The notes beneath the pieces were generated by a model that did not search any database, had not been told where the DNA came from, and saw only the letters and a list, made by a program, of their open reading frames with translations. A stretch of DNA of 48,458 nucleotides. It comes from Occallatibacter sp. (GTDB lineage Bacteria; Acidobacteriota; Terriglobia; Terriglobales; Acidobacteriaceae). Below, piece after piece: positions 1 through 48,458 of this stretch (position 1 is its first letter; every line of letters starts with the position of its first letter). The stretch covers positions 1-48,458 of the forward strand of contig JADGNO010000044.1 of the NCBI GenBank assembly GCA_017883405.1. The letters run 5' to 3'. The translations under genes were made by a program, and so were the position numbers.

Positions 1-626
1 ATACCGAAGCCGAGCTTGCCGGGCAACAGCAGCTCTCCAACGGCCGCGCGTGTGTCGGCGTTGATCACGGCAATGCTTGAATTGACTTCGGTCCTGTCGC
101 GCTCTGCCCGCTGCCGAGGCTCACGCCGGGTCGGTGTCGGACCGCTGCTGCAGCTTGCCTGCGAACCGTCTGCCGCATCCGGAGGAATCGTGCAGATGGC
201 AAACAACAGATTGCTTCGTGGATCGAAAACCAGCGCGTTGGGGTTGGGAACTGTAGGGATCGTCGCCACAATTTCCAGAGAACCTCGGTCGAACACCTTC
301 ACATTGTTCGCAGGACCGTCGCTGATGTAGCCAAAATTTCCGCTGCTATCGAAGGTGATGGAATGAGCCTCGCGCAGCCCGGTAATCTGGCCAACCAGCG
401 TTCCGGTTTTTACATCAACCACCTGCACGGCGGACCCGTGCGCAATAAATAACCGCTGCGCATTTGCGTCCATGGTGAGGTAACCCCATGAGCCAACGCC
501 GCCAATCAACCAGGTGTTTCTAATGGAAAAAGGATTGCTGGAAAGCGTAGTGGCGATGGGCACCTCGGCCTGCTGCGCGCTGAGTGAGACGCAGGCAAGC
601 AGCCAAAGCGAAACAAGTCTATGCAC
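1..626 (-). CDS. Secreted YncE/YVTN-type beta-propeller protein (3' end outside window)
   Basis: This frame is open from a GTG at 626 (complement) to the window edge. The GTG is preceded by AGGAGC at good spacing. The product begins with a short signal peptide (HRLVSLWLLACVSLSAQQ) and continues with blade-like repeats typical of cytochrome-D1/YncE propellers, such as RLFIAHGSAVQVVDVKTG, HSITFDSSGNFGYISDG, NNVKVFDRGSLEIVATIP and NALVFDPRSNLLFAIC. About 208 residues are visible. Such proteins are exported and usually act in binding or unknown roles; no catalytic residue can be assigned. A charged insert (TRREPRQRAERDRTE) interrupts a blade. It lies 74 bp downstream of ftsK in the same direction but is probably not functionally linked to it. 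Confidence 0.8.
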   Translation of the reverse strand, partial: MHRLVSLWLLACVSLSAQQAEVPIATTLSSNPFSIRNTWLIGGVGSWGYLTMDANAQRLFIAHGSAVQVVDVKTGTLVGQITGLREAHSITFDSSGNFGYISDGPANNVKVFDRGSLEIVATIPTVPNPNALVFDPRSNLLFAICTIPPDAADGSQASCSSGPTPTRREPRQRAERDRTEVNSSIAVINADTRAAVGELLLPGKLGFG

Positions 627-700
627 GGCAGGCAGCTCCTGATAGATAGATGCATCAGGGCATGGCACCGCTCATCAATTGTGCGCGGTGGAGTGCGGTA

Positions 701-3361
<2,661 letters not shown>

Positions 3362-3483
3362 GACGGGGCTTTTCCGCACCCGGTCCGCCGCGCATCAGAT
3401 TCCGGAACAAGCCGGTCGTAGCGGCGGAATAAACTCCCGGAGCAGCTTATATTATCGGCGTCGATGAAGGCGGCTTTGCTGCC

Positions 3484-3520
3484 AAACAAAGCAGGGGGAA
3501 CCATGCTATGGACCCCCTGC
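3484..3520 (-). terminator. Rho-independent terminator after uppP
   Basis: Read on the minus strand, a GC-rich stem (GCAGGGGG pairing with CCCCCTGC, extended by CCAT/ATGG around a small loop) is followed by TTTGTTT. It starts 27 bp past the uppP stop codon and would end the lyase-SH3-uppP transcript before ftsK. Confidence 0.75.
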
Positions 3521-3546
3521 GCGGGTTGCTTCAAATTGCGGGAAAA

Positions 3547-4416
3547 TCAGGCGCCCAGGAACTTTGCTCCCCAGAGCAGAAGTGCGCTGCCGAGCACAAT
3601 GCGATAGAAAGCAAAAATCGCAAACCCATGCTTGCGCACCCAGTAAAGAAACCACTCCACCACGCCGTAAGCGACCACGAACGAAACCACCATCCCGATC
3701 AGCAGCACAATCCAGCGCTCGCCGTTCATCGAAACCTCCGCAGCGGCTCCGGCGCCTGCATGGCCGTGCACAGTTTTGATGAAGTCCCAGGCAGTGGCTG
3801 CCACCATGGTCGGAATCGAAAGCAGGAAGCTGAATTCGAGCGCCGCGGGCCGGCTCAACCCGGCAATCTGTCCGGCCGCGATGGTAGACATGGAACGCGA
3901 CACACCGGGGAATACCGCCGAAAGCGTCTGGCAAAGGCCAATCCAAATGCCCTGCCCCAGGCTCATTTTCTCAACCTCGTTGATATCGGCCTCGTAGCGG
4001 CTGGTCCGCCAGTCCACCAGCCACATCACAATACCGCCGATCAGCAGCGCCAGCGACATCGCAGTCAAGCTGCCCAGGTTACGCTCGCTCCATTTATGCA
4101 GCAGCAGAGCCGGAACTGATGTGCAGACAAAAGCCGCCAGCGTAATCGTGACAGGATGGTTCGACCAGGTGTGCCGCCCGTCGTCTCCCTCGGGAAAGCT
4201 GCGAATGAAGTCGATGATGCGCTCCAGAAACAGCAGCATCAGCGCCAGAATCGCGCCAAACTGGATGACGATCGTGTACATCTTCCAGTACGCGTCGTTC
4301 AACGGAATCCGCATCAGTGCTTCAGTTATGCGCAGGTGAGCGGTGGAACTAACGGGGAGGAATTCGGTCAGTCCCTCCACGATCCCAAGAATGATGGACT
4401 CAATATACGTGCTCAA
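3547..4416 (-). CDS. uppP: Undecaprenyl-diphosphatase UppP (BacA family)
   Basis: This integral membrane phosphatase recycles undecaprenyl pyrophosphate to the monophosphate carrier used for peptidoglycan and O-antigen synthesis; overexpression gives bacitracin resistance in known cases. The N-terminal signature GIVEGLTEFLPVSSTAHL and the second motif FPGVSRSMSTIAAGQIAGLSR are both present, with about eight hydrophobic segments over 289 aa, the usual family length. The family normally starts a few residues before the IESIILGIVEG motif, which favours the TTG at 4416; the frame is also open to a TTG at 4434, and neither has a strong ribosome site. It is the last gene of a minus-strand run and is followed by a hairpin terminator. 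Confidence 0.94.
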   Translation of the reverse strand: MSTYIESIILGIVEGLTEFLPVSSTAHLRITEALMRIPLNDAYWKMYTIVIQFGAILALMLLFLERIIDFIRSFPEGDDGRHTWSNHPVTITLAAFVCTSVPALLLHKWSERNLGSLTAMSLALLIGGIVMWLVDWRTSRYEADINEVEKMSLGQGIWIGLCQTLSAVFPGVSRSMSTIAAGQIAGLSRPAALEFSFLLSIPTMVAATAWDFIKTVHGHAGAGAAAEVSMNGERWIVLLIGMVVSFVVAYGVVEWFLYWVRKHGFAIFAFYRIVLGSALLLWGAKFLGA

Positions 4417-4476
4417 GAAGCCCCCGGCTTGCAATTACGATTCACCAGAGCGCGCATCACGGAGGGGGCCCGCGGT

Positions 4477-5493
4477 CTACTGCTGGTCGATACCGTACAC
4501 AGGAATGCCTTCATCCAATTTGTACACCAGAGCGCCCGCCCTCCAGGAATAATCTGAAGTGCCAAATTTATCTTTCATGCGCCCATACAGTTCTTTGGCA
4601 TGGTTTTTAGCCTTCGCAGCCTTGCCGTCGTTGCCATCGGCCGTGTACATGTCGTTCAAAACCGCCTGCCTGTAAATGGCCTGGTAGAGCGCCAGGGCAG
4701 TTCGCGGACCGTCAGGGTGCTCCTGGGTGTACTTTTCGTAGATGTCCGACTCTTTTTCGGGACACTGCACCTGTCCCTGCCAGTCGCCGCACAGCTTGTT
4801 GTCGATCAGTTCAAAGGCGGCCAGGTCTGCCCAACGGGTGCCGGGAAACATCTTGATCACCTTCTTCATTTCGTCATCGTCCATCTGCTCGCGCATGTAA
4901 GCATCTTTCTCTTTGGACGAGCGCAAGGTGGAGAAATCGGATTTTTGCAGTTGCCACTGAATATCTGCGGATCGCCATGCCGCTTCGCCTGCGAGGGGCG
5001 AGTTGGGATACATCTCAGCAACTCGCCGGTAAAGCAAGCGCGCAACTTTGGCCGCATTGATCGGGCCGCGCGGATCAGAGGCCGATGCTTCTTCACTGGC
5101 CGCCGCACCCATCAGAATCTGGTCGCCGTTAGCGGTAGTCTCAATGACCACCCCTTTGGCCTGCATCCACCCGGAGATCGGCGGCGGGGCCTGATCATCG
5201 CCAATCACCGGCGTGTCGCGGCTTTCGTGCACCTCTTCGATATCGGTGTTGGCGTAGACGCGAATCCACGCGCCGCTATGATCGGAAACCACCAGTTCGC
5301 GGCCCGGCTGCACACGGTCCACCTTTTGCGAATCGGCGCTGGGAGTAACGTACAGCCAGGTAACGCGCAACGCAGTTGCGCGCGGACCCGCCATCGGCTT
5401 TACAAGCTGCGGCTTCTTGTCAGCCAGCGCCGGCAGGGCGGCACACAGCAGAACCAGCGCCAGGGCGCGGGATGCGGCGATTTGGGGCTTCAT
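4477..5493 (-). CDS. Secreted SH3-domain and helical-repeat protein, function unknown
   Basis: The product is about 338 aa. It starts with a clear Sec signal peptide (SRALALVLLCAALPALA, cleavage near ADKKP). Residues about 40-110 look like a bacterial SH3 fold (LRVTWLYVTPSADSQKVDRV, then ELVVSDHSGAWIRVYA). The rest is alpha-helical with tetratricopeptide-like features (AARLLYRRVAEMYPNSPLAGEAAWRSADI, YEKYTQEHPDGPRTALALYQAIY), recalling periplasmic YbgF/BamD-type scaffolds. It probably acts in the periplasm as a binding or scaffold protein. The start is taken as MKPQIAAS at 5493; an ATG at 5508 would add five residues. Its stop lies 60 bp before the uppP start, so an operon with uppP is likely. 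Confidence 0.82.
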   Translation of the reverse strand: MKPQIAASRALALVLLCAALPALADKKPQLVKPMAGPRATALRVTWLYVTPSADSQKVDRVQPGRELVVSDHSGAWIRVYANTDIEEVHESRDTPVIGDDQAPPPISGWMQAKGVVIETTANGDQILMGAAASEEASASDPRGPINAAKVARLLYRRVAEMYPNSPLAGEAAWRSADIQWQLQKSDFSTLRSSKEKDAYMREQMDDDEMKKVIKMFPGTRWADLAAFELIDNKLCGDWQGQVQCPEKESDIYEKYTQEHPDGPRTALALYQAIYRQAVLNDMYTADGNDGKAAKAKNHAKELYGRMKDKFGTSDYSWRAGALVYKLDEGIPVYGIDQQ

Positions 5494-5541
5494 CACAGCT
5501 AAAATCATATTCGAACGACGCGGCTATGCGCTTCGACGCGG

Positions 5542-6543
5542 TTATGCGCTTTCTGTGAGCACCCGGGCCAGCATTACCGGGTCAACATTACCGCCGCTCA
5601 CCACCGCCGCAGCCTTCCGGTAGGCAGGCAATTCGGCGCCGTGGAAAAGCAAAGCTGCTACCGGCACCGCGCCGCTGGGCTCGGGAACAAGGCGCGTGGC
5701 GGCAACAATGGCGCGCATGGCGGCGCGAATCTCCGCTTCCGTGACGGTAATAATGCCATCCACAAATGCCTGGATGTGGGCAAAGTTGCGCACCCCAACA
5801 CTTTGCGTGCGCAGGCCGTCGGCAATGGTGCGGCTGGTCAGTTCGGCTTCCCAGGTAACAATCTTGCCTGTTCTGAAACTCTCAGCAGTATCGCCGGCAA
5901 GTTCAGGCTCAACACCAAACACCTTGGTCTGCGGGCGCAATTGCTTCACCGCCGCGGCCACTCCGCTAAGCAGCCCGCCGCCGCTCACCGGCGTCAGCAA
6001 TAGATCTACGTCCGGCCATTCTTCCATGATTTCCAGGCCGCATGTGCCTTGGCCGGCGATGATCTGCTCATCGTCATAAGGAGGCACTACAACATATCCA
6101 TGCTCGCGCACCAGTTCTTCGGCTACGGCAAGGCGCTCGCTCGATGCGGGACCGACATCAACCACCTCGGCGCCAAAGGAAAGCGTTGCAGCACGTTTGA
6201 TCGCCGGCGCATTCGACGGCATGATGATGACGGCCTTCGCTCCCACTTCGCGCGCCGCATAGGCCACAGCTTGTGCGTGGTTGCCGCTGGAATACGTGAT
6301 GACTCCGCGCCTGATCTCGTCCGGCGTAAGCTGAAGAATTTTATTTGCCGCGCCGCGCATTTTGAATGCGCCAATGGGCTGCAGGCTCTCAGCCTTCAGA
6401 CGAATCTCCTTGCCCGTGCCGTATCCAGACAAGCCGGGAAATGCGGCGCGCACCAGCGGTGTGCGAACGGCAATGTGCGCAATCCGTTTCGCTGCCCCGC
6501 GAATAGTTTCGAGATCGACCAGGATGCTTACTTCAGAATTCAT
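5542..6543 (-). CDS. PLP-dependent threonine ammonia-lyase / serine racemase-type enzyme
   Basis: This is a fold-type II PLP enzyme of 333 aa that most likely deaminates L-threonine to 2-oxobutanoate, or L-serine to pyruvate. The Schiff-base lysine lies in PIGAFKMRGAANKI, the asparagine loop is SSGNHAQAVAYAA, and the phosphate-binding Gly loop is PVSGGGLLSGVAAA. There is no C-terminal ACT regulatory domain, so it resembles the short catabolic TdcB or serine-racemase/hydroxyaspartate-dehydratase enzymes and not the feedback-regulated biosynthetic IlvA. The exact substrate cannot be decided from motifs. The frame is open far upstream, but MNSEVSILVDLETI at 6543 fits the family N-terminus. An array of 16-bp palindromic repeats begins about 50 bp upstream. 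Confidence 0.88.
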   Translation of the reverse strand: MNSEVSILVDLETIRGAAKRIAHIAVRTPLVRAAFPGLSGYGTGKEIRLKAESLQPIGAFKMRGAANKILQLTPDEIRRGVITYSSGNHAQAVAYAAREVGAKAVIIMPSNAPAIKRAATLSFGAEVVDVGPASSERLAVAEELVREHGYVVVPPYDDEQIIAGQGTCGLEIMEEWPDVDLLLTPVSGGGLLSGVAAAVKQLRPQTKVFGVEPELAGDTAESFRTGKIVTWEAELTSRTIADGLRTQSVGVRNFAHIQAFVDGIITVTEAEIRAAMRAIVAATRLVPEPSGAVPVAALLFHGAELPAYRKAAAVVSGGNVDPVMLARVLTESA

Positions 6544-6591
6544 AGTTGGCCCTTCGCCGCAGACGCTTGACTCACTCCGCCGCGCAACCTG

Positions 6592-6672
6592 ACAGCTTCG
6601 TGCGCGAACAACTTCGCGCACGAACAGTATCGCGCACCAGACAGCTTCGCGCACGAACAGCTTCGCGCGCGA
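6592..6672. repeat. Five tandem copies of a 16-bp palindromic repeat
   Basis: Five head-to-tail units with consensus ACAGCTTCGCGCACGA are read directly: 6592-6607, 6608-6623, 6624-6640 (17 bp, degenerate), 6641-6656 and 6657-6672. Each unit carries a core of the type TTCGYGCRCGAA. In the last unit TTCGCGCGCGAA is a perfect 12-bp palindrome, and the core of unit 1 is the exact reverse complement of the core of units 2 and 4. The array sits in the presumed 5' region of the lyase gene. Confidence 0.9.
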
Positions 6673-6702
6673 ACTACGCACCGCCTCACACGAATCCTCG
6701 AT

Positions 6703-6742
6703 AGAAAACAAAAGCGCGGCAGCCGAAGCCGCCGCGCCTTGT
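6703..6742 (-). terminator. Rho-independent terminator with UUCG loop after the TonB-dependent receptor
   Basis: On the minus strand GCGCGGCGGC, loop TTCG, GCTGCCGCGC forms a 10-bp stem with one G-U pair and the very stable UUCG tetraloop, followed by TTTTGTTTT. It begins about 20 bp beyond the receptor stop codon. Confidence 0.9.
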
Positions 6743-6761
6743 GTTTTGAAGCAGTCGCCAG

Positions 6762-9700
6762 TTAGAACGTCAACTTGGCTGAAACCTGCAATTGACGTGG
6801 ACCGTACAGCGCGTTGTTGGTACCGCTCGTCACGCCGAACGTGTTGAGGCCGGTGCCGGTAAAGGGCTGGAAGCAGCCCTGCACCGCCGAACCGCTCGGC
6901 GCAGAAGCGGGGAGAGGACAAATTGGGTTTGGATTCTGAACAGTCGGTGCAGCCGCCGAAGTATACGTTGAGTAGGTTGAGTTCACGCCAGTAACAATGG
7001 TGTGATTCAGTGCGTTGAAGGCTTCACCTACTATCTGGAATGTGATGTTGTCGTGGATCGGGATGTCCCGCGTGATGCGGAAATCAACGTTGTTGAAGCC
7101 AGGCATATATATGCTGTTGCGGCCGATGTACGGCGGACGACCGCTCGTGGGACCACCTGAACCAGAGCTAATGGCGCCACCATAAATGCCGCTGTCATCG
7201 GCATAGCTGGTTGCGCTGGTCGCCCCGGAGTAGATGGTGCCGCTCACGCCCAGGAAGATCGGCTGGCCGCCCGAGGCAATCTCGTCTCCAGAGAAGGCGA
7301 AATCATTCACGAGCAGCTTCATCAATTTGTTGCCCGGCATGAGATTTGGCTTGTAGTAGAACGTCAACGTAAAGCGGTTGCGGATGTCGATATCCGACGG
7401 TCCGTTATCAGCTTTAATGTTGTTCGGGTCCAGCGGCACATCGCCACCGTAGAAGGTGCCGTTTGTGCCGCCCACCTGGCCGGTATCTGTTGCATGTGCC
7501 CAGGTGTAGTTCGCCAGGAACTCAAGCCCGTTTGCAAATGGGCGGCGAACCGTGACCGCCATCGAGTTGTACCAGGTATTTGCCACGCTGAAGCCGGTAT
7601 TGAAGGTGGCTAATTGTGAAGAATCGTTCTGGGGCTTGCCCGTTACCACGTAGCGCCGGTCCGACGGCAGGTAGACGGGAACCGTCAACTGCTTCTGCAC
7701 GGCGCCAGTGGAACTTATTATGTTGTAGCTGCGAACTCCGCTCGGCTTCTGGCCGATCAGCTGCGCATCCACAAACACCGGCAAGCGCATACCGCGCGTA
7801 CCAACATAGCCGACCGTGAGTGAAAGCTTTCCGGGCAGGGCCTGCTCAACCGAAAGCGACGCTTCATGCGAATACGGAGGAACAAAGTTCGGATCGAGGC
7901 CGTGAAAGCTCTGCGAACCTACCTTTGTCGGGCCGTTGACCGCCGGTGCAGCGCCGCCAGTCGGATGAAGTGATCCACTGATCGACGGACCGGTCGGCTG
8001 GAATGGCACATTGGGATACTGCAGGAACGAGGACGTGCTGGGCACCGTTGCGCATTTTGAAGTCTGTCCGGGCGGCGGTGGTCCGACACTCGAAATGCAG
8101 CCGCTGTAGTTGTAGTTGATCTGTACAACACCGTTTTCCACCCGCATCGCGTAGTATGTGCTGCCCTGGTTCAGACCAGAGAAGATTCCGTAGCCGCCAC
8201 GAACCACTGTGCCCGGTACCGGGTTCCATGAAAAGCCCAAACGAGGTTGAGCGCGGTTCAGAACATTCTTGATCGTCTGCGTGTATTGCGTAGAGATTGG
8301 TGCGTAGTTGTTGTTGATCAGGCCCGGCGGAGGCGTAATCTGCACATCGTACCGGCCGCCAAGGTTCAACGTGAGCTTCGGAGCAATCTTCCAGGTGTCT
8401 TCAAAGAAGCCGTCGTACATGTTCATCCAGAAGTTGTCGTTACCCTGCGTTCCGGCCTTGGTATTGACCACATCGACCGTCTGTACAAACGAGTTGTAGT
8501 GGTAACCGGCATATGGATCGGTATCGCCGGCCTGGCCCTGGAATGCGTCCAGAATCCAATCCTGGAAGTTGGCAGTGTTATTGGCATCACCATAGCCATA
8601 GATGCCGCCACCCTGGAACAGATTGATCATGATCTCATGAATATTGTTCCAATCTCCGCCGAACTTGAAGGTGTGCTTGCCGGCGACTTTTGAAAACACG
8701 TCGCTGATCTGAATACGATGCTCATCGGGCTCGGCAATACGGGGCAATGCGTTGGGCATACCAAAGGTAAACGCACCCATGTTGATGCTCGGTCCCGGAG
8801 CATTCGCACCGGCTACTTCAAGATCACGTCCCCACTGCCCATGCAGATTGTTTACAGCGGTTGGCGAAAGCACCATCGTCCAGCCACCAACCGCGAAGCG
8901 CTCGTGATAGTGCGTGGGCGCGTTGGTTGAAGGCGAGCTGTTTGAGAACGTGTTCGCAGGGCTGTAGCCGTAGGTGCTGTCAAAGTCCGCCCAGTTAAAG
9001 TCCCCAAACGCATCGTTCTTATCGTTGATGTGATAGTCGAGGCGCGGGAAGAAAAGATTCTGCTTGGCAAAGCGACCAGGAGGCGCCTGGCCAGGGGCGA
9101 TGTTGGCCGTGTTCATCAGGAACGTAATACCCGCCGTGCATTGGGTAGAGGAGATGAACTGCGTGGGGTTACTGGCTGGAGCCGTGTAAAAGGGGTTTGA
9201 GGCTGTCGGACACTGATACGGGGTAATCAAGCTCGTATTCTTCGTCGAATCGTAAACACCGGAAGGCGTGAGCGAGAAGGTGCTCGTGGTGGTATACAGA
9301 ACGCGACCGACACGATGGAACCCGTCATAGGTGAAGAAGTAGAAGAGCTTGTTCTTGATGAGCGGGCCGCCAATTGAACCGCCAAAAGACTGCTGTTGAT
9401 GAATGGGCTGCGTCAACAGGAACTTGTTTCCATTGTTATGCAGTGCCTGGTACTTGTTGTACGGGTCGAGCGCGTTGAGGTCCGGATAACGCAACGAGTA
9501 GAAGAGATCGGCGTGCAGTGCATTCGAGCCGCTCTTGGTGATTGCGTTCACCTGGCCGCCGGCCGCCTGGCCGAATTCCGCCGAGTAGTTCGAAGCCTCA
9601 GCCTGAAACTCTTTGATCGAGTCGAGCGAGTAGACATACGGGGCGCCGCTGGCACGTCCGCGTGCTTCTGAGAACAACATCTGGTTATTATTGGCGCCGT

Positions 9701-10289
9701 CAACGTAGTTCTGGTTGTACAGGCCGCTGATGCCGTGGAAGCTCACCATGCCGCTGCCGCCGTCCTGCACGACGTTGGGAGTGAGAAGCACAAAGCCGCT
9801 CCAGTTGCGGGCACTTACCGGCATGTTCTGCAACAGGTGCTGATCGAATTGCTGCGAAACTTCCGTCTTCTGCAAGTCCAGAATTTCGCTCTGCGCTGCG
9901 ACTTCAACCGTGGTGCTTTCCGTGCTCACCTTGAGCGTCAGGTTGATCGTTAGCGCCTGGCCGACCAGCAGGGTAAGATTGCTCGCTTCTACCTTGCCAA
10001 AACTGGCCGCAGTAGCTCCAACCTTGTAGTGCCCCGGCAAAAGGAATGGGGCAGTATAAAGTCCGGAATCATTTGTCTTGTAGTCGTGAGAAACGCCAGT
10101 ATCGGTGTTAGTCACGGTCACCGATGCTCCCGGAATAACAGCCGCGGATACATCAGAAACTGTCCCGTTAATGGTGCCGGCGCCCGCAGTCTGTGCTGCA
10201 GTTGGCACGCCGGAGAGGGTTAGAAGCAACGCCGCCAGGGCAAGCACGGCAAGACAAGTGTAGGGACACCGGTTCCGTTGCATTTTCAT
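6762..10289 (-). CDS. Oar-like TonB-dependent outer-membrane receptor
   Basis: This is a 1175-aa outer-membrane protein of the large CarboxypepD_reg/Oar class that is highly expanded in Acidobacteriota. It has a signal peptide (CLAVLALAALLLTLSGVPTAAQ), then a carboxypeptidase-regulatory-like beta-sandwich at about 35-125 (GTINGTVSDVSAAVIPGASVTV). The plug (about 130-260) keeps the class hallmarks FHGISGLYNQNYVDGANNN, SIKEFQAEASNYSAEFGQAA and GGQVNAITKSGSNALHADLFY. The remaining 900 residues are beta-barrel strands, ending in LQVSAKLTF with a terminal aromatic as in outer-membrane barrels. The substrate is unknown; homologues are thought to import oligosaccharides or peptides. GGAGAG lies 8 nt before the ATG. 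The gene is monocistronic with its own strong terminator. Confidence 0.93.
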   Translation of the reverse strand: MKMQRNRCPYTCLAVLALAALLLTLSGVPTAAQTAGAGTINGTVSDVSAAVIPGASVTVTNTDTGVSHDYKTNDSGLYTAPFLLPGHYKVGATAASFGKVEASNLTLLVGQALTINLTLKVSTESTTVEVAAQSEILDLQKTEVSQQFDQHLLQNMPVSARNWSGFVLLTPNVVQDGGSGMVSFHGISGLYNQNYVDGANNNQMLFSEARGRASGAPYVYSLDSIKEFQAEASNYSAEFGQAAGGQVNAITKSGSNALHADLFYSLRYPDLNALDPYNKYQALHNNGNKFLLTQPIHQQQSFGGSIGGPLIKNKLFYFFTYDGFHRVGRVLYTTTSTFSLTPSGVYDSTKNTSLITPYQCPTASNPFYTAPASNPTQFISSTQCTAGITFLMNTANIAPGQAPPGRFAKQNLFFPRLDYHINDKNDAFGDFNWADFDSTYGYSPANTFSNSSPSTNAPTHYHERFAVGGWTMVLSPTAVNNLHGQWGRDLEVAGANAPGPSINMGAFTFGMPNALPRIAEPDEHRIQISDVFSKVAGKHTFKFGGDWNNIHEIMINLFQGGGIYGYGDANNTANFQDWILDAFQGQAGDTDPYAGYHYNSFVQTVDVVNTKAGTQGNDNFWMNMYDGFFEDTWKIAPKLTLNLGGRYDVQITPPPGLINNNYAPISTQYTQTIKNVLNRAQPRLGFSWNPVPGTVVRGGYGIFSGLNQGSTYYAMRVENGVVQINYNYSGCISSVGPPPPGQTSKCATVPSTSSFLQYPNVPFQPTGPSISGSLHPTGGAAPAVNGPTKVGSQSFHGLDPNFVPPYSHEASLSVEQALPGKLSLTVGYVGTRGMRLPVFVDAQLIGQKPSGVRSYNIISSTGAVQKQLTVPVYLPSDRRYVVTGKPQNDSSQLATFNTGFSVANTWYNSMAVTVRRPFANGLEFLANYTWAHATDTGQVGGTNGTFYGGDVPLDPNNIKADNGPSDIDIRNRFTLTFYYKPNLMPGNKLMKLLVNDFAFSGDEIASGGQPIFLGVSGTIYSGATSATSYADDSGIYGGAISSGSGGPTSGRPPYIGRNSIYMPGFNNVDFRITRDIPIHDNITFQIVGEAFNALNHTIVTGVNSTYSTYTSAAAPTVQNPNPICPLPASAPSGSAVQGCFQPFTGTGLNTFGVTSGTNNALYGPRQLQVSAKLTF

Positions 10290-10649
10290 GTCAATGGCTC
10301 TCCAGGGAAATGTTTAGGTAAGAATCAGGAATGCTCTAATCGTAGCACGCTTCCTGCTTGAACTTATTAAATTAGTGTCATTCGAAACGCGTAAAGATGG
10401 CATGAGGAAACGCACGCTCCAACGCGCGAATCGCCGTTAATGACGCGGGGTTCGCAATCTGCGACTGAAAGTAAATCGATGTTGTTGCGCTCAACAAAGG
10501 GCGGGCCGTATTACAGCCTTATCAATGCCGCGTTACATCGAAGCAACGCCCATCCGATGGCGCGCCGAGCATGTGGAAAATCAGCCTGAAACCTTGTGAC
10601 AAGCTCAATGAACTCGCCCACTTGCCGTTTTAAATATGGCCCGCCGGTT
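10290..10649. other. Intergenic region, 360 bp
   Basis: This stretch separates the FtsX-like permease from the receptor. Apart from the candidate receptor promoter, no credible gene, hairpin terminator or repeat was seen. The expected ABC ATPase or membrane-fusion partner of the permease is not encoded here. Confidence 0.6.
10366..10395 (-). promoter_or_regulatory. Candidate sigma-70 promoter for the TonB-dependent receptor
   Basis: Minus-strand TTTACG (10390-10395) and TTTAAT (10366-10371) are separated by 18 bp. The -10 matches five of six consensus bases, the -35 fewer. This would give a leader of about 70 nt. It is the best match in this intergenic region but is only a visual call. Confidence 0.35.
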
Positions 10650-11753
10650 CTACTCGTATGCCAGCGCGTCTATCGGATCTTTGCGCGCCGCCATAAACGC
10701 CGGATACAGCGCACCGCATATCGAACCGGCAAAGGCAATCAGCGCACCATAGACCATCCACGCCGCCGTCAGTTCAAAGTTGAATGTCGGAAATTTCAGC
10801 GCCAGAACTCCGCGTACTCCAAATGTTGCGCAAATGCCAAGAATCACTCCGGCAATCGAAAGCAGGCCCGTCTCTCTCAGCACCACAGTCACAATCGCCA
10901 TCTTCGACGCGCCAAGTGACTTCAAAATGCCGATCTCGCGGGTGCGTTCCAGAACCGCTGTATACATCGACTGAAAAATGACCAGGAATCCTACGATGAC
11001 CGCGATGGAAATCACTACATTCAGCGCAAGATTGAAACCGGGGAATCGCGATGGTGTGTAAAGAGAGATAATTTCACTCATCGTATTCACACGGTAGCCA
11101 TCAAGACCGCGCGTCGAATGAATTTCGTTCATGATGAGCGGATCGTTTGCCGGTGTATCTGCTTTCAGATAAATTACCGTGGCCTTGCCATCAGATCCGA
11201 TCAACTGCCCCATCGTGTCGATTGGAATCAGCTTTCGGCCTCCCTTGCCGCTTTCGACAATGCCGCAAATCCTGAATGCGTGATTCAGGACCGTGATGCT
11301 GTCGCCAACGTGATAGACCGGGCCGGCATGCGCAAATACATCGTCAACGATTGCGTCGTTGGGTCCTGTGAAGGGACCACCCTCAAGAAACTGGAACGGT
11401 TTCAGTGCGTCGTATGTCTTGAAGTCAATGCCGTAAAGAATTTCGACGGATCCCGTCATTGAAAAATTTGAAATCACCGGGGCCGCGACCGCGACATGCG
11501 GCAGAGTGGCAAGAAATGGAGCCAGCTTGACCGAAATCGGCGCGCCGCTCACGCCATTCATAAAGCTGGAATTCGACGGGCTCACCACCAGGTCCGCGCC
11601 AATTCCGTTGGTGCGCTCCTTCTGGTCGTTCAGCATGCCCATGAAGACGCCCACAATCGACAGGATCATAACCACTTCGATAGCTACCGCAAGTACGCTG
11701 ATAACGGAGCGCAAAGGACGGTGAATCAGATTGGCGAAGATGAGTTTATTCAT
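10650..11753 (-). CDS. FtsX/MacB-type ABC transporter permease
   Basis: This 367-aa inner-membrane protein has the MacB-PCD plus FtsX arrangement. There is one N-terminal transmembrane helix (SVISVLAVAIEVVMILSIVGVFMGML), a periplasmic domain at about 45-245, and three C-terminal helices with the class motif AVLERTREIGILKSLGASKMAIVTVVLRE. It ends PAFMAARKDPIDALAYE, a typical FtsX-family C-terminus. Relatives act in mechanotransmission or in export of lipids, peptides or drugs, together with a LolD/MacB-like ATPase. No ATPase or fusion-protein gene is adjacent, so it is an orphan within this window. No clear ribosome site precedes the ATG. Confidence 0.9.
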   Translation of the reverse strand: MNKLIFANLIHRPLRSVISVLAVAIEVVMILSIVGVFMGMLNDQKERTNGIGADLVVSPSNSSFMNGVSGAPISVKLAPFLATLPHVAVAAPVISNFSMTGSVEILYGIDFKTYDALKPFQFLEGGPFTGPNDAIVDDVFAHAGPVYHVGDSITVLNHAFRICGIVESGKGGRKLIPIDTMGQLIGSDGKATVIYLKADTPANDPLIMNEIHSTRGLDGYRVNTMSEIISLYTPSRFPGFNLALNVVISIAVIVGFLVIFQSMYTAVLERTREIGILKSLGASKMAIVTVVLRETGLLSIAGVILGICATFGVRGVLALKFPTFNFELTAAWMVYGALIAFAGSICGALYPAFMAARKDPIDALAYE

Positions 11754-11935
11754 TCGGTTTCAGTTGCAGTCTTCTCCGTCTTTCAGGTTAACAGCCATGC
11801 CACATTTTGGGTGTTGCGCCCAGATTGGGAGTCGGAACACACTGTTTCCCATACGCTGAGCAATGTCAGGCAGTAATCAGCAGATGTAACCAACTAGTAA
11901 CTTGCTGAAAATAAAGGAAGAGCCTGTTAATAGTT

Positions 11936-11965
11936 TTGACGTCTGTTGAAATCTCGGACTATGAT
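11936..11965 (+). promoter_or_regulatory. Sigma-70 promoter for the RodZ-like gene
   Basis: TTGACG (11936-11941) and TATGAT (11960-11965) are separated by 18 bp. Each hexamer matches consensus at five of six positions, the best promoter seen in the window. Initiation would be expected near 11972, about 40 bp before the RodZ-like ATG. Confidence 0.7.
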
Positions 11966-11982
11966 TCTATGGAGAAACCACT

Positions 11983-12018
11983 TTGAGCTTGAAACTGGTT
12001 CTCGTCGCCGATGAGTAA
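11983..12018 (+). CDS. Possible 11-codon leader ORF overlapping the RodZ-like start
   Basis: TTG at 11983 is preceded by GGAG with an 8-nt gap and reads MSLKLVLVADE before a TAA at 12016-12018. It overlaps the ATG of the next gene (12011) by 8 nt in another frame. The downstream ATG has no ribosome site of its own, so ribosomes ending here could reinitiate on it. The predicted transcript start falls almost on the GGAG, which weakens the case. Speculative. Confidence 0.3.
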   Translation: MSLKLVLVADE

Positions 12019-12529
12019 TTTTGGTGAAGACCTGCGCAAGGAGCGAGTGTCTCGCGGCATTGCGCTGGAACACATTAGCGCTGTTACCAAAATCAGCCAG
12101 CGTCACCTCGTTGCGTTGGAGCAGGAGAGGTTTCGCCTGCTTCCCGGCGGTATCCTCAGCACGGGTATCGTTCGCGGCTACGTGAACGCACTCGGACTCG
12201 ACCCTCGCGATTGGACCGACCGCTTCATGCAAGCCTGCAGTGCTACCGGACAAGTCATCGACGACGACAACAACTGGACCGCATTCGCGGCGAATGTCGG
12301 CAAGGCCCGCATTCAACGCCACAATGAGCAGGAAATCCGGATGCGCTGGATCGGCGCAATCGTGCTGGCCATTGTGGTCTCCATCGGAGGGTTCTTCACG
12401 GTTCGCTACTATGGCGTCCAAGCGGGTTGGTGGTCATCCATTTTGCCCATCCGCAGCGCTGCAGTCCATTCGGCTGCTTCCTCCGCGCATTCGATGTTGT
12501 CGCACATCCTCACCATGGTTGGCCTTTAA
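12011..12529 (+). CDS. RodZ-like membrane protein with N-terminal helix-turn-helix
   Basis: The product is 172 aa. Residues 1-75 form a HTH_25/Xre-type domain of the RodZ class (FGEDLRKERVSRGIALEHIS, then ISQRHLVALEQERFRLLPGG, then GIVRGYVNALGLDP). A single transmembrane helix follows near 116-137 (RWIGAIVLAIVVSIGGFFTV), then a short periplasmic tail. RodZ anchors the MreB cytoskeleton for rod-shape growth. This copy lacks the usual extracellular DUF4115 beta domain, so it could be a short RodZ or a membrane-bound regulator of unknown target. An in-frame stop at 11990 rules out an upstream start. It lacks a Shine-Dalgarno sequence. Confidence 0.85.
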   Translation: MSNFGEDLRKERVSRGIALEHISAVTKISQRHLVALEQERFRLLPGGILSTGIVRGYVNALGLDPRDWTDRFMQACSATGQVIDDDNNWTAFAANVGKARIQRHNEQEIRMRWIGAIVLAIVVSIGGFFTVRYYGVQAGWWSSILPIRSAAVHSAASSAHSMLSHILTMVGL

Positions 12530-12827
12530 ACCTCTTCTTAAATCACTCCCCACATCTTTCCTTGGCCCTGCTCAGGCGTTTCCCTGCCCCCTTTGACTTA
12601 GAATGTTTACCATTCGCTGCGAGTCTTTGCTCTGCGGTGCCCAACGCCATTACCATATAAGCTGCACTGTCAGGGCCAGGTCGGCCTGTGTATTGTCTGT
12701 GCATCCACGCCTCCGAACGAGGCCTGCGGCCATATTGAGTTCGAGCTTCTGCTCCAACGAGTGACAGGGGCGAACGACCCCGGAAGGCCGCAAATTCGAA
12801 ATCCCTTCAATGGGCAGGAGTCTCAAT

Positions 12828-13994
12828 TTGAGCGACCGTTCTTTATTCACCTCCGAATCAGTGACCGAAGGCCATCCCGACAAGATTGCCGACCAGGTAT
12901 CCGACGCCATTCTGGACGCCTGCCTGGAGCAGGATCCCTATAGCCGCGTGGCTGCCGAAACGCTGACCGCAACCGGGCTGGTCGTCATTGCCGGCGAAAT
13001 CACCACCAAGGCCTACGTCGATTTCCAAAGCCTGGTGCGAGGTGTGATCGCCTCCATCGGCTACGACAACGCACTGTACGGTTTTGACTCCAACACCTGC
13101 GCCGTCATCTCCACCATCAACAAACAGTCGGGCGACATTGCCCAGGGCGTTGACACCGGCGGCGCCGGCGATCAGGGCATGATGTTCGGTTACGCATCCA
13201 ACGAAACGCCTGAACTGATGCCGGCCCCCATTTCGCTGGCCCAGAAACTCTGCAAGCAGCTCACCGCCGTGCGTAAAAGCGGCAAGCTCCCCTACCTGCG
13301 CCCCGACGGCAAAAGCCAGGTGACGGTGGAGTACGACGAGAACAACAAGCCCGTGCGCATCGATGCCGTCGTCATCAGCACGCAGCACGCTGAGAGCATC
13401 AGCAATGAAGAACTGCACGCTGACATCCTCAAGTTCGTCATCCAGGCGGTGCTGCCGGCCAAGTGGCTCGACGAGCACACCAAGTACCACATCAATCCCA
13501 CCGGCCGCTTCGTCATCGGCGGACCCATGGGCGACACAGGCCTCACTGGCCGCAAGATCATTGTTGACACCTATGGCGGAGCCGGACGCCACGGCGGAGG
13601 CGCCTTCAGCGGCAAGGATCCGACGAAGGTTGACCGCAGTGCTGCCTACATGGCTCGCTACATTGCCAAGAACATCGTGGCTGCCGGACTTGCGGATCGC
13701 GCTGAAGTTCAGCTCGCTTATGCCATCGGCGTAGCTGAACCGGTAAGCGTGCGCGTTGAGACTTTTGGCACCGGCAAAGTGGCCGATGCAAAACTCACCG
13801 AACTCGTTCGCAAGAATTTCTCGCTCACGCCTAAGGGCATCATTGAGAGCCTCAACCTGCGCCGGCCCATCTACCAGAAGACTGCCGCATATGGCCACTT
13901 TGGCCGCACTGAGCCGGAGTTCACATGGGAAGCCACCGATAAGGCCGCCACGCTCGCCGAGCAGGCTGGCCTTAAAGCCGCAGCAGCAAAGTAG
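12828..13994 (+). CDS. metK: S-adenosylmethionine synthetase MetK
   Basis: MetK makes S-adenosylmethionine from methionine and ATP in the cytoplasm. Family signatures are intact: [20 protein letters not shown] at the N-terminus (methionine/ATP site), [13 protein letters not shown] (the P-loop-like hexapeptide region) and [19 protein letters not shown]. The length of 388 aa is normal. I place the start at the TTG at 12828 because AGGAG (12816-12820) lies 7 nt before it and the protein then begins [12 protein letters not shown], as in relatives; the in-frame ATG at 12810 has no ribosome site. The 298-bp region upstream shows no riboswitch I can name. Confidence 0.96.
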
Positions 13995-14020
13995 CTTTTC
14001 TTAATCAGTAGTCAAAACTA

Positions 14021-14056
14021 AAAGGACCCGCCACACAGCGGGTCCTTTGTTTGTTT
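14021..14056. terminator. Bidirectional terminator between metK and trmO
   Basis: A perfect 11-bp stem, AAAGGACCCGC / GCGGGTCCTTT with loop CACACA, is followed on the plus strand by GTTTGTTT. The A-run before it serves as a short U tail for minus-strand transcripts. It lies between convergent metK and trmO and would serve both. Confidence 0.92.
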
Positions 14057-14074
14057 GGAGAGCAAACCTGCCGC

Positions 14075-14578
14075 CTATTCGCCCTTTGCTTTGCGGTCTT
14101 CAGCTTCTTTAAGCCAGCCGCGCTGCAGCTTCTCTTCTGGAATGCTGGACAAATACGGCTTGATGTCGAGAATGGGAGTGCCGTCCAGCATGTCCACTCC
14201 CCGCACCCGCAAGGAGCCGCCTTCGCGGCCAAGCAATTCCACTACCGTCAACGCAATCGGATTAGGACGCCGTGGCGAGCGCGTCGCAAATACTCCGTGC
14301 GGCCGCTTCTCGTCCGTCGGTGGATGGGCGACAAGGTCGAATCCATCAGCGCGATCGAATGTCCACACCACGTACAAGTGCGAGAAACCTTCAATGTCCA
14401 GGAGGCCCGGCGCAAACTCCGGCAGGATTTCGAGCACGCCTTCCGCATCATGCTTGGCCCCGCATCCGCGCGGAATTTTCGATGTCTCCGTGTAAGGGCT
14501 TTTAACAAATCCGATCGGACTGAAGGTGAACATGGGCAGCATTGCCTCCACCGTCGATGATATGCGCTGAAAATGCAT
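14075..14578 (-). CDS. trmO: tRNA (t6A37) N6-methyltransferase TrmO (TsaA)
   Basis: TrmO uses S-adenosylmethionine to methylate N6-threonylcarbamoyladenosine-37 in certain tRNAs. The 167-aa product shows the single-sheet TsaA/UPF0066 beta-barrel signatures: FSPIGFVKSPY, PEFAPGLLDIEGFSHLYVVWTFDRAD, GVFATRSPRRPNPIALTVVELL and VRGVDMLDGTPILDIKPYL. The RSPRRPNPI segment carries the SAM-binding core. The ATG at 14578 gives MHFQRISS; an internal ATG at 14542 (MLPMFTFSPIGFV) is closer to the usual family N-terminus and may be the true start. It is convergent to metK, which makes its cosubstrate. Confidence 0.9.
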   Translation of the reverse strand: MHFQRISSTVEAMLPMFTFSPIGFVKSPYTETSKIPRGCGAKHDAEGVLEILPEFAPGLLDIEGFSHLYVVWTFDRADGFDLVAHPPTDEKRPHGVFATRSPRRPNPIALTVVELLGREGGSLRVRGVDMLDGTPILDIKPYLSSIPEEKLQRGWLKEAEDRKAKGE

Positions 14579-14675
14579 TTAATATGCACGATAGGGATTT
14601 GAACGTTCCTCTCCCCGGCAGAGTCTGCGCTCAGCTAAAACAAGAGTGCCTGCTTTTTCTTCTCGGAGGATAATC

Positions 14676-15626
14676 ATGCAAGCAGCAGTCGTTCACACTC
14701 TCGGCCAGTCACCCACCTATCAATCTTTTTCCGATCCGGTTCCAGAGAAAGATGAGGCACTCATCAAAGTGCGAGCCATCGGCCTGCATCCGATCGTAAA
14801 AGCGCTCGCACGCGGGGAGCACTATCTTGGCACTTCCGAGGTTCCCTTCATTCCCGGCCTGGACGGCGCAGGAGTACTTGAAGATGGTCGCCGCGTCTAC
14901 TTCGGGTTTGTTCGCAAACCGTGGGGAACCATGGCCGAGATTGCCGCGGCTCCGCAAAAGATGTGCTTTAATCTCCCCGACAATCTCGACTTCCAACAGG
15001 CCGCCGCAATTGCAAATCCCGGAATGTCGGCGTGGCTTACGTTGAAGGACCGCGGCGTCTTGGTAGCAGGCGAAACCGTCCTGGTGTTGGGAGCCACGGG
15101 AGTGGCCGGGCATCTCGCAATCCAGGCAGCACGGTTGCTCGGGGCTAAGCGCGTAATTGCTGCAGGACGCAACGTGGATTCTCTAAGCCAGGCAGATGTA
15201 GATCAAATCATTCCGCTCGGCGAATCAGAAGACTCGATTCGCGAGGCATTCATTGCCGAAGCGCGATCTGGCATTGACTTGATCATCGACTACCTGTGGG
15301 GCCGGCCCGCAGAATTGCTTCTTGAAGCACTGGCGAAAGGCTTCAACGCCAGATCCACTCACAGAACGCGTTGGGTCGAAGTGGGCGAAAGTGCGGGCAA
15401 ATCCATTACCCTGCCAGGAGCAACGTTGCGCAGCGTCGATCTGACAATGATGGGTAGCGGATTCGGTTCAGCGTCGCTCGATCGCGTTCTTGCAGCAATC
15501 CCAACTCTGTTTTCAATGGCTGCCGCCGGCACTTTGAAAGTCAACGTCGAAGCATTTCCTCTCGCCGAAGTTGAGTCGGTGTGGAACAAGGTTGAGAAGG
15601 GTCGCAGAATCGTCTTCACGACTTAG
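14676..15626 (+). CDS. Zinc-independent MDR-family quinone oxidoreductase-like protein
   Basis: This 316-aa medium-chain dehydrogenase/reductase has an N-terminal GroES-like domain (DEALIKVRAIGLHPIVKALARG) and a C-terminal Rossmann fold with LGATGVAGHLAIQAARLLGAKRVIAAGR. The AxxGxxG-type loop suits NADPH. The Cys/His zinc ligands of alcohol dehydrogenases are missing, as in quinone oxidoreductases. It probably reduces quinones or enones with NADPH, but the substrate is unknown. The start at 14676 (MQAAVVHTLG) is set by GGAGG 6 nt upstream; the frame extends ten codons further. It appears to be a single-gene unit. Confidence 0.88.
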   Translation: MQAAVVHTLGQSPTYQSFSDPVPEKDEALIKVRAIGLHPIVKALARGEHYLGTSEVPFIPGLDGAGVLEDGRRVYFGFVRKPWGTMAEIAAAPQKMCFNLPDNLDFQQAAAIANPGMSAWLTLKDRGVLVAGETVLVLGATGVAGHLAIQAARLLGAKRVIAAGRNVDSLSQADVDQIIPLGESEDSIREAFIAEARSGIDLIIDYLWGRPAELLLEALAKGFNARSTHRTRWVEVGESAGKSITLPGATLRSVDLTMMGSGFGSASLDRVLAAIPTLFSMAAAGTLKVNVEAFPLAEVESVWNKVEKGRRIVFTT

Positions 15627-15758
15627 CGGCTGACACCAATCCTGTCGATGCTCTACAATTGCCCCTCGGTTCGCACAAGTTCGGCGCAACCCCGACGTAC
15701 CAGCGCCAATTGATTCAATTGCGAGCAGCTTCTGAAGTACATCCTAAGGAGAACAGCC

Positions 15759-16997
15759 ATGTGCGACCACTCTCATGATCACGGCCATTCACACCACAAC
15801 GATCAGCATGAAGAAAATCACGCCCATGCGCATGACCGCAATCATGATTCCGGGCACGACCGCACTTCACGCCGCGATTTTATGCGCGTACTGATGGGCG
15901 GAGCCTTGGCCGGCGCTTCGGTAATGGAGCTTGCATTTCATCGCGCTGCGTGGGCTCGCGCTACGGCTCCGGCAGATGACCCCGACCTGTTCGACTTCGT
16001 CAAGGCGGCGCCGGGGGTGTATCACGCGCACGCGCGCCCGCAGACCATGATCAATTGCAATGCCGCGATTTTTGTGCGCTCGAAAGACGTAGTCGTCGTC
16101 GACGCGCATTCCAAGCCTTCCGCTGCCGCCTCCGTCATTCGCCAGATTCGCCACCAGATTACCGAGAAGCCCGTGCGCTACGTCATCAACACGCACTTCC
16201 ATTGGGACCACACGCAGGGCCTGCACGCCTACCAGCAGACCGGCAGCAAGGTGGACTTTATCGCTACATCAATGACCAAAGACTTGATGGAGAAAAACTG
16301 CGTAGCGCGCATGAAAGAATCAGCTGACTCAGTGCCGCCGCAGATTGAGCGGATGCGCCAACGCTCCGAGAACGCCAAATCCGCTGCCGAAAAAACATTT
16401 TGCGAAGAGCAGATTCGACAGATGCAGGCCTATCTCGCAGACCTCAAGCAGAACTACGAGCTTGTGCTTCCCACCATCACGTTCGACAAATCCTATCTAC
16501 TGTCCGATCCGGCATTCGATCTGCATCTTGAGTTCCACGGGCGCTCGCACACTGCCGGAGACACATTTGTGTATTGTCCGCAGCAGCGCGCCATTGCCAC
16601 CGGCGATGCGAGCCACGGCTGGCTGCCGAACATAGGCGATGGCTATCCGCGTCTGTGGCCGGGTACCGTCGATGCCGTTGCAAAGTCCGATTTCAAGTAC
16701 ATCCTGGGCGGGCACGGCCCCATGCAGTCTGATCGCATCATCATGACCAGCCAGCGCAACTACATTGAAGAACTGGTTGAAAAGGTAGAAGCCGGCAAAA
16801 AGGCGGGCAAGAGCGTTGACGAGCTGCAAAAGACCCTGACAGTGGCCTCCCTCAAGTCAATGCAGTCGAACGGCTACCAGGCTTTTCTTGAGCGGACGCA
16901 GGCAGCCGAGAATACGCATTTCGGCCCCATGCCCCCGCTGCAGAGAGACGTAAACGGCAACATCAGGGACGTCTATAAGAATTTGGACAAGGCCTGA
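15759..16997 (+). CDS. Tat-exported metallo-beta-lactamase-fold hydrolase with His-rich N-terminus
   Basis: The product is 412 aa. Residues 3-33 hold 12 histidines with Asp/Asn/Gly (DHSHDHGHSHH and so on), followed by a twin-arginine signal (SRRDFM at 37-42) and a hydrophobic stretch to about 70. The mature part is a metallo-beta-lactamase fold. It has the zinc motif THFHWDH at 145-151, a later GRSHTAGDTFVY and a C-terminal LGGHGPM that supply further ligands. It resembles SoxH-like or quinoprotein-associated hydrolases; the substrate is unknown. Export by Tat implies folding, probably with metal, in the cytoplasm, and the His tail could help load zinc. AAGGAG lies 7 nt before the ATG. The TauE/SafE gene follows after 31 bp. 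Confidence 0.9.
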   Translation: MCDHSHDHGHSHHNDQHEENHAHAHDRNHDSGHDRTSRRDFMRVLMGGALAGASVMELAFHRAAWARATAPADDPDLFDFVKAAPGVYHAHARPQTMINCNAAIFVRSKDVVVVDAHSKPSAAASVIRQIRHQITEKPVRYVINTHFHWDHTQGLHAYQQTGSKVDFIATSMTKDLMEKNCVARMKESADSVPPQIERMRQRSENAKSAAEKTFCEEQIRQMQAYLADLKQNYELVLPTITFDKSYLLSDPAFDLHLEFHGRSHTAGDTFVYCPQQRAIATGDASHGWLPNIGDGYPRLWPGTVDAVAKSDFKYILGGHGPMQSDRIIMTSQRNYIEELVEKVEAGKKAGKSVDELQKTLTVASLKSMQSNGYQAFLERTQAAENTHFGPMPPLQRDVNGNIRDVYKNLDKA

Positions 16998-17028
16998 CGG
17001 TCGCGGTCATATCCTTCAGGAGTCATCC

Positions 17029-17772
17029 ATTCACGCTTCCCTCCTACCCGTTCTGGCGATTGTCTTTGTCGCTACGGTGATCCGCTCGGCATTCGGCTTT
17101 GGCGAGGCGTTGATCGCCGTGCCTCTGCTTGTGCTATTCATGCCGCTGCCCGTGGCAGCACCGCTGGCTGTTCTGCTCTCAATCACCGTTGCAGCGGTAG
17201 TCGTGGCCCAGGATTGGAAACACATTCACCTGCGCAGCGCCGCCGGGCTGGTGCTGGCCACGCTCTTCGGAATTCCGCTCGGATTGCTGGTGCTGACCAG
17301 TGCGCACCAGCAACTGGTGAAGGCGGGTTTAGGCATTCTGATAGCCCTTTTTGCGATTTATTCGCTGTTAGCACGTGATGCATTCCACCTGAAACGCGAG
17401 CACCGTCCGCTTCTTCTGCTATCAGGTTTTCTGGCCGGCATCCTGGGCGGAGCGTTTGGCATGAACGGTCCGCCGCTGGTGGTTTATGGCTCGTTGCGTA
17501 AATGGTCGCCGCAGCAATTCAGGGCCACTCTGCAAGCTTATTTTCTGCCCGCAAGCGCACTCGGCATGATTGGCTACTGGAGCACCGGGCTGTGGACGCC
17601 CACGGTAACGCGCGAATTCCTGCTCTCAGTTCCGGTCATGCTGCCGGCTGTGTTTGTGGGCAGGGCGATCAACCATCGCTTTTCCGGCACCGCGTTTCTC
17701 AAGTACGTCTACTGGGGACTGCTGCTGATCGGAGTGATCCTGTTTGTGGAGGCCGTCACTCACCGGGTGTGA
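17029..17772 (+). CDS. TauE/SafE-family anion (sulfite/sulfonate) exporter, probable ATT start
   Basis: This inner-membrane protein of about 247 aa has seven or eight hydrophobic helices. The family hallmark near the N-terminus (RSAFGFGEALIAVPLLVLF) and the internal repeat (GILGGAFGMNGPPLVVYG) are both visible. TauE/SafE proteins export sulfite, sulfoacetate or related organic anions. The first ATG-type codon in frame is a GTG at 17077, but that start would cut through the first helix. CAGGAG (17017-17022) lies 6 nt before an in-frame ATT at 17029, which yields the full helix HASLLPVLAIVFVATVI. I therefore place the start at ATT. It is probably cotranscribed with the upstream MBL-fold hydrolase. 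Confidence 0.85.
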   Translation: MHASLLPVLAIVFVATVIRSAFGFGEALIAVPLLVLFMPLPVAAPLAVLLSITVAAVVVAQDWKHIHLRSAAGLVLATLFGIPLGLLVLTSAHQQLVKAGLGILIALFAIYSLLARDAFHLKREHRPLLLLSGFLAGILGGAFGMNGPPLVVYGSLRKWSPQQFRATLQAYFLPASALGMIGYWSTGLWTPTVTREFLLSVPVMLPAVFVGRAINHRFSGTAFLKYVYWGLLLIGVILFVEAVTHRV

Positions 17773-18175
17773 ACTGCGTTTCCGTAAAACTATGTATCCT
17801 CACGCCTGGCCAGTGCTGTCCTATGTCCGAAAAGCGGGAACCACCGGCTAGAAGCCGACGAAGGAGCCACGGCCAGTGCCAAAATGGGCTGCCAGGAAAT
17901 ATCCGTTCTTTTGATGCGTGACCGGGAACACTTTGGGGGTGTGCCGGTGTCTAACACAATAAGAGGGCGCAGGACACTCGGTCATCCAACCAGGTGTACC
18001 CCGCGGGAATCCCGCGCACTCCTTTGCGGTTTTTGCATTTCCGGCCCTATTTTTTGGCGCCGGGGGAGTGGCCGTAACTTGTAAAAGGCTTCCGCCGACC
18101 CGGTCCCAGCATGGACTGGCTAAAACGTCGGATGCAAAGTGCAGTCGAGTTGCGGTAATGTGGGAGGACACTGTT
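17773..18175. other. Intergenic region upstream of the ECF sigma gene, about 400 bp
   Basis: No convincing gene was found; reading frames here are short and compositionally odd. It contains a small GC-rich dyad (CGCGGGAATCCCGCG, near 18001-18016) and a GGAAC...GTCTAA pair that could be an ECF-type promoter. Confidence 0.6.
17925..17954 (+). promoter_or_regulatory. Possible ECF-type promoter upstream of the sigma gene
   Basis: GGAAC (17925-17929) and GTCTAA (17949-17954) resemble the -35 and -10 of ECF sigma promoters. The 19-bp gap is about two longer than usual. The site lies about 220 bp before the sigma gene. Autoregulation is common for ECF factors, but this call is weak. Confidence 0.25.
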
Positions 18176-18868
18176 TTGCAGGCGGACCTCACCATGGGCA
18201 ATATCGCCAGCGCGCTGACGCTCCAATCCGAAGAGGCCGCACTCGTAGAAGAACTACGGGCCGGCTCGGAAGAAGCGTTTTCGTGGCTTATCGAGCGCTA
18301 CCATCAACCCATTTATTCCCTGCTGGCCCGGACAGTTTTCGATCGCGCCGACGCCGCAGACCTTACCCAGGAAGTGTTTATTAAAATCTTCCGCGGCGTT
18401 CGCCAGTTTCATGGTGAATCGTCATTGAGGACCTGGATTTACCGTATCGCGCTCCGTGAGGCTTCCAACCAGCGCCGCTGGTGGTCTCGCCACAAACAAC
18501 AGGAGATTGCGATCGATCAGGATTTCCAGGAGTGTGAATCAGGGCAGCCGGTACGGTTGAAAGACCGCCTCGTGGATCCGGCTGAGTCGCCGTTTGATTC
18601 TGTTGTGCATGCAGAGAACCACGCACGGGTCGAAGCGGCCCTCAAACTGGTTCCGGAGCCATTTCGGACCACGCTGATCCTGAGAGATATTGAGGGATTT
18701 GTGTACGAAGAAGTTGCCGAAATCCAAGGTGTAAGTCTGGGCACGGTGAAGTCGAGGCTGGTGCGCGGGCGAGCCTATTTAAAGGCCCAGCTGGCAGCGC
18801 CCAAACCGGGTGTTAACCGGGCCTCCCTCGCGGAATTCGACTTGCCCCTTGGTGAGGAGGCGCGATGA
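18176..18868 (+). CDS. ECF (RpoE-like) RNA polymerase sigma factor
   Basis: This is an extracytoplasmic-function sigma factor of about 230 aa. Region 2 is FSWLIERYHQPIYSLLARTV through DAADLTQEVFIKIFRGVRQF and SLRTWIYRIALREASNQRR. Region 4 is LKLVPEPFRTTLILRDIEGFVYEEVAEIQGVSLGTVKSRLVRGRAYL. An inter-domain linker of about 50 residues is a little longer than minimal. GGAGG (18163-18167) lies 8 nt before a TTG at 18176, which I take as the start; ATG at 18194 (MGNIASAL) is the alternative. Its stop overlaps the anti-sigma ATG (ATGA), so the two are translationally coupled. It should be released from the anti-sigma factor by an envelope signal. Confidence 0.93.
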   Translation: MQADLTMGNIASALTLQSEEAALVEELRAGSEEAFSWLIERYHQPIYSLLARTVFDRADAADLTQEVFIKIFRGVRQFHGESSLRTWIYRIALREASNQRRWWSRHKQQEIAIDQDFQECESGQPVRLKDRLVDPAESPFDSVVHAENHARVEAALKLVPEPFRTTLILRDIEGFVYEEVAEIQGVSLGTVKSRLVRGRAYLKAQLAAPKPGVNRASLAEFDLPLGEEAR

Positions 18869-19548
18869 ACGGCTGCGAGGCAGTGCAGGCAAAATTCTCA
18901 GAGTATTTAGACGGTCGTTTGAACGGCCGTGAGATGCAGCAGATTTCCGCCCATGTGAGTGAGTGCCAGGAGTGCACCGCGGAGTGGGACTCGCTGCGTC
19001 ATGTACAGCTGTCGCTCGGGGCGCTGGGTCCGGTGCCCGAGCCAAAGGATTTGCTGCTGCGCGTTCGCGTGGCAGTTAGCCAGGAACGCGCGCGAAGCAG
19101 ACAAAGCATCTTCAGCACCTGGAATCTGGCTTGGAAAAACACTGTAGGACCGTTCCTGTTGCAGGCCTCCGCCGGCTTTGCCAGCGCCGTGCTGCTGCTG
19201 GGCACAGTCATCGTCCTTGTAACCATGTTTACGCAGCCTGAGGCAGTGCAGGCCACCACGGATGAACCGCTCGGCAGTCCCACCGCGCCAAAGCTCGTGA
19301 GCCTGTCCAGTGGCGTCAGCAACACCGATATCGGCACCCTCGCGGGTCCGGTTGTGGTTGAGGCCTACGTAAACGACGAAGGCGAAGTGTACGATTTCCG
19401 CATCGTCTCCGGCCCTGATGATCCGGTTACCCGTTTGCAGGTTCAAAACCTGTTGCTGTTCAGCTTCTTTGAGCCGGCGCGCTTCTTCGGTCAACCCGTC
19501 CGCGGCCTGGCAGTCATCTCCTTTACCGGGGTTTCGGTCAAGGGCTAG
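18865..19548 (+). CDS. Membrane anti-sigma factor with zinc-binding domain and TonB-C-like periplasmic tail
   Basis: The product is 227 aa. Residues 1-45 form a zf-HC2 anti-sigma domain with H30-x3-C34-x2-C37 that should bind the sigma factor encoded just before. One transmembrane helix follows at about 97-121 (FASAVLLLGTVIVLVTMF). The periplasmic part ends in about 65 residues (VVVEAYVNDEGEVYDFRIVS, then LLLFSFFEPARFFGQPVRG, then LAVISFTGVSV). These recall the C-terminal domain of TonB: a strand, a Gly-containing turn, an aromatic plus PA, a G.PV, and a final strand. The resemblance is by eye. Coupling to the sigma gene by a 4-bp overlap makes the regulatory pairing very likely. Confidence 0.88.
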   Translation: MNGCEAVQAKFSEYLDGRLNGREMQQISAHVSECQECTAEWDSLRHVQLSLGALGPVPEPKDLLLRVRVAVSQERARSRQSIFSTWNLAWKNTVGPFLLQASAGFASAVLLLGTVIVLVTMFTQPEAVQATTDEPLGSPTAPKLVSLSSGVSNTDIGTLAGPVVVEAYVNDEGEVYDFRIVSGPDDPVTRLQVQNLLLFSFFEPARFFGQPVRGLAVISFTGVSVKG

Positions 19549-19597
19549 AAACAGCTTTCAGCCTCAGCTTGCAAACCCTCTACCTGAAGAACCTGTG

Positions 19598-19628
19598 CCC
19601 GTTCATCGCGATGAACGGGTCTTGTTTC
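19598..19628 (+). terminator. Terminator after the sigma/anti-sigma pair
   Basis: The 22-bp perfect palindrome CCCGTTCATCGCGATGAACGGG is followed by TCTTGTTT, 50 bp past the anti-sigma stop codon. The stem is strong; the tail is modest. Confidence 0.75.
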
Positions 19629-19738
19629 AGTTCGGCAAGCACACTTCAATACGCCGTAACATCTCCTTCCCCCATCCCTCTTCCCACCCCGTTTGACCCC
19701 GCCGATGCGTCTAACTAGACTTGCAGGCAGGGATTCTC

Positions 19739-21562
19739 ATGACATCGTTGAAAAATCGTTCGGTTTTTTGGGGCGTAACTGCCGCCCTTGGCTTGCTGGT
19801 CGTCGCCCTGCCCGGTTCTATCTGCGCTCAGTCTTCCAGTTCGGAGCCAAAGCCGTCATCCTCGCAATCATCTTCCGGCACTCAGTTTGACGAGAACGGG
19901 AACGGCCCGCAGTCTTACGTGCGCGAGAAGACGCCGACATTGGTCGATCCGGCCGGTCCCACTATTACACTGGTAAGCACGGAGCAGGTGTTCTCAATGG
20001 CCGCCGGGCTCAATATGTGCGGTTACGAAGAAGGCCTCCAGGGCAGCGCGCCGGTGCGCCAGCAGGTGCGCGACGAGATCAACAAGGCGCTCGCTGCGAG
20101 CGAAAATGCACGCAAAAACCGCGATGCACTTTGCCTTTACATTGCGCAGCATCGTATGACCGGAACACAACTCGATGTGGCCCAGTACATCTCGCTCTCG
20201 CTGTATCTTTCGCCCCAACTTGAAACCACGGTGGAACTGGCGGAGATGCCTCCGGATGCAACGCAGGTGGCCGACGTAGCGCCGCTGCTGCGCAACTTTG
20301 CCGGCGCCGTCGATTTGCATGGCATCTGGCTTACGCTGCGCCGCACCTACGATGACGCGGCCAACCAAGTGCATGGCCCGCTGTCAAAAATGATGGTGAC
20401 AACAAACCTTTACCTGAAGATGCCCGCGCCCACCTATGATGGGCGGCGATTCATTGTTGTGATCGAGCCGCTCCTGTCGCCAAACACCGTGAATGCGCGC
20501 GTCTACGGAACGGATTACGTGGTGGTGCTTTCGCCTGTGGACGGCGCCGTTCACATGATCGACGTGCATCACATTTATCTTCATTACCTGATTGAGCCTC
20601 TGCTGTACTCGCGCACCAACGCGATTGAAAGAGAACAGCCGATCCTGAAAGAAATCAGGGAGGCGCCGCTGGAGTTCCGCTACCGTTCCGACACCGTTGC
20701 ACTGACAGTCGAGTGCCTTATCAAAGCGATTGAAGCGCGCACCATGGATACCGGCATCGCGCCCTACAAGATGCCGGCAAATTTCGATCGCTCTGAACTG
20801 CCGCATTACGATCATGAGCGGCAATTGGTGGAGCAAAAAATCGAAGCAGTGCGTCGGGCCGCGTTGCAGCACGACATGAAGCAGGGATTCGTGCTGACGC
20901 AGTATTTTTATGAGGCATTGCTCCAGTTTGAGAAAGATCCTGTCAGCCTTTCCGACACCATGGGTGAGATGGTCTACGGCATGGATGTGGAGCAACAGGT
21001 GCACCGCGCACGTGCAATCGATTTCGACCAGACTGCCGACAGTGAAGTGTTGGGACGCAATAAGCCGCACAAGCAATCGGGAATGGACCTGGCGGAGTCA
21101 AAGCTTTCAAGCGGCGACATTGCCGGTGCTTCAGCGCTGGCGCAGGCGGAGTTGTCGAAGCAGCCCGCGGGCGCTGAGCCCACGCCAGACAGTTCGCATG
21201 CGTACTTCATCCTTGCTCGCGCTGCGGCCATGACCGGGCATCCGGAACTGGCGATTGATGATTTCCAAAAGACCCTGGCCACCAGCAAAGAGCAGCGGCT
21301 TCTGGCCTGGTCGCATATTTATCTGGGTCGCATGCTCGACCTCGACTGCAAGCGTGACCAGGCACTGTCAGAGTACAAACTTGCACTCACCGTGCGCGAC
21401 GGCCGGGAGGATACCCGCGTGGCAGCCGAACGCGGCGTAAAGAACGCATACAGCGTAAACGGCCACACATGCGAAGACATGTCCGACGACGAGCCGAACA
21501 ATTCGCCTGTGGGCAAACCAGTCACTGTTCCGGGGCTGAGCGGCAACGCAAAGCCACAGTAA
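19739..21562 (+). CDS. Secreted helical-repeat protein, function unknown
   Basis: The product is about 607 aa. It has a signal peptide (SVFWGVTAALGLLVVALPGSICAQ) followed by a Ser-rich linker. The central region (about 85-400) has no motif I recognise. The C-terminal third has tetratricopeptide-like helices (HAYFILARAAAMTGHPELAI, LAWSHIYLGRMLDLDCKRDQALSEYKLAL). The start at 19739 (MTSLKNRS) is favoured over an ATG six codons earlier because a purine-rich GCAGGG lies a few bases upstream. It follows the sigma/anti-sigma pair after a terminator, so it is probably expressed separately. It may be a periplasmic scaffold. Similar conserved hypothetical proteins seem common in this phylum, from memory only. 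Confidence 0.8.
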   Translation: MTSLKNRSVFWGVTAALGLLVVALPGSICAQSSSSEPKPSSSQSSSGTQFDENGNGPQSYVREKTPTLVDPAGPTITLVSTEQVFSMAAGLNMCGYEEGLQGSAPVRQQVRDEINKALAASENARKNRDALCLYIAQHRMTGTQLDVAQYISLSLYLSPQLETTVELAEMPPDATQVADVAPLLRNFAGAVDLHGIWLTLRRTYDDAANQVHGPLSKMMVTTNLYLKMPAPTYDGRRFIVVIEPLLSPNTVNARVYGTDYVVVLSPVDGAVHMIDVHHIYLHYLIEPLLYSRTNAIEREQPILKEIREAPLEFRYRSDTVALTVECLIKAIEARTMDTGIAPYKMPANFDRSELPHYDHERQLVEQKIEAVRRAALQHDMKQGFVLTQYFYEALLQFEKDPVSLSDTMGEMVYGMDVEQQVHRARAIDFDQTADSEVLGRNKPHKQSGMDLAESKLSSGDIAGASALAQAELSKQPAGAEPTPDSSHAYFILARAAAMTGHPELAIDDFQKTLATSKEQRLLAWSHIYLGRMLDLDCKRDQALSEYKLALTVRDGREDTRVAAERGVKNAYSVNGHTCEDMSDDEPNNSPVGKPVTVPGLSGNAKPQ

Positions 21563-21689
21563 TCAATGAATTAGATTGCGTGTCCGCGGATGTCGTCTAA
21601 TAGAGAGGGAGAAGAAAGGCTTCGCCTGAAATGCACCGGCGCGGCGGCTCTCCCGTGGATGTCTGATGTAACCGACGAACGAGGCGCAA

Positions 21690-22550
21690 TTGGCAGCAGA
21701 TCTGGCAGAACTTGAAGCCGCACTCGGCCATCACTTTGCTGTGCCGGAACTGCTGGTGCGCGCTCTCACGCATCGCTCATTAGCCAATGAACAAGCGCTG
21801 CACGATGCACAGCCGGATCACGTCGACGACGAAGCGATAATTTTTAAAACTGCCACGGGCAAAATCACACTGAAGCAAGCCGGCGACAACGAGCGGCTGG
21901 AGTTTCTTGGCGACGCTGTCTTGGGATTGGTTGTCGCGGAGGCGCTTTTTTCAGCGCATCCTGACTGGCATGAGGGCGAGCTCACCCGCATCCGCGCCCA
22001 GTTGATCAGCCGGCAATACATGGCGCAAGTAGCAGAGACAATTGGATTGGGCAGCCATCTCCGTTTAAGCAGGGGCGAAGACAAAAGCGGACTGCGCCGC
22101 AAGAGCACCGTGCTTTCGAATACCATGGAGGCAGTGATCGGCGCGATTTTTCTGGACGGAGGTCTGGAGCCGGTTCGAGCGTTTGTTCGGCGCCAGGTGC
22201 TGGGCGAAACGGTCGAGCAACTGGCGCTGGAACTGCAATCGGGCGCCGCGCTGGGCAATTTCAAATCGGCGCTGCAAGAGCATTTGCAGGCTGAGCGGGC
22301 GGGCACTCCGGTGTACCGCGTCAAGAGCGAAAGCGGTCCCGGCCATCGCAAGCGCTTTCTGATCGAAGTTCGACTTAAGGCAGAAGCAGGAGAACCAGGA
22401 ACGCCGCTGGCGCGTGGAGTTGGCACTACCAAGAAACGCGCTGAGCAGGACGCAGCTCGGCGGGCATTGGAACGGCTGTTGGTTGGCGGCACTCGAGCCA
22501 TGGCAGCGCACGACTCTGACGGAATCGAGGAGGAAGAAGCAGCGCAATGA
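21690..22550 (+). CDS. rnc: Ribonuclease III, with an insertion before the catalytic signature
   Basis: RNase III cleaves double-stranded RNA in rRNA maturation and mRNA turnover. The 286-aa product has the nuclease signature NERLEFLGDAVLGLVVAEALF, a second metal-site segment VLSNTMEAVIGAIFLDGG, and a C-terminal dsRNA-binding domain ending GVGTTKKRAEQDAARRALERLL. The E. coli D114 position is Asn here (SNTME), while the following Glu is kept. About 30 residues (QALHDAQ to KQAGD) separate HRSLANE from NERLE, where most homologues have around ten. An in-frame TAA at 21669 forces the start at TTG 21690, with GAGG just upstream. The stop overlaps the lepB ATG. Confidence 0.94.
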   Translation: MAADLAELEAALGHHFAVPELLVRALTHRSLANEQALHDAQPDHVDDEAIIFKTATGKITLKQAGDNERLEFLGDAVLGLVVAEALFSAHPDWHEGELTRIRAQLISRQYMAQVAETIGLGSHLRLSRGEDKSGLRRKSTVLSNTMEAVIGAIFLDGGLEPVRAFVRRQVLGETVEQLALELQSGAALGNFKSALQEHLQAERAGTPVYRVKSESGPGHRKRFLIEVRLKAEAGEPGTPLARGVGTTKKRAEQDAARRALERLLVGGTRAMAAHDSDGIEEEEAAQ

Positions 22551-23341
22551 GCACCCCAGCGACATTGCCAGACCAGCCGGTACGGCACGATTCGCATCTG
22601 TGGCTCCATCTGCCTACGTTGCCTGAGGCCTTTGCTTCGCTGTTGCGCACCATTGTCGTGGCGCTGTTTTTGCTCACCTTCGTCCTGCAGCCACTGCTTA
22701 TTCCCTCGGAAAGTATGGAGCACACATTGCTCGTCGGCGATTTTCTGCTCTTCAACAAACAGGAATATGCTCCAGCAGGAACCATCGGACGCTGGCTGAT
22801 GCCTTACCGCGATGTCGAGCGCGGCGACATTATTGTGTTCCATCATCCCGATCCGCCACTTCTGGTCAAGCGCGTTGTGGGATTGCCCGGCGATCATCTT
22901 CGCATCGAGGGCGGGCGCGTGTTTGTAAATGGAACTGTGCTGAACGAGCCTTATGCTACCTTTGAGCCGGCGCCGCCCGATCCATTTCGCGACAACTTCC
23001 CAGCCCAGATTTATACCGACCCACAGATCGATCCGGAGTGGTGGCTCCAGATGCAGAGCCAGACAACCAATGGCGAGCTTGTAGTTCCCGCGGGCCATTA
23101 CTTTGTACTGGGCGATAATCGCAATCACAGCAAGGATTCGCGCTACTGGGGATTTGTGCCGCGACAGGCGATTGTCGCGCGACCGCTGGTAATTTATTTT
23201 TCGCTCACACGCCCCTCCACCACCGATGTGCAGGCGACTGCATTGCCGCCTGGAGATGATAGACTCGGACTCGACAGGCTGATACCGGAGAAGCTGGCCG
23301 GCTTTGCGCGATGGAAGCGCATTTTTCATGTTGTTCACTAG
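22547..23341 (+). CDS. lepB: Signal peptidase I (first of two)
   Basis: This is a 264-aa membrane-anchored leader peptidase that removes Sec signal peptides on the periplasmic side. A transmembrane helix (LLRTIVVALFLLTFVLQPLLI) precedes the catalytic serine S56 in PSESMEHTLLVGD. The general-base lysine is K108 in LLVKRVVGLPGDHL. Box D and E motifs follow: AGHYFVLGDNRNHSKDSRYWGFVP. Start and rnc stop share ATGA, so translation is coupled. A second, diverged copy follows after 84 bp. Having two type I peptidases suits a genome with many exported proteins. Confidence 0.95.
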   Translation: MSTPATLPDQPVRHDSHLWLHLPTLPEAFASLLRTIVVALFLLTFVLQPLLIPSESMEHTLLVGDFLLFNKQEYAPAGTIGRWLMPYRDVERGDIIVFHHPDPPLLVKRVVGLPGDHLRIEGGRVFVNGTVLNEPYATFEPAPPDPFRDNFPAQIYTDPQIDPEWWLQMQSQTTNGELVVPAGHYFVLGDNRNHSKDSRYWGFVPRQAIVARPLVIYFSLTRPSTTDVQATALPPGDDRLGLDRLIPEKLAGFARWKRIFHVVH

Positions 23342-23425
23342 AGAAATGCCGCACTGAATTCAGCCCTGGGCGTGCAGTTGCGACGCTTCAAATATTTGAT
23401 TTCGGACGGATCAAAGAGCGACAGG

Positions 23426-24301
23426 ATGACAAAAAAGAAGACGCCGGCAGCATCAGCGCCGAGTGAAAAAATTTCGGCGGCTACGTCGGCAACAGACGTC
23501 ACCCCGGAATTCACACCTTCCCAACCCGACGTGGAAGAAACTCCTTTTGAAGCGGTAGCCAGCATTTGCTCAGTGCTGGTAGTGGGACTGTTCATCCTCA
23601 CTTTTCTCGCGCAGAATTTTGTCATCCCCTCCGGTTCAATGGAAGACACGCTGCTGGTTGGCGATCACCTGGTTGTGGATCGCATTACGCTGGCGCCACC
23701 CGCCAAGTGGATGCCGCTCGTTCACTATCGCGAACCCAAGCGCGGTGACATTGTTGTATTCATCAAGCCGGTTCCCGATCCGGATCCAGTAACTGGAAAA
23801 CCCGACTATCTGTTCCTGGTGAAACGCCTGATCGGAGTTCCGGGCGACCACATCCATCTGCACGACGGCGTTGTCTACATCAACGGAGTGGCACAGACCG
23901 CGCCGAATGACGGCAAAGAAATGGCCGTGAGCCTGGAAGAAAAAGTTTTTCTCGACGAATTTCCTGCCGTCTCGCCTGTCCCTGAACCAGGCAATCTCAT
24001 TCCTGAAGAGTGGGCAGTCGATTTTCCGAACCACGTCAAAGACGGGGACCTGGTTGTGCCGGATGGCAACTACTTCATGATGGGCGATAACCGGCACAAC
24101 AGCGCCGACTCCCGCTTCTGGGGCTTTCTGCCCAGAGAAAACATCGTAGGCCGGCCGCTCTTCAACTACTGGTCGTTTAAAACTTCAGAAGATCAGTACG
24201 AGCAAACCGGAATCGGCAACACTGTTTCGTGGATGGCGCACGTGGCACTCCACTTCTTTTCTGACACGCGATGGTCGCGGACGTTCCACGTAGTGCGCTG
24301 A
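23426..24301 (+). CDS. lepB: Signal peptidase I (second of two)
   Basis: This is a 291-aa paralogue of the preceding gene. It has a longer, Lys/Ala/Thr-rich cytoplasmic N-terminus, then a transmembrane helix (SVLVVGLFILTFLAQNFVI). The catalytic S71 lies in PSGSMEDTLLVGD and the lysine K133 in FLVKRLIGVPGDHIHL. The conserved NYFMMGDNRHNSADSRFWGFLP is also present. All catalytic residues are kept, so both copies should be active. The start ATG at 23426 (MTKKKTPA) is preferred over a GTG at 23372. The two copies differ clearly in the middle domain, so this is an old duplication. Confidence 0.94.
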   Translation: MTKKKTPAASAPSEKISAATSATDVTPEFTPSQPDVEETPFEAVASICSVLVVGLFILTFLAQNFVIPSGSMEDTLLVGDHLVVDRITLAPPAKWMPLVHYREPKRGDIVVFIKPVPDPDPVTGKPDYLFLVKRLIGVPGDHIHLHDGVVYINGVAQTAPNDGKEMAVSLEEKVFLDEFPAVSPVPEPGNLIPEEWAVDFPNHVKDGDLVVPDGNYFMMGDNRHNSADSRFWGFLPRENIVGRPLFNYWSFKTSEDQYEQTGIGNTVSWMAHVALHFFSDTRWSRTFHVVR

Positions 24302-24333
24302 ACTTAACGCGAACACGGCATACTAAAGAGACA

Positions 24334-26982
24334 ATGACGGAAGAAGAGCAAGAGCGACGGCGGGCAAAGCCGAAATGGCTATGGTTTTCACTTGCCGCAG
24401 TCGTAGCTTTACTGGCCGTTATCATTGTGCCTCCGCTGGTGAGCGTAAGCCGATACAAGGGCCAGATTACAAGTCTGATCTCGCGCTCCCTTGGCCGCCC
24501 GGCAAGGCTTTCAGCGGTGCATGTGCGTTTGCTGCCTCGGCCCGCATTTGTTCTCTACGATCTGGTCGTCGATGACAATCCCGCCTTTGGCGCCGAGCCC
24601 GTAATTCACGCCAACTCCGTTACTGCGCCCATTCGTTTTTTGCCGCTCTGGCGCGGGCGGCTTGAGATCAGCGAGATCAGCGTTGACGAAGCCAGCCTGA
24701 ACCTGGTGCGCACGGCAGACGGCTTGTGGAATCTCGATTCGCTGCTGGAAGCAACCGCCACCAACGCCGGCAAGATGGCAGCAGACACGCGCCGAGCACC
24801 GTTTCCGCGACTGGTGGCAACCAACTCCCGCATCCACTTCAAGCGCGGCGTGGAAAAACTTCCCTTCTCGCTCATCGATGCCGATCTCTCCTTCTGGCAA
24901 TCAAAGCCCGGCGAGTGGCGTTTGAAACTGCGCGGTCAGCCGGCGCGAACCGACGTCAGCATCAACTCGGCCGACACCGGAATTGTTGAGATTGATGCCA
25001 CGGCTCAGCAGACCGCTGACCTGCGACAAATGCCGATTCATCTCGATCTCGATTGGCGCGATGCGCAGCTCGGACAGCTTACGCGGCTCATGACCGGCTC
25101 CGATGCCGGTTGGCGCGGCGATCTTCGCGGCGAAATGCACTTGGACGGCACCTCGGAGAACGCGCAGATCACAACCCGCCTTCGTGCCACCGGCGTTCAC
25201 CGTGCCGAGTTTGCGCCACCTGAGCCAATAGACTTCGACGCCAACTGCAGCCTTGTTTATCACTACACCCTGCGAACGGTTGAGAACATGGCATGTGATT
25301 CTCCGCTTGGCGATGGACGCATCCGGGTTACCGGTCAAATGAATGGCAACGGCCATTTGCCCAAGTACTCGGTCGAAATGGATCGTGTGCCGGTTGCAGC
25401 CGGACTTGAAGCGTTGCGCACGGTGCGAAGCGGCGTCGATCCGAATCTGACTGCGACCGGAGCCATCAGCGGCAAAGTGTCCTACGACGAAACGCCCGCG
25501 CCTGTTGAAACGCAGAAAAAGCCGGCCAACGTGGCGAGCCGCTCAAGGATTCGTTCCGCGAAAGCTGGTGCGGCTACCGCTGGTCCGCTCTCAGGCAGTT
25601 TCACAGTGGATGGTTTTCAATTAAACGGCGGTGGACTGAGCAAGCCTCTCGGCGCGGCAAAGGCGGTGATCGCGCCCACGGCTCTTGCGCCGGGGCATCC
25701 GCAGATACTTGCCGGCACCTTTGCGCTTAATGCAGGCGCGCCGGTTCCGCTAACCCTGGAATTGCGGTTTGCTTTCCGCAGCTACCATCTGACGGCGCGC
25801 GGTCAGGTAAGCGCGCAACGCGCCAAAGAAATTGCGCACGCAACCGGCTTGCCACAGGCTAATGCTCTCGACCAATTGGCAGGCGACTCGCTCGCCGTCG
25901 ACCTCAACGCGCAGGGACCTTGGATACCCCCTCACGATGAATTCGCCACCGAAAGCCAGCCTGCCATCGCCGCTGATGGAATTGTCCGCGGCATCGTCAG
26001 TACTACTGGAGTCGCCGATGTTGTCGATCCCGTCGCCGACAGTTTCACCGGAACAGTGACCCTGCACAACGCCAACTGGAAGGCGGATTATCTCGCCAAC
26101 CACGTTGAGATTTCAGACGCCACGCTGCATCTGCTCAACGGCGAGCTGCACTGGGAACCAATCGACTTTATCTACGGCCCGCTCAAAGGTACGGCGACGC
26201 TGACCGTGCCAAGGGCCTGCGAAACTCTCGACCCATGTCCGCTTCAACCGCTTCCCAGCTTCGACGTGCAATTCACTGATCTTGATGCGGCGGTTGTGCA
26301 GACGGCAATCCTTGGCGCGCATGAAAAGGGCACGCTCGTCTCCGATCTGCTCAAGCGCCTGCGCAATTCACCCGCGCCGTTGTTGCCGCAACTCGAAGGC
26401 ACCGTGACCGCCGACTCGCTCATTCTTGGACCGGTCACTGTCGAAAACGCGAAAGCTCAATTGAAAATTGCTCCGACGGGCATCGAGATCACCGCGCTCG
26501 ACGGAAAAATGCTTGGCGGCGGGTTGCATGCCACCGGCGCCCTCGTCACAGGCGACAAGCCCGACTACACCATCACCGCGGTTCTCCAAAATCTGAATCC
26601 CACCGCCGTTGGCCAGCTGATTGGTCAGAACTGGCGCGGCGGTACTCTCGACGCCAACGGCAATGTGGAACTGGCGGGCTACACCGGCAGCGATCTCGCA
26701 AGCTCAGCCAAAGGCACGTTGCACTTTGAATGGCGCAACGGTGCGGCCTCCGGCGCAGGTTCGCCGCCGGAACTGGATCACTTTGATCGCTGGAACGCGG
26801 ATGCGGAAATCGCCGACGGCAAAGTGACATTCGGCAAAAATGAACTGGCACAGGGAAGCCATAAGCGCGCCATCGCCGCCGCCGTTGTGCTGGCAGAGCA
26901 ATCAAAGTCGATCTTCGGCTCTCAAGTTACGCCGCCGTCGCCCAAACCCGTGCAAACCAATAGACAGCGCCCGCCCCGCTAG
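24334..26982 (+). CDS. AsmA-family envelope protein
   Basis: This protein of about 882 aa has a short cytoplasmic tail, one N-terminal transmembrane helix (WLWFSLAAVVALLAVIIVPPL) and a long periplasmic part. The AsmA N-terminal signature is present: LISRSLGRPARLSAVHVRLLPRPAFVLYDLVV, then EISEISVDEASLNLVRTADGLWNLDSLL. The rest is repetitive beta-rich sequence with a basic, Ala-rich interruption near 395-430. AsmA-like proteins (YhdP, TamB, YicH classes) are thought to bridge the envelope and move phospholipids to the outer membrane. The start MTEEEQERRRAKP at 24334 follows AAAGAG. It lies 32 bp after lepB and 9 bp before the HAD gene, so it is probably in the same operon. Confidence 0.88.
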   Translation: MTEEEQERRRAKPKWLWFSLAAVVALLAVIIVPPLVSVSRYKGQITSLISRSLGRPARLSAVHVRLLPRPAFVLYDLVVDDNPAFGAEPVIHANSVTAPIRFLPLWRGRLEISEISVDEASLNLVRTADGLWNLDSLLEATATNAGKMAADTRRAPFPRLVATNSRIHFKRGVEKLPFSLIDADLSFWQSKPGEWRLKLRGQPARTDVSINSADTGIVEIDATAQQTADLRQMPIHLDLDWRDAQLGQLTRLMTGSDAGWRGDLRGEMHLDGTSENAQITTRLRATGVHRAEFAPPEPIDFDANCSLVYHYTLRTVENMACDSPLGDGRIRVTGQMNGNGHLPKYSVEMDRVPVAAGLEALRTVRSGVDPNLTATGAISGKVSYDETPAPVETQKKPANVASRSRIRSAKAGAATAGPLSGSFTVDGFQLNGGGLSKPLGAAKAVIAPTALAPGHPQILAGTFALNAGAPVPLTLELRFAFRSYHLTARGQVSAQRAKEIAHATGLPQANALDQLAGDSLAVDLNAQGPWIPPHDEFATESQPAIAADGIVRGIVSTTGVADVVDPVADSFTGTVTLHNANWKADYLANHVEISDATLHLLNGELHWEPIDFIYGPLKGTATLTVPRACETLDPCPLQPLPSFDVQFTDLDAAVVQTAILGAHEKGTLVSDLLKRLRNSPAPLLPQLEGTVTADSLILGPVTVENAKAQLKIAPTGIEITALDGKMLGGGLHATGALVTGDKPDYTITAVLQNLNPTAVGQLIGQNWRGGTLDANGNVELAGYTGSDLASSAKGTLHFEWRNGAASGAGSPPELDHFDRWNADAEIADGKVTFGKNELAQGSHKRAIAAAVVLAEQSKSIFGSQVTPPSPKPVQTNRQRPPR

Positions 26983-26991
26983 AATCAGGCT

Positions 26992-27678
26992 ATGGATTTC
27001 CCCTACCGCTCGATGGTTCAAATCCAATGCAAAGGCGTCCTGTTCGATATGGACGGCATTCTCGTGTCGTCGCTCGGATCGGTGGAGCGCAGTTGGTCAA
27101 AATGGGCTGAGCTGCGCGGCGTCAACCCAGACCTTACGTGCCGGACCGCGCACGGACGACGCGCCATCGAAACGGTCGCCATCATGCGGCCCGATCTCGA
27201 CGCCGAGCAGGAACTCAAGGTCATTGAAGATATTGAGGTCGAGGACAACGAAGGGCTGACCGTGCTGCCCGGGGTTCTGGCTATGCTCTCAGCGCTGCCC
27301 GCCGACCGCTGGACGGTGGTGACCAGCGCAACCGAGCGCCTTGCGCGCGTGCGCATGGGCGTGGGCGGAGTGCCGCTGCCGCAAAAACTCGTGGCCGCCG
27401 ATTTCGTCACGCGCGGCAAGCCGCATCCTGAGCCATTCCTCACCGGAGCGGCACTGCTTGGTTTCGAACCAAAGGACTGCGTAGTTTTTGAAGATTCCGC
27501 GTCTGGCGCCAAGGCCGGCCGCGCCGCCGGATGTGCGGTGGTAGCGACAACGTTCTCGCATCCAGTGGAGTCGCTCGACGCAGCGCACCACCTGGTGCAA
27601 GATCTCACCGGCATGAACGTGACAGTGCTGCCCGACGATAAAGGGCTGCTGTTGAGCTTTATTCCTCTGGTTAGCTGA
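26992..27678 (+). CDS. HAD-superfamily sugar-phosphatase-like hydrolase
   Basis: This 228-aa phosphatase is of HAD subfamily IA. Motif I is VLFDMDGILVSS (nucleophile and acid Asp at D-x-D), motif II is VVTSAT, motif III lysine is in TRGKPHPEPF, and motif IV is VVFEDSASGAKAGRAAG. An alpha-helical cap lies between motifs I and II. The ERSWSKWAELRG segment after motif I resembles HxpA/YfbT and yeast glycerol-3-phosphatase, which dephosphorylate small sugar or polyol phosphates; the actual substrate is unknown. The start at 26992 is 9 bp after the AsmA-like stop; an ATG at 27013 would trim seven residues. Confidence 0.88.
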   Translation: MDFPYRSMVQIQCKGVLFDMDGILVSSLGSVERSWSKWAELRGVNPDLTCRTAHGRRAIETVAIMRPDLDAEQELKVIEDIEVEDNEGLTVLPGVLAMLSALPADRWTVVTSATERLARVRMGVGGVPLPQKLVAADFVTRGKPHPEPFLTGAALLGFEPKDCVVFEDSASGAKAGRAAGCAVVATTFSHPVESLDAAHHLVQDLTGMNVTVLPDDKGLLLSFIPLVS

Positions 27679-27737
27679 GTGCGGGGTGAAACGGGCGGTC
27701 AATGTTGGGTGCCGAGCAAGTTAAACGCCGAAGCACT

Positions 27738-29495
27738 TTACTTCGTCCCAACCAGGTCCTGGCTAACTTTGTAGCTGCCAGGTTTTCCGGTAACCGCAAT
27801 CGGAATCACTGCGCCGGCTTTCCGCTTTTTGAAAAAAGGGATCAACGGCTTCAGAAGAATCGATTTGAATCCGGTAGCGGCATGGGATACATCGGACTGC
27901 ATTTTCAAGTCACCGACCAGGCGCACGGATCCATCGCGCAAATTGAATGTACCGTGCAGGTCCACAGAAGAGCCGGGAATATTAAATTCTATGTGCCTGG
28001 TCGTGATGCTCCCCTTTTCAATCCTGGCGATCCCCTTCAAAGACGAAATAACATCAGCTTTATCCGGTTGGGCTGCATCGCCTGGCGGAGAACCCGTCAC
28101 AGGTTCAGCTTTGAAAGGCTGACCTTTTTGCGCGCGCTCACTGAAAGCCGAAAGCTCCCGTTCGGTCCTCGGGTTAGTCAGGTGCTCCGCGGGTACGTCA
28201 AAGGACCCCTCCACGTGCAGACGATCGAGAAAGTGAACGCCATGACCTGCAGGATCGACGTGGGCATGGCTCTTGAGCCGGACGGTGCCTGCAATCGGAG
28301 AGTCGGCGTGAAGAAAGGGTCGCAGTATATCCTGTGCGCGGCCTGCGGAAACGTCGATGTCTACATCGATGACCTTGGGAGAGCCGACAACTCCCCCCTT
28401 CATAAAGATGGCCGTCGATCCGAACTTTACATCAATTGCGTCGAGCAGCACATCGCCGCTAAGCCCGTTTATGGTGCAACGCGCGGACGTTGTTTCCGGC
28501 GTGGGCTGGCCACGGCCCACGGAGAAATCAGGTGTAACCGTTGAAGCCTCTGCTTGAATCTGCGCCAGGTTGCCATGGAAATTCCCCTGCGACGACAGCG
28601 TACCTCCGATGTCGCCAATGTCGTGCAAATCTACATTTTCAAATGTGAAATGTCCCGACAACGGGGTGGCGCCAAGATTCCGCGGATCTATTGGGCCGAA
28701 ACTGCCTTGAGAAATAATGTGCCCTCGAGGCCTGGCGTTACCCATGTTGACGAAATAGGAAAGCGTGCGCCCTTTCTGCAAATCGCGAATAGTAAGCAAC
28801 CGGACGGGAAAAGAATAAATGCCGCCTTCGGCGCGAGTCACGTCCAACGTGGACTCGTGAATGCGCAATTGATCAATAAGCGTGTCCGGACCGATGAAAC
28901 TTGAACTGCTACCGGCGGGGAAATCCTTTTTATTGGCTGCGCTCCCCTCCGCTGGAATGATGAGGTGCAATCCTGTTATGTCTACCTGCCGCGTCTCTTC
29001 GCGCAACATCAGCAGATCGAGCCAGCTTCCTTGCACAAAGATGCTTCGGATGGTCCCCAATGGGGGAACGCCGGGAGTGGGGTTTCGGTCCAATGTGATA
29101 TCTGTGGCCATAAACCCAGGATTGGGAAAGTAGGTGCGGTGATAATGCGCGATGGTGACTTTGCCGCCAAGTACTTCTTCTAGCATTGGTTTGATGATGC
29201 GATATCGATAGGGCCAGTACGCGTTCGCAAATACGATAACCACAGCAATTAATAGAGCCACAAGCGCGCCTACCAGGAGCCAGATCCTGGCATGCTCCGA
29301 CCTTTTCTTGAAGATTGGTGACACAGGGGCGGAGGCGGAATTCGTCACAGGCTTGTCCCGGTGAAGCAAATTCAGAAAAAGCAGCACGTGCTTCAACGGT
29401 TTGGGATGCGTCGGAGCGCCCGGCCGCTGTATGGGACCTTGCAGGAATCGTTTTCCACGCTCGCCAACATTTGCCAGAGTCAGGACTGGCGCCAT
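27738..29495 (-). CDS. AsmA-like periplasmic protein (second in window)
   Basis: The frame gives 585 aa with a transmembrane helix at about residues 72-95 (IWLLVGALVALLIAVVIVFANAYW). AsmA-type features follow: MLEEVLGGKVTIAHYHRTYF, MATDITLDRNP and SWLDLLMLREETRQVDITGLHLIIP, then a beta-rich repeat region to the C-terminus. The first 50-odd residues are weakly supported; a start nearer 29350, a few residues before the helix, is possible since no ribosome site precedes the ATG at 29495. It probably acts in lipid or envelope homeostasis. It lies 33 bp downstream of the carbonic-anhydrase-like gene in the same direction and is convergent to the HAD gene. Confidence 0.8.
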   Translation of the reverse strand: MAPVLTLANVGERGKRFLQGPIQRPGAPTHPKPLKHVLLFLNLLHRDKPVTNSASAPVSPIFKKRSEHARIWLLVGALVALLIAVVIVFANAYWPYRYRIIKPMLEEVLGGKVTIAHYHRTYFPNPGFMATDITLDRNPTPGVPPLGTIRSIFVQGSWLDLLMLREETRQVDITGLHLIIPAEGSAANKKDFPAGSSSSFIGPDTLIDQLRIHESTLDVTRAEGGIYSFPVRLLTIRDLQKGRTLSYFVNMGNARPRGHIISQGSFGPIDPRNLGATPLSGHFTFENVDLHDIGDIGGTLSSQGNFHGNLAQIQAEASTVTPDFSVGRGQPTPETTSARCTINGLSGDVLLDAIDVKFGSTAIFMKGGVVGSPKVIDVDIDVSAGRAQDILRPFLHADSPIAGTVRLKSHAHVDPAGHGVHFLDRLHVEGSFDVPAEHLTNPRTERELSAFSERAQKGQPFKAEPVTGSPPGDAAQPDKADVISSLKGIARIEKGSITTRHIEFNIPGSSVDLHGTFNLRDGSVRLVGDLKMQSDVSHAATGFKSILLKPLIPFFKKRKAGAVIPIAVTGKPGSYKVSQDLVGTK

Positions 29496-29528
29496 TGGGG
29501 GAATCGACGATTTGTTGGTCGCTAACCT

Positions 29529-30275
29529 TTACTGGTTCGCCTCAATCTCGCGGCCGTGCGCGTCCTGCAGCGGACGCGTGTTCATGCGGAACATTGCACC
29601 GTAGGTTCTGAGCTGCGTGCGGCTCAGCGTCACCGGCTGCTGAAACACATACCAGCGCACGCCTTCCGTGCAAGGCGGCGTTGTCAGAGAACCCATGTAG
29701 GTCCAGTAGGCGCGATCAGCGGGTAGAAAGCCGCCTGGATTCACAAGATCAGCAATCTTCACCGTGTCGCCGGACTTCCTGGGCAACTGCGAGAACAGCG
29801 TCGCCAACGCAGCGTTGGGCGCGTCCTGATTCTCAGCCAGCCGCACAGCCACAATCGCCATCTGTCCATCGGCGCTCTTGTGCAGGAACTGCACGCTCAT
29901 ATCGGTGAGCTTGCCCTTTACCGCTTCCTCGCTGGGCGTACGAAGCTCGTATTGCACCAGGTTGTAGCGAGTTCCACCGGCCACCATGTAGCTGCCCGGG
30001 TTCACATGAACAACAATGGTGCGACCGTTGTTCTCGACCGTCTCAGTTCCAGCCAGGTAATGAAATTCAATCGGCTGCAGAGACTTGTTCAGATGCACGC
30101 CGCGAATGTCCAGCGGCGACTGCTCATGCCCGTTCGAGCAGGCCTTATACGACGGGTCGAGCTTGCCCCAGCCCAGCGGGCCGGTCTTGCCAAAGTAGTT
30201 CCAGTTTGCGGCCGTCTGTGCGGTCGACAGGCTGGCAAAACAGGTGAGGGCAACTGCAACTATAGGAAAACGCAT
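29529..30275 (-). CDS. Secreted alpha-carbonic-anhydrase-fold protein lacking the zinc-binding histidines
   Basis: The product is 248 aa, with a signal peptide (FPIVAVALTCFASLSTAQ) and then the alpha-carbonic-anhydrase fold. Fold landmarks are present: NWNYFGKTGPLGWGKL, CSNGHEQSPLDI, NNGRTIVVHV, VQYELRTPSEEAVKGK, MSVQFLHKSADG and SLTTPPCTEGVRWYV. In catalytic members the motifs read NNGHT, QFHFH.PSE and ELHLVH. By that alignment the shuttle His64 is R85, zinc ligands His94, His96 and His119 are E110, R112 and Q129, while the Thr199 segment (LTTPPC) is kept. It is therefore unlikely to hydrate CO2 and may be a binding or structural protein. AGGAGC just before the ATG sets the start. Confidence 0.88.
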   Translation of the reverse strand: MRFPIVAVALTCFASLSTAQTAANWNYFGKTGPLGWGKLDPSYKACSNGHEQSPLDIRGVHLNKSLQPIEFHYLAGTETVENNGRTIVVHVNPGSYMVAGGTRYNLVQYELRTPSEEAVKGKLTDMSVQFLHKSADGQMAIVAVRLAENQDAPNAALATLFSQLPRKSGDTVKIADLVNPGGFLPADRAYWTYMGSLTTPPCTEGVRWYVFQQPVTLSRTQLRTYGAMFRMNTRPLQDAHGREIEANQ

Positions 30276-30293
30276 GAGTAGCTCCTGGGAAAA

Positions 30294-30320
30294 GTAGATC
30301 AAAAGCGTTCTTCCAGTTCC
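30294..30320 (-). promoter_or_regulatory. Possible ECF-type promoter for the carbonic-anhydrase-like gene
   Basis: On the minus strand GGAACT (30315-30320) and TCTAC (30294-30298) are 16 bp apart, close to the sigma-E class pattern. Transcription would start almost at the Shine-Dalgarno sequence, leaving a very short leader. The match is loose. Confidence 0.2.
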
Positions 30321-30330
30321 GGTGCTGTCT

Positions 30331-30344
30331 TTGCACCGGTGCAA
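30331..30344. promoter_or_regulatory. Perfect 14-bp palindrome upstream of the carbonic-anhydrase-like gene
   Basis: TTGCACCGGTGCAA reads the same on both strands. It lies 56 bp upstream of the ATG, about where a dimeric repressor or activator would bind. No family consensus can be assigned. Confidence 0.4.
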
Positions 30345-30537
30345 GTTGGCTCCTTCTCCAGGAAAGAGCCACGAAACCGATATGGCTCCGGCACATAGCA
30401 ACTGGAAAACCGCTTCAGCGCCACCGAGAATTCTACGTGATAGACGCCGGAGGCGGGAAAGCATCACGTCGGCAGACGGCAAAGCGATCCACAGACGCTA
30501 CCTGGACATTCGCCTTTTATTCGCCTATTCTGTCTTC

Positions 30538-30747
30538 ATGTTTCAAGGGCCGGCAAACCGAAAGATGTTTGTGGTCACGTGCAAGCGATGCCGACGAGAC
30601 ATCCCTGCAGGCGTCAGCGAGTTCCCCTTCCAGTCCATCACCGTTGTTTGCTGCCTGTGTGGCGAACCGCGGCGCTACCTGCCGTCTGAGCTTTTTCTAG
30701 GCAAGGTGGACCACCTGGTCCTCCACCAGAATCGAAGGCCACGCTAA
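30538..30747 (+). CDS. Small zinc-ribbon-like protein
   Basis: The product is 69 aa with two cysteine pairs, CKRC near residue 15 and CCLCGE near 41, spaced as in a zinc ribbon (TCKRCRRDIPAG, then ITVVCCLCGEPRRYLPSE). A helical, basic tail follows. It may be a small metal-binding or nucleic-acid-binding protein; no family can be named. The ATG at 30538 has no clear ribosome site, and an internal ATG at 30565 (MFVVTCKRC) is an alternative start. The next small gene begins at the base after its stop codon, which supports it being a real gene. Confidence 0.6.
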   Translation: MFQGPANRKMFVVTCKRCRRDIPAGVSEFPFQSITVVCCLCGEPRRYLPSELFLGKVDHLVLHQNRRPR

Positions 30748-30966
30748 ATGTTCGACCCCGATGCAGGCATGCCGCGTTTGAACCGGGGAATGGTTTACCT
30801 CGGCGCGTGTCTTATCGCAGGCATCCGTCTGGCGCGCGAGCGGCAGGTGAACACGCGCACGCTCTCAACGGCCACTGCCATTGAAGAGTCAATTGAATTG
30901 GCTCACGAAATCTTCAACCGCGTGTTTCGCAAGGTCCCGCAGAAGCTGCCACAGGGCGGCGCATGA
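30748..30966 (+). CDS. Small helical protein of unknown function
   Basis: The product is 72 aa, predicted mostly helical (RLNRGMVYLGACLIAGIRLA, then TATAIEESIELAHEIFNRVF). There is no signal peptide and no known motif. It starts immediately after the stop of the zinc-ribbon-like gene, so the two are likely cotranslated and may work together. The downstream ADOP permease is 76 bp away and might be in the same transcript. Confidence 0.6.
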   Translation: MFDPDAGMPRLNRGMVYLGACLIAGIRLARERQVNTRTLSTATAIEESIELAHEIFNRVFRKVPQKLPQGGA

Positions 30967-31042
30967 ACGCGGCGCTGCGAACTTTTACTAATGAACTTGC
31001 GTACCTTTGATCGGGCACTCATCCAGCACAATCGAGGTGGCC

Positions 31043-33484
31043 GTGACCAGATTCAAGCAAGATCTCCGCTTTGCATGGCGGGCTCTGTTGCACTCACCCG
31101 CATTATCTTTTGTCATAATTCTCTCTATCGCACTTGGAATTGCGGCGAACACTACAGTTTTCAGCGTGGCCAATGGACTGCTGTGGGGCCTGCTCCCGGT
31201 AAAAGATCCGGGGCGGCTAGTGATGTTCTCTGAAGGCAACTCCTTTTCTTATCCCGATTACCTGGACTACCGGGATCAGACCGCGAATATTTTTGAAGGC
31301 GGAGTTACCGCGCATTTTCCCATCATCCCCGCCAGCGTTGGCGGCACTGGAGCTCCCGAGCGTGTGTGGGGCCAGGCCGTAAGCGGAAATTACTTCGCGA
31401 TGCTTGGTCTGAAAATGGCCGCCGGGCGTCCCATCCAGCCGAGAGAAGACGTGGTCATGGATCATGATGCCGTGGTGGTTCTAAGCCACGCATTGTGGAT
31501 GCGCCGGTTTGGCGGTGATGCCGGTATTGTGAACCGTACTGTCGCGTTGAACGGAAAGCCTTACACCGTTGTCGGTGTTGCTCCGCAGGGCTTTGAGGGA
31601 ACGGAGCGCGGAATTGTTGCGCAGTATTGGGTTCCCTTGGCAATGGCCGCAACCATTATGCCTGATTTAGTTTCTGGAGGCGGAGGGAGAAACAGCCGAG
31701 ATTTTAATTGGCTTATGCTCGACGGTCGGCTCAAACCAGGAGTAAGCCGTGCCAGTGCATTGACCGAAGTAAACGCGATTAGACAACGGCTTGACCAGAA
31801 ATACAGGCCCAACGAAAAGCAGCATCAGGCAATCACGCTTCAAACTGCCGGAGGCCTTGTTGCAGGATCGGCCACGCCGGCCTACCTGCTGGTCACGGTC
31901 CTCATGGTCATGGTGGCGGCGTTGCTGCTTATCGTGTGCGCCAACGTGGGCAACCTGCTGTTAGCCCGCGCCGCGGCACGCCAAAAAGAAATTGCCGTGC
32001 GCATGGCCCTCGGTGCGGGCAGACGAAGACTCGTAGGACAGTTGCTCACCGAGAGCACGTTGCTCGCCCTGCTGGGAGCAGCCTTGGGACTATTGCTCGC
32101 TGCAGTTGCCGCAGACGCTCTCTCCCGATTCGAACTGCCGGTGCCGCTGCCAATCAAGTTTGATTTCCACGTTGATATGCGCGTGCTGTTGTTTACCACC
32201 CTGCTGACACCGGCCACCGCGCTGCTGTTTGGATTGGTTCCCGCGCTTCGCGCCACCCGCCCGAATATCGCGGAGGTTCTCAAGAGCGGTCCGGGAGATT
32301 CAGGAGGCGGCAAGCGCTCCTTCATGCGCAACACGCTTGTCGTTTTTCAGGTAGCCATCTCCGTGGTCTTGCTCGCCGCTGCCGGGCTGTTTTTGCACAG
32401 CCTGCAAAACGCCTCGTCCATAGACATTGGTTTCAAGCCGGACAATATCCTGATTACGGCCATTGATCCAAAAGTCCACGGCTACTCCTCCGAAAAGACA
32501 GCCGAGTTTTTATCGCAACTGCGCGAGCGGGTTGCGGCTATGCCGGGAGTGCGCTCTGTCAGCTTTGTTGACCTGGTGCCGCTCAGCATGGCAGCAACGA
32601 CCTCCCAGTTTGCGGCCGAGCGAACCGGCGAGACTTCCACGCAAACCGAGCAGGCCATCGTTTTCCGTATCAGCTCCGGCTTCTTCACAACCATGGGAAC
32701 CCCGTTCCTGCGAGGCAGGGACTTTCTCCCGCAGCCGGATGCAACCGGGGCCATCTTGAACGAGCGAATGGCGGCGCAGCTGTTTCCCCACCAGGACCCC
32801 ATCGGCAAAGCAGTTCGCAACGGAAGCGCACATTACACGGTTATCGGCGTCACGCAAAATGCAAAGGCGCGCTTTATTGGAGAGCAGCCCACGAACTGCA
32901 TCTATTTGCAGCTGGGAGCAGCGCCTGCTGAGTCGACAAGTTTCTTCGGCACGTCAATGCTCGTAAAAACTGTCGGCGACCCGCGCGGCTATGAGCAGCC
33001 GGTGCGAAATGCAATCGCGGCTCTTGATCCGAACATGGCGGTCTTCAACACCGAGACCATGCAGCAGCACGTATCCAAGTCGCTTCTGCTTCCCAAAATA
33101 TCAAGCCTGCTGCTCGGAATCATCGGCACAGTTGGGCTTGGCCTGGCAGCAATTGGTCTTTTTGCTGTGATGAATTTCTGGGTGGGGCGGCGCGTCCATG
33201 AAATTGGAATCCGCATGGCCCTGGGAGCACGCGGCGGTAGCGTGCTGCGGATGGTAATGCGCCGTGGGCTCACGATGACCGCCATCGGACTGGCGATAGG
33301 CATGGGCATCGTACTGCTTCTTGGGCGATTAATCTCAGGGCTGCTGTACGGAGTGCGTGGGACTGACCTTGCCACCTGCGCTACTGTCTCAACGGTACTC
33401 GCCATCACGGCTCTTGTTTCAACGATGATTCCCGCTTTGCGTGCAGCGCGCATTGAACCAAGCAAGGCGTTGCGGCACGAGTAA
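31043..33484 (+). CDS. ADOP-family (acidobacterial duplicated orphan) ABC permease
   Basis: This permease of about 813 aa has a duplicated MacB/FtsX layout. Half one has the N-terminal helix (SFVIILSIALGIAANTTVFSVANGLLWG), a MacB-PCD domain and three helices, with NLLLARAAARQKEIAVRMALGAGRRRLVGQLLTES. Half two repeats this: FMRNTLVVFQVAISVVLLAAAGLFL, a second periplasmic domain, then NFWVGRRVHEIGIRMALGARGGSVLRMVMRRG. Members of this family lack a linked ATPase, and so does this one. GAGG before the GTG at 31043 (MTRFKQDLRFAWRALL) sets the start; an ATG-type start 12 codons earlier gives an atypical N-terminus. The substrate is unknown. Confidence 0.93.
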   Translation: MTRFKQDLRFAWRALLHSPALSFVIILSIALGIAANTTVFSVANGLLWGLLPVKDPGRLVMFSEGNSFSYPDYLDYRDQTANIFEGGVTAHFPIIPASVGGTGAPERVWGQAVSGNYFAMLGLKMAAGRPIQPREDVVMDHDAVVVLSHALWMRRFGGDAGIVNRTVALNGKPYTVVGVAPQGFEGTERGIVAQYWVPLAMAATIMPDLVSGGGGRNSRDFNWLMLDGRLKPGVSRASALTEVNAIRQRLDQKYRPNEKQHQAITLQTAGGLVAGSATPAYLLVTVLMVMVAALLLIVCANVGNLLLARAAARQKEIAVRMALGAGRRRLVGQLLTESTLLALLGAALGLLLAAVAADALSRFELPVPLPIKFDFHVDMRVLLFTTLLTPATALLFGLVPALRATRPNIAEVLKSGPGDSGGGKRSFMRNTLVVFQVAISVVLLAAAGLFLHSLQNASSIDIGFKPDNILITAIDPKVHGYSSEKTAEFLSQLRERVAAMPGVRSVSFVDLVPLSMAATTSQFAAERTGETSTQTEQAIVFRISSGFFTTMGTPFLRGRDFLPQPDATGAILNERMAAQLFPHQDPIGKAVRNGSAHYTVIGVTQNAKARFIGEQPTNCIYLQLGAAPAESTSFFGTSMLVKTVGDPRGYEQPVRNAIAALDPNMAVFNTETMQQHVSKSLLLPKISSLLLGIIGTVGLGLAAIGLFAVMNFWVGRRVHEIGIRMALGARGGSVLRMVMRRGLTMTAIGLAIGMGIVLLLGRLISGLLYGVRGTDLATCATVSTVLAITALVSTMIPALRAARIEPSKALRHE

Positions 33485-34060
33485 ACCCCAGGATGGCAAC
33501 AGCGCACCGGCATTCTAGGCAAAACTCGCCCCTGAAGCCGAACCGCATATCCGGGCTCCCGCAAACAAAATAAACGGGAAATCAGCCGGTTCGCGCATTT
33601 TTTGCGAAAGCTGAGCATCCCCAACTCGTGTCCAGCCCATCGGACTGTTATCGGGAGCGTAAGCAGAATGGCGGAAAAGAAAATCGACAATGTACAAACA
33701 ATCAGGCGTCCCAGGGGGTTCAGCCCCGGCGCCAGAGGACTTGCGGGTGAGAATGCACACGAGCAAGGTTGGCAAATCAACGAGGAAGAGCGGACTAAGA
33801 GCGCGAAATCGCTGCAGGGCCGGCCGGGCGGAAGAGATTTCAACTATGGCGCGCGCTCTTTCGGCGATTCCCCGGTGGATATCAGTTCAGCACGCCGCCA
33901 GGCCTTAGCGATCCGCCCGACTCCAGATGCGCAGCCAAAGCATTCATCGATAAGAGTGATTACAAACCTGCGCGAACAGTCACGCCACTAATCGACCGCC
34001 TCCGGATGTTTCCAGACAACCCTTGAACCAGGGCAAGCTGTTTCAGGCGCATCTCAATGC
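33485..34060. other. Gene-free stretch of about 575 bp
   Basis: This lies between the convergent ADOP permease and queE. Open frames exist on both strands, but their products are low-confidence: Arg/Ser-rich, with no motif and no ribosome site. A weak dyad, TTCGC...GCGAA around a T-run, lies near 33587-33607. I see no tRNA, known RNA or insertion-element ends. It may be a decayed gene or a non-coding RNA locus. Confidence 0.6.
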
Positions 34061-34699
34061 TCACCTGATTCCGACGATCTTGTGCGTCTGCAAACTCAAT
34101 CTCCACAGCGGATGCTTGAGGCAATATTGCAAGGCCAGCTCCGTATTGGCGGCGCGATTGGGCCCATCCATTGGCTGTAGAAAAAAATTGCTGAATTGCA
34201 GGTCCACAAAGTCTTCCGGATCGAAGCCTGCCTGCGGATACACCAACTTCAACTCGTTGCCGCTCATCTGGCGCAACGGAGCGCTGGCCTTCGGGCTCAC
34301 GCAAATCCAATCAAGATGCTCCGGCGCCGCAATTGTCCCGTTGGTTTCAATGGCGATTTCAAAATTGCAGGCGTGCAGCGCTTCGATCAGCGGCCCATCC
34401 AGTTGCAGCAGCGGCTCCCCGCCCGTACACACAACCAGCCGCTTCGCCGGCGCCGAACCGGAAGGCCACTTCTCCTGAATTGCCGCGGCCAACGAATTCG
34501 CGGTTGCGAATTTTCCCCCGCCGGGTCCGTTGGTGTCGGCAAAATCGGTGTCGCAGAACTGGCAGGTTGCAGATTCGCGATCCTCTTCCCGGCCGGTCCA
34601 TAAATTGCAGCCCGCAAACCGGCAAAAGACTGCGGCGCGCCCCGATTGCGCGCCTTCGCCTTGAAGCGTATAAAAAATTTCTTTAACTGCGTAACCCAT
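34061..34699 (-). CDS. queE: 7-carboxy-7-deazaguanine synthase QueE
   Basis: QueE is a radical-SAM enzyme that contracts 6-carboxytetrahydropterin to 7-carboxy-7-deazaguanine in the queuosine pathway. The 212-aa product begins YAVKEIFYTLQGEGAQSGRAAVFCRFAGCNLW, with the substrate-binding TLQGEG. The iron-sulfur motif is the expanded C-x14-C-x2-C (GCNLW through ATCQFCDTD), a known QueE variant instead of C-x3-C-x2-C. A GGE motif is present in VVCTGGEPLLQLD. It starts 12 bp downstream of queC and completes a kdsC-queC-queE unit. queD and queF are not in this window. Confidence 0.94.
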   Translation of the reverse strand: MGYAVKEIFYTLQGEGAQSGRAAVFCRFAGCNLWTGREEDRESATCQFCDTDFADTNGPGGGKFATANSLAAAIQEKWPSGSAPAKRLVVCTGGEPLLQLDGPLIEALHACNFEIAIETNGTIAAPEHLDWICVSPKASAPLRQMSGNELKLVYPQAGFDPEDFVDLQFSNFFLQPMDGPNRAANTELALQYCLKHPLWRLSLQTHKIVGIR

Positions 34700-34711
34700 A
34701 TAAAACGGCTC

Positions 34712-35413
34712 TCAGCTTTTTCGTGTGACAAGCGGATCGTCGATTCCGTTTTCGCGGAATCCTTTCTGGCGAAGCAAACAGGAATCACATTGACCGCAAG
34801 GCTCGCCCGTCGATGAAGGATCGTAGCAACTGCTCGTGAGCGCGTAGTCCACTCCCAGTTCGATGCCGGTCACAATAATCTGTGCCTTCGAAAGTGCAAT
34901 CAGCGGCGTATGAATCTTCAATCGCTGGCGGCCCTCCACTCCGGCCTTGGTCGCAAGGTTCGCCATCTTCTCAAACGCCCCAATGAACTCAGGCCGGCAA
35001 TCGGGATAACCGGAATAATCCAGCGCGTTAACGCCGATAAAAACATCGCTCGAACCAAGCACCTCAGCCCATGCCAGGGCGAACGAAAGAAAAATAGTAT
35101 TGCGCGCCGGGACGTACGTCACGGGAATTCCGTGGCTCATCTCATCCATGGCGCGACCTTTGGGAACTGCAATATCGTCCGTCAGCGCCGATCCACCAAA
35201 CACGCGCAAATCGATTTCGGCAACACGGTGCTGCGCCACCCCGATAGATGCGGCTACACGCTTGGCGGCTTCAAGTTCCCACACATGACGCTGCCCGTAT
35301 GAAAACGACAGCGCGTAAAGCTCGTAACCTTCTCTGCGCGCAATCGCCAATACTGTCGCGGAGTCGAGACCGCCGCTCAACAACACCACCGCTTTCTGGG
35401 TCTGTGTCATCAT
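34712..35413 (-). CDS. queC: 7-cyano-7-deazaguanine synthase QueC
   Basis: QueC converts 7-carboxy-7-deazaguanine to preQ0 using ATP and ammonia. The 233-aa product has the PP-loop [13 protein letters not shown] near the N-terminus, [18 protein letters not shown] in the middle, and a C-terminal zinc site with cysteines in [22 protein letters not shown]. All landmark residues are present. The gene begins 4 bp after the kdsC stop, indicating an operon. Its product is the substrate for QueF in queuosine synthesis or for deazapurine DNA modification; there is no sign of the latter here. Confidence 0.96.
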
Positions 35414-35417
35414 GGTC

Positions 35418-36032
35418 CTACTTCAGATCTCCGCCCTTGCCAATATCCATCGAAGCCGGAATGGGATTATCTTCGTCAATGTACGATTCGATGCACTTGT
35501 CGAGCACGCCCTTGGCCTGCAAAATGAACTCCACTGCATCGCGTGCCGCGCCATGTCCGCCGCGATTCTGGGTCACGTAGTGCGCTTCTGCTTTTACACG
35601 TTCGCGCGCATCGCTCACCGCAATGGCCAATCCGCAATTGCGCATTACCGGCAGGTCAATAACGTCATCGCCCACATAGCAAATCTCGTCCAGAGCAACG
35701 CCTGCCTTCTCCATGATCTCGCGGATCGGCTTCATCTTGAACGCCTGTCCCTGGTAGATGAACTCCAGCTTCAGATCGCGAGCACGCAGTGCAACCGTCT
35801 CTGAAATGCGCTTGGTGATAATGCCGCATTTCAGTCCTCCCAGCCTGGCCAGCGAAATTGCAGTGCCGTCGTGCGCGTTATATCCCTTAGCCTCAACCAT
35901 CCGCGTTTCGGTCTTGCCGTCCACAACCACCGGCACCGGGATTAGCCAGATGCCCCCGTCGGTCAGAACACCATCCACGTCGAAAAGTATGATCTTGATT
36001 TTGCGTGCGCGTTCTTCTGCAGAAACTTCCAT
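35418..36032 (-). CDS. kdsC: 3-deoxy-D-manno-octulosonate 8-phosphate phosphatase (KdsC-like HAD)
   Basis: KdsC removes the phosphate from Kdo-8-P before Kdo is activated for lipopolysaccharide. The 204-aa C0-type HAD protein lacks a cap and shows [16 protein letters not shown] (nucleophile loop), [10 protein letters not shown] (motif II), [15 protein letters not shown] (lysine region) and [22 protein letters not shown] (motif IV). The C-terminal [22 protein letters not shown] is the segment that closes the active site in KdsC tetramers. The C-terminus carries about 25 extra residues. It is the first gene of the unit with queC and queE. Confidence 0.9.
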
Positions 36033-36100
36033 GAATCAATTCTACCTAGCGGTTTTCGGGCTGCTTTTGCAAGCGGAGGCATTCAAGAGAGAATGGAGAA

Positions 36101-36286
36101 ATGAGCCAGGATCCACCGCGCCAACCAGGTCAGGAATCGCCGGCGCTTGAACCCGAAGACTATTACTACGAAGGCCCCAACATGGTCTTCACCGCCGCTT
36201 ACCATCTCAAGCGCGGCTACTGCTGCGGATCGGGATGCCGGCACTGTCCCTACCATCCCGCGGAATCCGATCAGAAACCTGCTTAG
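36101..36286 (+). CDS. DUF5522-family mini-protein
   Basis: This is a 61-aa protein with the conserved block YYYEGPNMVFTAAYHLKRGYCCGSGCRHCPYHP. Four cysteines (CC, C-x2-C) and two histidines suggest bound metal. The family is widespread in bacteria and uncharacterised to my knowledge. GGAG lies close to the ATG. It is divergent from kdsC, with 68 bp between the starts. Confidence 0.88.
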   Translation: MSQDPPRQPGQESPALEPEDYYYEGPNMVFTAAYHLKRGYCCGSGCRHCPYHPAESDQKPA

Positions 36287-36316
36287 ACTTCAAGCCATCC
36301 GCGCCAAAGTGATGCT

Positions 36317-38494
36317 TTACTGAGTCGCGCCGCTGCCGCCCGGCGTTGCAATTGCGGGCGGCGCGGTGGTTGGCGACGCTGCCGGCGCAGATGCCGCCGT
36401 TTGTCGAACCAGCACGGCGAACCGTGGAAACGCAAAGCTGCCCCCGGCGTCGTCAATTACGTTCAACTGGCACAGATATTGGCCCGGCTTCAGCTTGTCG
36501 AGCGGCACATCCATCTCAAAGGCCACCGCATCGCGGCCTTCCACGTTGATCTGTTTCGCCTGCACAATCGGCGTTTCATATACCTTGGTCGATCCCTGTA
36601 TCAGTTCCAGGCTGCTCAACAAATTAATTCCAGGCTTCGTGCCCTTAGGCAGGTTCTCCGCCTTCTCGCGCGCCGGGCTGTAGATCTCGTACAGCAGATA
36701 CATGTGCTGATCCTGCCGGTACACGTGGCTGATGTTTGGCACGTATTCCTCGCCATTGCGCACCAGCGGGTCCTGCCTTTTGCTTGGCTGGCGAGATGCC
36801 GCCAACACAATCGAGCTCATCTTGAGCGGAGCCTTGCGCATGTCGGGCAGTGTTACGTCGGCAAGGAATGAGCCCATGCTGCCAGTCTGATTTTCGCGTA
36901 CAACAAACTTGATCTGATATTTGCCGGGCGGAAGATTAAAGCTCGTCGTGTACTGAATGTTTTTTTGCCGCGCATTCAGGCTTTCATCCAGATTCAGCTT
37001 TACGGTCTCGCGCACATGGCCGATGGGCCGCTTGACCTCGTCAATAACCTCGCCCAGGATGTCGAGCGTCGCCTTGTCTTTATCGCCGCCTTTGACAAAC
37101 GGAATCTGCGAACCAGGCACCAGCAGCGAAACAGGCATGAAGTAGCGATTGTCATCAACGCGGAAATACATGGTGTCCATATACACGGCCATGTCGGTCG
37201 CAGGCAGGTCGCTGGCAAGCTGATCGTTGAGCTGCTGCTCACGATCTTCACGGGCAGCGTGTTGAAAGTCGGCGGGCGCGTAGTAGCCGGGACGATATTC
37301 GATCTTCAACCCCGGTCGTTTCACCTTCACGGTCAGTTTGCGATAACGGCCATCGCGCGCAGGATTGTTCGATCGGAAACCGATAGCATAGAAAGCTGAA
37401 GAGTCATGCTGCACCTGCGCGAATGCCGGTGCAAAATCGTTCGAATCGAAGAAAGACTTGCCGCCGGTATCGGTGGAGAGCGACGCCATCACTTCCTGCG
37501 TGGCAAAGTTGGCATTCATGTTGTTCGTCACGGCGCTACCGTTATAGCCGGCATTGCCACGCAGGCTGCCCGTCGATGCATCGCCAAGCGGCCCTATCGC
37601 CTGCAATCCGCGCGTGTCCACGCTGTAAATGGCCAGGTTGGCGCGCACTGCCGCATTGATGGTGGCGCGCATCGAAGCCTGGTTCTCAATGCCGTCGCGC
37701 TGAATGCCGCCGGAGAAAAACAGCAGCGACTTCTTCTCGTTGATCTTCGCCAGCGCCTGCGATACCGTGCGCAGCGCGAACAGTTCGCGGTCCGTATTCA
37801 GATCGTTGTACTCCCCTTCGTCAGCTGTGTAGGCCGTTGTATCTTCCGTCTGGTTTGTGTTGGCAGTCGCTCCGGGCGCAAATCCCTCGCTCTCAGATCC
37901 GTTGTAAACGCCGACCTCGTGAAGCAGCGCGTCCTTATCCGCCGTGAAATCCTGATCGACTTTCAAGGTATCTCCGAGCGATGCCAGCGCAATCAGGTCG
38001 GCGGGCTGCATTTTTGTTTTGAGAAAGGTCTGCGCAGCTTCGACCGCGCGATCGAGATCCTCAGGCTGCATCGAAGTCAGATCAAAGAACATTACGATCA
38101 GGCGATGATTGCGAAGATCCTCAGGCTTGGCGACAACTACCGCCTTTTGCCCGTTAAGGTTTGGGCCCACTGCAAGGCCGCTCACCGTCGCTTCACTCAG
38201 CGGCGTGGCCATGTCCACGTTCTCATAATCAAACGTGTCGATGCGCTGTTCCTTGCCATTTTCGTAAACGCTGAAGTCGTTTGCCTTAAGGCCGCTCACA
38301 AGTTCGCCGGTCTTCGCATCGCGCACCACCACGTTGGTCAGCACCAGGTCGCTGTTGACCTTGAGCGTGAAACCGCCCTGCGGTGCATTGGAAACCTGCG
38401 CGGGCTGATCGGGCACACGCTGTTGCGCAAACCCAGGCGCAGCAAGCGCCGCTAGTGCCATCACCGCCGCCAACCTCTGCAACCAACCCGTCAT
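36317..38494 (-). CDS. Secreted protein with VWFA-related Acidobacterial domain
   Basis: The product is about 725 aa with a signal peptide (WLQRLAAVMALAALAAPGFAQ). The domain typical of Acidobacteriota follows: FTLKVNSDLVLTNVVVRDAKTGELVSGLKANDFSVYENGKEQRIDTF, then the von Willebrand A-like core LIVMFFDLTSMQPEDLDRAVEAAQTFL, ADLIALASLGDTLKVDQDFTADKD and SLLFFSGGI. The metal-site DxSxS is altered to DLTSM. The C-terminal half is beta-rich and ends with Ala/Pro/Thr repeats. The role is probably extracellular binding or adhesion. GGGGG shortly before the ATG at 38494 sets the start. It lies 79 bp after a TonB receptor gene, with a large inverted repeat between them. Confidence 0.92.
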   Translation of the reverse strand: MTGWLQRLAAVMALAALAAPGFAQQRVPDQPAQVSNAPQGGFTLKVNSDLVLTNVVVRDAKTGELVSGLKANDFSVYENGKEQRIDTFDYENVDMATPLSEATVSGLAVGPNLNGQKAVVVAKPEDLRNHRLIVMFFDLTSMQPEDLDRAVEAAQTFLKTKMQPADLIALASLGDTLKVDQDFTADKDALLHEVGVYNGSESEGFAPGATANTNQTEDTTAYTADEGEYNDLNTDRELFALRTVSQALAKINEKKSLLFFSGGIQRDGIENQASMRATINAAVRANLAIYSVDTRGLQAIGPLGDASTGSLRGNAGYNGSAVTNNMNANFATQEVMASLSTDTGGKSFFDSNDFAPAFAQVQHDSSAFYAIGFRSNNPARDGRYRKLTVKVKRPGLKIEYRPGYYAPADFQHAAREDREQQLNDQLASDLPATDMAVYMDTMYFRVDDNRYFMPVSLLVPGSQIPFVKGGDKDKATLDILGEVIDEVKRPIGHVRETVKLNLDESLNARQKNIQYTTSFNLPPGKYQIKFVVRENQTGSMGSFLADVTLPDMRKAPLKMSSIVLAASRQPSKRQDPLVRNGEEYVPNISHVYRQDQHMYLLYEIYSPAREKAENLPKGTKPGINLLSSLELIQGSTKVYETPIVQAKQINVEGRDAVAFEMDVPLDKLKPGQYLCQLNVIDDAGGSFAFPRFAVLVRQTAASAPAASPTTAPPAIATPGGSGATQ

Positions 38495-38510
38495 GCAACC
38501 CCCGAAGTAC

Positions 38511-38561
38511 GGTTTACAAGTTGACAAGACAACAACTCGTCAACTCGTAGACCTGTAAACC
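38511..38561. repeat. Nested inverted repeat between receptor and VWFA-domain genes
   Basis: Two nested dyads are present: outer GGTTTACA (38511-38518) with TGTAAACC (38554-38561), inner AGTTGAC (38519-38525) with GTCAACT (38539-38545). The folded RNA would sit between the receptor stop and the ribosome site of the VWFA-domain gene. There is no U tail. Confidence 0.7.
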
Positions 38562-38573
38562 CACCAACTATTT

Positions 38574-41500
38574 TTAAAACCTGAATCGCGACGTGAACTG
38601 AAACGATCGCATCTGCCCTGCTGAGTTCACTTGTCCCGCAGTAGGCGAATTGATGTAGGTGTCCACTCCTGAATACTGCACCGTGTTGAACACGTTGTTC
38701 GCCAATGCGCGAAATTCCCAACTACGCGTTTCGCCCAGGTCCATCGTCTTGGACAGCGACATGCTGTTTGATATTGTTCCCGGCCCTGCGATCGAGTTGC
38801 GCGGCACATTTCCAAAAGCATTTCCAAACGCGTCGGTCGCGGGCAGTGCAAATGCGGCGGGATTGAACCATTTGCGTAGCGAGCCGCCGCCGGCAGTCGG
38901 CGAAACTCCCGCAGTGCTGTAGTCGGGTCGCAGCGTACCGGTAGTGCCGCGCGACACATCCGCGATAGCGGCTTGATAGCTCGGCGTCAGCGGCGTTCCA
39001 GTAGCGAAGTTGTACGAGCCCGAGACTGAAAGGCCCTCAAGAATATGCGAGGCCGCACCGCTCGTGAACCACCGCTTGTCTTTGCCGAATGGCAGCTCAA
39101 ACACATAGGTTCCGCTCACGCGATGACGCACGTCGAATGTGGAGTTCCCTTCCTCGGCCGCGATGTTCTGCCAGTTCTGCACCACCACGTTGCCCACTCC
39201 GCCAACGCCGCTCGCATTGTCGATGGAATGTGAATATGTATAGTTAGCGCCCAGCGAAATGCCGCTGGAGAAACGCCTGTTCACGCGCAATGTGCCCGCG
39301 TGGAACCGCGAAGACGCAGCCGCCTGCTCATAGTTGAAGATCACGCTGCCGGGATTCGTCAGCGGACTGGCCGCGGTCGCGTGCGGCGCGCTCCGCACAT
39401 CGAGATCGCTGCCCATCGATCCGTTGTAGCCCGCGTTCAAGACAACTCCCCACGGCAACGTGCGCTGAAGATCGAGATTCCAGACCTGCACGTAAGGCAG
39501 TTGATAATGCGGATCGACGGCGTAATTGCCCGGCGTCGAGGCGGTCGGCGGCGAAATAAATCCGTCGGCAAGCGTGAAGCAGGGATTCGTGAGGCTCTGC
39601 GCGCACGCTGAAGACGCGAGTTTGTTGGCGCCCACTTCCACGTTCGTCTGCTGATTGGCAAACGGCGGTTGGTGCGCCATTGCCGTTGCAAATATGGAGT
39701 ACTGGCCCACCGTAAAATTCATTCCGTAGCCGCCACGCAACACCGTCTGCTTAAGCTTTGGAACCCGCCACGCAAACGAAAGCCGCGGCGCGAACGCGCG
39801 GTGATAGGGATACACAAGCGATGCGGGCAACCCACTGCCTCCGGCCAGCGCTTCCGATACCGACGTGAATCCACCATCAGGATTGGTCAGTACTTCAGCC
39901 AAGTGCGCGTACTTCTCCGTGTAGGGCGCGTAAAACTCATAGCGCAAGCCCAGGTTTAATGTGAGCAACGAGTTAACGCGCCAATCATCCATCGCATAAA
40001 CATCGAATACGTTGTCGCGCAGATAACTCTTGGCCACCGATGTGTTGAGCGCCGACGATTGCGGCAACCCCAACAGAAAATCTGCGATTGGCGAACCGGT
40101 CGTCGGATTGCCCGCGGAGTTCTGCGTGAACAATCCAGTAAACGTGAACGTACCCGTCGCGTTTGAGCCGCCAAGGAAGTCGCGATGCACTCGGCGGTAG
40201 TCGCCGCCAAAACGGAAGTTGTGCTTGCCGGTTCTCCAACTCACCACTTCTGAAGTAGAGATGGTCTGTTGCGTGAGAAAATTCGGTTGCTGTTGCGTAA
40301 GGCCGGTGATAGTGCTGAGAGCAACACTGGGCAAGCCATAATTCAGCGGGCTCGGGTTCAGAGCGTTGCCGCCGGGGCCAAGTATGCCGAGTTGCGTGGC
40401 AATATCGTTTTTGCTGGTAAAGTAATTCGTCGTTTGGCTCTGGCTGCGATTCCAGTTCAAATTAAAAATATTGGTGAACCGCTTATAGCCGATCGTGTAA
40501 CCGGCCTGGACGCTGTTTGAATCTGACGATGTTTTGCCGCCAAGTTGCGGAATCAGATTCACGTTGTCGGATGCCGAATGGCTCCAGCTGTAATTAAAAT
40601 TGATGGCCTGGCGCAGCCCTTGATTCGTATTCGGTCCACCACGACGCCCGCCGCCACCGCCGCCACCGCCCGGAAACAGCCCGGAGTTCTTGCCAAGCGT
40701 GCGCATGTAGCGAGCGCTCGCCTCAGTCTGATTCGATTGGGCGGTATTGAAGAAGTGATAGTTGTAATTGCTGGTCGCGCTGCCCGCAGCCAGATTCGGC
40801 TCAGGGTAAAACTTCATCATGGCGACAGCGGCGGCTGAAATAGCGGATGGCGGAATCACATTCGGCGTACCGTTCGAACTGAACTGCTGAAAGTTCGCGG
40901 GGTTGTAAATACTGGGCAGCCCCGCTGCGGAAAAATCGCCAATGCGTTCCGCGTCGGTCGGCACTGTCGCATATTGGTCCAGCAAATTTGAACTGCGCGA
41001 ACCCGACAGCGAAAGGAACACCGTATCTTTTCCGCTCGGCTTGGTGAAGTGCGGAATGTAGGGCGCCGTCATCAGCGTAACCCCAAAACGGTTGGTGCCC
41101 GATGCGGGCTGTGACTGCGACTGACCACGCAGCGCGAAGGGCTGAGCATTCAGCGCCGAGTTGCTACCCATCCAGAAAACAGCTCCGTGCGGCTGCGCCG
41201 GATTGAAGTTGCGGAAGTTGCCGCGCCCACCTCCAAAGCCACCGCCGCCGCGTCCTCCGCCACCGGGACCGCCAAAGCCGCCACCCCCTCCACCAAATCC
41301 GCCGCCTCCGAACCCGCCACCCCCTGGTCCGCCGCCAAACAAGCCACCCGCACCCGGAGCACCCTGCCCCGGATTCGCCGCGCGATAAGCCTCTAGCGCA
41401 TCTCTGACCTGGTCAATGTTGACACCAGCCAGCGGGCTTACCTGTCCAGACTGACCGGTGATCGAAACAGATTCGGAACTGAAGTCCGTATTGCCGGCAG

Positions 41501-42077
41501 CAGACGGCAACTGTGCTCCGCTTACCCCTTCGGCTCCATTTCCCGTTTCAGTGTCGCCGCTGATGGCGCTCATCAAGCTGACGTTTCCGCCTCCGCTACC
41601 AGCCAATTGCTGAATCATGTTTGCCGCAGCCTGCAGATTGTCTGCGCCGCTTGCCTGCTGCTCCTGCTGCGCCGCGCGCGAAGCCAGAATCAACTGAAAA
41701 TCAACTGTCTGCTCGTGGTTCGTAGCATTCAACAGAGCTTCCTGCGATCCAACCGCAAAAGCCGCAAACTGCGTGCGAATCACGTAGCGGCCATTCTGCG
41801 GCAGCGTCAATGACCAGGCACCGGTAATGTCGGTTGTCGTTGAAAATTTCTTCCCGGTAAGCGTGTTCTGCGCCGTAATGGTCACGCCCGGCAACGGTAC
41901 GTTACCGCTCTTAACCACACCATGCAACCGGCCACCGGCCACCGGCTGAGCAGCCGCCTGTGAATCAGCAACCGTTGGAGCCGCAGCGGGAGCGCCGGCT
42001 GGAGCCTGTGCCCGCGCCGCAATGCCTGCAACAGAAACAGCCGCCGCGACCGCCCACACGAATACTGACTGCCCCAT
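38574..42077 (-). CDS. Oar-like TonB-receptor-type barrel with Gly-rich segment in place of a recognisable plug
   Basis: The product is 1167 aa with a signal peptide (FVWAVAAAVSVAGIAARAQA), an Ala/Pro linker and a carboxypeptidase-regulatory-like domain at about 50-130 (RLHGVVKSGNVPLPGVTITA). Where the plug is expected there is Gln/Ser-rich sequence, then a tract of about 48 residues (243-290) built of GGG-F/R repeats. The class barrel then begins at PHGAVFWMGSNSALNAQPFALRG and runs to FQFTSRFRF at the C-terminus. A second poly-Gly run (FPGGGGGGGG) occurs near residue 470. The usual plug hallmarks (the IKEFQ..TS.Y.AE.G and TKSGTN motifs) are absent. GGGAG precedes the ATG. Its substrate is unknown. 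Confidence 0.88.
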   Translation of the reverse strand: MGQSVFVWAVAAAVSVAGIAARAQAPAGAPAAAPTVADSQAAAQPVAGGRLHGVVKSGNVPLPGVTITAQNTLTGKKFSTTTDITGAWSLTLPQNGRYVIRTQFAAFAVGSQEALLNATNHEQTVDFQLILASRAAQQEQQASGADNLQAAANMIQQLAGSGGGNVSLMSAISGDTETGNGAEGVSGAQLPSAAGNTDFSSESVSITGQSGQVSPLAGVNIDQVRDALEAYRAANPGQGAPGAGGLFGGGPGGGGFGGGGFGGGGGGFGGPGGGGRGGGGFGGGRGNFRNFNPAQPHGAVFWMGSNSALNAQPFALRGQSQSQPASGTNRFGVTLMTAPYIPHFTKPSGKDTVFLSLSGSRSSNLLDQYATVPTDAERIGDFSAAGLPSIYNPANFQQFSSNGTPNVIPPSAISAAAVAMMKFYPEPNLAAGSATSNYNYHFFNTAQSNQTEASARYMRTLGKNSGLFPGGGGGGGGRRGGPNTNQGLRQAINFNYSWSHSASDNVNLIPQLGGKTSSDSNSVQAGYTIGYKRFTNIFNLNWNRSQSQTTNYFTSKNDIATQLGILGPGGNALNPSPLNYGLPSVALSTITGLTQQQPNFLTQQTISTSEVVSWRTGKHNFRFGGDYRRVHRDFLGGSNATGTFTFTGLFTQNSAGNPTTGSPIADFLLGLPQSSALNTSVAKSYLRDNVFDVYAMDDWRVNSLLTLNLGLRYEFYAPYTEKYAHLAEVLTNPDGGFTSVSEALAGGSGLPASLVYPYHRAFAPRLSFAWRVPKLKQTVLRGGYGMNFTVGQYSIFATAMAHQPPFANQQTNVEVGANKLASSACAQSLTNPCFTLADGFISPPTASTPGNYAVDPHYQLPYVQVWNLDLQRTLPWGVVLNAGYNGSMGSDLDVRSAPHATAASPLTNPGSVIFNYEQAAASSRFHAGTLRVNRRFSSGISLGANYTYSHSIDNASGVGGVGNVVVQNWQNIAAEEGNSTFDVRHRVSGTYVFELPFGKDKRWFTSGAASHILEGLSVSGSYNFATGTPLTPSYQAAIADVSRGTTGTLRPDYSTAGVSPTAGGGSLRKWFNPAAFALPATDAFGNAFGNVPRNSIAGPGTISNSMSLSKTMDLGETRSWEFRALANNVFNTVQYSGVDTYINSPTAGQVNSAGQMRSFQFTSRFRF

Positions 42078-42339
42078 TCAAGCTCCCTTGTTCACGAAGA
42101 CCCGCATACACTCTGACGCTCTAGCATGTGCGAAGGTTTACGGCGTAAAGCGCCGGCAGGTTCCCCGCTCTTCAAATCCGTGTGAATCACTTGCTCTTTT
42201 CTCGCAACCGTAACTCGGCAGGCACCCCGTGCCCCGTGCACTTGCGTTTCTCTCCTCTGCGTGTTAACCATTAAGTCAATAATCTTTTGATTGCTGCCAT
42301 CGGAGTAAACCCCAGGCAGCCTGAGACAGGAATCTACCT

Positions 42340-42684
42340 ATGAAAATCGGCACTACGATCCGCGCTTACCGCTTGCAGAAGGGCCTATCCCAGGGCGACA
42401 TCGAAAAGAAGACCGGCTTGTTGCGTTGCTATCTGTCGCGGGTCGAAAACGGTCACACCGTGCCCTCGCTCGACACCCTGTCGAAGATTGCGCAGTCGCT
42501 TGACCTGCCCATTGCCCAGTTCTTTGCGGACGACTCCCTGGGGCACGAATTCAACACCCAGAAGCTGACCGACGAGGAATTGCGCTTCCTCACCCAGATT
42601 CGCCGCTACTCTTCGAATCTGAATGAGAGTGACCGCAAGTTGCTGCTGGCCATGGTCAAGAAGTTCGCCGCTACTGCGGTCTGA
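42340..42684 (+). CDS. XRE-family transcriptional regulator
   Basis: This is a 114-aa DNA-binding protein with an N-terminal helix-turn-helix (IRAYRLQKGLSQGDIEKKTGLLRCYLSRVENGHTVPSLDTLSKIAQSL) and a helical C-terminus (TDEELRFLTQIRRYSSNLNESDRKLLLAMVKKF) that probably dimerises. No ligand domain is present. Stand-alone regulators of this type are common in Acidobacteriota. It is divergent from the receptor gene with 262 bp between, so it might control that gene or itself. AGGA lies about 8 nt before the ATG. Confidence 0.9.
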   Translation: MKIGTTIRAYRLQKGLSQGDIEKKTGLLRCYLSRVENGHTVPSLDTLSKIAQSLDLPIAQFFADDSLGHEFNTQKLTDEELRFLTQIRRYSSNLNESDRKLLLAMVKKFAATAV

Positions 42685-42737
42685 TAAGGCTCACCGGCTC
42701 AAACAAGGTGCGGCAAACTCCCTGAGGGTCATTGCCT

Positions 42738-42828
42738 CGAAGGGTACGGGCATCCGTAAGACGAAGGGTACGGGCTTTAGCCCGTACATAAAATCCATGA
42801 AATTTAGAGGGCTTCAGCCCCTGAGGGA
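42738..42828. repeat. REP-like extragenic hairpins
   Basis: The direct repeat CGAAGGGTACGGGC occurs at 42738-42751 and 42762-42775. The second copy opens a hairpin, GTACGGGCT-TT-AGCCCGTAC (42768-42787). A second hairpin, GGGCTTCAGCCC (about 42809-42820), follows. CCCTGAGGG flanks the block on both sides (42719-42727, 42819-42827). The block lies between a plus-strand and a minus-strand gene end and could serve as a terminator or mRNA-protecting element. Confidence 0.75.
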
Positions 42829-42838
42829 ATACGGCAGG

Positions 42839-43684
42839 TTAAAACTGCGGGCGCAGTTGTGCGATAAAGAAGCCGGCTAACACCAGAATCAAGACCATCA
42901 TGATGACTGCAATTTGCAGTCGCAGCTTGAACGATGTCCTCGGCGATCCAATCCGTGGCACCATCGGAGCGGCGAACAACAGTCCTGAGAGGAACCCGCC
43001 GATATGCGCGGAGTTATCCACCAGCACACCTGTAAAGCCCGCGCCAAAGTTGATTGAGAAGCCAATCACAAGATTAATGCCGGCAAAATAAATTACCGAT
43101 TTGCGCAGGCGCTTGAGTTCTGAAGGGGGCACCGGCAGCCGGTTCGACTTGAGCAGCACAATCAACGCGCCCGCAATCCCAAACACCGCTCCTGAAGCAC
43201 CCGCGCCAGGCAAAAAATATACCGCGCCAGACGGATCGTGCATTGGATGCATCCAGTTGAAGCCGGTGGAGAGCAGATTGCCGGCGGCGCCGGTCAAAAC
43301 GTAAACGGAAATCAATCCGCCCCAGCCCATCAACGGCTCGGCCAGCAAGCCCAGGTTCCACAGGCACCACATGTTCGTTGCCAGGTGCAAAATACCCACG
43401 TGGACGAACATCGCTGTGACGATCCGCCACCACTGACCCAGCAACAGAATGTTTGCAGGCTGGTCCGCTCCAAAAAACAGCACCTGGTCCGCCGAAGGCG
43501 AAAAAGGACTCGCGCCATGCAGGACCATCGCCAAAAAAACCAGGCAATTGATCCCCACCAGCGAATAGGTGGCCGGTGCGGCAGACCACGACGGACGCTT
43601 GCGCCGAGGTGGTGGCGGCGGCGGTGGCGCATATCCGTTATCTGGAGGCAGTATCTCCGGTTGGGGGACGGGCGGACTTCCCAT
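42839..43684 (-). CDS. Rhomboid-family intramembrane serine protease
   Basis: This is a 281-aa protein with a Pro-rich cytoplasmic N-terminus (about 35 residues) and then six or seven transmembrane helices. The catalytic serine is S164 in GAGASGAVFGIAGAL, and the partner histidine H227 lies in NSAHIGGFLSGLLF. HVGILHLATNMWCLWNLG carries the conserved loop-1 HxxxN pattern. Active rhomboids cleave transmembrane segments of client proteins; the clients here are unknown. The gene is convergent to the XRE gene and divergent from purH. Confidence 0.93.
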   Translation of the reverse strand: MGSPPVPQPEILPPDNGYAPPPPPPPRRKRPSWSAAPATYSLVGINCLVFLAMVLHGASPFSPSADQVLFFGADQPANILLLGQWWRIVTAMFVHVGILHLATNMWCLWNLGLLAEPLMGWGGLISVYVLTGAAGNLLSTGFNWMHPMHDPSGAVYFLPGAGASGAVFGIAGALIVLLKSNRLPVPPSELKRLRKSVIYFAGINLVIGFSINFGAGFTGVLVDNSAHIGGFLSGLLFAAPMVPRIGSPRTSFKLRLQIAVIMMVLILVLAGFFIAQLRPQF

Positions 43685-43910
43685 ACCTCAACTCTAATGC
43701 ATTTCGCATAAGGCCAACGTAACGAACCGCTGCAGATCCCGTTGCTGATAACTACATACCATCATGCGGTTGAATGCCCGCTTTTACACCGCAACCCAAC
43801 CTCCGCAAACTGGCCTCCGGGGTTGTAGTCTGTAGTTTGGTTGTCAGCAATCCTCGCCCATCAGTCCCAACCCAAACACCCGCCCTACCCAAATCAAGGA
43901 GAATGCAATC

Positions 43911-45497
43911 GTGAGCCCTGTTGCGAACCAAGCCAAGCAGATTCGGCGAGCCCTGTTGAGCGTTACTGACAAGACCGGATTGGTCGATTTTGCCCGCACG
44001 CTGGCAGGCTATGGCGTGGAACTTGTCTCGACCGGCGGCACCGCGCGCGCTCTGCGTGAGGCCGGGCTCAACGTGCAGGACATCAGCGATCTCACAGGCT
44101 TTCCAGAGATGCTGGACGGCCGCGTAAAAACGCTGCATCCCAAGGTTCACGGCGGCTTGCTCTACATCCGCGGTAACAAGGAACATGAAGACGCCGTCGC
44201 CACCCACGGCATCAAGCCCATCGACATGGTGGTGGTCAATCTCTACGCGTTTGAAAAGACCGCCAGCCAGCCCGGTGTCGCCTTCGGACACCTGATTGAG
44301 AACATCGACATCGGCGGCCCGTCCATGGTGCGCTCTGCCGCCAAAAACTTTGAAGATGTGGCCATCGTTACCCGCGCTGAAGACTACCCTGCCTTGACTG
44401 AGGAGCTGAAGACCAACAACGGCGCCCTGACCCGCTACACCCGTTGGCGGCTGGCAAAGCAAGCCTTCGCGCTCACCGCCGCTTACGACTCCGCCATCGC
44501 CAACACTCTCGATCAAATTGCCCAGGCGCCCGCTCCAGAGTCACCCGCTTCGCCTGATACCACGGCCTTCCCCACAACCCTGCGCATCAACATGCGCCAG
44601 GCGCAATCGCTGCGCTACGGAGAAAATCCGCACCAGAAGGCGGCGCTCTACTCTGACGGCTCCGGCCTCGGCGTTGCGGGCGTAAACCAGTTGCAGGGCA
44701 AAGAACTCAGCTACAACAACCTCGTCGATCTGGACGCGTGCTGGGAGCTGGTGCAGGAATTCAGCGAGCCTGCCGTCAACATCGTCAAGCACACCAACCC
44801 CTGCGGAGCCGCTACCGGCGTCAACGTGCTCGAGGCCTATCAGAAGGCGCTCTCGTGCGATCCGGTTTCAGCCTTCGGCGGCATCATCGGCGTCAATCGT
44901 GAAATAGATGGAGCCGCAGCCGAAGAAATTGCCAAACTGTTTGTGGAGTGCATCGTCGCCCCGTCATTTACCCCCGAGGCCCGCGAGCGCTTCTCTGCCA
45001 AAAAGAATCTTCGCCTGGTTGAGATCCGCACCGCTCCCGCCAAACCGGTCACCAAGCAGGTCTCCGGCGGAATGCTGATGCAGGACGCCGACACCGCCAG
45101 CGTAGCCGAGTCTGAGCTCGACGTAAAAACGTGGCGTCCGCCCACGGCAGACGAGCTGCGCAGCCTCATCTTCGCCTGGCGCGTTTGCAAGCACGTCAAG
45201 TCAAACGCCATTGTCTACGCACGCGACGGTCAAACCATCGGCATCGGCGCCGGACAAATGAGCCGCGTAGATGCGGCTAAGTTCGGCGCCATGAAGGCCG
45301 TTCTCCCGCTGGCCGGTTGCGTCGCCGCGTCAGACGCTTATTTCCCATTCCCCGATGGCCTTGAGGCCGCAGCCGCCGCAGGCGCAACAGCCGTAATCCA
45401 GCCCGGAGGTTCAGTCAACGACCAGAAAGTGATTGAAGCCGCCGACAAACTGGGTATGGCAATGGTCTTCACCGGAATCAGGCATTTCCGCCATTGA
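43911..45497 (+). CDS. purH: Bifunctional AICAR formyltransferase/IMP cyclohydrolase PurH
   Basis: PurH carries out the last two steps of purine synthesis, formylating AICAR with 10-formyl-tetrahydrofolate and closing the ring to IMP. The 528-aa product has an N-terminal cyclohydrolase (MGS-like) domain ([55 protein letters not shown]). The C-terminal transformylase domain has [26 protein letters not shown] and [28 protein letters not shown]. The KH-TNPCG motif holds the catalytic Lys-His pair. AAGGAG precedes the GTG start. It is not in a pur cluster here. Confidence 0.97.
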
Positions 45498-45583
45498 TTC
45501 CTAGTCAGTTACCGTCTGTGGCGAAAATCCCACGATTCCGCCACTCCTTCGCGACTAAACGCAGGTAAAATCGTCTCTAATAA

Positions 45584-45612
45584 CAGGCAGAGTTACTCTT
45601 AGCCACTGCCTG
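45584..45612 (+). other. Hairpin in the leader of the TPR protein gene
   Basis: CAGGCAG (45584-45590) pairs with CTGCCTG (45606-45612) around a 15-nt loop, about 70 bp before the TPR gene and 87 bp after purH. There is no T-run, so a terminator is not supported; it may be a leader structure. Confidence 0.35.
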
Positions 45613-45684
45613 TGCTGCCCTTCGGTCCGCTGGCTTGGTCGGAATCTCCCCCATCCGCTGGCCCCAGGGTGGGGTATCCCCTAA

Positions 45685-47856
45685 ATGATGATCTTGAAAA
45701 CTCGAGCTTTACCCACGTCGTTTACGCTTGCTGCCGCACTTCTGGTCTTCTCGCCGACGTGGCAGATGTCCGCCCAAAACACTCCGGGCGCCAAAACACC
45801 CTCCACGCCGCCAGCAGCGGTAACCAGCCCGCAGGCTGCAGCCACCGCTCCAGCTACGGCAACCCCGCCCAGCACCGCGGACCGCTCTCAGGCGTACTTC
45901 CACGACGCCCTGGCCAGCGTTTATGAAGATGACGCCGTTGCCCAGGGGCAGACGGAATTCGCCAATCGCGCCATTGAGGAGTACAAGCTGGCCCTCAATG
46001 CCGATCCGAGCTCTCCGCAACTGGCCAATGCGCTCGCCGACCTTTACTTCCGCATTCCCGGCCACGTCCGCGAGGCCGAAAGCACCGCGCGCAATCTGCT
46101 CAAGACTTCGCCCGACGACGTGCCCGCGCACAAGCTGCTGGGACGCATCTACCTGCGGCAGCTGGGCGAGGGTCAGAATGCAGGCGCCTCGCCAACCTCT
46201 GAAAATGAAGTGCTCAACCAGGCCATCACCGAGTTTGAAAAAATTGTGGCCCTGCAGCCGAACAGCGTTGAAGACCGCATGGTGCTTGGCCAGCTCTACA
46301 CCGTCAAGCACGATCAGAAAAAAGCTGAAGAGCAGTTCAAGACCGCGCGCGATATCGAACCTGATTCAGAAGACGTGGTTCTGAACATGGCCCGTCTCTA
46401 CGCCGACAGCGGCGACCTGCAGCATGCGGCTAAAGTCATCACCGACGTAGGTGTCAACGACCGCACCCCCAAGATGGAATTCACGCTGGGCGCCATCTAC
46501 GACCAGTTGAAGCAGCCCAAAAATGCCATCGAGGCTTACAAGCGTGCCGTAGATATGCAGCCCGGCGACCCTCGCACCCTGGACGCACTTGCCCAGGCGC
46601 TGATGAGCGACGACCAGTTGGATGAAGCGCTCAAGCAGTATCGCGACCTTGCCGCCGCCGATGCGGATAACGCGGAGCCGCTGGTCCACATCGCCGACAT
46701 CCTCGGGCGCCAGGGCAAATATGAAGAAGCGCTCACCACCATTCGCAAAGCGCGCAAGCTCGATGCCACCAGCCTTGAAGCCGGATTCAGCGAAGGCAAG
46801 CTGCTCGATATTCTTGGGCATTTCGACGAAGCCGCGCAGACCTACGCGGCTATGGTCGATCTGGCCTCGCACGCCAATGGCGCTTACACTGACGAGGAAA
46901 AAAATAATCGCAGCATCTTCCTTGAGCGCCTAGGTTCCATTTACATGGAACAGAACAAAACCGACCAGGCCGTCGCCACCTACCAGAAGATGATCGACAT
47001 GGGCGGCGATTCGCAACTGCGCGGCTATCAGTCGCAGGTGGACGCTTATCGGTCGGCGCAACAGTTCGACAAATCGCTTGAAGTGGCCCGCAAAGCCGTT
47101 GCGGCAAACCCCAAAAAGCGCGAGATGAAACTGATGCTGGCCGGCGAACTAGCTGACCAGGGCAAGACCGACGAAGCCTTTGCGATGACCAAAGAGCTTT
47201 TGACCAACACACCCGAAGATCGCATGGTGTGGATCGCCACGGCCCAGATCGATGTGCGGTTGCGCCGCTTTAAAGAAGCTGAAGATGCACTCGACAAGGC
47301 TGAGCCGCTCAGCACCAAAAAAGAAGACAAGCTCTACATGCTCTTTCTGCGCGGCGAACTCGCCGAGCGGCAAAAGCGCTTTGAGCCCGCCGAACAGTTC
47401 TTCCGCCAGGCGCGGGAACGTGACCCCTCCAATGCCATGACGCTCAACTACCTTGGCTACATGCTTGCCGACAAGGGCACGCATCTGCCCGAGGCGCTGA
47501 AGATGATTCGCAAGGCAGTCGATCAGGAACCGTGGAACGGCGCTTATCTCGACTCGCTCGGCTGGGTCTACTTCAAAATGGGTGAGTACGAATTGGCCGA
47601 AGACAACCTGCGCCAGGCCGTAGCCCGCAACCAGACCGATCCCACCGTCCACGAACATATGGGCGATCTGTACGAAAAGACGGGCCGCTTCCGCCAGGCA
47701 GCCGAGCAGTGGCAGCTTTCGCTCACTGAGTTCTCCAAGGCTGCTCCCGCCGACGTTGAGCCCGGAGACGCCGCCAAGGTGCAGAAAAAGCTGGATGCCG
47801 CGCGTATGAAGCTAGCCAACAAAGACACGGCCATCGGCCAGCCAAAGTCCTACTAA
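45685..47856 (+). CDS. Large secreted tetratricopeptide-repeat protein
   Basis: The product is 723 aa with a signal peptide (LPTSFTLAAALLVFSPTWQMSAQ) and an Ala/Thr/Pro linker to about residue 65. The remainder is at least twelve TPR-like helix pairs, for example IEEYKLALNADPSSPQLANALADLYFR, AIEAYKRAVDMQPGDPRTLDALAQAL and LGWVYFKMGEYELAEDNLRQAVARNQTDP. TPR proteins are scaffolds, and a periplasmic or outer-membrane assembly role is likely. The tandem ATG ATG at 45685 leaves the exact start uncertain by one codon. A small gene follows after 14 bp. Confidence 0.92.
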   Translation: MMILKTRALPTSFTLAAALLVFSPTWQMSAQNTPGAKTPSTPPAAVTSPQAAATAPATATPPSTADRSQAYFHDALASVYEDDAVAQGQTEFANRAIEEYKLALNADPSSPQLANALADLYFRIPGHVREAESTARNLLKTSPDDVPAHKLLGRIYLRQLGEGQNAGASPTSENEVLNQAITEFEKIVALQPNSVEDRMVLGQLYTVKHDQKKAEEQFKTARDIEPDSEDVVLNMARLYADSGDLQHAAKVITDVGVNDRTPKMEFTLGAIYDQLKQPKNAIEAYKRAVDMQPGDPRTLDALAQALMSDDQLDEALKQYRDLAAADADNAEPLVHIADILGRQGKYEEALTTIRKARKLDATSLEAGFSEGKLLDILGHFDEAAQTYAAMVDLASHANGAYTDEEKNNRSIFLERLGSIYMEQNKTDQAVATYQKMIDMGGDSQLRGYQSQVDAYRSAQQFDKSLEVARKAVAANPKKREMKLMLAGELADQGKTDEAFAMTKELLTNTPEDRMVWIATAQIDVRLRRFKEAEDALDKAEPLSTKKEDKLYMLFLRGELAERQKRFEPAEQFFRQARERDPSNAMTLNYLGYMLADKGTHLPEALKMIRKAVDQEPWNGAYLDSLGWVYFKMGEYELAEDNLRQAVARNQTDPTVHEHMGDLYEKTGRFRQAAEQWQLSLTEFSKAAPADVEPGDAAKVQKKLDAARMKLANKDTAIGQPKSY

Positions 47857-47870
47857 CCTCTCGAAGAATT

Positions 47871-48248
47871 ATGACCGGCGATTTCGAATCGACTTTTGCT
47901 GTATTGAGGTCCGCGTTAAAACAACAACGCGAGCCTCTTGCTGTCAGCGCCGATACTCCCGACCGTTTTACACTGGTCGGGCGAAAGCCGTCTCCGTTCC
48001 CCAAGCATAAAGGCAAGCCGATGTGGTTCGGTGAACTAAGGATCGGCAAGGCCTATGTCAGCCTTCACCTGTTGCCCTTGTACATGAATCAGCCGCTTCT
48101 CAAGCTGGTGCCGCCAAACCTCCGCAAGCGAATGCAGGGGAAAGCCTGCTTCAACTTCAAAGCCGCCCCGGATCCTGAGTTGCTTGCGGAAATCAAGCAA
48201 CTGGTCGAGGCGGCTATAAAGGACTGGACCGAAAAGCAATTGCTTTAA
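47871..48248 (+). CDS. Small cytoplasmic protein, function unknown
   Basis: This is a 125-aa protein without signal or membrane segments. Visible features are FGELRIGKAYVSLHLLPLYM, then LVPPNLRKRMQGKACFNFKA, and a helical C-terminus. The pattern recalls the DUF1801/YdhG-like fold (a short beta-sheet with a KxCFxF strand), but the assignment is weak. It starts 14 bp after the TPR gene and may be cotranscribed with it. It ends 7 bp before the convergent binding-protein gene. Confidence 0.75.
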   Translation: MTGDFESTFAVLRSALKQQREPLAVSADTPDRFTLVGRKPSPFPKHKGKPMWFGELRIGKAYVSLHLLPLYMNQPLLKLVPPNLRKRMQGKACFNFKAAPDPELLAEIKQLVEAAIKDWTEKQLL

Positions 48249-48255
48249 CTCGCCG

Positions 48256-48458
48256 CTATTTCTCCGCCGCCGCAGCAATGTAGTCCCCCACATTGCTCTT
48301 GTCCACCAGCGACGTGCCCGTATCCACAAACTCCGGATAATGCGAGAACGAATCGGCAGTGTTGTCTTTGCCAAGCTGCGCCGGAGGATTGTGGAACACC
48401 TCATCGAGCGACTTCAGCCCCACATACCCCATGGTGAACGGTTTCTGCGCGATGGTGG
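48256..48458 (-). CDS. Sugar ABC transporter substrate-binding protein, C-terminus only
   Basis: This minus-strand frame enters from the right edge and stops at 48256. The 66 visible residues (TIAQKPFTMGYVGLKSLDEV, FVDTGTSLVDKSNVGDYIAA) match the C-terminal lobe of ribose/xylose-type periplasmic binding proteins (Peripla_BP_4/LacI-like). QKPFTMGYVGLK is the usual QxPxxMGY-x-G hinge segment. It would deliver a pentose or related sugar to an ABC importer encoded beyond the window. Confidence 0.8.
   Translation of the reverse strand, partial: TIAQKPFTMGYVGLKSLDEVFHNPPAQLGKDNTADSFSHYPEFVDTGTSLVDKSNVGDYIAAAAEK

Follow-up and report, generated by a model that had tools for sequence, protein, structure and literature searches.

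The locus and its product

We analyzed a 48,458-nucleotide stretch of DNA from an Occallatibacter sp. (contig JADGNO010000044.1; hereafter the window), in which a gene at 29529-30275 on the minus strand encodes a 248-residue homolog of alpha-carbonic anhydrase (alpha-CA). The product is predicted to be exported, has Glu-Arg-Gln (ERQ) at the positions of the three zinc ligands, and has Arg at the position of the proton shuttle His64. A first-pass annotation of this DNA had described an intact gene for a carbonic anhydrase fold in which the ligands and the shuttle are all replaced, and our analysis agrees. The frame from 30275 to 29529 translates into 248 residues with zero internal stops, AGGAG lies six bases 5' of the ATG, and the fold landmarks recognized earlier (QSPLDI, PSEE, and LTTPPCTEG) are all found in the translation. 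By inspection, residues 1-20 (MRFPIVAVALTCFASLSTAQ; 30216-30275, minus strand) resemble a signal peptide.

The family assignment is clear from both profile and model. The protein scores 113.7 bits against PF00194 (E-value 1.4e-32; the cut-off is 27 bits), and its best match by sequence among solved structures is 6im0 from Persephonella (E-value 5.4e-49, 170 bits). An AlphaFold2 model built from a 27-row alignment has a mean pLDDT of 82.8 and a pTM of 0.81, with residues 4-32 below 50. This model adopts the alpha-CA fold that had been claimed from motifs: VIA-align superimposes it on 8w7x_A with Z 31.8 (rmsd 2.2 over 221 residues) and on 6im0_A with Z 31.7. Foldseek ranks bacterial alpha-CAs first (8w7x, E-value 6.3e-27), with a TM to target of 0.86-0.92 for the best 13 rows. 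In the window genome (3.8 Mb in 340 contigs, 78% complete), the window protein is the only PF00194 match.

A gene for a 585-residue protein (27738-29495, minus strand) follows the CA gene on the same strand after a gap of 33 bases. Beyond it are two genes convergent to the CA gene, encoding a HAD hydrolase (26992-27678, plus strand) and an AsmA-family protein (24271-26982, plus strand; identified by profile match and locus comparison). We considered the 585-residue protein, which has no Pfam or NCBIfam match, as a partner and rejected it: its gene is present at the window locus alone among the loci compared, and its listed homologs are encoded on other stretches. These homologs reach 56% identity and occur elsewhere in the genus.

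We next turn to the zinc site itself. In a HMMER alignment to 6im0, the motifs NNGHT, QFHFH, and EAHFVH stand opposite NNGRT, QYELR, and SVQFLH in the window protein. The alignment places Arg85 (codon CGC, 30021-30023) at the position of His64, Glu110 (GAG, 29946-29948) at that of His94, Arg112 (CGT, 29940-29942) at that of His96, and Gln129 (CAG, 29889-29891) at that of His119, with all four codons on the minus strand. These numbers follow the human CA II (hCA II) numbering, transferred through the alignment. Every letter that we checked agrees with the four substitutions as first reported. Arg112 is unlikely to be a base error because the protein that pairs with the window protein in the tree, L072, comes from another genome and also has Arg at this position. 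With E110, R112, and Q129, the protein lacks the three-histidine ligand set of alpha-CA enzymes. It does combine alpha-CA homology with the loss of at least one zinc histidine, as carbonic anhydrase-related proteins (CARPs) do, and as Glu-Arg-Gln it falls outside the His-His-Gln definition of the eta class.

Triad variants among relatives

To place these substitutions in context, we surveyed homologs in 398 genomes drawn from the family of the window, its own genome included, of which 107 have a match to the window protein. The resulting alignment contains 111 distinct proteins, counting the window protein and merging those identical over the last 180 residues. Extraction skipped rows with an internal stop or with fewer than 200 residues, and the sole row skipped is partial and stop-free. 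Outside the alignment are L056 (left out as partial; its visible ligands are Asp-His-Gln), pieces in G348, G357, and G061, one of two hits in G266, and weak hits in G392, G276, G381, G227, G087, G240, and G152, of which the G276 hit is His-His-His (HHH). Some of the loci come from named species, among them Occallatibacter savannae (EHE in the cultured strain AB23), Terracidiphilus gabretensis (HHH in the cultured strain S55), and Acidicapsa dinghuensis; NCBI taxonomy places Terracidiphilus under Occallatibacter in the family Acidobacteriaceae.

We defined a clade of 75 acidobacterial proteins by a cut at 45.5% identity to the window protein, which coincides with a fork of support 100/99. Within it the triad is HHH in 19 proteins and changed in 56, with 20 different changed triads (EHD in nine, DHD in eight, HHQ in seven, EHE and DHQ in six each, HHD and DHH in two each, and others). 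The number of ligands changed among the 56 triad-lost rows is one in 11, two in 42, and three in 3. Most of these relatives keep His96 (52/56) and have His94 and/or His119 replaced, mostly by Asp, Glu, or Gln. The first-pass annotation had called for a survey of relatives for the same four substitutions; 3 of the 75 clade members carry changes at His64 as well as at all three ligands, namely the window protein (ERQ, with R at position 64), L029, and L031 (QRD, with G). The window protein is one end of a graded series of triad variants.

Outside the clade the picture is different. Among 36 remoter homologs (34 from the family, L063 from another family of the class, and L058 from a proteobacterial record), 33 are HHH and three, all within the family, are HRQ, RRQ, and RKQ. 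We also drew 297 genomes from the phylum, which gave 27 loci; of the 23 outside the family, 22 are HHH (one of them a partial gene) and one is HRQ. Frequent triad loss is therefore characteristic of the window's clade, plus a second, remote case. This second set of alpha-CA homologs, with HRQ, RRQ, RKQ, and HRQ triads (L134, L135, L139, and L168), is spread over further genera of the family and a single different family of the phylum.

Several individual variants resemble sites known from elsewhere. The seven HHQ homologs (L097, L102, L103, L105, L107, L108, and L008) share their ligands with the Plasmodium eta class, and L104 and L106, close relatives of some of them, are HHH. L017 and L020 have Asp-His-His triads and so are natural counterparts of the engineered His2Asp site of human CA II (1cvc), which has the H94D substitution. 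H72 of the window protein (30060-30062, minus strand) is His in 72 of the 75 clade members, whether the triad is intact or lost, and the same position outside the clade is Glu or Asp in 24 of 35 intact proteins.

We asked whether the window protein could persist as a weak carbonic anhydrase that works through an altered or displaced metal site. Relatives with one ligand changed may well be active, as are Plasmodium eta-CA with its His-His-Gln set and the His94-to-Asn form of human CA II, in which activity is reduced and still present (PMC5437132), and the HHQ, HHD, and DHH members of the clade are of this kind. Against this, the window protein is without all three ligands, and Arg112 puts a positive group at the would-be metal position. 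In addition, none of its six histidines is new relative to intact clade members, where H132 and H72 are both His in 19/19 rows, H240 in 17/19, H61 in 12/19, H50 in 9/19, and H90 in 4/19. The displaced triad through H90 and H132 that the first-pass annotation had raised against its own reading is therefore unsupported, since both histidines already occur in intact relatives; H90 is commoner among triad-lost rows (25/56) than among intact ones. We consider residual catalysis of this kind improbable for the window protein.

The triad has been lost more than once

To count the losses, we built a tree with the four site columns blanked, using 8 of the 38 rows outside the clade (the 36 homologs and two solved references); the bootstrap of the best tree is not quite settled. 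The best tree has 10 changes between intact and lost states by Fitch counting, or 14 losses if regain is barred. A single loss across the whole clade is ruled out by the AU test, which rejects all 56 triad-lost rows as one clade (p = 4e-49), demonstrating more than one loss over the clade. The same test does not reject the 47 triad-lost rows of the genus cluster as one clade (p = 0.153). Accordingly, many apparent losses in this cluster sit on weakly supported branches, several losses within it are possible only, and 10 and 14 are upper-end figures. The window protein pairs with L072 (ERH) with support 85/84, which is not a starred branch. Its nearest relative is at best 68% identical and it has no close sister, so constraint on its branch is estimated only from comparisons that are nearly saturated.

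The genes around the CA gene indicate where these losses took place. Both the HAD hydrolase and AsmA genes are convergent to the CA gene in 11 of 18 intact rows and 37 of 56 triad-lost rows, window included, counting rows with at least 900 bases downstream (many flanks extend just ~1500 bases); in g60-type rows both neighbors are absent throughout. These shared downstream neighbors indicate that triad loss often affected the gene at the orthologous locus itself and not a spare copy. The HAD hydrolase gene, found in many relatives, is a marker of this locus rather than a proven partner. We did not find an operon partner, as the only genes common across loci are the convergent downstream ones, and no gene upstream of the CA gene in the window was found in common with relatives at a like place.

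Duplication with a spare active copy was also considered and rejected: among 34 genomes with a match, the window's own included, two copies occur in only one (G014). The two copies in G014 are L022, an EHE member of the clade, and L062, a remote HHH protein. Of 80 genomes of the genus, 72 have a beta-CA; the window genome is one of these, so CO2 hydration there need not depend on the window protein. Four genomes that are at least 96% complete (G011, G026, G033, and G391) have no beta-CA match. The sole alpha-CA homologs seen in them are L003 (DHQ), L021 (DHQ), L011 (NHQ), and L096 (DHD), respectively. In these four, either no alpha- or beta-CA works or such triads still function.

Selection on triad-lost proteins

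Purifying selection acts on triad-lost proteins to about the same degree as on intact ones. Among the listed 60 pairs of greatest similarity, dN/dS is 0.049-0.31 where both members have lost the triad (one pair is without a dS value) and 0.070-0.293 where both are intact. Values for the window protein against eight relatives (NG86) are 0.147-0.274, and rough because dS is 0.9-1.5, near saturation. Maintenance by selection, as expected of a CARP, is therefore seen both for the triad-lost pairs and, with this limit, for the window protein. In the comparison with L072, differences at codon positions 1, 2, and 3 number 51, 30, and 115 over 227 codons. Glu106 and both cysteines are kept in 56/56 triad-lost rows, and 52 of these rows, window included, have N-termini that satisfy a crude signal-peptide rule. 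Apart from the triad and position 64, the window protein breaks only two columns with a conservation of 95% or more among other clade members (F111L and W161F), compared to 0-4 such columns in triad-lost rows and 0-2 in intact rows.

These data bear on whether the gene is in early decay and open by chance. Many of the 398 family genomes are without a match and the triads differ widely, as might be expected of a gene on its way out. However, dN/dS is well below 1 for triad-lost pairs and for the window protein, the one row skipped at extraction has no stop, and the window protein departs from just two conserved columns. The earlier statement that this is not a decayed gene therefore holds, and we give decay very little credence.

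The extra variability of triad-lost rows is concentrated in the cavity. At 16 cavity positions (triad and position 64 excluded), the mean entropy gain is 0.705, compared to 0.215 elsewhere (permutation p = 4e-4). The group sizes, 56 versus 19, raise entropy everywhere, and for this reason the comparison is made against other columns. The cavity positions are those of hCA II, mapped by hand. Thus, the gene has been maintained for a folded product, with requirements on the catalytic machinery relaxed.

The cavity does not vary freely, as residues at position 119 are limited to a few kinds. In the 53 rows changed there, the replacement is Asp in 24, Gln in 20, and Glu in 9, and never Asn, Tyr, Arg, Leu, or Pro, all of which also arise from His codons by one-step mutation. 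Asp or Gln is expected in 0.21-0.375 of one-step amino-acid changes, and the probability that all changes at 119 go to Asp or Gln is 0.0005-0.007 for five independent events and at most 8e-6 for twelve. These values come from simple arithmetic with Glu treated as a second step; twelve is the Fitch count for this position, five is our own low count, and the AU result makes five the safer number. At position 94, 33 of 47 changed rows have Asp or Glu, and the rest have Ser (4), Thr (4), Gln (3), Asn (2), or Ala (1). The four triad-lost rows without His96 all have Arg in its place. Either folding demands a pocket that is both polar and acidic, or something is still bound there.

This restriction is the main reason to keep the leading alternative explanation alive, in which the site was rebuilt rather than abandoned. 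Under this explanation, which we hold as possible but well short of probable, the His3-zinc site became a carboxylate-rich site for another metal, ligand, or reaction, as in plant CA-like proteins (CALs). The proposed site has Asp or Glu at 94, His or Arg at 96, and Asp, Glu, or Gln at 119, and Arg112 would replace the metal in the window protein. The replacements at 94 and 119, the choice of His or Arg at 96, and the invariant Glu106 would all fit. There is also precedent, since plant CALs make alkaloid precursors despite replaced triad histidines (PMC10700139) and, by its structure title, a human CA II engineered to carry a His2Asp zinc site has been solved (1cvc). On the other side, no substrate, gene cluster, or common new motif accompanies the variants, and the variety of triads among related genomes suggests loosened requirements more than a single new chemistry.

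Proposed function and comparison with known proteins

We lean toward reading the window protein as an exported pseudo-carbonic anhydrase, free of zinc and kept for binding or for the role of a rebuilt cavity, a bacterial counterpart of animal CARPs. The protein would be exported, probably to the periplasm, and would keep the alpha-CA fold without a His3-bound zinc and without CO2 hydration at a useful rate. The empty cavity may be maintained as a polar pocket, in which Glu110, Arg112, and Gln129 probably form a network of charges, salt bridges, and hydrogen bonds in the former place of the zinc, with Arg112 providing a positive charge. Its function would then be to bind a small anion, a cell-envelope ligand, or a partner protein, and not CO2 chemistry. 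Against this reading, the restricted residues at position 119 would fit a rebuilt metal or catalytic site as well, and the shared neighbors indicate no partner or ligand.

Zinc-less relatives of alpha-CA have been described from animals, viruses, an apicomplexan, and plants, and what is new here is the CARP idea in bacteria together with natural intermediates. In the open-access titles and openings of abstracts that were searched, a scope that takes in little of the subscription literature, no zinc-less alpha-CA relative from a bacterium is named. Related genomes carry intact forms alongside those with one, two, or three ligands changed, in many cases at one and the same locus, which makes the passage from a metalloenzyme to a non-enzyme or to another enzyme testable with natural intermediates. 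More speculatively, and with confidence clearly below that in our preferred reading, one Acidobacteria family may have repeatedly converted an exported His3-zinc alpha-CA into a protein whose carboxylate-His cavity has a new function, with an arginine taking the place of the metal in the window lineage to give a metal-free, cation-centered pocket. If true, the natural variants would mark successive steps from enzyme to post-enzyme protein. These proteins also carry a warning for annotation, as the window protein clears the Pfam cut-off by a wide margin despite the replaced zinc site.

Comparison with characterized proteins shows which features are shared. Bacterial alpha-CAs (PF00194; for example 6im0, 8w7x, and 1kop from Neisseria) have the fold, Glu106, the LTTPPC region, and two cysteines in common with the window protein, in which the three zinc ligands and the His64 shuttle are replaced. 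The CARPs (VIII, X, and XI, and TgCA_RP of Toxoplasma) resemble it in combining the alpha-CA fold with loss of at least one zinc histidine and are presumed to be non-catalytic; they are described from animals, viruses, and an apicomplexan, Toxoplasma having TgCA_RP (PMC5437132). Human CARPs work without catalysis and are described as retaining His64 (PMC6609565), whereas the window protein does not retain it and has all three ligands replaced. In plants, PtCAL-1 and PtCAL-2 are secreted proteins that, like the window protein, combine the alpha-CA fold with replacements in the triad, here of two or three histidines. They have a demonstrated, mutually dependent activity in alkaloid synthesis, which by that account a zinc chelator did not reduce (PMC10700139), whereas the window protein is not known to have such an activity. 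Plasmodium eta-CA uses Gln as third ligand, as found at this position in the window protein and 19 other triad-lost clade members, but it keeps the first two histidines (PMC5437132), both of which are replaced in the window protein. For human CA II, zinc binding by ligand mutants is discussed with Metal3D (PMC10175565), and the structure title of 4jsw gives a solved engineered H94C site. Finally, dioscorin (4twl) has the alpha-CA fold and is a close structural match to the window model (Z 28.9) but, unlike the window protein, is a storage protein of the yam tuber.
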